Below, one piece after another: positions 1 to 64,000 of a stretch of DNA of 64,000 bases; the stretch's first letter is position 1, and every line of letters begins with the position of its first letter. Under the pieces are notes generated by a model. It was not told where the DNA came from. It was given only the letters and a program-made list of their open reading frames with translations, and did no database searches. The translations under genes and the position numbers were made by a program. The stretch covers positions 1 to 64,000 of the forward strand of contig JAJDUG010000067.1 in the NCBI GenBank assembly GCA_022826755.1. Direction: 5' to 3'. This DNA is from Acidobacteriota bacterium (GTDB taxonomy: Bacteria > Acidobacteriota > Terriglobia > Versatilivoradales > Versatilivoraceae).

Positions 1-33
1 GGCGGCAAGGTCATCGCCAAGCTGCTGGGTTAG
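1..33 (+). CDS. C-terminal end of an unidentified protein (partial)
   Basis: Frame 1 is open from the window edge and ends at a TAG; the last ten residues read GGKVIAKLLG. This is too short to name. The last two bases of the stop codon are also the first two bases of the 244-bp repeat that follows, so the stop seems to be formed by the junction with that element. Confidence 0.5.
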   Translation, partial: GGKVIAKLLG

Positions 34-275
34 CCCGCATTTCTCACCAGGGGGCATGATCATGGCGCAGGATTTTTTTCTCCAGCGCGTGCTCGCGACC
101 GAAGAGCGTAGCGGTTTCTACGGTCGAGGGAGCATGTGCGCGCTGGAGGGAAAAAGACAAGCCAGGGCATGCCCAGCACCGTCTGATTTTCTTGCCACCC
201 CCGAAAGGACCCATAACGTATTGAAAATGCATAGTCTCCAACAATACAGGTGCGTCCTGGTGAGAAATGCGGGTT
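32..275 (+). mobile_element. 244-bp MITE-like element, copy 1
   Basis: The two ends are inverted copies of each other (18 bp perfect: 34-51 and 256-273, CCCGCATTTCTCACCAGG). The same length and sequence recur at 36121-36364 on the other strand, and a diverged copy lies at 17010-17256. Inside, about 86-140 folds into a long hairpin: a 10-bp stem with two G-U pairs (GCGCGTGCTC with GAGCATGTGC), then a 6-bp stem (CGACCG/CGGTCG) and a GTAG/CTAC tip. An ATG frame (MIMAQDF...) runs through it, but the opposite strand is equally open, so coding is doubtful. No transposase is present, so it would be non-autonomous. The bases TTAG lie on both sides of the 18-bp repeats, a possible but weak target duplication. 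Confidence 0.75.
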
Positions 276-296
276 AGCCCACCCTCGTCCGAAACA

Positions 297-437
297 ACAA
301 AAAACGAGTTATCCACGAAGACACACGAAGGACGACGAAGGGCCACGAAGGGGTTGAGGTCAACCGCGACGGGATCGCAAGATGACGAAGGCATGAGAGG
401 TATCCCCAACGGAAAAAGACGAACCACGAATGGACAC
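297..437. repeat. cacgaa-type dispersed repeat, copy 1
   Basis: The stretch is rich in the word cacgaa/acgaag and shares with 18670-18806 an ordered set of blocks: GTTATCCACGAAG, a GGGCCAC(G/C)AAGG block, CGCGACGGGATCGCAAG, and GACGAACCACGAATGGACACG. It lies directly downstream of the MITE copy. No gene is visible in it. The remaining 438-496 only leads to the end of the next gene. Confidence 0.6.
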
Positions 438-496
438 GACCCCCTGTTTCACTCTTGTATGATCCGAGGGTCCGCCGTTGCCTGGTGACTGGAACC

Positions 497-1054
497 TCAT
501 TCCCAAACCCCCTTGGCGTGATGCCACCCATAGCGGCGCAGGCGTCCCACTCCGGGCATAGAGCAGGAGATGGCAGCGGCGTCGCCGGAGGCGTTCTGCA
601 GGTAGATGGTGCCCAACTTGTTGCAATACCCTTCGGGGTTGAAGGTGAACCGGTCCCCGCTGAAGGTGATGGGATCCGCCACCGGACGGGGAGTCGCGGC
701 ACCGGGGGGGCCGCTCAGCCCGGAGGTGTCGAAGTGGACCTGGTTCGGCAGCAAATAGGCTCCCACCAGCGGTTCCGACGGCCCCCGCAGGCCATTGCCG
801 TCCAGGTCCTCGAAGATGCGGTAGGACCGCTCTTCTGCCTGGAACCGCACCACCACCTCCCGGTTCCTGGCAATGGCCCGATATCGTCCCCGGTCCAGGT
901 TGGAATGCATCGTCTGAACCGCCGAATTCAACCGATAGACCTCCCAATAGCGGTTGAAGCCGGGAATCGCAAGCCCCAGCAGGATCACGATCAGGCCCGC
1001 GACCAGCACCATTTCCAAAATACTAAAACCTTTTTTATCAGTAATATGAATCAC
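497..1054 (-). CDS. FimT/GspH-like type IV pilus minor pseudopilin
   Basis: The 185-residue product begins with a short basic leader and a class III signal, KKG^FSILEMVLVAGLIVILLG, with the prepilin peptidase site after Gly9 and Glu at +5. The hydrophobic helix is followed by an RARAIARNREVVV-like stretch typical of GspH/FimT pseudopilins. These are minor pilins that prime pilus or pseudopilus assembly at the inner membrane. It is transcribed away from the pilV/W/X-like genes, and only 63 AT-rich bases lie between the two starts, a likely divergent promoter region. Two cysteines near the C terminus could form a disulfide. The family is clear from the N terminus; the exact pilus role is inferred. 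Confidence 0.8.
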   Translation of the reverse strand: MIHITDKKGFSILEMVLVAGLIVILLGLAIPGFNRYWEVYRLNSAVQTMHSNLDRGRYRAIARNREVVVRFQAEERSYRIFEDLDGNGLRGPSEPLVGAYLLPNQVHFDTSGLSGPPGAATPRPVADPITFSGDRFTFNPEGYCNKLGTIYLQNASGDAAAISCSMPGVGRLRRYGWHHAKGVWE

Positions 1055-1117
1055 ATCCAGTCTTGACGCCAGGCAAATGTTTCCGGAGATGTTGACAACC
1101 CGGACGGTTGCCTTATC

Positions 1118-1696
1118 ATGGGACCTTCAGACGGCAACTCCCGAGACCTCTGCGAACGCGATTCAAGCCCTATGGCACCCAAGACCAGACCGGGCGTCAC
1201 CGGAACGGCTCCCTCGCCGGAGGGAGGGCGGGCGGTCCGGGAGAACGGCTTCACCCTGCTGGAACTGCTGATTGCCTCGACAGTGCTGACCGTGGGCCTG
1301 CTGTCGACAGCCTCCCTGCTGCTATTGGCGCTGTCGAGCCATTTTAACTCCAAACTCGAGGCGGCGGCACTCAGGATGACCCAGTCCACCCTGGAAGAGC
1401 TGAAGTCCTTGCCGCTGAACCATGCCGGCCTGGCCGATTCAACCGAATCGCTGACGCCTGAGCACGAAATCGACTTCTCGGCTCCTTCTTCTCCCTCCCA
1501 TGGCAGGACCACCCTGGTAACGCTACAATCGTTCAGCCCGACTCGAATCGAGTTCGAAACACGCTGGCACGTTCGGACCTCCGACGGTCGCAAAGTGATC
1601 ACCGGCGCTACCCGCAAGACCGGCGGCCACTCCCCCTTCCGCCCGGTCAACATGAGAATCGTAAGGCTCTACACCGCTCCCGCGCCCGGAATTTAG
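1118..1696 (+). CDS. PilV-like minor pilin
   Basis: This is a prepilin-like protein with the cleavage motif ENG^FTLLELLIASTVL and one hydrophobic helix. The first ATG gives a 44-residue leader, long for a pilin. A second ATG at 1172 gives 26 residues and may be the true start; no good ribosome site decides between them. The mature part is soluble and poorly conserved, as in PilV/GspI-type minor pilins. It is first in a cluster of three genes (PilV-, PilW- and PilX-like) in the usual order for minor pilin operons. Its product would need the prepilin peptidase encoded at 3657-4493. Confidence 0.75.
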   Translation: MGPSDGNSRDLCERDSSPMAPKTRPGVTGTAPSPEGGRAVRENGFTLLELLIASTVLTVGLLSTASLLLLALSSHFNSKLEAAALRMTQSTLEELKSLPLNHAGLADSTESLTPEHEIDFSAPSSPSHGRTTLVTLQSFSPTRIEFETRWHVRTSDGRKVITGATRKTGGHSPFRPVNMRIVRLYTAPAPGI

Positions 1697-1706
1697 CCGG
1701 CAACCC

Positions 1707-2345
1707 ATGACCCGGAAACCAGCCAAGGCTCGGGGATTTTCCCTGCTCGAGTTGATCATCGTCCTGGGACTGGTCAGCGCCATCCTGGGAGCGGTCCTCT
1801 CGGCTCTATTGGAGGGGGACCGGGCTTCCGTGCTCGGACGACAGGAGTCCGAGATGAGCCGGCAACTCCGAGACATCCTGACGCTCATGGTAAGGGAGTT
1901 GCGCCGGGCCGGCTTTCCCCCTCTCAACGCCTACGACGGGCACTATCTGCGATCTTCCGGCAGGTTGAACCTGGTATCCGGGGGGATCCTGGCCGAGAGC
2001 CATTCCGGCAAGCTGGTGTTCACCGGAGACATCAACGCCGACAACCGAGTGGATTACGTTGAGTACGCGGTGTCGGGCGCGGCTCCCCCGTTGACACTGA
2101 CTCGCCGGGCAGGCCCCATGGATGATGCCGGGACCCGGCCCGGCGGTCCTGCCCAAGCGCTCTCCCGCCTGGTCGAGAACTGCCGCTTCTCTTATTTCGA
2201 CCCTTCGGGGGAGGTCACCTCAAGGGCGGCCGAGGCGGCCAGCGTCCGCATCGACCTCACCCTTCGCAGTCAGGCTCCCGATTTATCCTCCGGCCACCAT
2301 CGGACCCTGAGCCGTTCGGTTCGCGTAAAGCCAGACAACCCATGA
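1707..2345 (+). CDS. PilW-like minor pilin
   Basis: The 212-residue product has a short basic leader and the prepilin motif ARG^FSLLELIIVLGLVSAILG. The following MSRQLRDILTLMVRELRRAGF segment is characteristic of PilW/GspJ proteins. The gene starts 11 bases after the PilV-like gene, and its stop overlaps the next start by four bases (ATGA), so the three are co-transcribed and probably translationally coupled. It is predicted to be a component of the pilus-initiating minor pilin complex in the inner membrane. Confidence 0.8.
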   Translation: MTRKPAKARGFSLLELIIVLGLVSAILGAVLSALLEGDRASVLGRQESEMSRQLRDILTLMVRELRRAGFPPLNAYDGHYLRSSGRLNLVSGGILAESHSGKLVFTGDINADNRVDYVEYAVSGAAPPLTLTRRAGPMDDAGTRPGGPAQALSRLVENCRFSYFDPSGEVTSRAAEAASVRIDLTLRSQAPDLSSGHHRTLSRSVRVKPDNP

Positions 2346-3649
2346 CCCGGTTGATTGACCCAAGAGCGTTACGCGCGGGCAGTTCTGCCCCTCGGGAGGG
2401 CGGCATGGCGCTGGTGGCGGCACTGATGGCCCTTTCCATCCTGACTCTTGTGGGGTTGACCGCAACCTTCGTCACCACCACTGAAACCTTGATCAACCAC
2501 AATCTTGGCTCGCGACTCGTCAACCGTTATCTCGCCGAGTCGGCGGTCGAGGAAGCCCGCTCCAAGCTCCCGGCAATCCTGCCGGTGGCCGATCACGAAG
2601 CCGTCTATCTCCGCAGCGACGCCACCATCGACCCCACCACGGGAAACAGGGACACCAACCCCTTCTTTGACCCGGCCTACGGAAGGCACGGAATGACGTC
2701 GGCCCGATTCATCGATTCCGACCTGGCGGAGGTGGAATTCGCCTGGGTCCGGATCTCTCGGAAGACCGAAGAGCGCGCAGGCTATGAACTCGACGGCGAT
2801 TCAACCAACAATGGCGAGGTTGTCGGCTACGGCTATGACAGCAGCGCTCCGGCGTTGAAGGCCTTTCAGTTCGTGGGGCCGAGGGCCGGTCACTACGGTT
2901 CGCCGGTCTACCTGTTGACGGGGATGGCTACCGCTCCCTCCGGTTCCAGGCAGATGGTTCGCACCGAGGTGGCTCGGCCTCCGATGCCTCCCATTTCGGC
3001 CGCGGTCTACAACAAGACCGCGGTGCGGCTGCTGGATGAGGTCAAGATTATCGGTAATGACGGGAACGGCGGGAGCGATCTGGCCGGAATCGAGACTCCG
3101 GGCGAAGTCTCCGGGAACACCGGCTGGGTCCGGGGAACACCCGCCATCGTCTCATCCTCGTCTTCCAGCCACAACATCGCCGCCCTGACGGCGATGTTCG
3201 CGCCTCCGCTGTCGATCCCCGTTCAACGGGTGGACTCGGCGGTCACCCTTTCCTCGGGCGTTTACTCGGGGAGCAACCTGCGGCTCGGCCGGCCCGGAAC
3301 GGACCGCCGGGTGCCGGCATTCGCGGACGGCGACCTGGTAGTCTCGGGAAATTCCCAAGGACAGGGATTCCTGGTGGTCAACGGTGACTTGACGGTGTCG
3401 GGTTCCTTTGGCTACGAGGGAGTCATCATTGTCAACGGCCGGTTGAGGTTCCAGGGATATTCGGTGGGTCCGGGAACCGGGATAAGCATTCGGGGAGCCA
3501 TCATTTCCCATCCGGCGAAGGGGACGGCTCCCTCGGTAATCGAAGGGGAAAGCACTCGAATCCGCTATTTCTCCCGGATCGTGGCAACTCAGCACCAGGC
3601 CCTCCGGCATGCCCGGCTTTCTTATCGAGCACTCACGGGTCTCAAATGA
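2342..3649 (+). CDS. PilX-like minor pilin / pilus assembly protein
   Basis: The 435-residue product has a hydrophobic N-terminal segment with the PilX-like sequence EGGMALVAALMALSILTLVG, in which Met rather than Phe follows the cleavage glycine, then NRYLAESAVEEARSKL typical of PilX/GspK. The C-terminal third is rich in glycine and short beta-strand repeats (VVNGDLTVSG, IIVNGRLRFQG), as seen in large surface-exposed pilus proteins. It is last in the minor pilin operon and ends eight bases from the convergent prepilin peptidase gene. PilX-like length is usually under 200 residues, so the long C-terminal domain is unusual and may have an adhesive or tip role (inference). Confidence 0.75.
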   Translation: MTRLIDPRALRAGSSAPREGGMALVAALMALSILTLVGLTATFVTTTETLINHNLGSRLVNRYLAESAVEEARSKLPAILPVADHEAVYLRSDATIDPTTGNRDTNPFFDPAYGRHGMTSARFIDSDLAEVEFAWVRISRKTEERAGYELDGDSTNNGEVVGYGYDSSAPALKAFQFVGPRAGHYGSPVYLLTGMATAPSGSRQMVRTEVARPPMPPISAAVYNKTAVRLLDEVKIIGNDGNGGSDLAGIETPGEVSGNTGWVRGTPAIVSSSSSSHNIAALTAMFAPPLSIPVQRVDSAVTLSSGVYSGSNLRLGRPGTDRRVPAFADGDLVVSGNSQGQGFLVVNGDLTVSGSFGYEGVIIVNGRLRFQGYSVGPGTGISIRGAIISHPAKGTAPSVIEGESTRIRYFSRIVATQHQALRHARLSYRALTGLK

Positions 3650-3656
3650 GCCTGGG

Positions 3657-4493
3657 TCAAAGCCTGCCGGTGATCCCGAGATACCAGGAAAGCAGTTGCT
3701 CTCCCCAAAGGGCCGCGCCGATGGCTGCGACTCCGAGGAAGGATCCGAAGGGAAGCGGGTAGCGGTAGTCCTTGCCGGTCGTCTTGATGTAGGCCAAACC
3801 GATCAGAGCCCCCAGCACGGAACCCAGCATGATGGTCAGCAGGCCCAGCTTGACCCCAAGGAAGGCCCCCACCATGCCCATCAGCTTCGGGTCGCCGCCT
3901 CCCAATCCCTCCACTCCCTTCAGCTTGAAGTAGACGGCTCCAACGAGCCAGAGAAATCCGCCGCAGACCACCGCCCCCAACAGGGAGCTCGCCAGCCAAC
4001 CCCAGCGACCAGCGGAATCCGGCAGTCCCGCCAACTGTACGAGAGCGGTTCCGACATCGTCCTCGATCCCTACCAACAGGCTGAGGACAATTCCGAGTGC
4101 GATCCCGGGCAGAGTGATGACGTCCGGCAGAAGGCGATGGTTCAGGTCTACGAAAACCAGCACGATCAATGCCGAAAAAAAGACCACCAGTACGGCCGTT
4201 TTCCACTGGAGCCCGTAACTGGCAAAGGTGCCCCAGAAAATGACTGTCGTCATTGCCTCGACCACCGGATACTGCCAGGAGATGGTTTTTTTGCAGAACC
4301 GGCACTTGCCGCGCAGCAGCAGGAAGCTGATCAGAGGGATGTTGTCATAAGGCTTCAGGGCTTGGCCGCAGTGTGTGCAATAAGACCTGGGCGATACGAT
4401 GGATCGCCGGCGAGGGATTCGGACAATACAAACGTTCAGAAAGCTGCCGATCTTCAAACCCAGGGAGATGAAAACCCATTCCATTAATGACAT
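3657..4493 (-). CDS. pilD: Prepilin peptidase / N-methyltransferase (A24 family)
   Basis: The 278-residue membrane protein has the N-terminal cytoplasmic zinc-binding part with two CxxC pairs (Cys39/42 and Cys64/67). It has both catalytic aspartate signatures of the A24 aspartic peptidases: the first around Asp116-Asp124 (VDLNHRLLPD) and the second in GLGGGDPKLMG. It cleaves the leader of type IV prepilins and methylates the new N terminus in the inner membrane. Several hydrophobic helices follow. It lies tail to tail with the minor pilin operon, which supplies its likely substrates. Confidence 0.93.
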   Translation of the reverse strand: MSLMEWVFISLGLKIGSFLNVCIVRIPRRRSIVSPRSYCTHCGQALKPYDNIPLISFLLLRGKCRFCKKTISWQYPVVEAMTTVIFWGTFASYGLQWKTAVLVVFFSALIVLVFVDLNHRLLPDVITLPGIALGIVLSLLVGIEDDVGTALVQLAGLPDSAGRWGWLASSLLGAVVCGGFLWLVGAVYFKLKGVEGLGGGDPKLMGMVGAFLGVKLGLLTIMLGSVLGALIGLAYIKTTGKDYRYPLPFGSFLGVAAIGAALWGEQLLSWYLGITGRL

Positions 4494-4510
4494 AGCAGGT
4501 TTATAGGGAC

Positions 4511-5602
4511 CTAACGCTTGAGTATATCGGAGTAAATCCTGCGGGTTTTCGCCACCATCCGCTCCACGGAAAAAGCCACCCGGACCCTGGCGGCCGCCCG
4601 CTCCGCCTGCCGGCGGGTCAGGTCGGGATTGCTTCTGGCCCGCAACACGGACCGCGCCAAAGCTTCCGGACTACCCGGTGAGAAGAGGAAACCGGTCTCT
4701 CCATCGATCACCGCTTCGGGAATTCCGCCGGTGCGGCTGGCGCATAGGGGAACCTGGCGGGACATGGCCTGAAGGAGGACCGAACCCAGACCCTCGGCCA
4801 GAGAAGGATGCACCAACAGATCGAATCCCGGCAGGATGCCATCCAGGTCGGACAAAAATCCCGTCAGGACGGCCCGACCCTGGAGGCCCAGCTCCCGGAT
4901 CGACAGTTCCAGCTTCTCTCGGAGCGGTCCCTCTCCCACAACGGCAAGCCGGGAGTCGGGATGGGTCCTCAGGATCTCGGAAAACCCCCGGATCAGCAAC
5001 GCATGACCTTTTTCCGGGGCGAGGTGACCGACGCATCCGATCAGAAACTCGCCGTCGGCCACGCCCAGGCGCCTCCGTGCGCTCGACCGGTGCTCCGGAA
5101 GCGGCGCCGCCTCGGTATCGACTCCATCGTAGACCACTTCTACCTGGCCCGCTTCCAGACCCTCCTTGATGAGCAGATCGCGGACGTAGCGGGACACGGC
5201 GACAACCCGGCTGGTCTGCCTGGCATATTTGAACTTCCACCAGGGGTTGCCGCGGATACTGAAGGCGACTCTGCGGGCAGCCACGACTCCGCCGCCCCAG
5301 CCGAGGGTCTTCAGCAACACGGCCAGACCCAGCGACCGTGAATCGTGAGCGTGAACGAGGTGAGGCCGGAAACTTCCAACCAGCCTGGCCATGCCCGCCA
5401 GCGAGATGAGGTCCCACTCGGAGGACAGGGAAAACGGACGAACCGGCACCTCCAGTTCGGCGGCACGGGTTGCCAAAGGACTCCCCTTGCGTGCGGCCAA
5501 AAATTGCTGAATCCCCTGTTCTTTCAGCCCTCCGATCAGATAGTGCAATTGCTGCTGACCACCCCGCCAGGCAGGTCCGGAATCCAGGTGAAGGATCCTC
5601 AT
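4511..5602 (-). CDS. Glycosyltransferase, GT4 family
   Basis: The 363-residue product starts MRILHLDSGPAWRGGQQQL, the N-terminal GT-B fold signature with the glycine-rich loop. It carries the C-terminal donor-site signature SLAEGLGSVLLQAMSRQVP with the E-x7-E spacing of retaining GT4 enzymes, then GGIPEAVIDGETGFLF. It would transfer a nucleotide-sugar residue to a surface lipid or polysaccharide on the inner face of the membrane. The neighbouring minus-strand gene is a second glycosyltransferase, which suggests a small lipopolysaccharide or exopolysaccharide cluster. Donor and acceptor cannot be told. Confidence 0.88.
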   Translation of the reverse strand: MRILHLDSGPAWRGGQQQLHYLIGGLKEQGIQQFLAARKGSPLATRAAELEVPVRPFSLSSEWDLISLAGMARLVGSFRPHLVHAHDSRSLGLAVLLKTLGWGGGVVAARRVAFSIRGNPWWKFKYARQTSRVVAVSRYVRDLLIKEGLEAGQVEVVYDGVDTEAAPLPEHRSSARRRLGVADGEFLIGCVGHLAPEKGHALLIRGFSEILRTHPDSRLAVVGEGPLREKLELSIRELGLQGRAVLTGFLSDLDGILPGFDLLVHPSLAEGLGSVLLQAMSRQVPLCASRTGGIPEAVIDGETGFLFSPGSPEALARSVLRARSNPDLTRRQAERAAARVRVAFSVERMVAKTRRIYSDILKR

Positions 5603-5661
5603 GGTAAATGGACCGGTCCCTTCATTCGCCCTGAAGCCCGGGAACTGTAGTCCACGCCTGT

Positions 5662-6480
5662 TCAGTCCCGATAGCTTTCACGGGAGGCTGCCCCGGTCGT
5701 CCGCGGGTCCTCCCCGGCCACCCGGCCGGGCGGTTGGGACCGTTGCAGATCCCAGAGTTTGGAGTACTTGAGGAAATTGTAGTAGGCGGCAAAGGCTGAA
5801 ATCAAAAAGCCCTGCATCCCGTCCATGAAGCCGGCCTTGAAGCAATAACTGCCTAAAAAGGCCACAACCGGCGAACCCAGGATCTTGAGGGGACCGCTCC
5901 GGATCCCTCTGGCTTGCAGATCCCGGGCCGCCAGGCTGGTGTACCTCCCGACCCGGCGGGCATGGTCGGAAACAGAGTCGCAGGTGTAGTGGAGAAGATC
6001 GCCCTCCAGGCGACCAATGGGGCCCTCGCAGACAAGATGCTCGTGGACGAAGTCGCCGACCCAATGCCCCTGGCTGCGCCGGTACAAACGCGGCTTGCGA
6101 TCAGGATACCAGCCGCAATGGCGAATCCAGCGGCCAAGATAGAAGGCTCTCCGTGGAAACTCATAGGCGTTGGCCGGCGCCGGGTGGGCTTTCACCTCCA
6201 GCAACCGCTCTCTCAGAGGCGGGCTGAGACACTCGTCAGCGTCCAGGCTGAGGATCCATTCGTGGGAAGCCTGCGCGGCCGCAAAGTTCTTCTGGTCGGA
6301 ATAGTTGGTCCAGTCGCGCTTATAGACTCGGGCGCCCCATCGAGCAGCAACCGCGCAGGTCCCGTCCCGGCTGCCGGCATCCACCACGATCAATTCGTCG
6401 GCCAGTCCGCGAACCGATTTCAGGCAGCGGTCAAGATGCTTTTCCTCGTTGAACGTAATGACAGTGGCCGAGATCCGCAA
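5662..6480 (-). CDS. Glycosyltransferase, GT2 family (WaaE/KdtX-like)
   Basis: The 272-residue GT-A type enzyme reads ISATVITFNEEKHLDRCLKS at the N terminus. It has the metal-binding SLDADE motif (DxD-like) and the later features WIRHCGWYPDRKPRLYRR and FVHEHL that typify the WaaE/KdtX group of lipopolysaccharide core glucosyltransferases. A hydrophobic C-terminal region could attach it to the membrane. It lies 59 bases upstream of the GT4 gene on the same strand, so the two are likely co-transcribed. The precise sugar is unknown. Confidence 0.85.
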   Translation of the reverse strand: MRISATVITFNEEKHLDRCLKSVRGLADELIVVDAGSRDGTCAVAARWGARVYKRDWTNYSDQKNFAAAQASHEWILSLDADECLSPPLRERLLEVKAHPAPANAYEFPRRAFYLGRWIRHCGWYPDRKPRLYRRSQGHWVGDFVHEHLVCEGPIGRLEGDLLHYTCDSVSDHARRVGRYTSLAARDLQARGIRSGPLKILGSPVVAFLGSYCFKAGFMDGMQGFLISAFAAYYNFLKYSKLWDLQRSQPPGRVAGEDPRTTGAASRESYRD

Positions 6481-6483
6481 GGC

Positions 6484-6663
6484 AGTGGATAGTGATCAGT
6501 GATTAGTGGCTAGTTCTTGGTGGTTAGGACGGATCATTCGAGAGTGAAACATCGAACCTTCATGGACCATCGGGAACAAGGAGCCTGTTCCGCTGACAAC
6601 TCTTCGCACTTCAAACTTCTCACTTCTCACTTTAAACTTCCTACTTCAAACTTCTCACTTCAC
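6484..6663. repeat. Low-complexity intergenic repeats
   Basis: Two simple arrays lie between convergent-side gene ends. At 6486-6515 a motif like AGTGATTAGTGGCTAGT is repeated imperfectly. At 6604-6663 the words ACTTCAAACTTCTCACTT and variants repeat about four times. No coding potential was seen. Such arrays may stem from slipped replication. Confidence 0.5.
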
Positions 6664-6669
6664 TGTCTT

Positions 6670-8430
6670 TCAGCTCCCCGGGGTTTCCTCTCCCACGCTC
6701 TCTTGTGCCACCTTTCCGGCAATCGCATCTCCAATCCTGATGTTCTGCAGTTGCAGCGTCTTGCCCATGGCGCGGTCCAGGTCCCGCTTGGCCTTGGTAA
6801 AGCTCACCTGGGCGTTGACTTCGTTGGTCTGAGCTTCGGCCAGACGTACCTGTTCCTCCAACACGAATCGGATCTGGGAGGTGCCGAGCTGGAATTTCTT
6901 CTGCTCCGCCTCGAGGTTCCGCTCCGCCAGTTCACGGGCCTTTTGGGTGGCTTCAATGCGGGCGCGGTTCATTTCCAGCTGGGTGTGGGCATTGCGCACC
7001 TCCAGGGCAATCTGCTGCTCCAGGGCGCGAAGCCGTTTTTCCGATTGCCGCCGGGCTACGCTGGCTCGTGCATAGTCCGCGCGCCGGGAGCGATTGCTCA
7101 GGGGGATCTCAACCGAAATCGAAGCTCCATAGGTGGGAAAATCCGAACCCAGCAGCCGGTTGAAGGCATCTCCCAGCCCTGTGGTGCCGGCAACCACCGG
7201 CGTTCCACCAAAAAACGGCAACCCACCCAGTCCTCCCCCCTCGAACACTCTGCTGACGCCTTCCAGTGCCGCCGTTCCATAGCTGACGTTGAAGCGAACA
7301 TCGGGCAGGAGCTGGTTGCGAAAATAACTGAGGTCTATGCCCGCGTTGTCGATCCGCTTCCTCTGCTGCTTGATTTCCGGCCGCTGCTCAATGGCGTAAC
7401 TCACCGCCTGCACCAGGTCGAAGTCCCTGAAATCGTCCATGGTGGCCAGGGAATCCAAAGGCACGATCCTCACCGCCACCCTGCCGGGATCCCCCAGGGA
7501 GGAGATCAGCTTCTTCATCTGATCCTCCATTTGCGCCAGCGAGAACTCGGCCCGAATCAACAACTCCCTGCGGTTGGCGATCTCGGCCTCCGACTGAACC
7601 ACGTCGATCGGAGCCAAGGTTCCGATCTCGGCCATCCGCTTGTTATCTTCGTTGGTCTTGACAGCCAGGTCCAGGGACTGTCTCCTGACCTCCACATCCT
7701 TGCCGGCAAAGACCAGATCCCAGTACAGGTTCTGGACCTGATTGACCAGTAGCACGACTTGCTGCTCGAAGAGATGCTGACTGATGTCCTTGTTGTTACG
7801 GGCGATTCTGATCAGGCGGGTGTTGGGCAGGAGACCGAAATTCCTGAGCAGCGGCTGGCTGACGGATGCGGTCAGCGAGGCCCGCCAGTAGGGATTCAGA
7901 AAGTTTCTCAGGTTGTTGTCGGAGACGCGGTTGCTGGTGTAGTCCACTCCGAAAAGCGTCCCGGTCTCGAAGAGCTTGCTCACTCCCACGTTGACGTTAT
8001 GGGACAAGCTGGTCTGGGTCTCGGTTCCGGTCAGAAAGGTGGTGGTCAGCGGCCGCGTATCTCTGCTCGCACCCAGCGTCATCGAAAGGGTCGGATCGAA
8101 GAGCCGATAGGCCATGTCGATCTCGTACTCGGACAAGCGGGGGTCGAAACGCTCCACCACAACGTCCAGATTGCTCTCGAGAACCATCTGAACGGCGTCG
8201 GCTTCGGTCAATCCCACCTGGTCGCGCTGCATCAGGCCGCTCAAGAAGTCCGAGGCTTCCCCTTGGCGTTCCGGGATGGGGGGACGAACGATATTGTCCT
8301 TGAACCAGTCGGGAAGCGGAAACACCGCCTGGCCCCGCATCTCGGTCGGGACAGTCAGAATGCTCAACCCGAGACACAAGGGCATCAGTCCCCTGGACAA
8401 GGTGTGAATGAGGTGTAGAGTTCGACGCAT
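6670..8430 (-). CDS. TolC-family outer membrane efflux protein
   Basis: From the ATG at 8430, chosen for the GGAG-type ribosome site just upstream, the product is about 586 residues with a cleavable signal peptide (hydrophobic MPLCLGLSILTV, then MRGQA). Two long helical repeats, each with alternating hydrophobic and charged residues (for example RALEQQIALEVRNAHTQLEM and NLEAEQKKFQLGTSQIRFVL), are typical of TolC channels. These trimers span the outer membrane and connect to an inner-membrane pump. No RND or ABC partner or membrane-fusion protein is adjacent, so its partner is encoded elsewhere. An in-frame ATG 13 codons upstream is less likely. Confidence 0.9.
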   Translation of the reverse strand: MRRTLHLIHTLSRGLMPLCLGLSILTVPTEMRGQAVFPLPDWFKDNIVRPPIPERQGEASDFLSGLMQRDQVGLTEADAVQMVLESNLDVVVERFDPRLSEYEIDMAYRLFDPTLSMTLGASRDTRPLTTTFLTGTETQTSLSHNVNVGVSKLFETGTLFGVDYTSNRVSDNNLRNFLNPYWRASLTASVSQPLLRNFGLLPNTRLIRIARNNKDISQHLFEQQVVLLVNQVQNLYWDLVFAGKDVEVRRQSLDLAVKTNEDNKRMAEIGTLAPIDVVQSEAEIANRRELLIRAEFSLAQMEDQMKKLISSLGDPGRVAVRIVPLDSLATMDDFRDFDLVQAVSYAIEQRPEIKQQRKRIDNAGIDLSYFRNQLLPDVRFNVSYGTAALEGVSRVFEGGGLGGLPFFGGTPVVAGTTGLGDAFNRLLGSDFPTYGASISVEIPLSNRSRRADYARASVARRQSEKRLRALEQQIALEVRNAHTQLEMNRARIEATQKARELAERNLEAEQKKFQLGTSQIRFVLEEQVRLAEAQTNEVNAQVSFTKAKRDLDRAMGKTLQLQNIRIGDAIAGKVAQESVGEETPGS

Positions 8431-8650
8431 TGACGGCTCCTTCTCTGAGTGGTCACCCATAAGTACCAATGATATGCAGCACGGTAATGAAAAACGTGTT
8501 CCCTACCGCCTTGGTTTCAACAATTCCAAACCCGGTAGGTCCACCCGCAGCCGGTCCCATGCCCCTGGCCGGCTGCCCGCTGTCGGCCTCAATTGATTTC
8601 GCAAATGGCCGATGCTACCATCCGTGCTTTCAGACTCGGCAAGCCCGCCC

Positions 8651-9223
8651 ATGTCCCCTTCAGACGAGATCCGGAAGATTTTCACCGATACCGGAGCCCT
8701 CATGGAGGGACACTTCCTGCTCAGTTCCGGTCTTCACAGTCCTCAATACCTCCAGTGCGCCAAAGTCCTGCAGTGGCCGAGGTTTGCGGAGTGGTGCGCA
8801 TCCCGGTTGGCTGCCCTCATGGGCTCGGAAAAGCCCGACCTGGTCGTTTCCCCGGCCATGGGAGCCATTATCATCGGACACGAACTCGGCCGCAGCCTCG
8901 GTTGCCGAGCGGTGTTCGCGGAACGCGTGGGCAATGTCCTTAGACTACGTCGCGGCTTCCGGATCCGCGAGGCGGAGAGAGCGCTCATCGCGGACGACGT
9001 CGTCACCACCGGAGGATCGACCCGGGAGACGATGGCCCTGGTTGAAGACCACGGCGCCATTCCGGTAGCAGTGGCCTCCATCATCGATAGAAGCGGCGGA
9101 AAGGCGCTCGAGGGCGTGACCCACCACTGCCTTTGGAGCCTGAATATTCCGACCTTCCTGCCCGAGGAGTGTCCGCTCTGCAAATCCGGATCCAAACCCC
9201 AGAAACCGGGCAGCCGCGCCTGA
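8651..9223 (+). CDS. pyrE: Orotate phosphoribosyltransferase
   Basis: The enzyme converts orotate and PRPP to orotidine 5'-phosphate in pyrimidine synthesis. The PRPP-binding motif ALIADDVVTTGGST is complete, and SSGLHSPQYLQC near the N terminus and the VFAERVG strand match bacterial PyrE. The start at 8651 gives 190 residues, the usual length; an earlier ATG at 8612 would add 13 unconserved residues. The C terminus has two cysteines in PEECPLCKSG, a feature of one PyrE subgroup. It precedes truA on the same strand. Confidence 0.93.
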   Translation: MSPSDEIRKIFTDTGALMEGHFLLSSGLHSPQYLQCAKVLQWPRFAEWCASRLAALMGSEKPDLVVSPAMGAIIIGHELGRSLGCRAVFAERVGNVLRLRRGFRIREAERALIADDVVTTGGSTRETMALVEDHGAIPVAVASIIDRSGGKALEGVTHHCLWSLNIPTFLPEECPLCKSGSKPQKPGSRA

Positions 9224-9267
9224 CCCGCGGGTCTGCTTGCGTCTTCCGCAGCAGTGTGTGACTCAAG

Positions 9268-10071
9268 ATGCCACCCGGCCCTGTTTCCAATCCCGACCGC
9301 CCCGGCTCGCCGCGAGTCCCGGGGTCGCCTTCGCAAAACCTCCGGATGGAGGTCCAGTACGATGGAACACGCTATCACGGATGGCAGATACAGCCGCGAC
9401 TCCCAACCATCCAGGGGGAGTTGACCCGGACGCTGGAGAGCATCGTGCGGGAGCCGGTCCATGTTTGCGGCTCGGGAAGAACCGATGCGGGTGTCCACGC
9501 GCTGGCCCAGGTTTGTCATTTCCATACGACTTCCCGCCTGGAATTGTCCAGCCTCTGGAAGGCGTTGAACTCTCGTCTTCCGGCAACCATCCGCGTTACC
9601 GGAATCGAGAAGGCCGCGGCCGATTTCCATGCCCGACACCATGCGCGAACCAAACACTATCGCTATCGAATCCTGAACACCACCTGGTGCCCTCCCTTCG
9701 AATACCCCTATGTCCATCACTTCCACCGCAGGCTCGACTATGAGAAGTTGAATCGGGCCGCCGAGATGGTGGTGGGAAAACGGGACTTCAGCGCTTTTTG
9801 CGACGCCGACAGCCAGGCGAAGTGCAAGATACGGCGAGTTACCACCTCCCTTTTTGTGTTTGACACCCGGCGAAAACTCCTGGAATATAACGTTTGTGCC
9901 GACGGGTTTCTCCATCACATGGTCAGGAACCTGGTCGGCACCTTTTTGGAAGTGGGCAGGGGCAAGCTCCCGGTGGAAGCCATCCCTGCCATTCTGGAAT
10001 CGAAAGACCGTTCCAGAGCTGGCCCGACCGCTCCAGCCAAAGGTCTCTTCCTGGTTTGGGTCGGCTATTAG
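9268..10071 (+). CDS. truA: tRNA pseudouridine(38-40) synthase
   Basis: TruA makes pseudouridine at positions 38-40 of the tRNA anticodon arm. The catalytic aspartate lies in GSGRTDAGVHALAQVCHF, and the family strings YDGTRYHGWQIQP and FLHHMVRNLVGTFLEVGRG are present. The 267-residue length is normal once a roughly 20-residue proline-rich N-terminal extension is allowed for; the start may be later than 9268, but no other ATG comes before Met27. It is on the same strand as pyrE, 44 bases downstream. Confidence 0.94.
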   Translation: MPPGPVSNPDRPGSPRVPGSPSQNLRMEVQYDGTRYHGWQIQPRLPTIQGELTRTLESIVREPVHVCGSGRTDAGVHALAQVCHFHTTSRLELSSLWKALNSRLPATIRVTGIEKAAADFHARHHARTKHYRYRILNTTWCPPFEYPYVHHFHRRLDYEKLNRAAEMVVGKRDFSAFCDADSQAKCKIRRVTTSLFVFDTRRKLLEYNVCADGFLHHMVRNLVGTFLEVGRGKLPVEAIPAILESKDRSRAGPTAPAKGLFLVWVGY

Positions 10072-10215
10072 TGATCTGTTGCAGCAATACGATTGCCATC
10101 TCCCACCGGGACGCTGGACCCACCCTGTAAAGACCGACGCCTCTCACCCAACCATCCCCCTTGATGAGCGTTGCTCTCAAGCGCGCGTAACGTCAAACCA
10201 TTCGGGATGAGGCTC

Positions 10216-11016
10216 ATGTCAGGAAACAGTCGGGAAATTCAACGCAACTTCGCCCCCCACTGGGGGGAGGACAAGGAAGACCGCCGCCTCTTCGATCAGC
10301 TGGACCTCGACAGCATTCCTCAGCATGTGGCCATCATCATGGACGGGAACGGCCGCTGGGCCCAACAACGCCGCTTGCCTCGGGTGGCCGGGCACCGGGC
10401 CGGGATCGCATCGGTGCGAGAGACGCTGGAAACCGCCGCTCGCCTCAAGCTGCGAATCCTGACGCTCTACGCTTTCTCCATCGAGAACTGGAAGCGCCCG
10501 CGAAGCGAGGTCGCCACCCTGATGAGTTTGCTCAAGGAGTACCTGAACAAGGAAATTGCCAATTTAATGGCCAATGACATCCGTTTTGGGACCTTGGGGC
10601 GGACGGAGGAATTGGACCCCTCCATTCAGCGGGAGCTTCAATGGGCCAGGGAGAAGACCTCGCGAAACCGGGGTCTGCGCTTCAACGTGGCGCTCAACTA
10701 CGGCGGGCGCGCGGAACTGGTCGACGCCTTTAATGCACTGTGGCGGCAACGCGAGAACGGCGGGCAGGACGACTCGGCCATCGACGAACAGTCCATCGCC
10801 CAATGCCTGTATACCGCCGGACAGCCGGACCCGGATCTGCTGATCCGGACCAGCGGGGAGTTGCGCATCAGCAACTTCCTGCTATGGCAGATTGCCTATT
10901 CCGAAATCTGGGTCACCAAGACCCTGTGGCCCGATTTCCGACGGAAGGACTTCTTCAATGCGGTACTCTCCTACCAGTCCCGGGAACGGCGTTATGGAGG
11001 CTTGGCGAATCGATGA
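10216..11016 (+). CDS. uppS: Isoprenyl transferase (undecaprenyl diphosphate synthase)
   Basis: This cis-prenyltransferase builds the C55 lipid carrier for peptidoglycan and surface polysaccharides from farnesyl diphosphate and isopentenyl diphosphate. The signature HVAIIMDGNGRWAQQR holds the catalytic Asp. NVALNYGGRAELVDA and PDLLIRTSGELRISNFLLWQ are further conserved regions, and DPDLLIRTSGE is diagnostic. I chose ATG 10216, which has AGG upstream; ATG 10171 and 10207 are alternatives. The stop overlaps the next start (ATGA), giving a coupled uppS-cdsA pair. Confidence 0.94.
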   Translation: MSGNSREIQRNFAPHWGEDKEDRRLFDQLDLDSIPQHVAIIMDGNGRWAQQRRLPRVAGHRAGIASVRETLETAARLKLRILTLYAFSIENWKRPRSEVATLMSLLKEYLNKEIANLMANDIRFGTLGRTEELDPSIQRELQWAREKTSRNRGLRFNVALNYGGRAELVDAFNALWRQRENGGQDDSAIDEQSIAQCLYTAGQPDPDLLIRTSGELRISNFLLWQIAYSEIWVTKTLWPDFRRKDFFNAVLSYQSRERRYGGLANR

Positions 11017-11840
11017 AACGCTGGCTGACAGCCGTCGTGCTGGTTCCCCCGCTGATCGGAGTGGTCGGCTACCTTCCCTCCTGGTGCTTCCTGGCGCTCA
11101 TCGCAGGGGTGGCGGCCATTGCACTGGAGGAGTTCTTTCGGCTGTCCAGAGGTACCGGCATCCATGTCTTCCGAGTAGCCGCCCATACTTTTTCGCTTCT
11201 GCTGGCCGGTAGCTTCTATTGGTCTCCCGACGACCACTCGGCCATTTTCTGGCTGTTGATCCTGGCGGCCGTTACCTGTCTCGTCCTGGCCCTCCGACGA
11301 GGGCACATGCTGCAGGAGACACTGCCAAGCTGCGGGGTGACACTGCTGGGGCTCGTCTATGTCTCCACAACCCTGGGATTTCTCCTGGCCATCCACAACC
11401 GCCCCCAAGGTGACGGGCCGTCGTGGATCCTGTTTCTCTTGCTGACGATCTGGCTGGGGGATACAGCCGCCTACTACGTCGGAAGCCTGCTGGGAAAGCG
11501 TCCCCTGGCTCCCAGAATCAGTCCCGGGAAAACTTGGGAGGGAGCCATTGGCGCCTTGTTGGGAAACAGCCTGGCGGCCTTGACCAGCCAGGTCCTGATT
11601 CCCCAGATCCCTCTGATTCCCCGCGTTCTCCTCTGCTGCTCCCTGGGGGTCGCCGGCCAGGTGGGAGACCTGGCCGAGTCGGCCATGAAGCGGGGCGCTC
11701 GAACCAAGGAATCGTCCGAACTGTTGCCCGGCCACGGCGGAATGCTGGATCGTATTGACGGGGTCTTGTTCGCCTCCCCGTTTCTGTACTTGTACCTGCG
11801 TTTGATTGGACAGGCCTGGCTTCCTGTCCCCATGCCATGA
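11013..11840 (+). CDS. cdsA: Phosphatidate cytidylyltransferase
   Basis: The integral membrane enzyme makes CDP-diacylglycerol from phosphatidate and CTP, the branch point of phospholipid synthesis. The 275-residue protein is mostly hydrophobic helices and carries the family regions WLGDTAAYYVGSLLGKRPLA, RISPGKTWEGA, and, near the end, ESSELLPGHGGMLDRIDGV. The start ATG overlaps the uppS stop and has GGAGG upstream; its own stop overlaps the dxr start (ATGA). The order uppS-cdsA-dxr-rseP is common in bacteria. Confidence 0.94.
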   Translation: MKRWLTAVVLVPPLIGVVGYLPSWCFLALIAGVAAIALEEFFRLSRGTGIHVFRVAAHTFSLLLAGSFYWSPDDHSAIFWLLILAAVTCLVLALRRGHMLQETLPSCGVTLLGLVYVSTTLGFLLAIHNRPQGDGPSWILFLLLTIWLGDTAAYYVGSLLGKRPLAPRISPGKTWEGAIGALLGNSLAALTSQVLIPQIPLIPRVLLCCSLGVAGQVGDLAESAMKRGARTKESSELLPGHGGMLDRIDGVLFASPFLYLYLRLIGQAWLPVPMP

Positions 11841-13012
11841 AAACGATTTCCTTGCTGGGGTCAACCGGTTCGGTGGGCCGAAACTGTCTGAGGGTGGTGG
11901 AAGAGCTGCCCGGCGAGTTTCGGGTGATTGCCCTGGCTGCCGGCCGGAACACGACCGAGCTGGCCGATCAGGTCGGGAGGTTCCACCCCGAACTTGTTTC
12001 CGTGTCCACAGGGGTAGCGGCAACGGAACTGGCCCAAAATCTCAAGAACCTGGATCCGTCCGCCCAACCGGAGATCGTGGTCGGGGAGGAAGGTCTGTCG
12101 AGGGTGGCGACCCACCCCGAAACCGACCTGGTGGTGAGCTCCATTGTGGGAGTCGCCGGGCTGGCTCCCACCTGCCGGGCCATCGAGTGTGGAAAGCAGA
12201 TCGCCTTGGCCAACAAGGAAGTGTTGGTGGTTGCGGGCGAACTGGTGACCGACCTGGCTCGGCGCAACGGCGTGCGGATCATCCCCGTCGACAGCGAACA
12301 CAACGCGATCCACCAGTGTCTGCGTTGCGGCCATGCCGACGAAGTCGCGCGAGTCATCCTCACCGCGTCCGGAGGCCCCTTTCTGGGGTACGGCAGCGAG
12401 CAGCTCAGCCGGGTTACGCCGGAGATGGCCTTGCGGCATCCCACCTGGAAAATGGGGGACCGCATCACGATCGATTCAGCGACCATGATGAACAAGGGCA
12501 TGGAGGTCCTGGAAGCACGCTGGCTTTTCGACCTGGAGGTGGGCCAGATCTCTGTCTGGGTTCATCCCCAGTCCATCGTTCACTCCATGGTGGAGTTTGT
12601 GGACGGGTCCATGATCGCTCAACTGGGGATCACCGACATGGGCCAACCCATCCTGTATGCGCTCAACTACCCCCGGCGTCTCCCGGGGCGAAGGCCAAGC
12701 CTGGATCTGAACCAGGCGGCCAAGTTGGAGTTCATGCACCCTGATTTCGGCAAGTTTCCCTGCCTGGACCTGGCCTACCAGGCAGCTAGCGAACTGGGGG
12801 CGCTGCCGTGCACACTCAACGCGGCGGACGAAGTAGCGGTGGAAGCGTTCCTGCAGGGAAAGATCGACTTCCCCGGAATTCCGCGGATCGTCGCCAAAAT
12901 GATGGAGCAGGCGAACGGGGTGGCCAAATTCTCGTCGATCGCGGAGATTCTGGAGTATGATGAATCGGTGCGAAGAGAAACCCACCGTTTGATTCAAAAG
13001 GACTTCAGTTAG
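11837..13012 (+). CDS. dxr: 1-deoxy-D-xylulose 5-phosphate reductoisomerase
   Basis: Dxr is the second enzyme of the non-mevalonate isoprenoid pathway; it makes 2-C-methylerythritol 4-phosphate with NADPH. The N terminus has the nucleotide-binding GSTGSVGRN loop. The central part has ALANKEVLVVAGEL and VDSEHNAIHQCL, where the Asp and Glu bind the metal, and the C-terminal helical part is complete. At 391 residues it has the normal length. It supplies precursors that UppS, encoded two genes upstream, polymerises. Confidence 0.95.
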   Translation: MKTISLLGSTGSVGRNCLRVVEELPGEFRVIALAAGRNTTELADQVGRFHPELVSVSTGVAATELAQNLKNLDPSAQPEIVVGEEGLSRVATHPETDLVVSSIVGVAGLAPTCRAIECGKQIALANKEVLVVAGELVTDLARRNGVRIIPVDSEHNAIHQCLRCGHADEVARVILTASGGPFLGYGSEQLSRVTPEMALRHPTWKMGDRITIDSATMMNKGMEVLEARWLFDLEVGQISVWVHPQSIVHSMVEFVDGSMIAQLGITDMGQPILYALNYPRRLPGRRPSLDLNQAAKLEFMHPDFGKFPCLDLAYQAASELGALPCTLNAADEVAVEAFLQGKIDFPGIPRIVAKMMEQANGVAKFSSIAEILEYDESVRRETHRLIQKDFS

Positions 13013-13086
13013 GACGTCCGGCGCGATGATCCCGGCGGTCTTCCGGACAATTTCCCAACGACTTCCCAACCGGACAACAGGTTGAA

Positions 13087-14433
13087 ATGATCGATTTCCT
13101 GTGGGGTGTGCTGGCTGTGCTGGTGGTGTTCGGGACCGTGGTGGTGGTCCATGAACTGGGCCACTTCGGCGCGGCCAAGTTCTTCAAGATTCGCGTCGAG
13201 GCCTTTTCGGTCGGGTTCGGTCCACGCCTCTTTGGATTCCGCCGTGGCGAAACGGACTACAAGGTTTGTGCCATTCCCTTGGGCGGGTACGTCAAGATGG
13301 CGGGTGAAAACCCCGACGACGTGACCGGTGGGATTGAAGAGTTCCTCTCCCATCCCAAGTGGCAGCGGTTCATCGTGGCCGTGATGGGGCCGGTCATGAA
13401 CGGTGTGCTGGCGGTGGTCCTGCTGACCGGACTGTTCTACTACCGATACGAGGTCCCGATCTGGCCCCGGGACCCGGTGGTGGTGGGCTTGATCAAGTCC
13501 GACTCCCCTGCCCTCAGGTCCGATCTCAGGCCGGGAGACCGTATCGTCGCTGCCGGCGCCCGGCAAGACCCCACCTGGGAAGAGTTCCTTCTGGAGGTCA
13601 GCATCAGTCCCGGAGTTCCCCTGCAAATGCAGGTCCAGCGAGGAGGACAGACCTTTCCCTTGACTCTGACTCCCGAGGCCCGCGGCCGGGACAGTGCCGG
13701 CTACCTGGGAATAGCCCCCTTCGAGCTGGCCTCGGTTCAGGTCAAGGAGGTGCTGGCGGGCAGGCCCGCCGCCGAGGCCGGCATTCTGCCGGGAGATCGG
13801 GTGGTCGAGGTGGGTGGAGTGGTGCTCAGCCAGGCAGGAATCGACCTGGTGGACGCAATGGACCGCAACCGGGAACCGGTTATCCCGATTACGGTGTTGC
13901 GCAATGGCCGGGAGCTGGAATTCCAGGTCGCCCCCTACCTGGACGAAACCACCCAAAGGCGAATGATCGGAGTCATGCTGAACCCCATCGCCAGAACCAC
14001 CGTCAAGCAGTTGTCCATGGTGGAAGCGCTGAACGCTTCGATCGAGCGGAACATCCGCTTCGGCGGACTGCTCTTCGAGTTCCTTCATCGGCTGCTTCGG
14101 GGCACGGCTCCGGTGAGCATGGTCGGCGGTCCGATTGCGATTGCCCGACAGTCCAGCCTGGCCGCCAAGTCCGGCCTCTCCGACTTGATCATGTTCATCG
14201 CCGTGATCAGCATCAACCTGGGAATCGTCAATCTGTTGCCCATACCCATCCTGGACGGCGGCGTCATCGCCATCATTCTGGTTGAGTCTCTGGTCGGACG
14301 GGACCTCAGCTTGAACGTGCGGGAGAAGGTGACACAGGTCGGTGTCATCATGGTGATCCTCCTGGTGGTGGCAGTGACCTACAACGACATCATCAAGTCA
14401 CTTCCCGCATCCCTGGGAAAGTATTTTCCCTAG
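13087..14433 (+). CDS. rseP: RIP metalloprotease RseP (site-2 protease)
   Basis: This membrane zinc protease cleaves anti-sigma factors or signal peptides inside the bilayer. Helix 1 holds the HELGH zinc site, and the second metal and catalytic Asp lies in LLPIPILDGG near the C terminus. Two PDZ domains are visible, around SPALRSDLRPGDRIVAAG and RPAAEAGILPGDRVVEVGG. The 448 residues match the E. coli protein in length. It ends the uppS-cdsA-dxr-rseP cluster, 74 bases after dxr. The last base of its TAG stop is the first base of the inverted-repeat element that follows. Confidence 0.94.
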   Translation: MIDFLWGVLAVLVVFGTVVVVHELGHFGAAKFFKIRVEAFSVGFGPRLFGFRRGETDYKVCAIPLGGYVKMAGENPDDVTGGIEEFLSHPKWQRFIVAVMGPVMNGVLAVVLLTGLFYYRYEVPIWPRDPVVVGLIKSDSPALRSDLRPGDRIVAAGARQDPTWEEFLLEVSISPGVPLQMQVQRGGQTFPLTLTPEARGRDSAGYLGIAPFELASVQVKEVLAGRPAAEAGILPGDRVVEVGGVVLSQAGIDLVDAMDRNREPVIPITVLRNGRELEFQVAPYLDETTQRRMIGVMLNPIARTTVKQLSMVEALNASIERNIRFGGLLFEFLHRLLRGTAPVSMVGGPIAIARQSSLAAKSGLSDLIMFIAVISINLGIVNLLPIPILDGGVIAIILVESLVGRDLSLNVREKVTQVGVIMVILLVVAVTYNDIIKSLPASLGKYFP

Positions 14434-14700
14434 TGTTCTGTCTCAGAAATAGGGTTGTCATCTTTCGGAGCGCAACGGCGCCGGATTCCAGGAGCGACGA
14501 CGATGCAATGCTCATTCATTGTGAGGAGGAGCGACGACGAAGACGGTGCCGTTCCGCCCGAACCCGGAGGGCCGATGAAGGTTCCCGGGACGAAGAGCAC
14601 AACGGTGCCTGTTGACTGAAAACCAACCGGCCTCTCCTTCCGACCGTTTCCCGGTGGAACCTCCATCGGAGATGGCAATCTTATTTCTGAGACAGAACAC
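14433..14700. mobile_element. 268-bp MITE-like element, second family
   Basis: The ends 14433-14462 and 14671-14700 are inverted copies matching at 27 of 30 positions; the outer 19 bases (GTGTTCTGTCTCAGAAATA) are identical. The interior has no long convincing frame and no transposase. No other copy was found in this window. Its first base coincides with the last base of the rseP stop codon, and it fills nearly the whole gap before the Ppx/GppA gene. Flanks show no clear target duplication. Confidence 0.65.
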
Positions 14701-14757
14701 CCGCCCCGTGGTGCCATCCCTCCACGCTCACTCGGTTCTTTCGGAAAGACCCTCTCG

Positions 14758-16308
14758 ATGAACGGAAACTGGGCCGCCGTTGATATTGGCACCAATTCCA
14801 TTCACCTGGTCGTCGCCAGGGCCAGAAACGGCAACCGGTTCGAGATCCTGGCCCAGGAGAAGGAAGTGGTGCGGCTGGGCTCGGGCTCCAAGGACATGAA
14901 AACCCTGAAGCAGGATGCCATCGACCGTGGCATCGAGACGCTGAAACGGTATCGACAAATAGCCGGCATCTCCGATGCCGAGGTTAGAGCGGTGGCCACC
15001 AGCGCCGTGCGGGAAGCCTCGAACCGCGACGTCTTTATCGACCGGGCCCGCAACGAAGCCGGTATCCGGGTCGAAGTCATCTCCGGTTTCGAGGAAGCCC
15101 GTCTCATCTACCTGGGCGTGCTGCAGGCCCTGCCGATTTTTGACAAGCAGACGCTGCTGGTCGACATCGGCGGTGGCAGCAGCGAGTTTCTCGTCGGCAG
15201 GCGTGGGCAGGTCCTGTCGGCCAGCAGCCTCAAGCTGGGAGCCATCCGCATCACCGACCGTTTCTTTCGGGCGGAACCCGTCTCCGGCCGAAAAATTCAG
15301 CAGTGTCGGGACTACCTCAAGTTTTACATGAATCCGATGGCGCGATCCCTGCGCAAACTGAAGCAAGAGGTGGCCGTTGGAAGCTCCGGAACCATACTGA
15401 ACCTGGCCCAGATGATCCAGATCCAGCGCGGCGCCGACCCCACCCGTCAAATGAGCAATTTCAACTTTTCCTCTTCCGAGCTGTCGGAATTGGTCAAGAA
15501 GCTGATTCGGGCCGACACCCTCAAGAAGCGTCAAAAGATCGCCGGCCTCGACCCCAAGCGGGTCGACATCATTCTGGGAGGGGCGCTGATCCTGCAGCAG
15601 GCCTTTGCCGAGTTTCAGATCGCCTCGATGACCGTATCCGGCTTCGCCCTGAGAGAGGGAGTCATTCTCGACTCGATGCACAAGGCGGGTGGAGACCACC
15701 TTCACCTGACGGATATCCGCTATCGAGGAGTGGTTCACCTGGCCCAGGCTTGCGACTACGAGAAGGAACACGCCGACCAGGTAGCCCGGCTCTCCCTGCA
15801 GTTGTTCGACCAACTGCGGGACCTGCACGGCTTGAGCGATGAGCACAGGGAGTACCTGGAGGCCGCCGCAATCCTGCACAACGTCGGCCTCTTCATCTCC
15901 CACGCTCAACATCACCACCATTCCTACTACATCATCCGCAACTCGGAGTACCTGACGGGATTTACCGACCGTGAAATCGAGCTGATCGCCCAGGTCGCCC
16001 GCTATCACCGCAAGAGCAATCCCAAGCTCAAGCATGGCGAGTTCGCTCGCTTGAAGGGGGACGACCGGCAGATCGTCAGAAAATTGGCGGGAATCCTTCG
16101 CGTGGCGGACGGTTTGAATCGGACCCACGCCAGCCTGGTCCGGTGTCTGTGGTGTGAGCGGGGAGGAAGCAATCTGACGGTTCACCTGGAGACCGTCGAC
16201 CGGCGGGAGGTGACATTGGAGATCTATACCGCCGAATCCCGAAAAGACCTCCTGGAGCAGAGCTTGGGGGTCAAGGTACGGTTTGTGGCGGAATCGGACC
16301 GGCAATAG
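14758..16308 (+). CDS. Ppx/GppA family phosphatase (exopolyphosphatase type)
   Basis: The 516-residue protein has an ASKHA-type phosphatase half and a C-terminal HD-type half. The phosphate-binding loops are WAAVDIGTNSIHLVVA at the N terminus and LLVDIGGGSSEFLVG near residue 140; AVATSAVREASNRD is also typical. The C-terminal domain contains AAILHNVGLFI and HHHHSYYIIRNSEYL, where the HD pair reads HN, as is frequent in this family. It hydrolyses polyphosphate and/or the guanosine pentaphosphate pppGpp, linking phosphate storage to the stringent response; which substrate applies cannot be decided. Confidence 0.9.
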   Translation: MNGNWAAVDIGTNSIHLVVARARNGNRFEILAQEKEVVRLGSGSKDMKTLKQDAIDRGIETLKRYRQIAGISDAEVRAVATSAVREASNRDVFIDRARNEAGIRVEVISGFEEARLIYLGVLQALPIFDKQTLLVDIGGGSSEFLVGRRGQVLSASSLKLGAIRITDRFFRAEPVSGRKIQQCRDYLKFYMNPMARSLRKLKQEVAVGSSGTILNLAQMIQIQRGADPTRQMSNFNFSSSELSELVKKLIRADTLKKRQKIAGLDPKRVDIILGGALILQQAFAEFQIASMTVSGFALREGVILDSMHKAGGDHLHLTDIRYRGVVHLAQACDYEKEHADQVARLSLQLFDQLRDLHGLSDEHREYLEAAAILHNVGLFISHAQHHHHSYYIIRNSEYLTGFTDREIELIAQVARYHRKSNPKLKHGEFARLKGDDRQIVRKLAGILRVADGLNRTHASLVRCLWCERGGSNLTVHLETVDRREVTLEIYTAESRKDLLEQSLGVKVRFVAESDRQ

Positions 16309-16426
16309 ACCTCCCTTGGGGGAGGGCTCCGCTCCACGGCCGGGAATTCCTCTCTGGCCAAAATCGCGGTTGCACGTGTATCATATTGCAAAGGGAGAGG
16401 ATCTCCCGCAATCCTTGGAGTGAGGA

Positions 16427-16978
16427 ATGACGATGCCGACCAAAAATTTAATCCTCAGCCTGCTGGCCGGGATTTCAATTCTGTCTGCAACCGCCTTGGG
16501 CCAGAGTTCGAACGGAAAGGTGGCCGTGCTCAACTACTCGGCCGTAATCCGGCAGTCCAACGCCGGCAAGAAGCTGTTCGCCGAGTTCGAGCAAAGGGTG
16601 AACGCCAGACGGACCGAGTTCGAGCAAAAGACCAACGAGATTTCCACCTTGCAGCGGCAACTGGTTGATCAGGCAGCCTCGCTGAATCCCGATGCCCAGC
16701 GGGCCCTGACCAAGAATATCGACGCCAAGAACACCCAGTTGAAGCGGGACCAGGAGGATGCTCAAAAAGAGTTCAACGAGATGCAGCAGCAGATCGTTCG
16801 GCAGATCGCCGGCCAACTGAGACCCGTGGTCGCAAAGTATGCCCAGGACCAGAAAATTTCCCTGATCGTGAACTTTTCTCAGGAGGTTTTCTTCGTCAAC
16901 CCCGCCATTGAGATCACTCAGGAGATCATCGAGGAGTTCGACAACTCTGCCTCCGGATCCACTTCGGCCACCCCATAG
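16427..16978 (+). CDS. OmpH/Skp-family periplasmic chaperone
   Basis: The 183-residue product has a signal peptide (LILSLLAGISILSATALG^Q). A beta-strand start VAVLNYSAVIRQSNAGKKLF is followed by a long charged coiled coil (about residues 50-125) and a C-terminal part, the layout of Skp/OmpH. Such trimeric chaperones hold unfolded outer-membrane proteins in the periplasm. A ribosome site (GGAGTGAGG) precedes the ATG. The usual neighbours bamA and lpxD are absent here. The C terminus is longer and acidic. Confidence 0.85.
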   Translation: MTMPTKNLILSLLAGISILSATALGQSSNGKVAVLNYSAVIRQSNAGKKLFAEFEQRVNARRTEFEQKTNEISTLQRQLVDQAASLNPDAQRALTKNIDAKNTQLKRDQEDAQKEFNEMQQQIVRQIAGQLRPVVAKYAQDQKISLIVNFSQEVFFVNPAIEITQEIIEEFDNSASGSTSATP

Positions 16979-17009
16979 GCAGAACTCTCCACCGCCAAGC
17001 GGACGCTTT

Positions 17010-17256
17010 AACCCGCACTTCTCAGCAGGGAGCATGATCATGGCGCAGGATTTTCCCTATCAGCGCGTGCTCGCGACCGAAGAGCGTAGCGGTTTCTACG
17101 CGCGAGGGAGCATGTGCGCGCTGATGGGGAAAAGACAAGCCAGGGCATGCCCAGCGCCGTTTGTTGCCCGCAAGCCCTTTACATAAAGCCAATCAAGATA
17201 CTGAAGATAAACTACTTTTCATGACGCCACCAGCGACCTGGTGGAAAGTGCGGGTT
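17010..17256 (+). mobile_element. MITE-like element of the 244-bp family, copy 2 (diverged)
   Basis: The left part is closely similar to copies 1 and 3 from the terminal CCCGCA to GGGCATGCCCAGC. The right third differs, with an AT-richer segment. The end repeats are imperfect (CCCGCACTTCTCAGCAGG against CCCGCACTTTCCACCAGG). The hairpin in the middle is kept in altered form, with CTCGCG and CGCGAG arms. It sits 31 bases after ompH and ends two bases before the ATG of the thioesterase gene, so it supplies the whole upstream region of that gene. Confidence 0.7.
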
Positions 17257-17258
17257 CA

Positions 17259-17714
17259 ATGCCGACTCTCATGCCCGAGCGGCTCCGGCGCTCATCTCAG
17301 TCCCCGACCCGTTGGGTGACCACCGATATCCGGGTTCGCTATGCGGAAACGGACCAGATGGGAGTGGCTTACTACTCCAACTACCTGGTCTGGTTCGAGG
17401 TCGGGCGCTCCGAGGTATGCCGTGACTGTGGATTCTCCTACGCCGAGATGGAAGCCACGACTCAGGCATTCCTGGCCGTGGCCGAAGCCCGCTGCCGCTA
17501 CCATTCCCCTGCTCTCTACGACGAGGTCCTGCAGATTCGCACCGCCGTTGAATCGCTGCGTAAGCGGACCTTGAACTTTCGCTACGAGATTATCAAGAAG
17601 AACAGCGGCGTTGTGGTCGCCACCGGCAGCACCACCCATATCGTCCTGGACCGCAACGGCAGACCCAGGACCTTCCCCGAGGAGTACGCCTCTCTGCTGA
17701 AGTCTTCGGCATAG
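17259..17714 (+). CDS. Acyl-CoA thioesterase, YbgC/4HBT family
   Basis: This is a hotdog-fold thioesterase. The signature RVRYAETDQMGVAYYSNYLV contains the catalytic Asp, and the following helix FEVGRSEVCRDCG and the strand HSPALYDEVLQIRTAVESL match YbgC-type enzymes that cleave acyl-CoA thioesters. The first ATG (17259) lies right behind the MITE, and another is at 17271. A GTG at 17241 would lie inside the element's end repeat and is less likely. The product is about 151 residues, slightly longer than usual at the N terminus. Confidence 0.88.
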   Translation: MPTLMPERLRRSSQSPTRWVTTDIRVRYAETDQMGVAYYSNYLVWFEVGRSEVCRDCGFSYAEMEATTQAFLAVAEARCRYHSPALYDEVLQIRTAVESLRKRTLNFRYEIIKKNSGVVVATGSTTHIVLDRNGRPRTFPEEYASLLKSSA

Positions 17715-17745
17715 CCCCCAGCTCCCACAGGTCGCCGGGTGCGCC

Positions 17746-18657
17746 ATGAAAACGATCGTTGAATGTGTCCCCAATTTCAGCGAGGGGCGGGATCCACGGG
17801 TGATCGACCGCATCGCCTCCGCCATCGACTCGGTTGCCGGCGTGGGGGTCCTGCACCGCACCATGGACGCAGACCACCACCGGGCCGTCATCACCTTCGT
17901 GGGTAACAGGGAGGGGGTCGCCGAGGGGGCCTTACGGGCGATGGGCCAGGCGGCTGAATTGATAGATCTCAATCACCACTCCGGTGCCCACCCGCGCATC
18001 GGCGCCACCGATGTGGTTCCCTTCGTCCCGGTCAGCAACGTGACCTTGCAGGATTGCGCGCTGATTGCACAAGCCGTGGGGCGAGAAGCCTGCCGCCGTT
18101 TCGGAATCCCGGTCTACCTCTACGGGGCAGCGGCCCGGCAACCTGAGCGGGCCCGGTTGGAGAACGTACGCCGCGGCCAATTCGAGGGCCTGCGAGCCGA
18201 ATTGGCCGAAGCAACGGACCGGTGCCCGGACTTTGGTGACGCGGAACTCCACCCTACCGCCGGAGCGACAGCCGTGGGCGCACGAAAATTCCTGGTCGCC
18301 TACAACGTCAATCTGATGACTCCGGATGTCCGTCTGGCCGGTCGAATCGCCCGCAAGATCCGCGCCTCCAGCGGTGGACTGCCCCATGTCAAGGCAATCG
18401 GAGTAGACCTGAAGACCCGGAACCAGGCCCAGGTATCGATCAACCTGACCGATTTCGAGATCAGCTCCATCCAAAGGGTCTTCCTGGCTGTCTGTCGGGA
18501 GGCCGAGCGGATGGGAACCCGGGTGTCCGACAGCGAGATCGTCGGACTGGTTCCCAGGCGAGCCCTGCCCCCCTCCTACCAATCGTCGCTGCAACTGAAG
18601 GACTTCCGGCCCGACATGGTCTTCGAGAACCGCCTGGCGGCTTGGCTAAAACTCTGA
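17746..18657 (+). CDS. Glutamate formimidoyltransferase
   Basis: The 303-residue enzyme transfers the formimino group of N-formimino-glutamate to tetrahydrofolate at the end of histidine breakdown. It matches the formiminotransferase N and C subdomains: MKTIVECVPNFSEGRD at the start, the active-site histidine region DLNHHSGAHPRIGATDVVPF, and AIGVDLKTRNQAQVSINLTD. The cyclodeaminase domain found in animal FTCD is absent, so it is the stand-alone bacterial form. No other hut genes are nearby. Confidence 0.92.
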   Translation: MKTIVECVPNFSEGRDPRVIDRIASAIDSVAGVGVLHRTMDADHHRAVITFVGNREGVAEGALRAMGQAAELIDLNHHSGAHPRIGATDVVPFVPVSNVTLQDCALIAQAVGREACRRFGIPVYLYGAAARQPERARLENVRRGQFEGLRAELAEATDRCPDFGDAELHPTAGATAVGARKFLVAYNVNLMTPDVRLAGRIARKIRASSGGLPHVKAIGVDLKTRNQAQVSINLTDFEISSIQRVFLAVCREAERMGTRVSDSEIVGLVPRRALPPSYQSSLQLKDFRPDMVFENRLAAWLKL

Positions 18658-18665
18658 AACAACGA

Positions 18666-18988
18666 CAAAAAAGAGTTATCCACGAAGGGACACGAAGAAA
18701 AAAAAGGGCCACCAAGGCGCTGAGGATATCCGCGACGGGATCGCAAGGTCACGAAGGCAGGAAAGATATCCACGAAGGAAAACGACGAACCACGAATGGA
18801 CACGAATGAACACCAATGAACAGCCTGATGAGTCGTTCATCGGGGGTGACGACCGATACGAACAGGTTGTCTGCGAAGGACATGAAGGGATAGCAGAGCA
18901 ACAAGATTGCAGAAACATTTTGGTGTCGCTTGCCGTTGAAGGAGGTCCCGCCGTATTCGTGTCTATTCGTGTTCATTCGTGGTTCGTC
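18666..18988. repeat. cacgaa-type dispersed repeat, copy 2, with inverted ends
   Basis: The left part (18670-18806) matches the repeat at 297-437 block by block. From 18784 to 18988 there is a palindromic unit: 18784-18813 and 18959-18988 are inverted copies at 28 of 30 bases (GACGAACCACGAATGGACAC... and its complement). The spacer has short open frames but no recognisable product. The rest of the gap to 19075 shows nothing. Confidence 0.65.
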
Positions 18989-19075
18989 TTTATTCGGCGA
19001 TCGACTGTTTTTTGCCGGAATGATCAGCCAGACAGGGCTGCGGCGGGATTTGTCCGGTGAACCGGATGGAAGGGC

Positions 19076-19603
19076 TCAAAATCGGGCCTGAGCCAGGACG
19101 TATTCCATCAGAAGGTTGTATTCCATCCGGACGGCTTCCCGCAGGACCGCGGGATGGGCCGGCTCCCCCCGGGATGACCGTTCACACAGTTCCACCAATC
19201 GGGCGGGCTCCCAACGCGGGCTTTCCACCAGGGCCTGCCAACCCTCCGTGCTCCGCTCTTCCAACGCCTCTCGGACCCTGGTCCTCAACCGGGCCTGGAC
19301 CGGATGGGCTCCGACGCGGCGGAACCAGTAGAGAGCATTGCTGAAGTCACCCTCGCTGCGATGCACCAGGGCATGCCAGTAGGCCCCTTCCGGGGACGAG
19401 TCCTGTTGGGTCAGACGGTGAGCCTCGTCCAGGAATCCGTACAGCCAGAGGGCTCCGGCGCGGATCAGGCGATCCGACCCGAGCTGAAGCACCTGGCGCC
19501 AGTCCGTGCCGCTCAGCAAGCGGTAGATTCCGTCATCTCCCCTGGGAGGATTGACCGGTACCGGCAAGCCCTCGGGGGCGGGGTAAAAGAGATCTGTCGT
19601 CAT
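19076..19603 (-). CDS. Conserved hypothetical protein
   Basis: This is a 175-residue soluble protein without signal peptide or membrane segment. The middle part YWHALVHRSEGDFSNALYWFRRVGAHPV has the look of a helical, TPR-like pair and recalls uncharacterised proteins common in Acidobacteria and Planctomycetes (recollection, not a search). It lies 26 bases downstream of the antiporter operon on the same strand and may be co-transcribed with it. Function is unknown. Confidence 0.6.
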   Translation of the reverse strand: MTTDLFYPAPEGLPVPVNPPRGDDGIYRLLSGTDWRQVLQLGSDRLIRAGALWLYGFLDEAHRLTQQDSSPEGAYWHALVHRSEGDFSNALYWFRRVGAHPVQARLRTRVREALEERSTEGWQALVESPRWEPARLVELCERSSRGEPAHPAVLREAVRMEYNLLMEYVLAQARF

Positions 19604-19629
19604 TGGCGGCCTCGAAGAATGTAGCCGAC

Positions 19630-21366
19630 CTATTGCAAGATAGCCATTGCCGTGAACAAGAGTACACTGAGGAGAATCAGCGTCACGGCGAACTCCAGTT
19701 TGGGCCGCGTGGCATCGGGGTCGTCGCCGGAGATGGCCGGCCCCTGCTCGCCTCCCGCCCCGCGGCCGAACCAGAGGGCCGGATTCCGGAACCTCGGCGC
19801 CAGCCAGCCAATACCAGTCAGAATTCCGGCGTCGGCCCGGTCAAAGAGCCGGCTTACCCCGTCAACCAGGCAGCGACGGACCCAGCCTGCCGGTCGACGA
19901 TAGAACCAATCGGTGTCCAGTGTCAACGTCGCCTGGCCGGCCAGCTTGGAGCGAAACCACCAGAATCCGAAAAAGGTGGCGGCGAGCAATTGAATGCTCT
20001 CCACCAGGTGAGGGACGGTGTAGGGCCGGTAGCTCGCACCGTAGGGCAGCTCGGCGTACAGCAGCGAAGGAAACACTCCGAAGCCGACGCAGAGAACAGC
20101 CAACAGGCCCATGGCCAGGTGCATGTTCAGGGGAGGGCGCGACACGCCCACCTCCGGCCGGCTGCGGCCGAACCAGGTGAAATAGGGAAGCTTGAGGCCG
20201 ATCGAGAGAAAGGTTCCCACCGATGCCAGGAGCAGAAGCAGGTAGGCTGCCGGGTAACGGGCGTCGAGGGCGGCGCTGACCACCATTGACTTGCTGATAA
20301 AGCCATTGAAGAAGGGAAAGCCCGAAATGGAGAAGGCGCCCACCATGTAGAGCCCCAGCGTCAGAGGCATCTTCCCGACCAATCCTCCCAGTTCGGTGAG
20401 CCGACTCCGACCGGTCGCCTGCAGGACCATTCCCGCTCCCATGAACAGGAGGGCCTTATAGAGGATATGGCTGAAGGCGTGGGCGACGGAGCCGTTGAGA
20501 GCCAGCGGCGTTCCGATGCCGACTCCCGCAACCATGTACCCCACCTGGCTGATGATGTGGTAGGCAAGGATCTCCCGGATATTGTTGGCCAGGACGGCGA
20601 ATACGACCCCGTAGAGAGCCATGACGACTCCCAGGGTAATCAGTATTTCCCAACCCGGCGCCACTCTGGCAAGCAGGTAGACCGCCGACTTGGTGGTGAA
20701 CGCGCTCAGGAAGACCGCACCGGTCACGGTGGCCTTGGGATAGGCGTCGGCCAGCCAGGCGTGAAGCGGAGGAATGGCGGCGTTGACGGCGATGCCCCCC
20801 AGGATCAGCCAGGAGGACACCCGGCCGGCCTCCAGCAATTGAAGGGCAATGCCTCCGGTGGCCTGCACCTGCCCCAGGATCCCGGCCAGCAACAGGCTGC
20901 CTCCAAACAGGTGGACCAGCAGATAACGCAGGCCCACCCTGGATCCCGTCCCCCGCCGGGACCAGATCAGAACCGTCGACGAAAGAGCGGTCAGCTCCCA
21001 GAAGAGGAAGAGGGTCAGCCAATCCCCGGAGAAGACCAGACCCAGAGCGCTGCCGGCATAGAGCAAGGCGGCGACCTGTTGGCGAACATCCCTGAGGTGA
21101 AGGGCGAAAAGGCCCCCGGCGAAGCCGATCAGCGAGAAAACGATGCCGAAAACCCGGCTCAACCGGTCCACCTGCAGGATCGACAGGCGGTATTCCAGGA
21201 ATTCAACCGAAAAGCCGTGATCGGCGGAAAGGTTCCAGCAAACCCCGAGGGCGGCCAAGGGAAAGAGCGGAAGGACCTTGCCCCTGGCTCTCGAGGGAAG
21301 CAATGGAAGCAGCGCAACCCCCAGCAGCACCAGGAAAGCAGGATGCAGCATCAGTTCACTCGCCAT
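19630..21366 (-). CDS. NuoL/MrpD-like proton-translocating antiporter subunit
   Basis: The polytopic protein of about 578 residues belongs to the Proton_antipo_M superfamily. LFLFWELTALSSTVLIW carries the conserved glutamate of TM5, and the TM7-8 segment has VNAAIPPLHAWLADAYPKAT, where the lysine-like position is kept. HAFSHILYKALLFMGAGM and ISGFPFFNGFISKS follow. The start at 21366 overlaps the preceding small gene by 11 bases; an upstream ATG at 21423 falls within that gene and is rejected. The C-terminal extension of about 100 residues recalls NuoL. It is the last membrane subunit of the operon and probably one of three ion-pumping subunits. Confidence 0.88.
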   Translation of the reverse strand: MASELMLHPAFLVLLGVALLPLLPSRARGKVLPLFPLAALGVCWNLSADHGFSVEFLEYRLSILQVDRLSRVFGIVFSLIGFAGGLFALHLRDVRQQVAALLYAGSALGLVFSGDWLTLFLFWELTALSSTVLIWSRRGTGSRVGLRYLLVHLFGGSLLLAGILGQVQATGGIALQLLEAGRVSSWLILGGIAVNAAIPPLHAWLADAYPKATVTGAVFLSAFTTKSAVYLLARVAPGWEILITLGVVMALYGVVFAVLANNIREILAYHIISQVGYMVAGVGIGTPLALNGSVAHAFSHILYKALLFMGAGMVLQATGRSRLTELGGLVGKMPLTLGLYMVGAFSISGFPFFNGFISKSMVVSAALDARYPAAYLLLLLASVGTFLSIGLKLPYFTWFGRSRPEVGVSRPPLNMHLAMGLLAVLCVGFGVFPSLLYAELPYGASYRPYTVPHLVESIQLLAATFFGFWWFRSKLAGQATLTLDTDWFYRRPAGWVRRCLVDGVSRLFDRADAGILTGIGWLAPRFRNPALWFGRGAGGEQGPAISGDDPDATRPKLEFAVTLILLSVLLFTAMAILQ

Positions 21367-21574
21367 CGTAGTAGTGCTCGCCCCTTTGCAGCCATTTCCG
21401 GCCCAGCAGCTTGGACCCGACAATGATCCCGATACAGCCGAGGAAACCGAGCCATCCGTATAGACCGGGAATATGGCTCCACCAGTAATCGGAGGTGTGA
21501 TGGACAGCCGCCCGTTCCAGAATCAGGGAACCGATCATGACCGCCGCCAGCGAAATCCAGTGCCACCGTTTCAC
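21356..21574 (-). CDS. Small membrane protein of the antiporter operon
   Basis: This 72-residue protein starts at a GTG that overlaps the TGA of the preceding gene (GTGA), and its end overlaps the next start. Two hydrophobic helices are visible: WHWISLAAVMIGSLILE and PGLYGWLGFLGCIGIIVGSKL, separated by HHTSDYWWSH. The C terminus is charged (GRKWLQRGEHYYDGE). The double overlap in a tight operon supports it as a real gene. It does not match any Mrp subunit that I recognise, and I infer that it is an accessory or assembly subunit. Confidence 0.75.
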   Translation of the reverse strand: MKRWHWISLAAVMIGSLILERAAVHHTSDYWWSHIPGLYGWLGFLGCIGIIVGSKLLGRKWLQRGEHYYDGE

Positions 21575-23073
21575 GGGTTTGAGACCTCCAAAACCTGGGC
21601 AGCGATCTGCTTTGCCAGGGAGAAGAAGTGAAAGAACAGGTCCGGCATCAGCCCCAGCAATAACGACAAACCGGCAGCCAGGATCAGAGGGACGACCATC
21701 CAGGCGGACGCCTCCCCGATGGAATTGAAGTTTTCGGACTGCTTGAAGAAGGCCCGGTAGACAATGGGCACGAAGTATCCGGCATTGAGCAGTCCGCTGA
21801 CCAGAAGAACCGTCACAACCGCGACGCTGCCTCCTTCCAAGGCGCCCAGCCCGAGGTACCATTTGCTGACAAAGCCACTGACCGGCGGAACCCCTGCAAG
21901 GCCCAGCGAGGCCAGGGCGAAAGCCCCCATGGTCCAGGGCATGGCCCGACCGATGCCGTCCAGTTCGCTGATTTTTTCCTTGTGCGCATTGACGTAGATG
22001 GCGCCGGCGCAGAAAAACAGGACGATCTTCATGGTGGCGTGGTTGGCAATGTGCATCAGACCGCCAATCAAACCGCTGGGAGAGAGCAGCCCGGCCCCCA
22101 AAACCACGTATGAGAGGTGGCCGACGGTGGAGTAGGCCAGGCGGCGTTTCAAGTTGTCCTCCGCAAAGGCCAGGCAGGAGGCCAGCAGAATGGTGCTGCC
22201 GGCAAGCCAGAGCATGACCTCATTGAGTCCGAACCGACTGAGGGTCTCCGGCCCGAAGAGGAAATCCGTCACCCGAACCACCCCGAAAACCCCCGACTTT
22301 ACGACGGCCACGGCGTGGAGCAAGGCGCTGACCGGAGTGGGAGCCGCCATGGCCGCGGGCAGCCAGGCGTGCAGAGGCATGATGGCTGCCTTCACCCCCA
22401 CTCCCGCCAGAAACATCCCGAACAGGATCTTGACCGCGACTGGTGAAAGGTCCCGGAAGGCGCGCAGGCCGCCCGGCTGAAAGTCCAGGGTTCCCGTCAA
22501 CTGCAGCACGGCGGCCATGGCGGCGACCAGCACCACCCCGGCCGTCAGGGTGAAGGCCAGGTACTTGCGGCCGGCCGCAATGGCTTCGGGGGTCTGCTTG
22601 TGAATGACCAGCGGATAGGTGGCAATGGTCAGGATTTCGAAGAATATGATGAAGGTCAGCAGATTGGCGGCGAAGGCCACGCCCAGAGTCGCCGAAAGAC
22701 ACAGGGCAAAGCTGGCAAAGTAGCGGGTCTGGTGCTTTTCCTTGAGACCGCGGACATATCCAATGGAGTAGAACGAAGTCAGAATCCAGAGACCGGAAGC
22801 GATCAGGGCGAAGAAAACCCCGAACGGGTCGGCCCTCAAGGTCAGGTCGATTCCGGGTGAGACCTGGAACAGTCGGGTCTCCGCCACCTGGTTCGCCAGC
22901 ACCGAGGGAAGCAGAGAGAGCACCAGTGCGAACTTGGCGCCGGCGGCCAAAAGGGTCCAGAATTCCCTCAGGTTGGGACGGCGGGCGCTGATCCCGATCA
23001 ACGGCACGCTTGCCGCCGATACCAGGATCGCCAACAGCGGTACGGCCGACGGATAGGTCGACAAATCGTTCAT
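21571..23073 (-). CDS. NuoN/NuoM/MrpD-like proton-translocating antiporter subunit
   Basis: The 500-residue polytopic protein starts at the ATG 23073, which follows a GGAGGAG ribosome site; an open extension to 23307 is not conserved. Core motifs are LLTFIIFFEILTIATYPLVIHK (TM5 glutamate), GVGVKAAIMPLHAWLPAAM (TM7 lysine), ALLHAVAVVKSGVFG, and AGVPPVSGFVSKWYLGLG. It is similar in layout to the MrpD encoded upstream, suggesting duplication within the operon. In this superfamily such subunits drive H+ or Na+ movement coupled along a chain of charged residues in the membrane. Confidence 0.88.
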   Translation of the reverse strand: MNDLSTYPSAVPLLAILVSAASVPLIGISARRPNLREFWTLLAAGAKFALVLSLLPSVLANQVAETRLFQVSPGIDLTLRADPFGVFFALIASGLWILTSFYSIGYVRGLKEKHQTRYFASFALCLSATLGVAFAANLLTFIIFFEILTIATYPLVIHKQTPEAIAAGRKYLAFTLTAGVVLVAAMAAVLQLTGTLDFQPGGLRAFRDLSPVAVKILFGMFLAGVGVKAAIMPLHAWLPAAMAAPTPVSALLHAVAVVKSGVFGVVRVTDFLFGPETLSRFGLNEVMLWLAGSTILLASCLAFAEDNLKRRLAYSTVGHLSYVVLGAGLLSPSGLIGGLMHIANHATMKIVLFFCAGAIYVNAHKEKISELDGIGRAMPWTMGAFALASLGLAGVPPVSGFVSKWYLGLGALEGGSVAVVTVLLVSGLLNAGYFVPIVYRAFFKQSENFNSIGEASAWMVVPLILAAGLSLLLGLMPDLFFHFFSLAKQIAAQVLEVSNP

Positions 23074-23120
23074 CACCTGTTGGCTCCTCCAGCCGATCGA
23101 ACCGCCCGGGCGCGGGATTC

Positions 23121-24632
23121 CTACAAGAGGCCTGCCGGAATCATGGGATGAATCACTCGATTCACCAGGAAGGAACTCGTCAGGCCCAGTACCAGGAGCG
23201 CTGCCGCCAGGATCAGGGTCGGAGCCAGCATGGAGAACCTGGCTTCCCTGTTTTCCACAACGCCCGGCCCGCCGTTTGCGGCGGCGCGGCCCGACGGTCC
23301 TCTCCAAAACGGGAGATACACCCTTTCAATGACTCGGAAGAAGTAGAGGGTGTTCAGCAATCCCCCCAGCAAAATGACGGCCACAAAGACCCAGTGGGAA
23401 CCCTGGATACCTCCCAGCACCAGGTACCACTTGCTGAAAAATCCCGCCGTCGGCGGCAGGCCGATCATGGATAAGGCTCCCACCACCAACGCAGCCATCG
23501 ACCAGGGCATTTGACGACTCAGTCGGTGGTCCATGGCCGCGATATCGGAATGGCCGAGCTGAACCCGCAGATTGCCTGCAACCAGGAACAGGGCGGCTTT
23601 CATGAGCGCATGATTCAGGATATGGAGCACCGCTCCGACGAAACCCAGGGGCGTGGCCATCCCCAGACCCAGTCCGATATATCCGATCTGGGCGACGCTG
23701 CTATAGGCCAGCATCCGTTTGAGTTCCTGCTGGGCCAGGGCCATGAGCGACCCGTAAAGGACTCCCCCGACCGAGAGCCAGGCGATTACCGAAGTGATGG
23801 GAACCCTCTGCTCCAGCGCGCCGGGGTCGAAGACGAAGAAAAGAATTCGAATGAGGACATAGGCGCCAACCTTGGTGCCCAACGGCGCCAGCAGCGCCGA
23901 ACTGCTCGAGGGCGCGCTGGAATAGGCGTCCGGCAGCCAGAAGTGCAGCGGGAAAAGCGCCGTCTTGAGGCCGATGCCGGTCACCATCAGGATCAACCCG
24001 GCCAGGACAGGCGGCTGGTCGAGGATGTGGGGGAGGATTCGAGCCACGTCGGCCATGTTCAGGGACCCGCTCATCACATAGATGAATCCGGTGCCAAGCA
24101 GGTAGAATCCGGTTCCGACGCTCCCCAGGATGAGATAGCGATAGGCCGCTACCGGTGACCGCTTGTCTCCGATGGCTACCAGCCCGTAACCCGCAAGAGA
24201 ACTGATCTCGAGAAAAACATAGAGATTGAAGAGATCTCCGGTCGCCATGATTCCACAGAAACCGGCCAGCAACAGCAGCACCAGGCTGTAGTAGGGGACC
24301 CGCTTGTCCGGGTGCTCTACCGACACCACGTGGCGGGCGTGAATCAACACCAGGCAGGAAACCACCGACACCAGCAGTGTCAGGAACGACGCCAGCGGAT
24401 CCAACACGAACTCGATCCCAATGGGAGCTTCCCAGCCCCCCAGGGTGTAGGATACCGGCCCGCCGGCGATCACCCGGAACAACCCGAAACCCGCAATGGG
24501 AATGGACGCCGCAACCGCGGCCAACGCCAGGGGGTAGGCGGCGCCGGGAACCCGGAGGCCGATCAGAGGGATGAGGAGGGCAGGAATGAGAAAGGTGAGC
24601 GGGACCAGCAGGGGCAGGTTGGCTTCAATCAT
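23121..24632 (-). CDS. mrpD: Na+/H+ antiporter subunit D
   Basis: The 503-residue protein has the MrpD pattern: DLFNLYVFLEISSLAGYGLVAIG (TM5 Glu), TGIGLKTALFPLHFWLPDAYSSAP (TM7 Lys), LAPLGTKVGAYVLIRI, LKRMLAYSSVAQIGYIGLGL, and PPTAGFFSKWYLVLGGI. It starts within the end of mrpC (ATGA overlap) and belongs to the same transcript. It corresponds to MbhH in the membrane-bound hydrogenase nomenclature. It is predicted to be a core ion-translocating subunit in the inner membrane. Confidence 0.93.
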   Translation of the reverse strand: MIEANLPLLVPLTFLIPALLIPLIGLRVPGAAYPLALAAVAASIPIAGFGLFRVIAGGPVSYTLGGWEAPIGIEFVLDPLASFLTLLVSVVSCLVLIHARHVVSVEHPDKRVPYYSLVLLLLAGFCGIMATGDLFNLYVFLEISSLAGYGLVAIGDKRSPVAAYRYLILGSVGTGFYLLGTGFIYVMSGSLNMADVARILPHILDQPPVLAGLILMVTGIGLKTALFPLHFWLPDAYSSAPSSSSALLAPLGTKVGAYVLIRILFFVFDPGALEQRVPITSVIAWLSVGGVLYGSLMALAQQELKRMLAYSSVAQIGYIGLGLGMATPLGFVGAVLHILNHALMKAALFLVAGNLRVQLGHSDIAAMDHRLSRQMPWSMAALVVGALSMIGLPPTAGFFSKWYLVLGGIQGSHWVFVAVILLGGLLNTLYFFRVIERVYLPFWRGPSGRAAANGGPGVVENREARFSMLAPTLILAAALLVLGLTSSFLVNRVIHPMIPAGLL

Positions 24633-25000
24633 CTCATTCGTTTCAACAACGTATCTTCATCCAGGGTCCTGTATCGCCGAAAGATGCTGATGAGCAGCGC
24701 AAAACCCACGCCGGTGGTGGCCACGCTCACCACGATGGCCGTCAGCATCAAGGTATGCGGCAACGGATTGATGTAGTGAGCCGGGTCCACCGAACCCAAT
24801 GCGGCGTCAATGACCGGAACGGTGGCGTTCCTCTTGGAGGCGATGGCAACGTAGAACAGGATGATGGAGGTCTGGAAGATATTCATGCCCACCAGTTTCT
24901 TCACCAGGTTCCGCTTGGCCAGCATCCCGTAGAGCCCCACCAGCAGCAGCAGAGAGATAATCCAGTACAGGTTGTGACCCGCGATGAACTCAACCTCCAC
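24629..25000 (-). CDS. mrpC: Na+/H+ antiporter subunit C (NuoK-like)
   Basis: The three-helix protein of about 123 residues has the NuoK/MrpC helices LYWIISLLLLVGLYGMLAKR and KKLVGMNIFQTSIILFYVAI, then DPAHYINPLPHTLMLTAIVV, the diagnostic MrpC/MnhC region. I prefer the GTG at 25000 because GGAGG lies six bases upstream; an ATG at 25024 is possible and would add eight residues. It overlaps both neighbours, mrpB and mrpD. The C terminus is charged and cytoplasmic. Confidence 0.9.
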   Translation of the reverse strand: MEVEFIAGHNLYWIISLLLLVGLYGMLAKRNLVKKLVGMNIFQTSIILFYVAIASKRNATVPVIDAALGSVDPAHYINPLPHTLMLTAIVVSVATTGVGFALLISIFRRYRTLDEDTLLKRMR

Positions 25001-25430
25001 CGGACCCCTCCATGATGTCGTCATAGATCGCCACCAGCACCGCCATGACAGCCAGGCTCACCCCGACCTCAATCAGGAGAATCCCGGCGGAATGAAGCTC
25101 GGCCCGGCTCAGGTCCGGAAGCGGCAGAAAGTGATATTCCAGGAAGCGCCCCCCCAGCAGGAGGGTGAGCAGGCCGGTGCCGGCGAAGATCAGGGCTCCC
25201 AGCGCCCCCACCGGCGTGCCCCATGATTTCCTGAATTTGAGTTCCGACCTCTCCGCACCCACCGAGAGCCGAAGCATCAGAATGCTGGCGGCCAGCATCG
25301 CGCCTCCCTGGAATCCTCCCCCGGGGCCGAAGTGGCCGTGAAAGATCACGTAAAGGGCAAACAACTGTATGAAGGGAGCCAGCAGCCGGCTGGCGGTGAT
25401 CAGAATCGGATTTCTGGAACTGGAAGTCAT
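24990..25430 (-). CDS. mrpB: Na+/H+ antiporter subunit B
   Basis: The 146-residue protein has the MnhB domain, with the diagnostic FALYVIFHGHFGPGGGFQGG and AAILM-like helix, and TPVGALGALIFAGTG. It is a membrane subunit of Mrp antiporters and equals MbhF. The ATGA overlap with the preceding small gene shows coupling. The C-terminal helix IEVGVSLAVMAVLVAIYDDI is typical. Confidence 0.92.
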   Translation of the reverse strand: MTSSSRNPILITASRLLAPFIQLFALYVIFHGHFGPGGGFQGGAMLAASILMLRLSVGAERSELKFRKSWGTPVGALGALIFAGTGLLTLLLGGRFLEYHFLPLPDLSRAELHSAGILLIEVGVSLAVMAVLVAIYDDIMEGSGGG

Positions 25431-25720
25431 GGGCTCCGTCTGAGAATCAGGTAGCAGACCAGTCCGGCGGTCAAGACCACGATCGTCTCTCCCAACGTGT
25501 CGAAGCCGCGATAGTCAGCCAGCACCACGGTCACGATGTTTGGAGAAGCCGCATCCGCCTGGGCATGACGGATGTAGTGGGCCGCCGCGACCGGGGAGCC
25601 CACCCGGCTCCGCTCGCGGTGGCTGGGCCCGTCGGGGTCGCCGTGGCCGGGCAGACCGGATGAGGCATAGAGCAGCAAGGCGCCAAACAAGACCAGCGCG
25701 ATCAGAGAGGTCTTTCTCAA
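25427..25720 (-). CDS. MbhE-like antiporter subunit (MrpA C-terminal piece)
   Basis: The 97-residue frame starts with TTG, which overlaps the TGA of the previous gene (TTGA), and it ends in an ATGA overlap with mrpB. No ATG fits. The sequence has one helix at the start (TSLIALVLFGALLLYAS), then the MbhE/MrpA-type segment NIVTVVLADYRGFDTLGETIVVLTAGL, which in fused MrpA proteins forms the end of subunit A. The split form is typical of Mbh-type operons. The start codon is inferred from the overlap. Confidence 0.85.
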   Translation of the reverse strand: MRKTSLIALVLFGALLLYASSGLPGHGDPDGPSHRERSRVGSPVAAAHYIRHAQADAASPNIVTVVLADYRGFDTLGETIVVLTAGLVCYLILRRSP

Positions 25721-25962
25721 TCGATGCTCCGGCGGGAGGTATGGAAAAGCACCACGATGAACAGCACTCCGGTGATGCCGGCGCCCACCACGGCTTCGGT
25801 AAAAGCCACGTCGACCGCCCCCATCACCAGGTAGATCAAGGCCGATATGAAACTGAAGACCGACAGGGTCACCGCTGCCGCCAACAGGTTCTTCAACCGA
25901 AGGGCAATCAGCGCTGAAGCCAGCAACAACAAGCCCAGGGCGGCCTCCAGTCCCAAGTACAT
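25717..25962 (-). CDS. MbhD-like antiporter subunit (DUF4040)
   Basis: The 81-residue protein has two to three hydrophobic helices with LKNLLAAAVTLSVFSFISALIY and VMGAVDVAFTEAVVGAGITGVLF, the DUF4040/MbhD signature; the acidic residues in DVAFTEA are conserved in the ion path. In MrpA proteins this domain lies near the C terminus; here it is a separate gene. Its ATG overlaps the mrpG stop by one base (TAATG). Confidence 0.9.
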   Translation of the reverse strand: MYLGLEAALGLLLLASALIALRLKNLLAAAVTLSVFSFISALIYLVMGAVDVAFTEAVVGAGITGVLFIVVLFHTSRRSID

Positions 25963-26297
25963 TACGGATTCTCTCCTGTTTCACGCCGCGGGGCGCCCCC
26001 GGGCTGGCGCCGCCAGTGAAAGCGCGCGGCCGCATTGACCAGCACATGAGACCCGATGGGATAGGCCAAGGCCACGAAAACCAGGGCGGTGACCAGCTTC
26101 AGGCTCGTCAGCGTAAACCCTTCGAACACCGCCAGGCCTCCCACGGCCAGCAAGATGCCCAGCGTATCGTTCTTGCTGGTAGCGTGCGTTCGACAGAAAA
26201 TGTCCGGCAAGCGCAGAATTCCCACGCTGCCCACCAGCAGGAAGAAACTCCCCGCGAAGACCATCGTCAAAGCCAGCAGTTCTCTGAAGGCGCTCAT
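25962..26297 (-). CDS. mrpG: Na+/H+ antiporter subunit G
   Basis: The 111-residue protein shows the MnhG/MrpG pattern: LLVGSVGILRLPDIFCRTHATSKNDTLG, then two hydrophobic helices ending in LVTALVFVALAYPIGSHVLVNAA. The RxPDxxxRxHAxsK signature is complete. It is coupled to mrpF by an ATGA overlap. It equals MbhC. Confidence 0.92.
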   Translation of the reverse strand: MSAFRELLALTMVFAGSFFLLVGSVGILRLPDIFCRTHATSKNDTLGILLAVGGLAVFEGFTLTSLKLVTALVFVALAYPIGSHVLVNAAARFHWRRQPGGAPRRETGENP

Positions 26298-26566
26298 CTC
26301 TCCTTGGGGTGGCTCTGGAAGTACCTGGCCACGGCGACCAGGCCGATGAAGTTCAGAATGGCGTAGGCCAGGGCGATATCGACAAACAACTCGATCCGGC
26401 CGTAGAGAAAGCCGATCAGACAGACCAGCACCAGCGTCTTGGTGCCTATGGCGCTTGCGCCCAGCAGCCGGTCAAAAATGGTGGGGCCCTTCAACACGCG
26501 GTAGAAGGGCAAAGGAATGATGACGGACAGGACGATGGCGAGGTAGAGAAAGACGTCTTGCATCAA
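26294..26566 (-). CDS. mrpF: Na+/H+ antiporter subunit F
   Basis: This is a 90-residue protein of three helices with PLPFYRVLKGPTIFDRLLGASAIGTK, the MrpF signature (GPTxxDRxxA), and LFVDIALAYAILNFIGLVAVARY. In purified systems MrpF is a small membrane subunit needed for complex assembly. It overlaps mrpE and mrpG. It equals MbhB. Confidence 0.92.
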   Translation of the reverse strand: MMQDVFLYLAIVLSVIIPLPFYRVLKGPTIFDRLLGASAIGTKTLVLVCLIGFLYGRIELFVDIALAYAILNFIGLVAVARYFQSHPKER

Positions 26567-27165
26567 TTTGCGGATGAGCCGTCCAGGGCGACCACTCGGA
26601 CCTGACTGACCACATGCTCTCGAGGACCGTTGAAGATCCTCGAAACGCGTAGCGGCATGGTGCCATGCACCAGGCCTTCCGCCGATTCTCGGGTAAGTGC
26701 ATGGACCACGAATTCATCCCCTCGAATTCGGATCGTCACCGTGCCCGGCGTCAGGGTGATGGAATTGCCAAGGGTCACCCGGGCCGCCAGGTTGGGCAGA
26801 TTCACCCGGAAGTAGATCAGGCAAGGCTTCACGGGCATCCTGGGGTGCAGGACCAGGTAGGCCACCTGGATGCTGCCCAACAGGATCTCCCACCCCAGCC
26901 AGGGCAAATAGGCCAGCAGGGCCCAGTAGTTGGCCCGGTCCCAGGCAAACGTATCGCCACTGTAAAGCTGGGTCTGCTTGAGGGGAGCGTTGATCCACAT
27001 CACCAACAAGACCGAGCCCACTCCCAACGCCAGGTGGAAAGGGTCGAAACGGCCGCTCAGATGGAGCCACAAACCCATCAGGAACAGGCCCTCGATCACC
27101 AGAGCCCTCCTCGAGCGCACGCGTTTCAGCCCAGTTCTCTTGGAACCCGTCGACCCGGTTGCCAT
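26563..27165 (-). CDS. mrpE: Na+/H+ antiporter subunit E
   Basis: The first gene of the minus-strand operon encodes a 200-residue MNHE-domain protein: two N-terminal helices, LPWLGWEILLGSIQVAYLVLHP, then NLAARVTLGNSITLTPGTVTIRIRGDEFVVHAL, which is diagnostic. It equals MbhA. Upstream (27166-27372) lies an AT-richer gap shared with the divergent ABC genes, where the operon promoter must be. No hydrogenase subunit genes follow, so the operon most likely acts as a stand-alone cation/proton antiporter. Confidence 0.92.
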   Translation of the reverse strand: MATGSTGSKRTGLKRVRSRRALVIEGLFLMGLWLHLSGRFDPFHLALGVGSVLLVMWINAPLKQTQLYSGDTFAWDRANYWALLAYLPWLGWEILLGSIQVAYLVLHPRMPVKPCLIYFRVNLPNLAARVTLGNSITLTPGTVTIRIRGDEFVVHALTRESAEGLVHGTMPLRVSRIFNGPREHVVSQVRVVALDGSSAN

Positions 27166-27372
27166 GACTCTCTAATGACCGGAGTTCCCCGCCGGAAAAG
27201 CGAAGGCCCCGGCGAAAGGCGCTTCCCTGCCGAAATCGGTCAGGAAACGCCGGTTTCCGCCTCGAAAAAACCGGGACATTATAGTCAAAAGCCCTTGAAA
27301 TGGACACCCAAGAGTCGGTGCCTCCCGGGGAAGAATATAGCCTTAGACCGGGTAAGGCCATCATGATAAGGT

Positions 27373-28287
27373 ATGCCGCTTATGGTCGCTCCCGACGCCA
27401 TCATTTCGGTTCAGGAGGTCAGCAAGAACTTCCGTTCGGTCATCGCCGTGGATGGCGCCTCGTTTGAGATCGGCAGCGGCGAGATCTTCGGTCTCCTGGG
27501 ACCCAACGGGGCCGGCAAGACCACTCTCATCCGCCTCATTCTCGACCTGATTCGCCCCGACGCCGGATCCATTCGAATCCAGGGACAGCCCATTTCAGAG
27601 ACCCACAAGAACCGCATCGGCTACCTGCCGGAAGAGCGCGGCCTTTATTTCCGGCAAAGGGTGATGGCGGTTCTGGAATACCTGGGGACGCTCAAGGGCG
27701 TCTCCATCGAACGGGTCCGCAGCAATGCTCGTGATTGGCTCAGGCGACTGGAGATCGACGATTCAAGGAACCGCCCGGTCCAGGAACTCTCCAAGGGCAA
27801 CCAGCAAAAGGTCCAGTTCATCGCCACGGTTGTCTCCGACCCCGACATCCTCATCCTGGACGAACCCTTTACCGGATTGGATCCGATCAACGTTCGTCTG
27901 CTGGTCCGGTCCATTCAGGAGCTGGCCGCAGAGGGGAAGACAGTGGTGCTGTCCGTGCACCAGATGTCGCTGGTGGAATCGCTGTGCCGCCGGGTCTTCA
28001 TGATCAATCGGGGACGCCAGGTGCTCTATGGGGACCTGGAGGATATTCAGAACCGCCATTCCGAGCCGTCGTTCCTGGTGCGTTCCGGCGCGGATTACCG
28101 GACCTGCGAGCTCATCGACCGTTTCAGCGGCCACAACGCTGCAACCACCGTTTACCTGAAGCAGGGAGTGGAGCCGGCACGGTTTCTCCGCTGGCTGCTG
28201 GAGTCGGGCGCCGAGGTCGAATCGTTCCAGCGCGCCAGGACTCCGCTGGACGAGATTTTCATTCGGGTGGTGCGGGATAGCTCATGA
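27373..28287 (+). CDS. ABC transporter ATP-binding protein
   Basis: The 304-residue ATPase has Walker A GLLGPNGAGKTTLIRLIL, the signature LSKGNQQKVQFIATV, Walker B DILILDEPFTGLDPIN, and the switch histidine in VLSVHQMSLVE. The DUF4162-like C-terminal region is typical of ATPases paired with ABC-2 type exporters such as NatA. Its stop overlaps the next start (ATGA), so it works with that permease. The substrate is unknown; sodium or drug export is typical of relatives. An ATG at 27382 is an alternative start. Confidence 0.92.
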   Translation: MPLMVAPDAIISVQEVSKNFRSVIAVDGASFEIGSGEIFGLLGPNGAGKTTLIRLILDLIRPDAGSIRIQGQPISETHKNRIGYLPEERGLYFRQRVMAVLEYLGTLKGVSIERVRSNARDWLRRLEIDDSRNRPVQELSKGNQQKVQFIATVVSDPDILILDEPFTGLDPINVRLLVRSIQELAAEGKTVVLSVHQMSLVESLCRRVFMINRGRQVLYGDLEDIQNRHSEPSFLVRSGADYRTCELIDRFSGHNAATTVYLKQGVEPARFLRWLLESGAEVESFQRARTPLDEIFIRVVRDSS

Positions 28288-29549
28288 GCAAAGTCTGGAC
28301 CATAGCCAAGCGGGAGTTCCTGGTGACCGTGACCCGCAAGGGTTATCTGTTCACACTGTTCGGGCTGCCGCTGCTCATGATCGGCGGACTCTTTGCGGCC
28401 AGCATGCTGTCCCGGGAGACCTTCCGCGATTCGCAGGCCAATCAGGGACCGGCCGGAGTCGTCGACCGCGCCGGCGTTCTGGACTTCCGCTTGCAGGCAG
28501 CGACCAGGCCGACCGGTTCAACCATCCCGCTCCCGGTGCCCGGCGTCAGCCTCGAGTCCGAGCTTGTGGCCTATGACGATCTGGACAAGGCTCTGGCGGA
28601 CCTCAGAAAGGGCGATCTCAGCGCTGTCTTCCTGTTGGAAGCCGACTATCTGCAGAGCGGCGACATCGTCGTCTATGCGGCCGAAAAGGGCATCTTCGCT
28701 CAGCTCACCCGAACCGGACGGAGGCAGTTGAGCGCACTGCTGCGAGCCAGTCTGGCCAGTGGGCGGCTGGAAGAAGAAGCCGTAGCCAGAATCCTGACGC
28801 CAGGCCGATTCAAGGAAATGCAGGTATCGAAACAGGGTCGGATCCAGCCTGAGGGCAACCTGCTGAAGCGGGTCGGGCGGTTCCTGGGCCCCTTTATCAT
28901 GTTTTTTCTCTTGACGATTTCCATCTTCATGTCTTCGGGCTACCTACTCCAGGGCATTGCCGAAGAGAAACAGAACCGGGTCATCGAGATCCTGCTCTCG
29001 TCGGTGACTCCCACCCAACTCCTGATGGGCAAGATAATGGGCCTGGGCGCGGCCGGTCTGCTGCAGGTTGCCTTTTACGTGGTGCTGCTGGTACTGCCTG
29101 CCAGCCTGGTATTGACCCTGATGACCCTGTCTCCCGGGCAGATTCTCCTGAGCCTGATGTACGTGGCGCTGGGCTATCTCCTGTTCGCCGGCCTCATGGC
29201 GGGCACCGGCCTGTTGGGCAACACCTCCCAGGAAAGCCAGCAATTGTCGGTAGTCTGGACCATGACCAGCATGATTCCGATGTTTCTGGCCGCGTCCCTC
29301 ATGACGCAGCCCCATTCCTGGCTGGCCCGCTCCTTTTCGTTCTTCCCCTTGACCGCGCCGGTCACCATGCTGCTGCGGCTAAGCACCGACGAGGTCCCGC
29401 TGGTGGATGTGCTGGTCTCCACGGCGGTGCTGATTCTGGGGATTTTCCTGGCCGTCAAGGGAGCCGCCCGGCTCTTTCGGACGGCTTCATTGATGGTTGG
29501 CAAACGTCCCCGGCTGGCGGAGATCTACCGCTGGCTCAGGGAGGCTTGA
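28284..29549 (+). CDS. ABC transporter permease (ABC-2, NatB-like)
   Basis: The 421-residue protein has an N-terminal helix after VWTIAKREFLVTVTRKGYLF, a large extracytoplasmic domain of about 140 residues, and five or six C-terminal helices. The conserved QGIAEEKQNRVIEILLSSVTPTQLLMGKIMG marks the NatB/ABC-2 family. It forms the membrane part of the exporter with the ATPase encoded just upstream. Confidence 0.92.
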   Translation: MSKVWTIAKREFLVTVTRKGYLFTLFGLPLLMIGGLFAASMLSRETFRDSQANQGPAGVVDRAGVLDFRLQAATRPTGSTIPLPVPGVSLESELVAYDDLDKALADLRKGDLSAVFLLEADYLQSGDIVVYAAEKGIFAQLTRTGRRQLSALLRASLASGRLEEEAVARILTPGRFKEMQVSKQGRIQPEGNLLKRVGRFLGPFIMFFLLTISIFMSSGYLLQGIAEEKQNRVIEILLSSVTPTQLLMGKIMGLGAAGLLQVAFYVVLLVLPASLVLTLMTLSPGQILLSLMYVALGYLLFAGLMAGTGLLGNTSQESQQLSVVWTMTSMIPMFLAASLMTQPHSWLARSFSFFPLTAPVTMLLRLSTDEVPLVDVLVSTAVLILGIFLAVKGAARLFRTASLMVGKRPRLAEIYRWLREA

Positions 29550-29586
29550 AGCTGGCCGGGGCGTAGAAACAGGTGAGGTGACAGCA

Positions 29587-30594
29587 ATGAAAGCGATCGT
29601 GCTGAAGGAGCCGGGTGGTCCGGAAAAGCTGCTGTGGGAAGACGTTGCCGATCCGGCGCCCGGGGTCGGAGAGGTGCTGGTCCGTCTGAAGTCGGCCGCG
29701 CTCAACCACCGGGACGCCTGGATCCGCAAGGGACTCTACGCCAACATCCAGCTTCCCACCATCCCGGGTTCGGACGGTTCCGGCGAAGTGGCTGTCGTGG
29801 GCTCCGGCGTATCGACCGGCCTGCTGGGCCAGGCGGTGCTGATCAACCCCTGCCTGGACTGGGGACCGGAGATCAAGGCTCAGGGGCCGGGCATGCGAAT
29901 TCTGGGGATGCCCGACAATGGCACCTATGCCCGGATGGTTGTCGTCCCCGCCGCCAACATCCGACCCAAGCCGGCCCACCTTTCCTTCGAAGAGGCGGCG
30001 GCCCTCCCGCTGGCGGGTATGACCGCCTACCGGGCCGTGGTCACCAGAGCCCAAGTGGCGGCCGGCGAGACGGTCCTGATCACCGGGGTGGGCGGAGGAG
30101 TCGCCTCCCTGGCCCTGCAGATCGCCCATTGCCTGGGAGCCCGGACGTTCGTCACCTCGGGCAGCGACCACAAAATCGAGCGCGCTCGCGGCCTGGGCGC
30201 GGTCGGCGGGGTGAACTATCGGGACGACCAGTGGGGACGAAAGCTGCGCAAACTGCTGGGAGATCGGCCCTTGGACGCAGTCATCGACGGCAGTGGGGGC
30301 AGTGTCTTCGAAAGAGCCCTGGACTTGATTGGCCCCGCCGGAAGAATCGTCACCTACGGCGCGACCCTGGGCGCCGCCCGGAAGATCGAGGTGAGGCGGA
30401 TTTTCTGGAAACAGGTGACGGTGATGGGTTCCACCATGGCCAGCCCGCGGGAGTTCGACGCCCTGGTCCGGCTCTACTCGGCCCATGGGCTGCGCCCGCC
30501 GATTGACCGGGTCTTTCCTCTGCAGGAGGCCGGGGAGGCCCATCAGCGCATGGAGGACGCCAGGCAGTTCGGCAAGATCCTGCTGGGGACCTGA
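29587..30594 (+). CDS. Zinc-type alcohol dehydrogenase / quinone oxidoreductase-like protein
   Basis: This is a medium-chain dehydrogenase/reductase of 335 residues from the ATG at 29587, preceded by AGGTGA; the frame upstream of that is not conserved. The GroES-like half reads LVRLKSAALNHRDAWIRKGLY and IPGSDGSGEVAVVG, and the nucleotide-binding half has VLITGVGGGVASLALQIAHCLGA. The cysteine ligands of the structural zinc are absent, which is like the quinone oxidoreductase or YogA-type branch. The substrate is unknown. Confidence 0.85.
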   Translation: MKAIVLKEPGGPEKLLWEDVADPAPGVGEVLVRLKSAALNHRDAWIRKGLYANIQLPTIPGSDGSGEVAVVGSGVSTGLLGQAVLINPCLDWGPEIKAQGPGMRILGMPDNGTYARMVVVPAANIRPKPAHLSFEEAAALPLAGMTAYRAVVTRAQVAAGETVLITGVGGGVASLALQIAHCLGARTFVTSGSDHKIERARGLGAVGGVNYRDDQWGRKLRKLLGDRPLDAVIDGSGGSVFERALDLIGPAGRIVTYGATLGAARKIEVRRIFWKQVTVMGSTMASPREFDALVRLYSAHGLRPPIDRVFPLQEAGEAHQRMEDARQFGKILLGT

Positions 30595-30603
30595 CCCTCA
30601 ACC

Positions 30604-30960
30604 TCAGCGATGGTTGCGATTCGGGTTCCTGCGGGGTCGAGATCTGGTCGGCTGCTCACGGGTCCGGTCCGGCCCGTGGTCGGAATCGGAAAGGAAGACG
30701 ACGGTCTGAAAACTGGCAATCTCAAACCGCCGGCGGCATCCCACGTACTGGCAGCCGACCTTGTCGTCGATTCGGACCAGGTAGGACTGAGCCTTTCCGA
30801 ACCGCCGGCGGTCCTCTGAAGAAGCGCCCCCGGGCAGGCGCTTCTTCTTGAGTCTCTGCCGCCAACGCACCTCGTACTGAAAGGTGCGGCCGCAAAAGGG
30901 ACAGGTCAGTCGGGTCGGCTTCCTGACGTCCTTCTCATCGAAAAAGTCGCTCTCTCGCAT
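30604..30960 (-). CDS. Hypothetical protein with a zinc-ribbon-like cysteine pattern
   Basis: The 118-residue basic protein has CPFCGRTF near residue 20 and a second pair in GCQYVGCRRRF near residue 70, so four cysteines could bind one zinc. The C-terminal tail is Arg/Pro-rich (TRSRPRRNPNRNHR). It converges with the oxidoreductase gene. The cysteine spacing and the RLKKKRLPGG linker suggest a real nucleic-acid-binding protein, but no family is recognised. Inside it, 30818-30847 is an 11-bp palindrome with an 8-base loop. Confidence 0.5.
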   Translation of the reverse strand: MRESDFFDEKDVRKPTRLTCPFCGRTFQYEVRWRQRLKKKRLPGGASSEDRRRFGKAQSYLVRIDDKVGCQYVGCRRRFEIASFQTVVFLSDSDHGPDRTREQPTRSRPRRNPNRNHR

Positions 30961-31201
30961 GGCTGGCTTTCTGCGGGGTACCGACTGCCCGATCCGGCTC
31001 GAGCAGCTTCGATTTCGATTCCTTGACCGGGCGACGGTCGGGCACTCCCGCCCGAGACACCGGCCACAGTCGGAATCAAAGTATAATAAGCTCCCGAGCG
31101 GGTCAACCTTCCGGTCAACACCTCCCCATTTACGCCGTGATGGGCGGGGTCAGGGAAAGCGATCGAGACGCACGGCGATTCCGGACAACCATGGAGAGAA
31201 C

Positions 31202-32485
31202 ATGAAGGTAACACTGGCTTACGGAAAAAACGGACTGGAGGTGGATTTTCCGGAACGGGGAGTCGAGGTCATCGAGCCTCGGTTCGTGAAGGGACTGGAG
31301 GACGAAGCCGCCTCCCTGCTCCATGCGCTTCGGCATCCGGTGGCCGCGGCCCCGCTGCGGGAGCTGGCCTCAGCCGACACCTCGGTGGCCATCATTTTTC
31401 CGGACCGCACGCGGGCCATGCCGAGCGACAGGGTACTGCCGATCGTGTTGTCCGAACTGGACCAGGTCCCGAAAGAAAACATCACCTTGATCAACGCCGT
31501 GGGCACCCACCGGTCCAACACGCCCCAGGAGCTGGAGGCCATGCTGGGGCGTGAGATCCTCGACAACTACCGCATCGTGCAACACCAGCCTCGGGATCGG
31601 TCCAGCATGGTTCATCTCGGCGCCAGCCAATACGGCAACCAGGTCTGGGTCAACAGGGATTTCGTGCAGGCCCGGCTCAAGATCCTGACTGGATTCATTG
31701 AGCCCCATCTATTTGCGGGGTTCTCCGGAGGGCCCAAGGCGGTATTGCTGGGAGTAGGAGCCTTCGAGAGCATCCTGCGGAACCACTCGGCTCCCATGAT
31801 CGACAACCCCAACGCCACTTGGGGAGAGACCCTCAACAATCCCATCTACCGGGAGATGTCGGAAATTGCCGCCCTGGTCCGGCCGGACTTCATCGTCAAC
31901 GTTACCCTCAACAAAAACCGGGACATTACCGGTGTCTTCGCCGGAGACTGGAAGGAGGCACACGACGAGGGATGCCGGTTTGCACGAGAATCGGTCATGC
32001 GACCGGTGGAGCAGCCCTTCGATGTGGTCGTGACCACCAATTCGGGGTTCCCCCTGGACCTGAATCTCTATCAGGCCGTCAAGGGCATGTCGGCCGCCTC
32101 CCGCATCGTCAGGCAGGGTGGAACCATTATCATGGCTTCAGAGTGCTGCGACGGCCTGCCTTCCGAGGGCCCCTTCGGCCAGTTGCTGCGCTCCGGACAG
32201 TCTCCCGCCGAGGTACTCTCCAACATTCACAACCACACCGAGACCATTCAGGATCAGTGGCAGGTTCAGATCCTGGCCAAAATCCTGATGAAATCGGAGG
32301 CCTACCTCCACTCGACCCTGCCCGATTCCGACGTCCTGGCCGCCCACCTCAAGCCGGTTCGGGACATCGGCGGCCTGGTGAGGCAACTGCAGGCGGCTGC
32401 GGGTCCGGACTGCCGCGTCGCCGTGCTCCCCGAAGGCCCGCAGACCGTCCCCTACGTCACCGAGAAGGTCTTCGCCTCAGCCTGA
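31202..32485 (+). CDS. larA: LarA-like nickel-dependent racemase family protein
   Basis: From the ATG at 31202 (GGAGAG upstream) the product is 427 residues, the usual LarA length. The N-terminal domain has FPDRTRAMPSDRVL and NAVGTHRSNTPQELEAMLG; the middle has GFIEPHLFAGFSGGPKAVL, which holds the His and Lys that bind the pincer nickel cofactor. LarA enzymes racemise lactate or other 2-hydroxy acids. The cofactor genes larB, larC and larE are not in this window, so the cofactor must come from elsewhere. The substrate is not certain, as many relatives act on other hydroxy acids. Confidence 0.85.
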   Translation: MKVTLAYGKNGLEVDFPERGVEVIEPRFVKGLEDEAASLLHALRHPVAAAPLRELASADTSVAIIFPDRTRAMPSDRVLPIVLSELDQVPKENITLINAVGTHRSNTPQELEAMLGREILDNYRIVQHQPRDRSSMVHLGASQYGNQVWVNRDFVQARLKILTGFIEPHLFAGFSGGPKAVLLGVGAFESILRNHSAPMIDNPNATWGETLNNPIYREMSEIAALVRPDFIVNVTLNKNRDITGVFAGDWKEAHDEGCRFARESVMRPVEQPFDVVVTTNSGFPLDLNLYQAVKGMSAASRIVRQGGTIIMASECCDGLPSEGPFGQLLRSGQSPAEVLSNIHNHTETIQDQWQVQILAKILMKSEAYLHSTLPDSDVLAAHLKPVRDIGGLVRQLQAAAGPDCRVAVLPEGPQTVPYVTEKVFASA

Positions 32486-32499
32486 CAAGGCTGGACTGC

Positions 32500-33870
32500 C
32501 TACCTCAAGCCCGCGATTCGCTGAATGAAGGAATAGCCCATCATGAGGGCCATGACCAGGGCCGAGATCCAAAGGGCCACGGTCACCCATGCGGCCGGTT
32601 GGACCTCTCCCGGCATGTGACGGTAACGCAGGTAGACCGTGTAGAAGGCAATGACGGGCAACATGAGGGCCTGGGCCGCTCCGCCAATGATGACCATCAG
32701 CACCGGCGCCTGCAGAAACATGAAATAGAGGGAGGGCACGAAAAGAAGGATGACCACGAAGAGGCGCGTTACCTTGAGACGTTTGGGGTAGTCGGTCTTG
32801 TCGTAGAGCCTCAGGATGCCGGCGAAATCGGCGAACACCCGGCTGTGCGCGGCCGTAGCGGCAAAGATGGTGGAATAGAGCACCGTGAAAGCACCCACCA
32901 GGAAGAGCGGCAGGGACCATTCGCCCATGGTTTCGGTATACATGTTGGCAAGCACCCGGACCATCTCGGAGCCGCTGGGCACCAGGCCCTGACCGTGCAG
33001 GATTCCCGCTCCCAGAAGGTAGAAGGCCACCGTGGCAAAAGTGTAAATGACCATGGAATTGACGACATCCACCCCCATGACCCGAATCCATCCGCCGGCC
33101 CTCTCCCGCCAGGCCGGACTTCCGTCGCGAGGGCCGCTGTACCGGGCATACCCCTTCTCCAGGCACCAGTAGGGATACACCACCAGCTCGGTGGCTCCCA
33201 CCCCGGTGATGCCGAAAGCGGCCACGGCAGTGATGAGCCCGCTTTCCGGAAGCTGAAACGTCAACCCCGAAACCACCTGGGACCAGGAAAAGTACTGGGG
33301 TAGCTTGAACATGAGGAAGGCGCAGCTCACGGTCAGGACCGTAAAACAGACCACCAGCCCCATGGAGATTTTTTCCACCACCCAGTAGCGCCCGCCGATC
33401 AGCAGGACGACCGTCAGCAGGTTCACCACCCAGACCCAGACACCGATGGGCACCGCGGAAACCAACCGGTTGAGCACCTCGGAAACGCCCCCCAGCATCC
33501 CGCCCACCTGCAGGAGCGTAAACATGACCATCAGGAACCAGGCCCAGACCAGCCAGGAAGCCCGAAGACGGGGACCCGGCGCGCGATCGAAGGCCTCCAG
33601 GGTGGTTTCGCCGGTGCCGATGGCATACCGGCCCAGCTCGTTTTGAACCACCACCTTGATGAAGCAGCTCAGAATGATCAGCCACAGGAGCGTGTAACCG
33701 GCCTCGGCGCCCAGCACCGTGGTGGCAATCAACTCGCCCGAGCCGACGATACCGCTGGCAAGAATCAGGCCCGGACCGATCCGTCGAAAAATACTGGTAT
33801 AGGTCCTCGGGGGATCCTCGATGTTTTCGGGACGAAGCTGGTAGGGATCGGAAAGGTTGCGGGTGGCCAT
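32500..33870 (-). CDS. Nramp-like membrane transporter
   Basis: The 456-residue protein has about eleven helices and the Nramp-superfamily start IFRRIGPGLILASGIVGSGELIATT. Where classical Mn2+/Fe2+ transporters have the metal-binding DPGN, this one has VGSGE, and the later region reads FGITGVGATELVVYPYW. The metal-binding Asp/Asn of helix 1 is therefore changed, so the substrate is probably not Mn2+ or Fe2+. It lies tail to tail with larA, with 14 bases between. Confidence 0.75.
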   Translation of the reverse strand: MATRNLSDPYQLRPENIEDPPRTYTSIFRRIGPGLILASGIVGSGELIATTVLGAEAGYTLLWLIILSCFIKVVVQNELGRYAIGTGETTLEAFDRAPGPRLRASWLVWAWFLMVMFTLLQVGGMLGGVSEVLNRLVSAVPIGVWVWVVNLLTVVLLIGGRYWVVEKISMGLVVCFTVLTVSCAFLMFKLPQYFSWSQVVSGLTFQLPESGLITAVAAFGITGVGATELVVYPYWCLEKGYARYSGPRDGSPAWRERAGGWIRVMGVDVVNSMVIYTFATVAFYLLGAGILHGQGLVPSGSEMVRVLANMYTETMGEWSLPLFLVGAFTVLYSTIFAATAAHSRVFADFAGILRLYDKTDYPKRLKVTRLFVVILLFVPSLYFMFLQAPVLMVIIGGAAQALMLPVIAFYTVYLRYRHMPGEVQPAAWVTVALWISALVMALMMGYSFIQRIAGLR

Positions 33871-33945
33871 GGGATCAGGGCGATCCTATCCCAGGCAGTC
33901 GTTCCCGTGCAAGGGAGGGATCATCGGTCGAGCCGAGGAAACGTG

Positions 33946-34227
33946 TCAGGCGGAGGAGGCGCTGCCGGAGAGGCTGTTGACCTGAGACATCAGACGGGAT
34001 TTCTGGCGGGCGGCCTTGTTTCTATGGATGAGGCTCCCGTGGGTGGAGCTGTCGATCAGGGACAGTGTGGGAGCCAGAAGCTGCTCGACCTGCTCGACGT
34101 CCTTCCGGGAAATGGCGTTTCTGATCTTTCCCAACTGGGTGCGCAGCCGGCGCATTTTGCTCCGCCTGGCCAAGCGCCTGCCCTCGTTCTGACGAGCGCG
34201 CTTCATGGCTGATTTGTGTCTGGCCAA
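33946..34227 (-). CDS. rpsT: 30S ribosomal protein bS20
   Basis: The protein has the S20 start ARHKSAMKRARQNEGRRLAR, the middle SLIDSSTHGSLIHRNKAARQKSRL and an alanine/serine-rich end. S20 binds the 5' domain of 16S rRNA. I place the start at TTG 34227 with a G-rich ribosome site (GGGGGGACAGG) just upstream, because S20 proteins begin M-A-x-H-K-S-A. An ATG at 34269 would add 14 unconserved residues. This gives 93 residues, the normal length. Use of TTG may limit expression. Confidence 0.92.
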   Translation of the reverse strand: MARHKSAMKRARQNEGRRLARRSKMRRLRTQLGKIRNAISRKDVEQVEQLLAPTLSLIDSSTHGSLIHRNKAARQKSRLMSQVNSLSGSASSA

Positions 34228-34265
34228 TTCCTGTCCCCCCGATTCGGGTCCGCTCCGGCGCTTCT

Positions 34266-34346
34266 TCACCGCAAGCGCGACACCTTATACCGGGTCCGTC
34301 CGCCAATTGTCAAGCGAACTATGCTGGCATCGACGGTCAGTTTCAC
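34266..34346 (-). pseudogene. vapC-like toxin, 5' remnant
   Basis: A GTG overlapping the antitoxin stop (GTGA) opens a 26-codon frame that begins MKLTVDASIV, the usual N terminus of VapC/PIN toxins with the first catalytic Asp. After about ten residues the similarity ends and the frame stops just before rpsT. Only the start of the toxin gene is left, so it cannot be active. Confidence 0.6.
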
Positions 34347-34540
34347 CGATCACGATCCTCGCGCAACAGTTTCACGCTGTCGGTCTGGCGAGTACCGGTC
34401 GTCAGAGAAGACAGTTCGCGCGTCCGCTCGCGAAAGTTCACGATGTGGCCAAGGCGATCTACACGTTGCGTCAGCAGATGGCGGACTTCGCCTTCAAGCG
34501 ACCTGTGGTTCTGTTTGGCCTGAACCTTTGAGGGCGCCGC
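34343..34540 (-). pseudogene. FitA/VapB-like antitoxin, remnant lacking its start
   Basis: The frame reads AKQNHRSLEGEVRHLLTQ, the ribbon-helix-helix region of FitA-type antitoxins, and ends LTTGTRQTDSVKLLREDRDR before a TGA. The N-terminal DNA-binding strand and any start codon are missing upstream (no Met back to about 34590). Together with the vapC-like stub it marks a decayed vapBC locus upstream of rpsT. It would not be found by start-to-stop gene calling. The gap up to 34664 shows nothing else. Confidence 0.6.
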
Positions 34541-34664
34541 GCCTCTTTTCTTCCAGGCCCGGCCTGCCGTGGTACACTAACCGAGTGAGCCGTCAACAAG
34601 TCAACACCCCAGCTTGTCTGATCTCCCTCTCGGCAAGTCCGTCAAAGTGGAAGGAGTATCAGCG

Positions 34665-34886
34665 ATGAAAATCAGCGCGGAATTGATCGCCATCGGCATC
34701 CTTGGCGTATCCCTGGTTAGCCTGGGATGGAAGGTGGCCGGAGACTTGCGCCAGGAAATCCACTATGTCCGACAGGATGTAGCGGATGTCAGACGGGATG
34801 TAGCCGGTCTCCGAGAACGGATGGCGCGGCTGGAGGGGCTGTTCGAGGGCTTCACCAGGCGCGAGTCGGCCGAGCAACAGAAGTAG
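34665..34886 (+). CDS. Small membrane-anchored coiled-coil protein
   Basis: The ATG at 34665 has AAGGAG ten bases upstream. The 73-residue product is one N-terminal helix (AELIAIGILGVSLVSLGW) followed by four near-perfect heptads, VRQDVAD VRRDVAG LRERMAR LEGLFEG, predicted to form a coiled coil, then a short polar tail. No family is recognised. It sits on the same strand upstream of prfB but has its own spacing, so the relation is unclear. Confidence 0.6.
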   Translation: MKISAELIAIGILGVSLVSLGWKVAGDLRQEIHYVRQDVADVRRDVAGLRERMARLEGLFEGFTRRESAEQQK

Positions 34887-35005
34887 CCTCCCCCCACCCT
34901 GCCGGCATCCCATGCCCCGCTTCACCGCCCTGTGCTAAGATGGCTCACCGTGACGAGCGGGACGGGGTCGTTCCTGTTTCGCGGAACCAAGAACGGGAGA
35001 AAGCG

Positions 35006-36122
35006 ATGGTAGCGGAGGAATTGACCCGAAACTTTCAGGCGCTGGAGAAACGGGTTCGCGATATACGGAGCTATCTTTGACGCCGGCAGCAAGCGCAAGG
35101 AACTCGACCGGTTGGAAAAGGATATCGCCGATCCGGCCTTTTGGACGGATCAGGCCCAGTCGCAGAAAACCCTGCAGCGACGCAAGCAACTGGAAGCCGA
35201 CCTGGCTCTGGACAGCGGACTGAGTCGGGCGGTTGAAGACCTGGAGGCCTATTTCGACCTGGGAGCCGAAGGCGAGGACGTCGACGCCGACATCCGACAG
35301 GAGATGTCCCGGCTGGAAACTCGGGTGGGGGATGCCGAGACCCGGACGCTCCTCAGCGGTGAGAACGCCCAGGCCAATGCCTTCCTGACGGTCCACCCCG
35401 GAGCCGGCGGCACCGAGTCCCAGGACTGGGCCGAAATGCTGTTGCGCATGTACCTGCGCTGGGCTGAACAGCAGGACTTCAGACACGAGCTGATGGACAG
35501 TCAGGCCGGCGAGGAGGCCGGGATCAAGTCGGCCACCATTGCCGTCAAGGGTCCCAACGCCTATGGACTCCTGATGTCCGAGGTGGGAGTGCACCGCCTG
35601 GTCCGCATCTCTCCCTTCGACGCCAACAAGCGCCGGCACACCTCTTTCTCTTCCGTGTTCGTCTCTCCCGAAATCGACGACGCCGTCGAGGTGGTCATCG
35701 AGGAAAAGGACCTGCGGATCGACACCTACCGCTCCACCGGCGCCGGGGGGCAACACGTCAACACCACCGATTCGGCCGTGCGCATCACTCACCTGCCCAC
35801 CGGGATTGTGGTGCAGTGCCAAAACGAGCGTTCCCAGCACAAGAATCGGTCGGTGGCCATGAAGATCCTGCGTTCCCGTCTCTACGAGGCTGAACTGGAG
35901 AAGAAGCGGGCCCAGAGCCGCGCCATCGAAGACAGCAAGCTGGATATCGCCTGGGGCAGCCAGATCCGCTCCTATGTGCTCCACCCCTATCGCCTGGTCA
36001 AGGACCACCGCACCAAGCAGGAAGTGGGCGATGCCGACCGGGTCCTCGACGGCGACATCAATCCGTTCATCAAGAGCTACCTGGTCTGGGCCCGCAGCCC
36101 GACTCCCGCCTCGGCGCCATAG
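35006..36122 (+). CDS. prfB: Peptide chain release factor 2 (programmed +1 frameshift)
   Basis: RF2 ends translation at UGA and UAA. The first frame (35006-35077) encodes MVAEELTRNFQALEKRVRDI and ends at CTT TGA. The ribosome slips one base, and reading continues from GAC at 35079 to the stop at 36122, giving about 371 residues. The GGQ motif is in STGAGGQHVNTTDSAVRI, and the SPF tripeptide that reads the stop codon lies in VRISPFDANKRRH. Length is normal. The stop TAG is formed with the first two bases of the adjoining MITE. Confidence 0.95.
35065..35081 (+). promoter_or_regulatory. RF2 autoregulatory +1 frameshift site
   Basis: The sequence ACGGAGCTATCTTTGAC contains the slippery CTT, the in-frame TGA at 35078-35080 and the following C, which makes a weak stop context. 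A Shine-Dalgarno-like GGAG lies just upstream (35067-35070), at the spacing known to promote slippage. In bacteria this lets low RF2 raise its own synthesis. Confidence 0.9.
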
Positions 36123-36364
36123 CCCGCATTTCTCACCAGGACGCACCTGTATTTTTAGAGACTGTGTATTTTCAAACCGTTATGGGTCCTTTTGGGGATG
36201 GCAAGCAAATCAGACGGTGCTGGGCATGCCCTGGCTGGTCTTTTTTCCTCCAGCGCGCACATGCTCCCTCGACCGTAGAAACCGCTACGCTCTTCGGTCG
36301 CGAGCACGCCCTGGAGAAAAAAATCCTGCGCCATGATCATGCCCCCTGGTGAGAAATGCGGGCT
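36121..36364 (-). mobile_element. 244-bp MITE-like element, copy 3
   Basis: It has the same length as copy 1 and is inverted relative to it, with 20-bp perfect inverted ends (AGCCCGCATTTCTCACCAGG). The six bases CGCCAT occur directly on both sides (36115-36120 and 36365-36370), which looks like a target duplication. It starts inside the prfB stop codon and ends 105 bases before the recG start. The hairpin core is conserved. Confidence 0.78.
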
Positions 36365-36469
36365 CGCCATCGGTCTGCCAAGCCGGCCCTCTCCACGGGG
36401 TGGCCGTCCGGAGACCGAGGCCTGACGGCTCTTCCCGGCGGCGCAACGTTCTCGCCGGCCGACTGCCAC

Positions 36470-38587
36470 ATGCTGGAACTTCAGACTCCGGTGCAATTCG
36501 TCAAGGGGGTGGGGCCCGGGAGAGCCCGCGACCTTGCCGCCAAGAACATCCACACCGTCGAAGACCTGCTTTACACCCTTCCCTACCGCTACGAGGATCG
36601 CACCCGCTTTTGCCCGGTAAGGGAGTTGCGGCCGGGAGAAAAGACCTCCGTTCTGGTGGAGGTGATGTCCACCGGCTTGACGGTCACGCGCAAGAGCCGT
36701 CTCAAGATCTTCGATTTGTCCGCCCGCGACAAGACCGGCGGGGTCCGCTGCAAGTGGTTCCACTCCGAATACCTGCATCGGCGCAAGATCTTCCGTCGGG
36801 GGCAGCAGGTCATCCTCTACGGAAAATTCGAGCCTGCCCCCTATGGCGCGGGCAGCCTGCAGGTCATCAATCCCGAGTTCGAAATCCTGGATGTGGATGC
36901 TGAGGTCTCCAGCCAGGACTCGATCGAAATGGGTCGCATCGTTCCGGTCTACGAGGCCGCCAGAGGCTTGGGGACCCGCACTCTGCGGCGCTTGATCCAC
37001 ACCGTCCTTTCGGAACTTTCCGACGTCCCGGAGACTCTGCCACCGGCGATTCTGGAGCGCCACGACCTCATGGACCGCCGGGCGGCCCTGCAGGAATCTC
37101 ACTTTCCCTCGGCGGAAACCTGCCGGGAGGATCTGGCGGCCCGGCGCACTTCCGCTCTGCGGAGGCTGATCTTCGAGGAGCTGTTTCTTCTGGAAGTGGG
37201 CATCCGCTGGAAACGCCGCCTGGCCCGAAATGTTCGCGGGATGCCCTTCCGCATCGATCCCGGCCTCCTGCGGGCAGCCGGCGATTTTCTGCCCTTCCGG
37301 CCGACCCGGGCACAGGAAAGGGTGCTCAACGAGATGTCCGAGGACATGCGCCGACCCAATCCCATGAATCGCCTCTTGCAGGGAGATGTCGGATGCGGCA
37401 AGACCGTCGTTGCCCTGCAGGCCGGCGCGATCGCCATCGAGAATGGAGCCCAGGCAGCCTTCATGGCGCCCACCGAGATCCTGGCGGAGCAGCACCACCA
37501 CTACGCCAGGCGCCTGTTCGACCAGAGCGGCTACCGCGTCGGACTGCTGACCAGCGGGCTGAAAAAGGCGGCGCGGAGGGACCTTCTGGAGGAGTTGTCC
37601 CAGGGAAGACTCCAGCTCCTGATTGGCACCCATGCCCTGCTGGAACCGGACGTCGCCTTCCGCAAGCTGGGGCTGGTCATCATTGATGAACAGCACCGAT
37701 TCGGGGTGCGGCAACGCTTCAACCTCATGAAGAAGGGCGCCCATCCCCATACCCTGGTGATGACTGCCACGCCCATTCCGCGGACGCTCTCCATGACGCT
37801 CTACGGCGATCTGGACGTTTCCGTCATCGACGAGATGCCTCCCAATCGGAGGTCCGTCAAGACCCACCTGCTGGACGAGCTCAAACGGTCTCGCGCCTAC
37901 CGGTTCATTGCCGACCAGGTCAGGCAAGGCAGACAGATATACGTGCTCTGCCCCCTGATCGAGGAATCGGAAAAGCTGGACCTGCGGCCTGCGCGGAAGA
38001 TCTTCGAGCACCTGCAAGGGCAGGTCTTCCCCGACTTTCGGGTCGAGCTGCTCCACGGCCGGCTCAAGAACATCGAAAAAGACGCCATCATGAAGCGATT
38101 CGCGGCCGGCCATACCGATATCCTGGTTTCGACAACCGTGATCGAGGTGGGGATGGACGTGGCCAACGCCACCGTGATGCTGATCGAGCATGCCGAGCGC
38201 TTCGGTCTGGCGCAGTTGCACCAGCTCCGCGGCCGGGTCGGGCGGGGTCCGGAGCCGTCCTACTGCCTGTTGATGCAGGGTGCCGGGACCATCGGCCCGG
38301 AAGCGTTCCAAAGGCTGAACTGCCTGCGGGAAACCACCGACGGGTTTGTCATTGCAGAGAAGGATCTGGAGATCCGGGGCCCGGGGGAGTTTTTCGGCAC
38401 CCGACAGTCCGGTCTGCCCACCCTGCGGGTGGCTGACCTCTTGCGCGACCGCCGCATACTGGAGACCGCCCGGAGGGAAGCTGCAACCCTGGTGGACAAC
38501 TTCGAATCGCAGGAATCTCTGGTCCAATGGGCGGCCGGTCTGAGCTCAGGTTGGCAAGCTCGCTACGGTCTGGTGGGGGTGGGGTAG
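36470..38587 (+). CDS. recG: ATP-dependent DNA helicase RecG
   Basis: RecG remodels stalled replication forks and branched DNA. The N-terminal wedge/OB domain includes VQFVKGVGPGRARDLAAKNI. The helicase core has Walker A LLQGDVGCGKTVVAL, motif II as DEQH (IIDEQHRFGVRQR), motif III MTATPIPRT, and motif VI QLRGRVGRG. The C-terminal EKDLEIRGPGEFFGTRQSG is diagnostic. The ATG at 36470 gives 705 residues, a normal length; the open frame upstream runs into the MITE and is not used. Confidence 0.95.
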   Translation: MLELQTPVQFVKGVGPGRARDLAAKNIHTVEDLLYTLPYRYEDRTRFCPVRELRPGEKTSVLVEVMSTGLTVTRKSRLKIFDLSARDKTGGVRCKWFHSEYLHRRKIFRRGQQVILYGKFEPAPYGAGSLQVINPEFEILDVDAEVSSQDSIEMGRIVPVYEAARGLGTRTLRRLIHTVLSELSDVPETLPPAILERHDLMDRRAALQESHFPSAETCREDLAARRTSALRRLIFEELFLLEVGIRWKRRLARNVRGMPFRIDPGLLRAAGDFLPFRPTRAQERVLNEMSEDMRRPNPMNRLLQGDVGCGKTVVALQAGAIAIENGAQAAFMAPTEILAEQHHHYARRLFDQSGYRVGLLTSGLKKAARRDLLEELSQGRLQLLIGTHALLEPDVAFRKLGLVIIDEQHRFGVRQRFNLMKKGAHPHTLVMTATPIPRTLSMTLYGDLDVSVIDEMPPNRRSVKTHLLDELKRSRAYRFIADQVRQGRQIYVLCPLIEESEKLDLRPARKIFEHLQGQVFPDFRVELLHGRLKNIEKDAIMKRFAAGHTDILVSTTVIEVGMDVANATVMLIEHAERFGLAQLHQLRGRVGRGPEPSYCLLMQGAGTIGPEAFQRLNCLRETTDGFVIAEKDLEIRGPGEFFGTRQSGLPTLRVADLLRDRRILETARREAATLVDNFESQESLVQWAAGLSSGWQARYGLVGVG

Positions 38588-38669
38588 AATCCATCCCCGG
38601 CCGGGACTGCGAGCCGGTCTCCCCGGACCGGCCGAGAACCGCCCCCTTTCGCAGAGGAGCCTGGCTGTC

Positions 38670-39233
38670 ATGGTTCGCGTCATCGCCGGAAAATTCAAGC
38701 ATCAGCGCCTGACCACCCTGAAGGGACTGGAAACCCGGCCGAGTTCGGACCGTCTGAAGGAGGCCCTGTTCAACCTGCTCCGGGAGGAAGTGGAAGAGTC
38801 CTTCTTCCTGGATTGCTTTTCCGGCAGCGGCAGCGTCGGCATCGAAGCCCTGAGCCGAGGAGCCCGGGGAGTCACTCTGATCGAGTGCGCGCCACGGGCG
38901 GTGCAGGTGATTCAGCGCAACCTGAGGTCCCTCTCCCCTGACCCGTCCGACCGGGTCGCGCTGATGACCCAGCCGACCCGGGTCTCACTGCGAATCATTC
39001 AGCGCTGGAAGCTCAAGTTTGATATAGTCTTCGTCGATCCGCCCTACAACGCCGTGCAACACTATCCCCGGACCCTGGAACAGATTCATCGCTGCCGAAT
39101 TCTCGCTCCCCAAGCCTGTGTCATCCTCGAGCACTCCAAGAGGTTGACCCTGTCCCCCCGATACCATGATTTGAGCCGAGTGCGCGAGATTCGGCACGGG
39201 GACAGTCAACTCAGCCTCTATCGTGGGGCTTGA
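38670..39233 (+). CDS. rsmD: 16S rRNA (guanine(966)-N2)-methyltransferase
   Basis: The 187-residue SAM-dependent enzyme starts VRVIAGKFKHQRL. It has the SAM-binding LDCFSGSGSVGIEALSRGA and the catalytic motif FVDPPY. RsmD methylates G966 of 16S rRNA. It follows recG by 82 bases and precedes coaD, an order seen in many bacteria. Confidence 0.92.
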   Translation: MVRVIAGKFKHQRLTTLKGLETRPSSDRLKEALFNLLREEVEESFFLDCFSGSGSVGIEALSRGARGVTLIECAPRAVQVIQRNLRSLSPDPSDRVALMTQPTRVSLRIIQRWKLKFDIVFVDPPYNAVQHYPRTLEQIHRCRILAPQACVILEHSKRLTLSPRYHDLSRVREIRHGDSQLSLYRGA

Positions 39234-39359
39234 ATCGACCTGGCGACCGGTCGCACGCCGGCCTGAGACAGCCAGGGGGCCCGGCAGCCCGCCTGACCCG
39301 GGGTTTCCGTCCGTTGCCATGAAAAGACGCCAAAGAGATCATCGAGCTGGAGGCCGTCC

Positions 39360-39884
39360 ATGAAAAAGATCGCCCTGTATCCCGGATCCTTCGATCCTCT
39401 CACCAATGGGCATCTCGACATCATCCACCGGGCCTCCCGCCTGTTCGACGAAGTCATTGTGGCCATCCTGATCAACAGCGAAAAGTCGCCGCTGTTCTCG
39501 GCCGATGAGCGGTCGACCATGATCCGGACCTCCCTGGGAAGCGACTACCCCAATGTGCGCGTGGACACCTTCGACGGCCTGCTGGTCGACTACGCCCTGC
39601 AGCGGCAGGCCCGGGTCATCGTCCGAGGTATTCGCGCGGTATCCGACTACGAGTACGAACTGCAGATGGCCCTGATGAATCGGCGACTGGAGCCTCAGAT
39701 CGAAACGGTCTTCATGATGCCGTCCGAGGCCTACAGCTACCTGAGCTCTCGACTGGTACGGGAAGTCTGCCAATTCGGGGGAGCGGTCTCCGGACTGGTT
39801 CCCCGCAACGTCGAGGACCGGCTGCTGAAGAAGATTGCTTCAATGGGCCGGGAAGGACAGACCGCCGCCAATCCCGACTCATGA
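39360..39884 (+). CDS. coaD: Pantetheine-phosphate adenylyltransferase
   Basis: CoaD makes dephospho-CoA from 4'-phosphopantetheine and ATP, the fourth step of coenzyme A synthesis. The nucleotidyltransferase signature YPGSFDPLTNGHLDII (HxGH type) and RGIRAVSDYEYELQMALMNR and SSRLVREV are complete. The 174 residues are slightly longer than usual at the C terminus. The stop overlaps the aminotransferase start (ATGA). Confidence 0.95.
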   Translation: MKKIALYPGSFDPLTNGHLDIIHRASRLFDEVIVAILINSEKSPLFSADERSTMIRTSLGSDYPNVRVDTFDGLLVDYALQRQARVIVRGIRAVSDYEYELQMALMNRRLEPQIETVFMMPSEAYSYLSSRLVREVCQFGGAVSGLVPRNVEDRLLKKIASMGREGQTAANPDS

Positions 39885-41059
39885 GACTCTCACAGCGCGT
39901 CGGACGCATTTCGATGAGCTCGACGGCGGCCGTTTTCGCGGCCGCGGCTCGACTCAAGGCTCAAGGCGTGGACGTGGTGGACCTGAGCGCCGGCGAGCCC
40001 GACTTCCCCACCCCGGGCCATGTCAAGCGGGCCGCCTTCGAGGCCATCCAGGGCGACTTCACCCGCTACACGCCCACCGACGGCATTCCCGAACTGAAAG
40101 AAGCCATCGTGAGGCGGCACGCCCGCGACTTTCAATCCGATTATTCCACCCGGGAAGCCCTGGTCACCGTCGGGGGAAAGCACGCCATCTTCAATCTGAC
40201 AAGCGCCTTGCTTCAGCCCGGCGACGAGGTGGTGATCCCTGTCCCCTTCTGGGTCACCTTCAAGGAGGCGGTCCACTACGCCGGCGCCGCCTGCCGATTC
40301 GTTCCGACCTCGGAATCCGAAAAGTTCCGCGTCACCGCGGCTCAGATCGAGGCCGCGGTCTCTCCTCGAACCCGACTGATCCTGTTGAATTCACCCAACA
40401 ACCCCAGCGGGGCAACCATCCGGGAAGGGGAGATGCGGGACATCGCGGAACTGGCACGCCGGCGGGACATCCTGGTCCTGACCGATGAGTGTTACTGCCA
40501 CTTCAACTATGAGGGTTCGATACCCTTTTCGCTGGCCTCGCTCGGGAAAGACTATCGGGACCACGTCGCCGTGGTGGGGTCGGTATCCAAGACCTACGCC
40601 ATGACGGGTTGGAGGGTGGGATTCTGCCTGGGACCCGAACCTCTGATCCGGGCCATGCTCAAGATTCAGAGCCACTGCACCTCCAACGCCAACTCCATCG
40701 CCCAGAAAGCGGCGGTGGCGGCCCTCAGCGGGCCCCAGGACTCCATTCAGGACATGCTGAGGGAGTATGCGCGCCGGCGGAGCTTCATGGTCGAGGCGCT
40801 CAACGCCATCGAGGGAGTCTCCTGCACTTGGCCCGACGGAGCCTTTTACGTCTATCCCAACCTGCGGGGCCTCCTTGACGCCCGCCGCGTGGAGAGCCCG
40901 GCCGACCTGGCGCTGCAACTCCTGCATGAGGCCAGGGTGGCCGTAGTGCCTGGGGAAGGCTTCGGCACCCGGGACCACATTCGCATTTCCTACGCTACTT
41001 CCATGGATCAACTGAAAAAGGGCGCCGACCGCCTGGCGCGTTTCCTCGGGAAGGGGTAG
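39881..41059 (+). CDS. Aspartate aminotransferase-like class I/II enzyme
   Basis: The 392-residue PLP enzyme reads VVDLSAGEPDFPTPGHV at the start, NSPNNPSGATI in the middle, and SVSKTYAMTGWRVGF, which contains the lysine that binds PLP, then TSNANSIAQKAAVAAL. It moves the amino group between aspartate (or a similar amino acid) and 2-oxoglutarate. It is coupled to coaD by a four-base overlap. It is the last core gene before the accessory island. Confidence 0.92.
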   Translation: MRLSQRVGRISMSSTAAVFAAAARLKAQGVDVVDLSAGEPDFPTPGHVKRAAFEAIQGDFTRYTPTDGIPELKEAIVRRHARDFQSDYSTREALVTVGGKHAIFNLTSALLQPGDEVVIPVPFWVTFKEAVHYAGAACRFVPTSESEKFRVTAAQIEAAVSPRTRLILLNSPNNPSGATIREGEMRDIAELARRRDILVLTDECYCHFNYEGSIPFSLASLGKDYRDHVAVVGSVSKTYAMTGWRVGFCLGPEPLIRAMLKIQSHCTSNANSIAQKAAVAALSGPQDSIQDMLREYARRRSFMVEALNAIEGVSCTWPDGAFYVYPNLRGLLDARRVESPADLALQLLHEARVAVVPGEGFGTRDHIRISYATSMDQLKKGADRLARFLGKG

Positions 41060-41092
41060 CGCGGCTATGCCTCAGGCCAACAGGCAATGGAT

Positions 41093-41150
41093 GGAAGAAG
41101 AGTTATCCACGAAGGGAAACGGCGAACCACGAATGGACACGAATAGACTG
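41093..41150. repeat. cacgaa-type dispersed repeat, short copy 3
   Basis: The stretch has the words AGAGTTATCCACGAAGGG and GGCGAACCACGAATGGACAC, which match the end blocks of the repeats at 297-437 and 18666-18813 with the middle missing. It lies 34 bases after the aminotransferase. The rest of the gap to 41503 is AT-rich and holds no gene that I can see, apart from the 26-bp repeat at 41248. Confidence 0.55.
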
Positions 41151-41247
41151 ACAAATGAATTGTTTATGGCCGATTGTTGCAGGGTGAAGCCCACCGTCGA
41201 TCCGGTAGGGAGTGCTTTCCCCGCCTCGTGAGTTACAGGGTTTATTT

Positions 41248-41273
41248 ACATCGATGCACAGGATGCACAGGAT
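41248..41273 (+). repeat. 26-bp inverted repeat at the left edge of the island
   Basis: The 26 bases starting ACATCGATGCACAGG include a direct repeat of GATGCACAG. Their exact reverse complement lies at 59766-59791, just beyond the other end of the restriction-modification operon. The two copies enclose all accessory genes of the window, starting with the integrase 231 bases inside. Whether they are part of an attachment process or members of a common repeat family cannot be told. Confidence 0.6.
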
Positions 41274-41503
41274 TTTTCAGGAAACGGCTAGCTCATTATC
41301 CTGCGCATCTGCAAATCCGCGTGCGATCATTGCCGGAGCCGGCTTCCGTTCAGTAACCGCCTTACCAATTCCAGTAACGTTTACTCTCGTCCGTTCCAGT
41401 CCATAAATGTATATTACTTCAGTATCTTAGACGATTTCCGCAGACCCTCGGCTGGCCCGAAACATCCCTTACAATCCACTGCCATCCCCCATGTAATTAG
41501 GGG

Positions 41504-42724
41504 ATGATTCATGTAACCAGCACCACCCGCCTGCTACGTAAGACGAAACCCAAGGGCCGCCATCCCCAAAAGACCCTCTCACCTGCCTTCGTCCGCTCCG
41601 CTCCGCCCGGAAGACACGCCGATGGGAACGGATCGTACCTCTTCGTCCAGCCCAGCGGAACCCGCAGCCGGATTCAACGCCTCCTCGTCCGAGGCCGCCG
41701 CCGTGAGCTCGGACCTGGCAGCGTTGCCCTCGTTCCCCTGGGCGACGCCCGGGAAAAGGCGCTCGCCAACCGCGGGCTCGCCCGCCAGGGCGGGGACCCG
41801 CTTGCCGAGAAGCGTCGTGCCGAGGCCATCCCCACCTTCGCCGAAGCCGCCCTGCGTGTGCTGGAGCAGAAGCGGGACGGATGGCGTAATCCGAATCACT
41901 CCCGAGAGTGGCTGTCGAGCCTGAGCCGTTTCGCCTTTCCGCGCATCGGCAAGGTCCCGGTCTCCGAGGTCACCAGCGCCGACGTGCTTGAGATCCTCAC
42001 GCCCCTCTGGCACCGGAAGGTAGCCACGGCCAAGCGGGTTCGCCAGCGCCTGCGGGCCGTCCTGGAATGGTCCGTAGCGATGGAGTACCGCATCGACAAC
42101 CCATGTGACCGGATCGGTCCGGTGCTGGGTCCCCAGCAGGACGTAACCGAGCACATGCAGGCCTTGCCCCATCGGGAGGCGGCTGCGGTGATCCGGACGG
42201 TGCGGGAATCGAGGGCATTGCCGGCCGCCAGGTTGGCCCTTGAGTTCCTGGTGCTGACCGCCGCCAGATGGAGCGAGGTGCGCTGGGCCGAGTGGGCGGA
42301 GATCGATCGTAGCGGGAGGGTATGGACAGTCCCGGCCAGGCGGGCAAAGACCAACCCCCGGCACCGGGTGCCGCTGTGTGGCCGTGCCCTGGAGATTCTC
42401 GATGCAGCGCAGAATCTGGAGGGGGGAGCCGGTCCTCTGGTGTTCACCCATGGGGGCGGGAAGCCTTTCCATGACGGCATGCTGCGCCGCCTGCTGCGCA
42501 GGCTTGGGGTTGCGGCGGTGCCGCACGGGTTCCGCTCGACCTTCCGGGACTGGGCGGGTGAGGATACCGACCACCCCCGGGAGGTGATCGAGGCGGCCCT
42601 GGCGCACGTGGTGCGGAACCGGGTCGAGGCGGCCTATGCCCGGTCGGACCTGTTCGAGCGCCGGCGTCTCCTCATGGACGACTGGGCGCGTTACCTGGCC
42701 CAAGGGTCCTGGGACGATGCCTAA
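41504..42724 (+). CDS. Tyrosine recombinase (phage/P4-type integrase)
   Basis: The 406-residue protein has the N-terminal DUF4102 arm-binding domain (AFVRSAPPGRHADGNGSYLF, LGDAREKALANRGLARQGGDPL), a core-binding domain and the catalytic domain. Catalytic residues are Arg in LTAARWSEVRWAEW, His-x-x-Arg in VPHGFRSTFRDWAG, and the Tyr nucleophile in VEAAYARSDLFERR. It would integrate and excise the element, usually at a tRNA gene, though none is seen nearby. It opens the accessory region. Confidence 0.92.
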   Translation: MIHVTSTTRLLRKTKPKGRHPQKTLSPAFVRSAPPGRHADGNGSYLFVQPSGTRSRIQRLLVRGRRRELGPGSVALVPLGDAREKALANRGLARQGGDPLAEKRRAEAIPTFAEAALRVLEQKRDGWRNPNHSREWLSSLSRFAFPRIGKVPVSEVTSADVLEILTPLWHRKVATAKRVRQRLRAVLEWSVAMEYRIDNPCDRIGPVLGPQQDVTEHMQALPHREAAAVIRTVRESRALPAARLALEFLVLTAARWSEVRWAEWAEIDRSGRVWTVPARRAKTNPRHRVPLCGRALEILDAAQNLEGGAGPLVFTHGGGKPFHDGMLRRLLRRLGVAAVPHGFRSTFRDWAGEDTDHPREVIEAALAHVVRNRVEAAYARSDLFERRRLLMDDWARYLAQGSWDDA

Positions 42725-42845
42725 CCCGAGGAGTGAGGCGGCGGCCAAGGTGAGAGCCAGGCTCGAAGTCCGGCGGCCTTCCAGGCCAGGTTGACGGGAA
42801 TGACTTGGCTCCAAGTCTTCACTTGGGTCTTCTCGTAGGGATCAC

Positions 42846-42958
42846 GGTGGTGGGAGCGACCCCCAGAGGCAGGGGAAAGGGATGAATAAAGGCATGAATA
42901 ACCTGCCCCTGCCCCGTGGCGCATCAGCGGCCAAAAAAGGGGGGGCGCTCCCACCACC
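42846..42958 (+). repeat. 113-bp palindrome-ended element A
   Basis: The ends 42846-42864 (GGTGGTGGGAGCGACCCCC) and 42939-42958 are inverted copies. The interior is GC-rich with two GATGAATAAAGGCATGAATA-like words. It is similar, in inverted orientation, to the element at 44818-44928. Between the integrase end and the second integrase remnant (42725-43249) there is no gene; the rest of this gap is GC-rich palindromic sequence. Confidence 0.6.
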
Positions 42959-43097
42959 GGCATCCCCTCTGGTGCGGCGCGCCGTTACGCCGGGCGGGAG
43001 GGGAACACGCGGGGCGCAGCCTCGCTTCGCCTTGTCGCATCAGACGCGGCAAATCCGTGTTGTCCCGCGTCTGATGCGGCGCTTCGGGAAAATCCCA

Positions 43098-43126
43098 GAC
43101 CACAACGGCGAGGGCTTTGCCCTCTG
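43098..43126 (+). repeat. 29-bp inverted repeat C, left copy
   Basis: Twenty-nine bases beginning GACCACAACGGCGAGGGC occur in perfect inverted form at 44648-44676. The sequence itself contains a hairpin (GAGGGC...GCCCTC). It lies inside the larger inverted arrangement around the gene at 43642-44610. Confidence 0.65.
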
Positions 43127-43249
43127 CGAGGGAAGTGTTGGGGTTGTCAAACGTGCGCACCATCCCGGTGAATAACCTGGTCTCTGTAGAGTATTCACTC
43201 ATACGGCGGCATCTGCTTGACCCCGGAGACGAACATCGCCGATCGTTCC

Positions 43250-43468
43250 ACGGCCGTGCCGCAGGGGTTCCGCCCGACCTTCCGAGACCTGGGCGGTGAG
43301 GAGAAAGACTATCCCGGGGACGTGATTGAGGCAGCGCTGGCGAATGTGATCCGCAACCGGGTCAAGGCGACCTGTGCCCGCTCGGACCTGTTCGAGCGCC
43401 GGCGTGTCCTGATGAACGACTGGGCGCGTTACCTGGCCCACGGGAGGGCGAAGGACTCGAAGGATTGA
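43250..43468 (+). pseudogene. Integrase C-terminal remnant with lost catalytic residues
   Basis: The frame reads VPQGFRPTFRDLGGEEKDYP and later VKATCARSDLFERRRVLMN, matching the last 70 residues of the full integrase at 41504-42724. The catalytic His is Gln (HGFR to QGFR) and the Tyr nucleophile is Cys (AAYARSD to ATCARSD). The rest of the gene is missing. It is a relic of an earlier integration or of a duplicated element end. Confidence 0.8.
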
Positions 43469-43641
43469 TAGCCAAGCGGCCGTTCTTGAATCCTCCATTG
43501 ACATCTCTCTCCCTCGCCTTCCACAGAGGGGAGGGAGAGTGTGTGCGCCAGTCTCCAAGCACGTGACAACACCCGGACTGCCGCCCTCGTCGACACGCTG
43601 AAAGCCTACAGCCCGCCTGAACCTGCCGGCATGGCGACGCC

Positions 43642-44610
43642 ATGCTCAAGACCAGGGAAACCATGATTGCCCTCCTGCAGGGACGGGAAAAACTGCTGGA
43701 ACATATCGGCTTCCCCCGGCAACAGGCCGAATGGATCACCCTGGTCTGCCTTCACTCGGGTCTGTTCACCCGAGACCAGTTCGCCTTTTACCTACAGGGA
43801 GCCAACCGCTTCTACGTCCGGCGATGCGTTAAGGCCCTGATCGATTGCCGGGTCTCGTCCCGGCCGTTCGCCGACGAACGAGTCATCGACGGCCGGCTCA
43901 TCTGTCGTATCTTCGGAAAGCAGATCTACGAAGTGCTGGAGATCCCCCATGTCCGTCACCGCCGGGAGGCCTCGCTTGAAGTCATCGGGAGGCGACTGTT
44001 GTCTCTCGACTTCGTGCTGGACCATCTGGAGTTGCCCTGGTTGACGACCGAGCAGGACAAAGTCTCCTGCTTTGAGCAACTCGGGATCGGGAGAGACCTG
44101 CTGCCCCGCAGGATCTACTCCGGCCGGGCCAAGGGACAGATCCACTATTTCCCCCTCAAGACGCCGGTTGCCGTGGGGCCGGAGGCGGCCGTATTCGTCT
44201 ACGTCGACCCCGGCATGGGAACCCGTAGTAGGCTGGACTCCTGGGGAGAGGCCCACCGGCGGCTTTGGGAGAAGCTCCGCAGGTCGGGCCGGCGCATCGA
44301 GGTGGTTGCGGTCGCCTGGGAGCAGGAACTGCTGGACCGCGCCGGCCGGAGGCTCCGATCCTGGGTAGCCGAAAAGATGAGCGAGGACGAAAAGGAAGCC
44401 CTCATGCTTCGCCAGGCCATCGCTGAGACCGATTTTGACACCATCGAAGGCCATGGCGGCTGGGATGCCGTCGTAGAGAAAATCCTCCGATGGGATCGGG
44501 AAGACCCGGCGCCCAAGGGCCGCGAAATGATCGACGATTTCCGCCTGTGGGGGTCACGCCGATGCCGTCGTATGGGTGGCCACCTTACAAAGGGGGGGTG
44601 GCGCAAGTAG
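43642..44610 (+). CDS. Uncharacterised mobile-element protein with winged-helix-like N terminus
   Basis: The 322-residue protein is basic and soluble. The N-terminal 100 residues (HIGFPRQQAEWITLVCLHSG, FAFYLQGANRFYVRRCVKAL, ICRIFGKQIYEVL) look like the winged helix of replication-relaxation proteins found on mobile elements. The middle has LLSLDFVLDHLELPWLTTEQ and FVYVDPGMGTRSRLDSWG. I recall similar proteins in integrative elements of other bacteria but no known function. The gene is flanked by inverted repeats (42846/44928 and 43098/44676), so it may move as a unit. Confidence 0.7.
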   Translation: MLKTRETMIALLQGREKLLEHIGFPRQQAEWITLVCLHSGLFTRDQFAFYLQGANRFYVRRCVKALIDCRVSSRPFADERVIDGRLICRIFGKQIYEVLEIPHVRHRREASLEVIGRRLLSLDFVLDHLELPWLTTEQDKVSCFEQLGIGRDLLPRRIYSGRAKGQIHYFPLKTPVAVGPEAAVFVYVDPGMGTRSRLDSWGEAHRRLWEKLRRSGRRIEVVAVAWEQELLDRAGRRLRSWVAEKMSEDEKEALMLRQAIAETDFDTIEGHGGWDAVVEKILRWDREDPAPKGREMIDDFRLWGSRRCRRMGGHLTKGGWRK

Positions 44611-44647
44611 CTGGTGCACGATTTCGGCAATTACAAATCTGCACTAT

Positions 44648-44676
44648 CAGAGGGCAAAGCCCTCGCCGTTGTGGTC
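44648..44676 (-). repeat. 29-bp inverted repeat C, right copy
   Basis: This is the exact reverse complement of 43098-43126. It begins 38 bases after the stop of the bracketed gene. The gap 44611-44952 is otherwise GC-rich palindromic sequence without a supported gene. Confidence 0.65.
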
Positions 44677-44817
44677 AAGGTTGTGCCCGGGAGTCCGCAT
44701 TGGAAGGGGGTTGGCACGGATTATCCGAGTCCTATGGGGCAAAGCCCCGTGCGCTGGCGGCATCGTTTGTCCGCGCCTCGCACGGCGCGTCGTGGCGCCG
44801 CACGGGAGGGGGGGGAT

Positions 44818-44928
44818 GGTGGTGAGAGCGACCCCCATTTTTTCGCCGCTGGTGCGCCACGGGGGCGGACAAAGGTGGCGGCCAAGGTGGCAGCCCTTTG
44901 CCCCCGGCGGGGAGGTCGCTCTCACCAC
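44818..44928 (-). repeat. 111-bp palindrome-ended element B
   Basis: The ends (GGTGGTGAGAGCGACCCCC at 44818-44836, and its inverse ending at 44928) match element A. Read on the opposite strand, element A also shares the inner words TTTTTT, CGCCGCTG and TGCGCCACGGGG with it. A and B are thus inverted copies about 2 kb apart. Confidence 0.6.
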
Positions 44929-44952
44929 AGAGATCCCTGCGGGAAGGCCTAA

Positions 44953-45280
44953 ATGAAGACCTGGACGCAAGGCATTCTCACCATTCTTGCACTGACGGCC
45001 GTAGCCGTGTCATGTGGCTCTCTCCCTGGTCAGTCCTGGGCGAGGTCGCCTTGCCAGACTTGGTGCGGGCAACAGATTCCTTCATGCATGCCCTTTTTGC
45101 CGGCCACCCCGGAGAACGAGTCGCTGAACTTCGAGCTGCGGGGGACGCGCAGTGCAGGAAATGCCTTTGGCTGACAGAGCAGATCTTGAGATGTGGGGAC
45201 AGGCCACGCTGCGGTGGCGGGCGTTGGTTGGTGAGTGCGGCGTGCACAGGCTGCAATCGAACAACTGCAAAATACTAAAC
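44953..45280 (+). pseudogene. Frameshifted small gene, possibly a lipoprotein
   Basis: It starts with an ATG and a lipoprotein-like signal, MKTWTQGILTILALTAVAVSCGS (lipobox AVSC). The frame then loses sense, while a second frame (LPDLVRATDSFMHALFAGHPGERVAEL) and a third (REMPLADRADLEMWGQATLRW, preceded by a join near 45150) look more protein-like. Two shifts would join these parts. I do not recognise the family. Positions 45281-45654 after it show nothing. Confidence 0.35.
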
Positions 45281-45654
45281 TTATTACAGATAGGACCGCT
45301 TTACTCTCCTCAATGTGTCCCCACTTTCGATCAGGATTCTATCGGACCGTTCATAACATCTCGGGACAGGATGTCCGAAGCGAAGAAACCGCGGGTCCGG
45401 GGACTGTCGAGTGGAGTAGCAATCTGCGCGCACTGCGAGTCGGCGACGCCACTAACGGTTAGAGACAGGTCTGACGTGAAGACTGGTGCACAGATTGAAA
45501 AAGGCCACCCATCGGCGAGCTTCCTCGTTCACTATTGAGTTACCTGTTATTGCAGGGGGTACGCATCCCCGCTCCTTTGGTTATAAGACTAGCTTGTTTA
45601 TAGCCCGTGCCTCCGACTCAGTCACTTCCGTTATGCACGCTTCGTCGCCAGTTA

Positions 45655-47373
45655 CTATTCGGCATCGAGGTCGTCGCCGGACGACAAATCGTCCGGGTCG
45701 TAGTTTTCATCAGGTTGCCGGACCCCGACTTCGTCGATGGAGCGTTTGGGCACCCACGCCCGGAGCTTCCTGGCGATTAGCTTGCACCGCTCCCGGAAAA
45801 ATAGATCGTAATCGTCCTGCCAAACTCCGAAGTTATCGAGATCGATCAAGTGCGTTTTCATGGTTTCCTTGAGGTTCGGGTTTTCCGTTCTGAACGCCTC
45901 CATATAGACAGATGGAGCTTTGGCCCTTATCTCCCGTTTGTTAAGGAAGTCGTCCACGATGGTGATGTTGGCGACATGGTTGATGTACCAGTGTTCTTTG
46001 CCGTGCCTCCTCAAGTGGGCGCGAGGAAAGAAGTGATGGTAATTCCTGCTGTTGGCCCGCTTCAGCCAGTCATTGGCGACGCGCACCTTGGCACCTGACG
46101 CGAAGGATTCCGGTTGTTGGTACGCATACAGGCAAAGAATCGCCTTGTTAAAGCTGCGTCCTGTGTTGAAGTACCCATTCGATTTGATTGAGCCGGCGCT
46201 GAGGTCGACGCCTTCGTCGTAGTCGGGCTCCTTGTCCTGAAGCGCCGCCTCGACCCGCTTGATGTCGACGGCAAGCTTTGCCTCGACGGCTGAGGTGTAC
46301 CGACCGGAGAGCGAGATTCTCCAGAAGAGTTCTCGCATCCACTTGCGCTGATTTCCTTTGGGCTCCTTGCCCGCTTTGGCAAAGAAGTACCCGAATGGCA
46401 CAATCAGCGCCGCGTACGGTAGGAGCTTCGATACAGGAATCCTGAAGTAGCTTCGGAAATAGTCACACGCCGCTTCGATGGCGTTCTCGACCGTCGGCCA
46501 AGTCCTGCGGAAGTCAGCCGTATTCAGGCGTAAGATATCCTGCTTCTGGCATCTACCGACCATCAGGAGGCTGGCAAGTTGGAGCAGCGCCGCGGGTGGA
46601 ATTGTGCCATAGTCTACGGCTTCCAGCCGCGTTCGTAGCGCCTTGTACAACTCAGCCAAGTCAAATCCTGATTCGTGGTCGTAAGTCTTGGCAACCATGA
46701 TTTCGAAGACCGAAAGGGGCTGCCCACTGACATTGATTCTCGTGAAGATTTCGGTGGCGATGTCAATCGCAGCATCTTGGATAAGGATCACCGAGAACTG
46801 ATAGGTCTGGAGGCGCCTCTGGTAGGTCTGGAGTTGCTTTCGTCGGGTGGCATTGAGTCTTGCGAGCAGTTCGAACTCGCCGTTGAGCAGGTCGACGAGA
46901 CGTACGCAGTGCCCGTCCAATTCGGCCGAGGCAACATCGCCCTGTGGCGCGATGGCCACGAGCGGGGCCTCCGCATCATCCCCAGCGTCTGCATCCAGGT
47001 CCACAAAGATGTCTCGGAAGTCGTTGGGGCGCTCGTCTCGAGTGACCGTGAGTCCCTTGCAGGCGGCGTAGAGGCTCGTAAGCCGTTGCTGGCCGTCCAA
47101 GACCTGCTCGGAGTAGTCTCCTGAGGGGGTCGGAGGAAGCGTCTGTCCTCCGATCTCTTTCACGAAGCGGAGTTGCTCCTTCGTCTTCCACAAGATGAAC
47201 GTGCCGATCGGAAAGCCTTTCAGGATGCTGTCGATCAGCTTGGCCGACTTTTCCCGTGGCCACACGAACTCGCGCTGAAACTGCGGGATCTTGAGTGTTC
47301 CAAACTCGATACCCGACATTACCTTTTCAAAACTCCGCGATTGGGGGTCCGGCTGGTTCATCGATGCCTCCAT
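45655..47373 (-). CDS. DUF262/HNH protein, GmrSD-like restriction enzyme
   Basis: The 572-residue protein starts in a DUF262 (ParB/GmrS-like) domain: IPQFQREFVWPREKSAKLID, and the NTPase signature VLDGQQRLTSLYAA. The C-terminal part has an HNH-type nuclease pattern, SRNYHHFFPRAHLRRHG, then NHVANITIVDDFLNKREIR, as in the GmrD/DUF1524 group. Such single-chain GmrSD proteins are type IV restriction enzymes that cut modified phage DNA using nucleotide. GC content is lower than in the core genes. Met5 is another possible start. It is transcribed alone and opposite to the following defence genes. Confidence 0.8.
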   Translation of the reverse strand: MEASMNQPDPQSRSFEKVMSGIEFGTLKIPQFQREFVWPREKSAKLIDSILKGFPIGTFILWKTKEQLRFVKEIGGQTLPPTPSGDYSEQVLDGQQRLTSLYAACKGLTVTRDERPNDFRDIFVDLDADAGDDAEAPLVAIAPQGDVASAELDGHCVRLVDLLNGEFELLARLNATRRKQLQTYQRRLQTYQFSVILIQDAAIDIATEIFTRINVSGQPLSVFEIMVAKTYDHESGFDLAELYKALRTRLEAVDYGTIPPAALLQLASLLMVGRCQKQDILRLNTADFRRTWPTVENAIEAACDYFRSYFRIPVSKLLPYAALIVPFGYFFAKAGKEPKGNQRKWMRELFWRISLSGRYTSAVEAKLAVDIKRVEAALQDKEPDYDEGVDLSAGSIKSNGYFNTGRSFNKAILCLYAYQQPESFASGAKVRVANDWLKRANSRNYHHFFPRAHLRRHGKEHWYINHVANITIVDDFLNKREIRAKAPSVYMEAFRTENPNLKETMKTHLIDLDNFGVWQDDYDLFFRERCKLIARKLRAWVPKRSIDEVGVRQPDENYDPDDLSSGDDLDAE

Positions 47374-47440
47374 TCATCAAGCTACTTTGGATAGTACTCT
47401 TCCTGCTGAATCAGCATGCTCGGACGCTGCTGGATAATCA

Positions 47441-47854
47441 ATGGCGGAATCTCGCTCGGATTGTCCACTTCTGGCACGCACGTCCCCAGGATTTACAGGC
47501 CATAAGCGACCAAGAGGAACGTTGCGTCTTTCCGCAATGGGATCCGGCACCCATACTCGGCCAGCCGATCAGGTCGTCCGGAAAGCCAACATCGCTAATT
47601 ATGCATTTGGCAAGTTGTCTGGGCCAGACGGATTCCCGTCGGGAGTCAAAAACTACATCGACCTTGCTTCCTCCGCCAAGTACAAAGAGTCCATATCCTT
47701 ACTAGGCGTTCTTGGACTTCTCCCTCTCATACGCATCAGTACTGGTAAATCGGTAGGTTTCGTGGATCTCTTTGGAAACAGACCGGACACATTGCTGATT
47801 CTCCAATGCGCGTTATTTGATAACCGCGTTCGGAGAGCAGGCGAAATACGGTGA
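47441..47854 (+). CDS. Hypothetical ORF of uncertain reality
   Basis: This is an open frame of 137 codons whose second half (NIANYAFGKLSGPDGFPSGV, KYKESISLLGVLGLLPLIRI) reads like a protein, while the first half is arginine-rich and out of keeping. No family is recognised and no ribosome site is seen. It could be the end of a truncated gene. The stretch 47855-48281 that follows holds no gene that I can support. Confidence 0.25.
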   Translation: MAESRSDCPLLARTSPGFTGHKRPRGTLRLSAMGSGTHTRPADQVVRKANIANYAFGKLSGPDGFPSGVKNYIDLASSAKYKESISLLGVLGLLPLIRISTGKSVGFVDLFGNRPDTLLILQCALFDNRVRRAGEIR

Positions 47855-48281
47855 TCCTCTATCGTCGCCATCCCCCGCCCCACGATTTCTTTGGACAATG
47901 ACTTGAGAAACTCTGTGAGAAGCTACAGGGAAGGAGGGTCACGCTATGTCGAGGGGAAGGGATGGAGGCTCTGGGGACACGAAGGGAGCCCGTAGGATGA
48001 CCGGATCGACCCCACCTGCCGGCCGTAGCGGGAAGGGGCGGTTGTCAGTGAATTCAGGCACCTCGCCAGCATCGTGCTATTCTATTTTGGACTCTTGATC
48101 GACAAGCCGCTCGGTGATTGACCGTGACGGTGCGGGGCAGCCTACTGGACTCTTCGAGAGTCTATGCTACAGCGCTGATATCCGTGGCCTGCGGAGCGTC
48201 GTTGCCCCCCTCGACTGCCGAGGTAAGACACGTCGAATCAGGTAGACGACCAAGCAGAATAGAGCACGGAGGTTTGTAGGA

Positions 48282-49040
48282 ATGGTCGCAGCAAAGAAAA
48301 AATCACCAAGAGCGCTCGCCGATCACAGGAAGGTCGGAAACAAATTTATACCTCCTTTGACTGCAGAACTCGGACCGCTCACCGAGATTCGATGGGTCAA
48401 CGACCTCGTCCCGGAGTTTGTGTGGCTCGCACTGCTAAGTGACAGGTATGGTCTCAAGATGGGAACAGATCTGGCACGTCGGTTGGCACTCGCAGCGACT
48501 GTCGTGCGGGGAGCAAAGCGAAAGGCATGGTTCGCTCTAGCAAGCGCGTACGCGGAGTTGGATCCGTCCGAGCGCGACGCTGTTGTGGCCAAGTTAGAGG
48601 CAGACGGCATCGCGCAACAGATACGCGAAGCTCTATCGCCACTATTGACGTTCTATCCAGAATGTCCCCTGAGATTCCTCTTCGTTGACCTCCCACGGTC
48701 GGGGAACAACTCACTGGAGGACTTCAAGACCATCCTGGAGTTAGTCTTTGATAAAGGGGATATTCCGGGAACGTTCGCGCAGGCGACAGCGGTCTACATT
48801 GCTTTCGTCACCGATATGCTGAAGGTCTTCAAGGGCTTAGCGCTAGCCAACTTTCCCGCTATTGAGGATTATCCTAGTACAGAGGAATCACAGTGTGTCG
48901 CCAGTTCGGTAAGGTCAACAGTGTTGACCTTCTACAGCCAATTCAAAACTGATCACTCAACCGCTTGGATCTCCTACTTTTGGAAGCGTGGCCTCGACCT
49001 CGACGACTGCAAGCTCGACGAAGAGAGAGGGGCAGAATGA
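48282..49040 (+). CDS. Hypothetical protein, first gene of a two-gene unit
   Basis: The 252-residue protein has a lysine-rich start (VAAKKKSPRALADHRKVGNKF) and then a mostly helical body; I see no signal peptide or membrane helix. GGAGG lies upstream of the ATG. Its stop overlaps the start of the next gene (ATGA), so the two are made together. I recall co-occurrence of such pairs near restriction systems, without a known role. GC is lower than in the core genome. Confidence 0.7.
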   Translation: MVAAKKKSPRALADHRKVGNKFIPPLTAELGPLTEIRWVNDLVPEFVWLALLSDRYGLKMGTDLARRLALAATVVRGAKRKAWFALASAYAELDPSERDAVVAKLEADGIAQQIREALSPLLTFYPECPLRFLFVDLPRSGNNSLEDFKTILELVFDKGDIPGTFAQATAVYIAFVTDMLKVFKGLALANFPAIEDYPSTEESQCVASSVRSTVLTFYSQFKTDHSTAWISYFWKRGLDLDDCKLDEERGAE

Positions 49041-49858
49041 TGGACGAGGGCTTAAGTCTCAATGAGATCCTGACAAACCTCATCCAGGGCCATCGAGCAG
49101 AACTCGGTGCACGGTGGGAGGCGTGGGAACTAGATTTAACTAAACCCCAACTGCATGAAGTGATAGGAGGCCTGATGGCGAGGCAGGTCTCGTTGGCTAC
49201 GCAGTTGGCACAGTCTCCATCAGCCTGGAATGGTCACATAGCACCGCTCATCCTACGGGCTATGACGGATGTTTACATAACGCTCGCCTGGATCTTCCAG
49301 GACCGCGAGAAAAGGACGGACGAATACGTCAAGTACGGTCTAGGCCAACGAAAGCTGTGGTTAGAACACTTCAAGAGATCCCTCGTCGAGAGAGGCGAAA
49401 AAGAACCAGAGAAAAACCTGTTCGTGAAAGCTCTTACAAGACAATTGAACGCCGAGCGTTTTGAGCACATCACAGAGGTTAATGTAGGAGCTTGGTCCGA
49501 GCGAAGCACTAGGAAAATGGCCGAGGAAGCCGGATGTCTCGACCTGTATCGGCTAGCCTACACACCATTCAGCACAGCGGTTCATAGTATGTGGACCCAT
49601 ATCGCCGGCTACAACCTCCGTCGATGCCGGAACCCCTTGCACCAGTTTCACCGAGTGCCGGAAGATTCCGATCTGGAACCAGACATAGACTACGTGTATC
49701 GAGCTGCGAAATACGTCGCCAAGACCTTCGCTCTCTTCGACCGAGAAACTGGCGTGTCGGTAGAAACACCATCGTCCTTGGACCAATTCGTGGAGTCCCT
49801 TGCCCATCCGACCGGTGAGGCACAGACGGACTCTCCCGATCCCTTGGACGACCTATAG
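49037..49858 (+). CDS. DUF5677-like helical protein, second gene of a two-gene unit
   Basis: The product is 273 residues, helical and soluble. The pattern LILRAMTDVYITLAWIFQDREKR, EYVKYGLGQRKLWLEH, and later YTPFSTAVHSMWTHIAGYN resembles DUF5677 proteins, in which an Arg in the first helix and a Ser/His pair in a later helix are conserved. Two start codons stand in tandem (ATGATG). The four-base overlap with the gene before it and the place next to hsdM suggest an anti-phage pair (inference). Confidence 0.65.
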   Translation: MMDEGLSLNEILTNLIQGHRAELGARWEAWELDLTKPQLHEVIGGLMARQVSLATQLAQSPSAWNGHIAPLILRAMTDVYITLAWIFQDREKRTDEYVKYGLGQRKLWLEHFKRSLVERGEKEPEKNLFVKALTRQLNAERFEHITEVNVGAWSERSTRKMAEEAGCLDLYRLAYTPFSTAVHSMWTHIAGYNLRRCRNPLHQFHRVPEDSDLEPDIDYVYRAAKYVAKTFALFDRETGVSVETPSSLDQFVESLAHPTGEAQTDSPDPLDDL

Positions 49859-50037
49859 TGTCAGTTTGTGTACCAATGGCATAATGAGAGACCAATAGAG
49901 CAGGAACGGTTCTGCCCTCCTGATGACAATGGCCTCAGCATAAGTACCGTCAAATCCAGCGGCCTTGAGGACTTCGCTCGCTTCCTTGAACGCAGCCACA
50001 TTTCGGGAATGGCACGCCTCCAGCACGTCCGTTCAGA

Positions 50038-50179
50038 CACTCTGATGGAGGACGCCATGATCACCGCGACGGCCGTCGTGCGACGGCCGACGGGCGTGAT
50101 CCGCAATATGCGCGACTTTGATCAACTCGGGGTAGATCTCCTAAATCCATTCGAACACGAATCCAACGTGCGGCGGTAG
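50038..50179 (+). pseudogene. vapC-like toxin, 3' remnant
   Basis: The frame MEDAMITATAVVRRPTGVIR, then [17 protein letters not shown], is the typical C-terminal end of VapC PIN toxins (normally DAxIAATA...TRNVRDF...LNPF). The N-terminal two thirds are missing; the sequence upstream in the same frame is unrelated. It ends eight bases before hsdM. Confidence 0.6.
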
Positions 50180-50187
50180 CACCACCC

Positions 50188-51803
<1,616 letters not shown>

Positions 51804-51807
<4 letters not shown>

Positions 51808-52049
51808 CGGTACAGGAGCTGAACCATGTCCTATGGACCTATCCGGCGGACATACGCGTGGTCGTGAACGGCTATGCAGAGGGCTTCGACAATGTGTCGC
51901 CCAAAGGGACCTTTGTGGTCAAGGTGAGATTGAACCGAGGTAAGAAAGACTGGTAGGGTCGGCACCTGGAATCGGAAACCCAGACTGAAGAAATGGCTGC
52001 TGGCGGCAAAAACGTGGACGCTCTGGTGTTTCTCCGGAAGTCTAATTGA
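51804..52049 (+). pseudogene. Small gene of the restriction operon with an in-frame amber stop
   Basis: The ATG overlaps the hsdM stop (ATGA). The first 50 codons read [20 protein letters not shown], then VNGYAEGFDNVSPKGTF, the start of a small conserved protein. A TAG at 51954-51956 follows GKKDW. The same frame then continues without break as GRHLESETQTEEMAAGGKNV, then DALVFLRKSN, to a TGA at 52047-52049, and DALVLRR-like ends are what I recall for this family. So an 81-codon gene is cut by one nonsense codon. The product may be a 50-residue peptide, or the gene may be dead. Confidence 0.6.
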
Positions 52050-52111
52050 TGTGACATAGTGTCTATGGATATTTGCGAGGTCCTGGATTTAGAGGATCGG
52101 AGGCATGAGCC

Positions 52112-52528
52112 GTGATCGAATACGACAAGTTTCGGATGTCCCTCAAGCGTCTTGAGGAGCAATACGAAAATTACCGGCAATCTGACGACTCCCTGCCTGA
52201 ACTGACCCGGGAAGCCATCGCCGAGTCGGCCATTCAGCGTTTCGAAACCTGCTTTGACTGCCTCTGGAAAGTGTTGAAACGATACTTGATTGAAGAGCTA
52301 GCCCTCGCGGACGCGCCCAACAGCCCCAAGGGCATTTTCCGACTCGCTAATGAGAACTCTCTGTTCGCCGCGCCACTGAATGAATGGTTGGGTTACGCCG
52401 ACGCCCGCACCGGTACGGCCCACGATTACAGTGGGGAGAAAGCACAAGCCTGCCTGGACATCATGGGCACATTCATTGACGATGCCATTGGCCTCTACCA
52501 GACCATGACCAGAGAAACATGGGACTAG
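52112..52528 (+). CDS. HEPN-domain toxin (HepT / nucleotidyltransferase substrate-binding family)
   Basis: The 138-residue all-helical protein starts at GTG. It has the HI0074-type pattern YDKFRMSLKRLEEQYEN, ESAIQRFETCFDCLWKVLKR and the catalytic motif R99-TGTA-H104-D-Y106, an exact RX4HXY as in HepT RNases. In known pairs the partner MntA nucleotidyltransferase AMPylates this tyrosine and blocks the RNase. The gene overlaps the next by ten bases, and that gene carries the MNT domain. It therefore forms a toxin-antitoxin pair embedded in the restriction operon. Confidence 0.88.
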   Translation: MIEYDKFRMSLKRLEEQYENYRQSDDSLPELTREAIAESAIQRFETCFDCLWKVLKRYLIEELALADAPNSPKGIFRLANENSLFAAPLNEWLGYADARTGTAHDYSGEKAQACLDIMGTFIDDAIGLYQTMTRETWD

Positions 52529-54135
52529 ACCGGTCCATCGACATCACGGCAGAGGAACGCAAGACCGTTCTTATCTTGCTCGCGAGGTACCTGCCGAACA
52601 CCACGGCTTGGGTGTACGGCTCTCGGGTCAAGTGGACGGCACGCCCGGAGTCCGATCTGGATGTGGTGGTGTTCGCAACTCCGGAGCAAGCTGGCCGCGT
52701 TTCCGAACTCAGGGAAGCCTTTGAGGAAAGTAACTTGCCCTTCCGCGTGGATTTGTTTGTCTGGGATGAAGTCTCGGAACAATTCTGCAAGCAGATTCAG
52801 GCCGAACATGTGGTGCTAGTGGAGAGAGAAGAGCGGGGCGTTGAGGGTAGCTGGCGCACTACGCCCTTCGCGCGACTCTTCGCGGAACCGGTACGCAACG
52901 GAATTTACAAGAAAAAGGAGTTCCACGGCCGCGGCAAGAAAATTGTAAACATGGGTGAGCTATTTGCTCATCCGCGACTTACTGCTGTGCCGATGAAGAG
53001 AGTGGAGCTCTCGGAATCGGAGATTGACCGATTCCACATCACAGCGGGTGACTTGCTCTTTGCACGTCGGTCGTTGGTGGCGGAAGGCGCTGGCAAGTGC
53101 TGTGTGGTCCTTGACGTAGACGAGCCGACAACGTTCGAGTCCTCGATCATACGAGTTCGGCTTGACAGTGCAAAAGCGGATTGCCTCTATTTCTATTATT
53201 TCTTTGGGTCAGCATTGGGCTTACACCACCTTGACACAATCCGACGCCAAGTCGCGGTTGCTGGGATTACCGGAAGCGATCTTGCACAGCTCGAGATTCC
53301 AGTTCCACCACCCTCCGAACAGCGGGCGATCGCACACATCCTGGGCACACTGGACGACAAGATCGACCTAAACCGGCGGATGAACCAGACGCTGGAGGAA
53401 ATGGCGCGGGCACTGTTCAAGTCCTGGTTTGTTGACTTCGACCCCGTGCGGGCCAAGATGGAAGGACGCGATTCAGGGCTGCCGAAGGACATCGCCAGTC
53501 TATTCCCTGAACGGCTGATGGACTCGGTATTGGGGGAGATACCGGAAGGGTGGCGACACGAGACGCTTCCCATCTTGGCCAATGTTGTCTACGGAGCTCC
53601 GTTTGGCTCGTCCCAGTTTAGGACTGACGGGCAAGGAATTCCGCTCATTCGAATACGGGACCTCGGGTCCCAGGCTCCTGGAATCTCAACCAAGGAACAG
53701 CACAGAAACGGTCACTTGATTGTGCCGGGCGACATCGTGGTTGGAATGGACGGCGAGTTTCGACTGCACATTTGGAAAGGGCCAGCGTCTTGGCTCAATC
53801 AGAGAGTTTGCCATTTTGAACCGAAACCAGGAGTGCCCATTTGCTACCTCTCGGAGGCCTTGAAGAAACCTCTGGCGCTTTTTGAGAATACAAAGGCAGG
53901 CACGACCGTTATCCACCTTGGCAAGGCAGACATTGACAGCGTCTTGCTCTTGAACCCGGGAGCGCGAGTGCTCGCGGCATTCGGGAACGTGTGCACAGCC
54001 ATCTTAGAGCTACAGGTCACCAAGGCACTTGAGGCCCGTGCTCTCGCGGCCCTGCGCGAAACGTTGCTCCCAAGGCTGGTCTCCGGGGAACTGCGGGTAA
54101 GAGACGTCGAAGAATTCATCGAGAGTACAGTCTAG
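52519..54135 (+). CDS. hsdS: MNT nucleotidyltransferase fused to type I specificity subunit HsdS
   Basis: One 538-residue frame holds two parts. Residues 1-105 are a minimal nucleotidyltransferase: GS at 34-35, ten residues, then D46-L-D48 (GSX10DXD), and a third acidic residue in FRVDLFVW (Asp78). From about residue 111 (SWRTTPFARLFAEPV) it is HsdS: a first target-recognition domain, the conserved helix IPVPPPSEQRAIAHILGTLD with LDDKIDLNRRMNQTLEEMAR, a second target-recognition domain, and a C-terminal helix ending LRETLLPRLVSGELRV. No ATG lies between the parts; only GTG codons near residue 98 could start a separate HsdS. The HsdS part (about 430 residues) is of full length. The upstream gene is the HEPN partner. 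Confidence 0.88.
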   Translation: MGLDRSIDITAEERKTVLILLARYLPNTTAWVYGSRVKWTARPESDLDVVVFATPEQAGRVSELREAFEESNLPFRVDLFVWDEVSEQFCKQIQAEHVVLVEREERGVEGSWRTTPFARLFAEPVRNGIYKKKEFHGRGKKIVNMGELFAHPRLTAVPMKRVELSESEIDRFHITAGDLLFARRSLVAEGAGKCCVVLDVDEPTTFESSIIRVRLDSAKADCLYFYYFFGSALGLHHLDTIRRQVAVAGITGSDLAQLEIPVPPPSEQRAIAHILGTLDDKIDLNRRMNQTLEEMARALFKSWFVDFDPVRAKMEGRDSGLPKDIASLFPERLMDSVLGEIPEGWRHETLPILANVVYGAPFGSSQFRTDGQGIPLIRIRDLGSQAPGISTKEQHRNGHLIVPGDIVVGMDGEFRLHIWKGPASWLNQRVCHFEPKPGVPICYLSEALKKPLALFENTKAGTTVIHLGKADIDSVLLLNPGARVLAAFGNVCTAILELQVTKALEARALAALRETLLPRLVSGELRVRDVEEFIESTV

Positions 54136-56047
54136 TGTCTACCGCGACTCTGACAAGCTTGGCAATGCTGAAGGTTCATGTGGACCAGGGACAGGATTAC
54201 CTGGACTACCTGCAACCCTTTGTTCTTCAGGTACTTGTAGCACACGCGCCAGAAGTGATAACCGATGCTAGCGTTAGAAATCTCATAAGGGCCGACTTCG
54301 GCCTGGAGATTCCTGACCGTGCGATTCAGATCGTGCTCAAGCGGTTATCACGCCGATACCCATTGAAGAGGGCTGCCGGCGTTTATCGGATCACAGGTAA
54401 GCTGCCTGACCCTCACATCAACGCCAAAAAGGCCGATGCCACGCGACACATCAATGCGGTGATAGCAGGACTGAGCGAGTTCTCCAAGGGAACCACCAAT
54501 CCCGTTGGAAGCCACGATGAAGCCGTGACCGCGATCTGTGCGTTCCTCACACAGTTCAACATCCCGTGTTTGCGCTCATACCTTCGTGGAACGGCAATTC
54601 CGGCCATCGAGAGTCAACACCACTCGCAGATCGTTCTCGTGAGCAAATACGTCCTAACGTTACAGAACACGGACCCAGAACGCTTTGAAAGCTTCCTCGT
54701 GGTCGTCAAAGGACACATGCTGGCAAACGCTTTGCTTTGTCCAGACCTCAAGAACGCCCCAAACTCCTACAAAGGTGTAACGTTCTTTCTGGATACGCCA
54801 CTTCTCGTTCGGCAGTTGGGGCTTGAAGGAGAACCAAAGCGGGCGGCCGTTAATAGCTTGGTCACGTTGCTTCTCAGCCTGCGTGCCACGGTTGCGACGT
54901 TTTCACACTCACGCGATGAACTTGAGAGAGTGATTATGGGAGCATCTCAGTATGTCGAATCTCTGGCTGGACGTGGGGCCATCGTTATGGAAGCTCGCAG
55001 ACGCGGAACGACTAAGTCGGATTTTCTCGTCTTGGCGGGCCAGATCGATGACAAGCTCAAAGATGCTCAGATCGACGTACTTAGCACGCCACGGTATGTA
55101 GAGGGTTTTCAGATTGACGAGGCGGCATTCGAGAAAGCACTTGGTGACGAAGTATCGTACCTGAATCCTCGCGCCAAGGAATACGATATCAACTCTGTTC
55201 GCAGCATCTACGTGCTTAGGGCAGGTATGTCACCGACAATTCTCGAGCGGTCGAAGGCTGTTCTTGTCACAAGCAATGCTGGGTTCTCTCGGGCGGCATT
55301 TCAGTATGGGCAGAGCCACGAGGTGTCACGCGAGGTGTCGAGCGTGATCACGGACTTTAGCTTGGCAAACATGGCGTGGCTGAAGGCCCCACTCGGCGCG
55401 CCAGCAATCCCCATGGCAGAGTTGTTGGCGTTCTCCTATGCGGCACTTGAACCATCAATGGAACTGCTTGAAAAGTACCTGAGCGAGATTGACAAGCTCG
55501 AGAAGCAAGGAAAGATCACTGCGCGCGATCATCAACTCCTGCGAAGCAGCCAGTTGGCGCAGACGGAACTGATGAATTTGACGCTCGGCGAGGAAGAGGC
55601 CTTAACGGAGCAGACGGTAACGGAGACGCTCAGGCGGGTGACGGAAGAGATCAAGAAGGAGGAGAGCAACAAGTACAAGATGGAGCGAGGGGCACACGGA
55701 GAGACTCGGAAACAGCTTGCCGAACAGCGTAAGATCAAGAAGGATGTTCAGGAACGCCTATATTGGCATTGCCGACGGCGGGCCACAGTGTATGCGTGGT
55801 GTGCGTCGATAATCATTGTTGGACTGCTTATCGGAGGTCTTGCCATGGGTGTTGGCGTACGATCAAATGATCCAACCGTAGGATATCTGCTCATGGCGGC
55901 GTCGGGCGTTCTCAGCACCTTGACATTGGGCAACCTGATTTTCGGAACTAGTGTTAGGCGTATCCACAAAGCAGTGCAGGACCGTTGCTTAACTTGGCTC
56001 ATCAGCCGCAAAGCTGCGGAAACCGGGCTCGATCTAACTGACATGTA

Positions 56048-56048
<1 letters not shown>
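54135..56048 (+). CDS. Predicted PIN-like membrane-anchored protein of the restriction operon
   Basis: The 637-residue protein starts at GTG overlapping the hsdS TAG by one base, and its TAA overlaps the hsdR ATG by one base. Residues 30-90 may be a winged helix ([20 protein letters not shown]). Residues 215-390 resemble a PIN-like nuclease: [16 protein letters not shown] (Asp220), [11 protein letters not shown] (Glu262), [14 protein letters not shown] (Asp351), [11 protein letters not shown] charged coiled coil (about 460-560) follows, and two membrane helices lie near the C terminus ([18 protein letters not shown] and [15 protein letters not shown]). PIN assignment is by motif only. It is neither HsdM, HsdS nor HsdR. 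Confidence 0.7.
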
Positions 56049-59173
<3,125 letters not shown>

Positions 59174-59337
59174 ACCTGAATTTATGATCCCGCGCGGGGA
59201 AAATCGGAATCGCTTAACGCTATTGGGATGAGTTCCTACTCGCCAGCTTCGGGTTCCAGCGTTGATCTCTCAGTGAATTTGTCCATGAGTAACTGTTCGG
59301 CCAGCCGTGAGCTCAACCTCCTGCGGGTTTGTCCTCT

Positions 59338-59550
59338 ATGCCGACCGAACAACCGACGAAGCGTCCCCCCTTCCACCTCCATCGGAACTGGGGGCAGAGA
59401 GCGGAGATGAGACCCGTGGTGACGGAACGATTTGGTCGGTTCACCAGCCGTGTAGGGGGGTCGCGGCTGGCGTGCACCCTCGGCTGGCCTGTCCGGCGGG
59501 TGGTCCGGCCGCTACGTTGGTGGACCGGCGGCGACACCGATGCAATGTAG
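59338..59550 (+). CDS. Small basic hypothetical ORF
   Basis: The frame of 70 codons begins MPTEQPTKRPPFHLHRNWG and is rich in arginine and tryptophan near the end (RRVVRPLRWWTGGD). It is the only plausible frame in the 665-base gap after hsdR. No ribosome site or family is seen. The rest of the gap (59551-59765) is AT-rich and empty, as is 59174-59337. Confidence 0.25.
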   Translation: MPTEQPTKRPPFHLHRNWGQRAEMRPVVTERFGRFTSRVGGSRLACTLGWPVRRVVRPLRWWTGGDTDAM

Positions 59551-59765
59551 CTTGATCGCTGCGGAGAGGATGCTGATCGACCGTTCTTCCACGGCTTGGC
59601 CGAACGGTTACGGTCCACGAAAGTCTTCGAGGGTCCAATGGATTCCTGTCGATAAATAGGAATTTGATGAGGGGAGCGAAGTGGTGAGAACTATATTAAG
59701 TCTATTATTATTAGTGGTTTAAAATTGATAGGGTGCTGATCGTGCAGCAGCGTCCCGTCTTGGTT

Positions 59766-59791
59766 ATCCTGTGCATCCTGTGCATCGATGT
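59766..59791 (-). repeat. 26-bp inverted repeat at the right edge of the island
   Basis: This is the exact reverse complement of 41248-41273. It lies after an AT-rich stretch (59640-59760) and 48 bases before the end of the next core gene, which marks the probable right limit of the accessory region. Confidence 0.6.
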
Positions 59792-59838
59792 TGATTATTA
59801 CGAAAAAATATCGATCCTTGGCCTCTTCAACGCATTGA

Positions 59839-60582
59839 TCACCCGGGTGGCTTGCTCCAGCGCTCGTCCCCCTGTCGTCGTAAATCGTCCAGTACTGCCT
59901 GCATTTCCTGGTGCTTGCGGCGAATCTCTTCCCCGTCGGCCCTTCGCGAAACGTAAATCGGCGCGGCCTTGAGGATCAGGGCCCGAGAAAAGGGCAGTGG
60001 GATCTGGGATCCGTCCCAGTTGTCGAGCTCGATCTTGCGCTGAAGCGCGATATGGAAGCAAAAAATGGCCGCGCCGCTTCTCCGGGCCAGCAAGACCGGT
60101 CCGACCTTGGCATCGAAGCGGGGACCGCGGGGGCCGTCCACCGTGAAGGCCACGTCCTTTCCCTGTTTCAATTCCCCGGACATTTCGGCCAGAGCCTTCA
60201 TGCCTCCCCGTGAGCTGGACCCTCGGGCCGCCCCATAGCCGAAGATACGGATAATGCGGGCAATGTACTCCCCGTCCACGTTCTGGCTGGTCATCACCAC
60301 GATGCCACGGTCCCTCCAATACCAGGTGGCCGGGAAAATGCCACGGTGCCAGAAGGTAAAGATGGCTTTCTTCCCGGAGCGATAGATCTGCTCCAGGTGT
60401 GCATCGCCCTGGCTCTCCCACCGGAGAGTTCTGCCGATGCAGCCGACCAACCAGGCTCCGACCCGGGTCACCACCGCAATCCAGACACGCTGCCACCGCG
60501 TCAGTTGGCGGGGACGGTCCCAGTAGGCCAGCCCTCCGCGGGGCTCCGGGGGCTCTGTTTCGAGTATGGGGTCGGACTTCAT
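59839..60582 (-). CDS. Lysophospholipid acyltransferase-like protein (DUF374)
   Basis: The 247-residue protein has a hydrophobic helix near residue 40 (RVWIAVVTRVGAWLVGCI) and the DUF374/acyltransferase pattern: AIFTFWHRGIFPATWYWRDR with the catalytic His region, then TSQNVDGEYIARIIRIFGYGAARGSSSRGG and VAFTVDGPRGPRFDAKVG. Relatives resemble LpxL-type acyltransferases that modify membrane lipids. It is the first core gene right of the island and lies on the same strand as etfA, 28 bases downstream of it. Confidence 0.82.
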   Translation of the reverse strand: MKSDPILETEPPEPRGGLAYWDRPRQLTRWQRVWIAVVTRVGAWLVGCIGRTLRWESQGDAHLEQIYRSGKKAIFTFWHRGIFPATWYWRDRGIVVMTSQNVDGEYIARIIRIFGYGAARGSSSRGGMKALAEMSGELKQGKDVAFTVDGPRGPRFDAKVGPVLLARRSGAAIFCFHIALQRKIELDNWDGSQIPLPFSRALILKAAPIYVSRRADGEEIRRKHQEMQAVLDDLRRQGDERWSKPPG

Positions 60583-60610
60583 GGGGAACCTGGGCGACCT
60601 TGCTCCTGGG

Positions 60611-61597
60611 CTATGACCGTATTTCCCTGGCGATCTCGATCAACTTGGGAACGACCTGAAAGACGTCCCCCACGATCCCATAGTCGGCCACCTGGAAGAT
60701 GGGAGCATAGGGGTCCTTGTTGATGGCCACGATGCAGCCGGAGTTGGACATGCCCACCAGGTGCTGGATGGCCCCTGAAATCCCGCAGGCAATGTAGAGC
60801 CTGGGCGTGACGGTCTGGCCCGAACTGCCGATCTGGTGCTCCTTGGGCAGCCAGCCGCCGTCGGTCACCGGCCGGGAGGCTCCCACTCCTGCCCCCAGGG
60901 CCTCAGCCAGGTCCAGTATCAACTGGAACTTTTCCTTGCTGCCCAGCCCCCGCCCTCCGGCGACGATTATTTCCGCCTGGCTCAAGTCCACCCTGGTCTG
61001 AACCGCTTCCATGACTTCCAGCAGCTTTCTCCGGAGAGCTCCCTCAGCAACGCCAATCCGGCGGCGCACCACCTGGGGCGGGGCTCCCAGGTCCTCCTCC
61101 GAGGCCGGGAAGGCTCCCTGCTGAAGCGAGACCAGGCAAGGAGGCTCCCCCTTGGGGCTCACCTCCAGGTTGAGCTTGCCGTTGAAGACCTGGCGCACCC
61201 AAACGAGCTGGCCGGCTTCGCAGCGGTAATCGACACAGTTGGGAATCAGGCCCCGGTCCAGCATGGCCGCCAGCCTGGGAGCAAAATCCATGGTCTGGTA
61301 GGTGTGGCCCAGCAGCACCAGGTAGGGATGCTCCGTCCCGGCGAACTCCGCCAAAGCCTCACAGTAGGCTTCGGGCGTGTAGTGCCGGCAGTAGTCGTTG
61401 GAAAGGACCACGACCTCCAGGCCGCTCCGTCCCGAAACCTCGCGAGCCAGGCCATCGATTTCGCTCCCCACCAGGGCCAGGCACACCTCCTTCCCCAGCT
61501 CGGCGGAGAGCTTGCGGCCCAAGCCGATCGCCTCCCAGGAGGTCTTCTTGAGTCGGCCTTCCCGATGTTCGCCCAGGATGATGATCCTGCCTTCCAT
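60611..61597 (-). CDS. etfA: Electron transfer flavoprotein subunit alpha
   Basis: The 328-residue subunit binds FAD through the C-terminal domain: GAGVGASRPVTDGGWLP, EHQIGSSGQTVTPRLYIACG, GISGAIQHLVGM and ADYGIVGD, all diagnostic for EtfA. With EtfB it carries electrons from acyl-CoA dehydrogenases and similar enzymes to the quinone pool. It lies 87 bases downstream of etfB, the usual order. Confidence 0.95.
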   Translation of the reverse strand: MEGRIIILGEHREGRLKKTSWEAIGLGRKLSAELGKEVCLALVGSEIDGLAREVSGRSGLEVVVLSNDYCRHYTPEAYCEALAEFAGTEHPYLVLLGHTYQTMDFAPRLAAMLDRGLIPNCVDYRCEAGQLVWVRQVFNGKLNLEVSPKGEPPCLVSLQQGAFPASEEDLGAPPQVVRRRIGVAEGALRRKLLEVMEAVQTRVDLSQAEIIVAGGRGLGSKEKFQLILDLAEALGAGVGASRPVTDGGWLPKEHQIGSSGQTVTPRLYIACGISGAIQHLVGMSNSGCIVAINKDPYAPIFQVADYGIVGDVFQVVPKLIEIAREIRS

Positions 61598-61684
61598 GTC
61601 CCGACTTTCCCCGTCCGGCGGATGCCTTTGTTGCGTTCAAACCACCGAGCCGGCTGACTTGCTCCGGCTCCCCATCGAAACCGG

Positions 61685-62479
61685 CTAAATGACTCCGATT
61701 TCGTTTACAAGCTTGTCCATCAGCGTCCGGGCCGCATCTTCAGCTCCGCCCTCGATCATCACGGTCTGTTTTTTCTTTTCGGGAACCAGCAACCGGTGGT
61801 GCCTGACCTTGGCGGCCACCTCCCCCACGGTTTCGGGAGAGAGTCCCAGATCCTTTGCCGTCAGCACCCGGTACTCCTTTTTCTTGGCCTGCATGATCCC
61901 CCGCAAGGTGGCATAGCGGATAGGGTGGGATCCGGACTGAATCGTCAGAACCGCGGGCAAAGGTAGCTCGACGCGCTCAAAGACGTTGCTCTCCAATTCC
62001 CGCTTCACCTGAATCCCGCGAGTTTCGGCCTCGTAGGCGATCTCCATCACGATGGTGGCGCAGGGCCATCCCAGCACCTGGGCCAGAACGGCGCCCGTCT
62101 GAGCGTACGCCATGTCCTCCGACTGCACGCCGGTGAGCACCAGGTCAAAGGCATCGGGGCCGATGGCCGCGGCAATGGCCTGGGCTGTACCCCGGGCGTC
62201 GCCACGCTCAAAGGCCTCGTCCTTCAAGTGGATGGCTCGGTCGGCTCCCATGGCCAGGGCGTTGCGCAGGACCTTGGAGACGCGGTCGGGCCCCAGGGAA
62301 AGCGCCGCCACTTCCCCTCCGAATGCCTCTCTCAAGCGCAGAGATTCCTCCAGGGCGTAGAGGTCGCTTTCGTTGGTCTCGAAGACCAGGTCCTCCTCCA
62401 GGATCCCGGAGCCGTCCTGGTTCAACTTGTAGCGGGAGTCCCTTTCGGGAACCTGCTTCAGGCAGGTCAGGATTCGCAT
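61685..62479 (-). CDS. etfB: Electron transfer flavoprotein subunit beta
   Basis: The 264-residue subunit starts MRILTCLKQVPERDSRYKL. It contains NESDLYALEESLRLREAFG, LALGPDRVSKVLRNALAMGADRAIHL in near form, and the TGVQSEDMAYAQTGAVLAQVLGWP nucleotide region of EtfB. The C terminus is somewhat longer than usual (ends DKLVNEIGVI). It is first in the minus-strand etfB-etfA transcript. The 272 bases upstream are shared with the divergent DUF1080 gene and should hold both promoters. Confidence 0.95.
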   Translation of the reverse strand: MRILTCLKQVPERDSRYKLNQDGSGILEEDLVFETNESDLYALEESLRLREAFGGEVAALSLGPDRVSKVLRNALAMGADRAIHLKDEAFERGDARGTAQAIAAAIGPDAFDLVLTGVQSEDMAYAQTGAVLAQVLGWPCATIVMEIAYEAETRGIQVKRELESNVFERVELPLPAVLTIQSGSHPIRYATLRGIMQAKKKEYRVLTAKDLGLSPETVGEVAAKVRHHRLLVPEKKKQTVMIEGGAEDAARTLMDKLVNEIGVI

Positions 62480-62751
62480 GAGAACTCCAGGAAGATCACC
62501 CTCGACGAAGTTCAGAAATTAGCTTATCCGGAAAGAGGCTGTCAACGAGGAGCCCGCGGACGCAAGTGGGTCGGGAATCCATCGGTTCTCAAATTTTCCC
62601 GGGCGTCTTCTCTGCTATCATGAAGCAGGCAACTTGGCTCATCGAAGGCCAGTCCGCAGGCAACCCCGGGCCTCTCGGAGTCTCACCCTGGCTCCGGGCA
62701 TGCCGGAAGAGCCGCCCGCCCGCCGCCAATCGTCGTCACGGAGGTTTGACC

Positions 62752-63366
62752 ATGAAACCATTCGGAATCCTTCTACTGCTGGTGTGCTTCCTCTTGCCTC
62801 AAAGCGTGAAGCCCCAGGACAACCCAGCCTGGGTTCCCCTTTTCAACGGACGGGATCTGAGCGGCTGGCAGGAGCACGGCCAGGAAAAATGGACCGTGGA
62901 AGACGGCGAGATCCTGGGAGAAGCCCTGACCCAGGCATACGGCTATCTGGCTACAACCAAGACCTACAAGAACTTTGAGCTCAGAGCCAAATTCAAGGGC
63001 GAAGGAACCGGCAACAGCGGCATCTTCTACCACTCGACCCTGCAGGGAGTCGACATCAAGGGGGTTCAGGTGGAGGTCGACCCCATCCCCGGCAACCACA
63101 CCGGCGGGCTCTATGAGAGCGGCGGCCGCGGGTGGCTGGTCAAGCCCGGTCCGGAAGGGGAAGCAGCCCTGAAACCGGGAGAGTGGAACGACATTTCCTT
63201 TTCGGTGCTCGAAAACCGGGTGGTGACCTTCCTAAACGGCGTGCGGGCCGTGGACTACCGGGATCCCGCCCCCCGCTACTTCGACGGGGTGATCGCACTG
63301 CAGCTCCACAGCGGCGGCGAAGGCAAAATGCGCTTCAAGGACCTCTACATCCGAGAGATTGAATAG
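62752..63366 (+). CDS. DUF1080 family protein (3-keto-disaccharide hydrolase-like)
   Basis: From the ATG at 62752, after GGAGG, the 204-residue protein has a signal peptide (FGILLLLVCFLLPQSVKPQ) and a single beta-sandwich domain: WVPLFNGRDLSGWQEHG, KWTVEDGEILGEA, FELRAKFKGEGTGNSGIFY, and a C-terminal GVIALQLHSGGEGKMRFKDLYIREI. This is the DUF1080 concanavalin-like fold, whose characterised members cleave 3-keto-glycosides. It is exported to the periplasm or surface. The family is greatly expanded in Acidobacteriota, Planctomycetes and Verrucomicrobia. Confidence 0.88.
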   Translation: MKPFGILLLLVCFLLPQSVKPQDNPAWVPLFNGRDLSGWQEHGQEKWTVEDGEILGEALTQAYGYLATTKTYKNFELRAKFKGEGTGNSGIFYHSTLQGVDIKGVQVEVDPIPGNHTGGLYESGGRGWLVKPGPEGEAALKPGEWNDISFSVLENRVVTFLNGVRAVDYRDPAPRYFDGVIALQLHSGGEGKMRFKDLYIREIE

Positions 63367-63639
63367 TTGGGATCGGGAAAGTACCCAGCTACTGAATGAG
63401 GCCAACGAGGCACTCGCTTCGTTGGAATTCCGCCGAAGTGATGACCGCACTTCCGAAATAATCTACCGGAGCAAGATTGTCCAGCCTGCGTGGCAATGCG
63501 AACGGACCGAGGGAACGGCAAATGGATATCTGTAAGACGATATTGGGGGCAATCACTCACGCAATGGAATGCGAGGAAAATCGGCTTGAACCGCGATCGG
63601 GGCAGAAGCGTAGGCCTTGGGATCGTCCCGATCGGTCCT

Positions 63640-64000
63640 GATCGGACCAGGCGATACTCGAACGCGCCAGCGTCAAGGCCCTGTTTGCCACAGATGAGTT
63701 TTTCACCACCCAGATAGCCCCGGTACCAGGTTCCCTCCCACTCGAACATCCTTACCCAACAGGTTCTCGAGCCCAAACCCATCGGGCACATTCTGTCCCA
63801 CCGGATGGGTTCGTTCTCCACTGTTCTCCAGGTTACACGCGATCTCGTTCACTTCCGGGTCATGGCTACGCAACTCCGCAAGAGTTCCCGCACAGGTGTC
63901 GACGTCCGTCCCAGCGCACTTCTACTCGGTCGGCAGCCTATAGCGCCGCGCCCCCAATGCCCGCTCCGGCCCTCCCGTCGCCCACCAGGTCCGAGCGTAG
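63640..64000 (-). pseudogene. FGE-sulfatase (SUMF1) domain remnant, truncated at the window edge
   Basis: On the minus strand one frame reads ARRYRLPTE, then a TAG (63922-63924), then KCAGTDVDTCAGTLAELRSH, ACNLENSGERTHPVGQNV and PDGFGLENLLGKDV. This matches formylglycine-generating-enzyme proteins (RLPTEAEWEYA...WYxENSGxRTHPVGQKxPNGFGLYDMLGNVWEW). The motif NVWEW is lost, and further stops follow. It is a decayed gene entering from beyond 64000. The gap 63367-63639 shows nothing else. Confidence 0.65.

Follow-up and report, generated by a model that had tools for sequence, protein, structure and literature searches.

A predicted mobilizable defence island in an acidobacterial genome carries inverted arms that appear to derive from a conjugative operon and share a structured palindrome, a putative transfer origin

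The window (the whole 64,000-nucleotide stretch of acidobacterial DNA analysed here) holds what looks, from its sequence, like a mobilizable defence island with an integrase and restriction systems rather than a small transposon. Two inverted arms lie within this island, and each reads as a fragment of a conjugative operon that comprises the 3' tail of a gene encoding a 322-aa protein, a short hairpin (H), a structured palindrome (P) and the start of virD4/traG. Many defence islands encode an integrase but no visible means of exit from the cell. Through P, a family of such islands in an uncultured genus of Acidobacteriota is connected with a conjugative operon, which offers a candidate route for the spread of restriction systems and LRR proteins. 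We consider this anatomy, namely the structure of P, the operon origin of the arms, their conservation, their association with islands and the empty sites, to be very probably correct.

Results

An 18.4-kb integrase island is missing from relatives

The segment at 41347–59739 (18.4 kb) was missing at the same place in three relatives, G003, G004 and G001; the relatives named for this Terriglobia-type genome are all uncultured MAGs. In G001, sequence corresponding to window positions 41235–41353 was joined straight to that of 59740–59798, while in G003 and G004 the genes flanking the island were adjacent to each other. These empty sites define a mobile unit of ~41,347–59,739 with an integrase at its left end, and both hallmarks of a tyrosine-integrase island, an integrase at one end and a precise empty site in relatives, were thus found. 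The first-pass annotation had proposed that the segment between two palindromic elements, A (42846–42958) and B (44818–44928), is itself mobile and that empty sites might be found in relatives. Empty sites do tie the arms to gene movement, but what is missing is the whole island and not the A–B segment; the island ends 1.5 kb from A and 14.8 kb from B, so neither element is an island terminus. No direct-repeat att core was obvious in the window, where the junctions were ambiguous by only 8 to 11 bases. The island sits in an intergenic palindromic repeat (ATGGATGCACAGGATGCACAGGAT..., window 41235–41353 and 59740–59798), and the flanks of other islands likewise hold repeats that occur in tens of copies per genome.

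The integrase gene (41504..42724, + strand) is intact, encodes a 406-aa tyrosine integrase (Pfam Arm-DNA-bind_3, Phage_int_M and Phage_integrase), starts ~158 bp from the left island junction and lies ~120 bp outside the left arm. Searches for its homologues gave ~20 matches each in the window's own genome (G000) and in G001. According to Pfam and PADLOC, the cargo comprises a GmrSD_N protein that is a candidate for defence (PDC-M55C; 45655..47373, − strand), a DUF5677/DitA-like protein (48965..49858, +), the type I methyltransferase HsdM (50188..51807, +), HsdS (52519..54135, +) and the type I restriction endonuclease HsdR (56048..59173, +). The GmrSD_N gene was absent from all six relatives searched. 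HsdS has an N-terminal nucleotidyltransferase-like domain (Polbeta/NTP_transf_2), an unusual fusion, and a 637-aa protein encoded between hsdS and hsdR (54135–56048) had no Pfam or PADLOC match. A scan of the island's ORFs against the same two collections returned the integrase, the 322-aa gene and the cargo, with no mating-pore genes; virD4 is represented on the island by 5' fragments only.

The arms read as two fragments of a conjugative operon

Elements A and B are inverted relatives, as had been noted earlier, with 84% complementarity over 56 bases (42912–42967/44809–44864). Each element is also self-palindromic, so that a match is found in either orientation, and we set them as inverted on the basis of an off-centre UGGU hairpin and a T-run. 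Further inside, the 29-mers at 43098–43126 and 44648–44676 (GACCACAACGGCGAGGGCTTTGCCCTCTG) were confirmed by reading the sequence to be perfect reverse complements. These repeats had been described as nested; they are present where they were placed, but alignment of the arms with related loci showed them to be parts of a single imperfect inverted repeat of ~420 bp (~42837–43257 against 44949–44526) with ~70% identity.

The left arm begins with an inverted, decayed virD4/traG 5' fragment (42725..42836, −) that abuts the integrase stop codon; its reverse complement reads MKTWSQVIPVNLA... and resembles the gene that follows P in intact operons. This fragment is followed by P(−), which comprises element A and a 3' hairpin (42823..42958, −; covariance model score 120 bits, fold z −5.4), by H(−), a GAGGGC...GCCCTC hairpin (43098..43126, −), and by the inverted, decayed 3' tail of a 322-aa-type gene (43169..43250, −), which shows reverse homology to ~44578–44531. 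The right arm contains H(+) (44648..44676, +), P(+), which comprises element B with the conserved 3' end GATCCCTGCGGGAAGG (44818..44946, +; 122.5 bits, fold z −3.7) and has conserved pairing, and a decayed virD4/traG 5' fragment (44953..45104, +) that can be aligned with the beginning of the coupling protein of loci L053, L062 and L063. Both copies of H are repeated in the window's own genome. The inner portions of the arms are clearly decaying, with stops and frameshifts in the gene tails. The two window arms fall in different hairpin families, and the nearest relatives of each are found elsewhere rather than in the opposite arm; the arms are therefore not a duplicated pair.

The arms failed a test for intrinsic terminators (a GC stem and then a T-run), as the stem of P is followed by AGTGATCCC and H by GCCGTTGTGG. 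An Rfam search of the arms gave no family at the gathering score and a single sub-threshold chance match elsewhere. No real relatives were found among PLSDB plasmids searched with arm DNA, and a search of IMG/VR with the 322-aa protein, the P pattern and the coupling protein gave no matches.

The arm tails have their full-length parent in the 322-aa gene

Between the arms lies an intact ORF for a 322-aa protein with no named family (43642..44610, +). Its relatives within the genus share 56–90% identity with it and occur in an operon context: intact operons with the order virB8, 322-aa gene, H, P, virD4, virB11 and primase (RepB-type) were found in L053, L062, L063 and L195, and in these operons P ends directly before the virD4/TraG start codon, at the ribosome-binding site. 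Because the arms correspond to the gene–H–P–virD4 junction, the 322-aa gene that had been regarded as transposon cargo is instead the full-length parent of the arm tails, located between virB8 and virD4 in intact loci. Likewise, the ends that had been called MITE-like are, by this comparison, fragments of the conjugative operon.

A winged-helix-like start had also been proposed for the 322-aa protein, which we did not confirm: there was no sequence match in Pfam, NCBIfam, PHROGs or PDB, no credible family emerged when PADLOC was searched as well, and an AlphaFold2 model built from six homologues had a mean pLDDT of 40, which is too poor for use. Close relatives of the protein were confined to the genus, with weak ones elsewhere in the class, and PLSDB plasmids contained no real relatives. 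With a dN/dS of 0.36–0.44 relative to its homologues, the intact gene appears to have been under moderate selection until recently, and its invariant location between virB8 and virD4 points to a possible role in DNA transfer. One source of the intact operon, contig G002:C355, encodes RepA_C, ParA, ArdC, VirB4, VirB9 and Replic_Relax-like proteins and has no detectable integrase, and thus looks plasmid-like; the Replic_Relax-like protein is a weak match only. The same contig (L195/L209) contains a 7.6-kb internal duplication with 99.4% identity.

P is conserved in structure, with one hairpin of variable sequence

P is an imperfect palindrome of ~112 bp. The 45 copies examined share one plan: an outer stem, a small hairpin whose loop is of the UGGU type, a long hairpin of variable sequence and, at the 3' end, a TCCC–GGGA hairpin. 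In their alignment, 95.3% of tested cells were paired, with 54 both-side changes, and the covariation score was reached by none of 500 shuffles. Related sequences may beat shuffles without any structure, and this was guarded against by slide and arm-swap controls. Sliding the partners in the alignment collapsed pairing to 43–65%, and the arms of hairpin 1 folded at −22.0 kcal/mol with their own partners compared to −15.3 kcal/mol with shuffled partners, the best of 1000 shuffles reaching −17.3 kcal/mol. The long hairpin fell into at least nine sequence classes, each of which still pairs with its own partner. Identity was 0.82–0.89 in the core of P, 0.59 in the gene tails and 0.49 directly past the 3' boundary of P. 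Judged by these comparisons, P is the conserved, selected part of the arms. One derivative (L071, 42–157) lacks hairpin 2 and forms a near-perfect hairpin of ~90 bases, as might result from an inverted duplication of one half.

With the covariance model, P was detected in every one of the seven genomes of the genus. Among 54 other genomes the model gave one or two weak matches, the stronger of which (L172) is again downstream of the same integrase type. At E ≤ 0.001 there were 20 matches in the window's own genome and 34 in G001; some sites match on both strands, and G001 has 26 distinct strong sites. In G001, a complete genome, 20 of these 26 copies lay within 500 bp of a gene tail (0.14 expected) and 8 lay within 500 bp of an integrase (0.16 expected). 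P is repeated but closely tied to mobile islands, and is not the common intergenic repeat unconnected with gene movement that the first-pass annotation had raised as a counter-explanation.

The same layout recurs around other cargo

Twelve loci in G000, G001 and G003 have an inverted pair of P copies around cargo, nearly always with an integrase of the same family next to one P; as these loci were selected as pairs, their number illustrates the layout without testing it. The earlier suggestion that the arms might surround other genes was thus borne out at about a dozen loci. The cargo between paired arms included a type III restriction-modification system and an AbiJ-like gene (L137), UvrD and TmtA-like helicases (L140), an AAA_21 ATPase and a thioredoxin-like protein (L134), and LRR proteins (L145 and L149). 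The LRR proteins are very large (L145, 6579–13296; L149, 7109–11926), and one has a reprolysin-like domain. The orientation of P relative to the integrase is nearly fixed; L203, L144 and L172 are exceptions, with one arm only or P in the opposite orientation.

Clean empty sites were found for two further arm-bearing islands, one of ~15.1 kb in G003 (contig C49), with an 11-base overlap, and one of ~13.4 kb in G001 (L140). Their junctions lie outside P, upstream of the integrase on one side and ~590–660 bp beyond the far P on the other. In L140 (17837–18456) and at about ten other loci, the far P is succeeded by a common right-end segment ("class 1") of up to ~600 bp that stops close to the island junction; the window island does not have it.

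The left arm appears to be a later addition

On the inner side of the left arm lies a displaced integrase 3' end (43251..43468, +), recognised earlier as an integrase relic, and its first part (43251–43444) is indeed 84% identical to 42513–42706 of the intact gene. In L061, the counterpart of the relic is continuous with the integrase gene, which represents the layout before insertion, and the order there is integrase, 322-aa gene, H and P, without a left arm. By this comparison the left arm is a later addition, a 738-bp segment whose arrival replaced the 3' end of the integrase and moved the former end inward, where it persists as the relic.

Discussion

We propose that these islands arose from conjugative elements by loss of the transfer genes, with P retained as a cis-acting site of DNA processing. 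The island integrase would catalyse excision and, in the recipient, insertion; transfer would depend on a related conjugative plasmid or ICE, whose relaxosome and coupling protein would operate on P in trans. The inverted arms could supply shared homology for the exchange of cargo between islands. A position beside the coupling-protein gene fits a transfer-origin reading. P is common to islands and intact conjugative operons, and no relaxase was linked to it, the Replic_Relax-like protein being a weak match only; two inverted copies per island exceed what a transfer origin needs. On this sequence-based evidence P is probably a functional cis-site, and its specific identification as a transfer origin (oriT) is tentative. 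The whole explanation, an integrase island with conjugative-operon arms and P as a cis-site, most likely an oriT, mobilized by a helper, has in our judgement an even chance of being correct. It is established that some islands bear a copy of a helper's oriT and rely on the helper relaxosome (PMC5397120, PMC11389934). The hairpin of P, always paired and variable in sequence, makes the specificity between island and helper directly testable. A bolder version, to which we assign little weight, would make P a new cis-acting DNA element whose variable hairpin sets helper compatibility, with the paired arms allowing islands to swap defence and symbiosis cargo in a cassette system based on conjugation sites in place of attC sites.

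The arms could instead be decaying wreckage, leftovers of old conjugative elements that homologous recombination gathered among integrase and operon fragments and that have no present function. The stops and frameshifts in the gene tails, the abundance of integrase fragments and the origin of the window arms from different element lineages are what such wreckage would show, whereas P is highly conserved and base-paired amid decaying neighbours and its orientation relative to the integrase is nearly fixed; we regard this reading as unlikely. In intact operons P lies immediately before the virD4 start codon, so that it could also be a structured leader RNA or attenuator of virD4 that is carried in the islands as a passive passenger, and P does fold well as RNA. 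However, most island copies keep the structure without virD4 downstream, no Rfam family was matched, and G-U does not outnumber A-C among the 1x1 mismatches of hairpin 1 (5 and 10, respectively), which argues weakly against a constraint on RNA only; a leader is improbable overall. The lack of strand bias in the mismatches would suit a single-strand origin or promoter active on the transferred DNA after entry, rather than a nicking site, as would the occurrence of P as an oriented, structured, DNA-level signal on conjugative elements. The position of P upstream of virD4, however, is more usual for oriT than for leading-region promoters, and we give a role after entry slim odds.

A composite transposon or MITE pair that moves 42846–44928 would account for inverted arms, sharp outer boundaries and varied cargo at many loci, but is highly improbable: the empty sites map to integrase-island junctions (~41,346 and 59,740) far from A and B, there are no near-identical terminal copies, the arms being ~70% identical, from different hairpin families and neither a copy of the other, a target-site duplication was not seen, the flanks are recurrent and not random (an integrase on one side, the common right-end segment on the other), and in the comparison with L061 the left arm alone was added. 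A MITE was rejected as well, as the arms descend from a conjugative operon and not from a DNA transposon with matching ends.

Our literature search found no paper on the host genus by name and none joining sponge symbiosis with such islands. P resembles REP/BIME elements with their RAYT in being a short palindrome with a GTGG-type head and tens of copies per genome, but unlike these it is associated with integrase islands and with a conjugative operon. A RAYT/REP origin was rejected because the window's own genome has no Y1_Tnp gene despite ~20 copies of P; other relatives have one to three such genes. With integron attC sites P shares an imperfect palindrome with conserved ends and a variable middle near a tyrosine recombinase, whereas the island integrase is of the Arm-DNA-bind_3 type and its domains do not establish it as IntI. 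P as an attC or integrase attachment site was rejected, since the integration junctions map elsewhere. Islands of the MGIVchHai6 type have a MobI-like factor and xis of their own (PMC5397120), neither of which was found in the window island. The closest likeness is to iOriT islands such as MGIVflInd1, which are mobilized by SXT/R391 ICEs (PMC5397120, PMC11389934): both types encode an integrase and no transfer genes and include restriction-modification among their cargo, and both would share a cis site with a co-resident conjugative family, P being the candidate here. The islands described here differ in that each has two inverted copies of P, which is only a putative oriT, and in belonging to a different phylum, with a hairpin that is hypervariable yet always paired.
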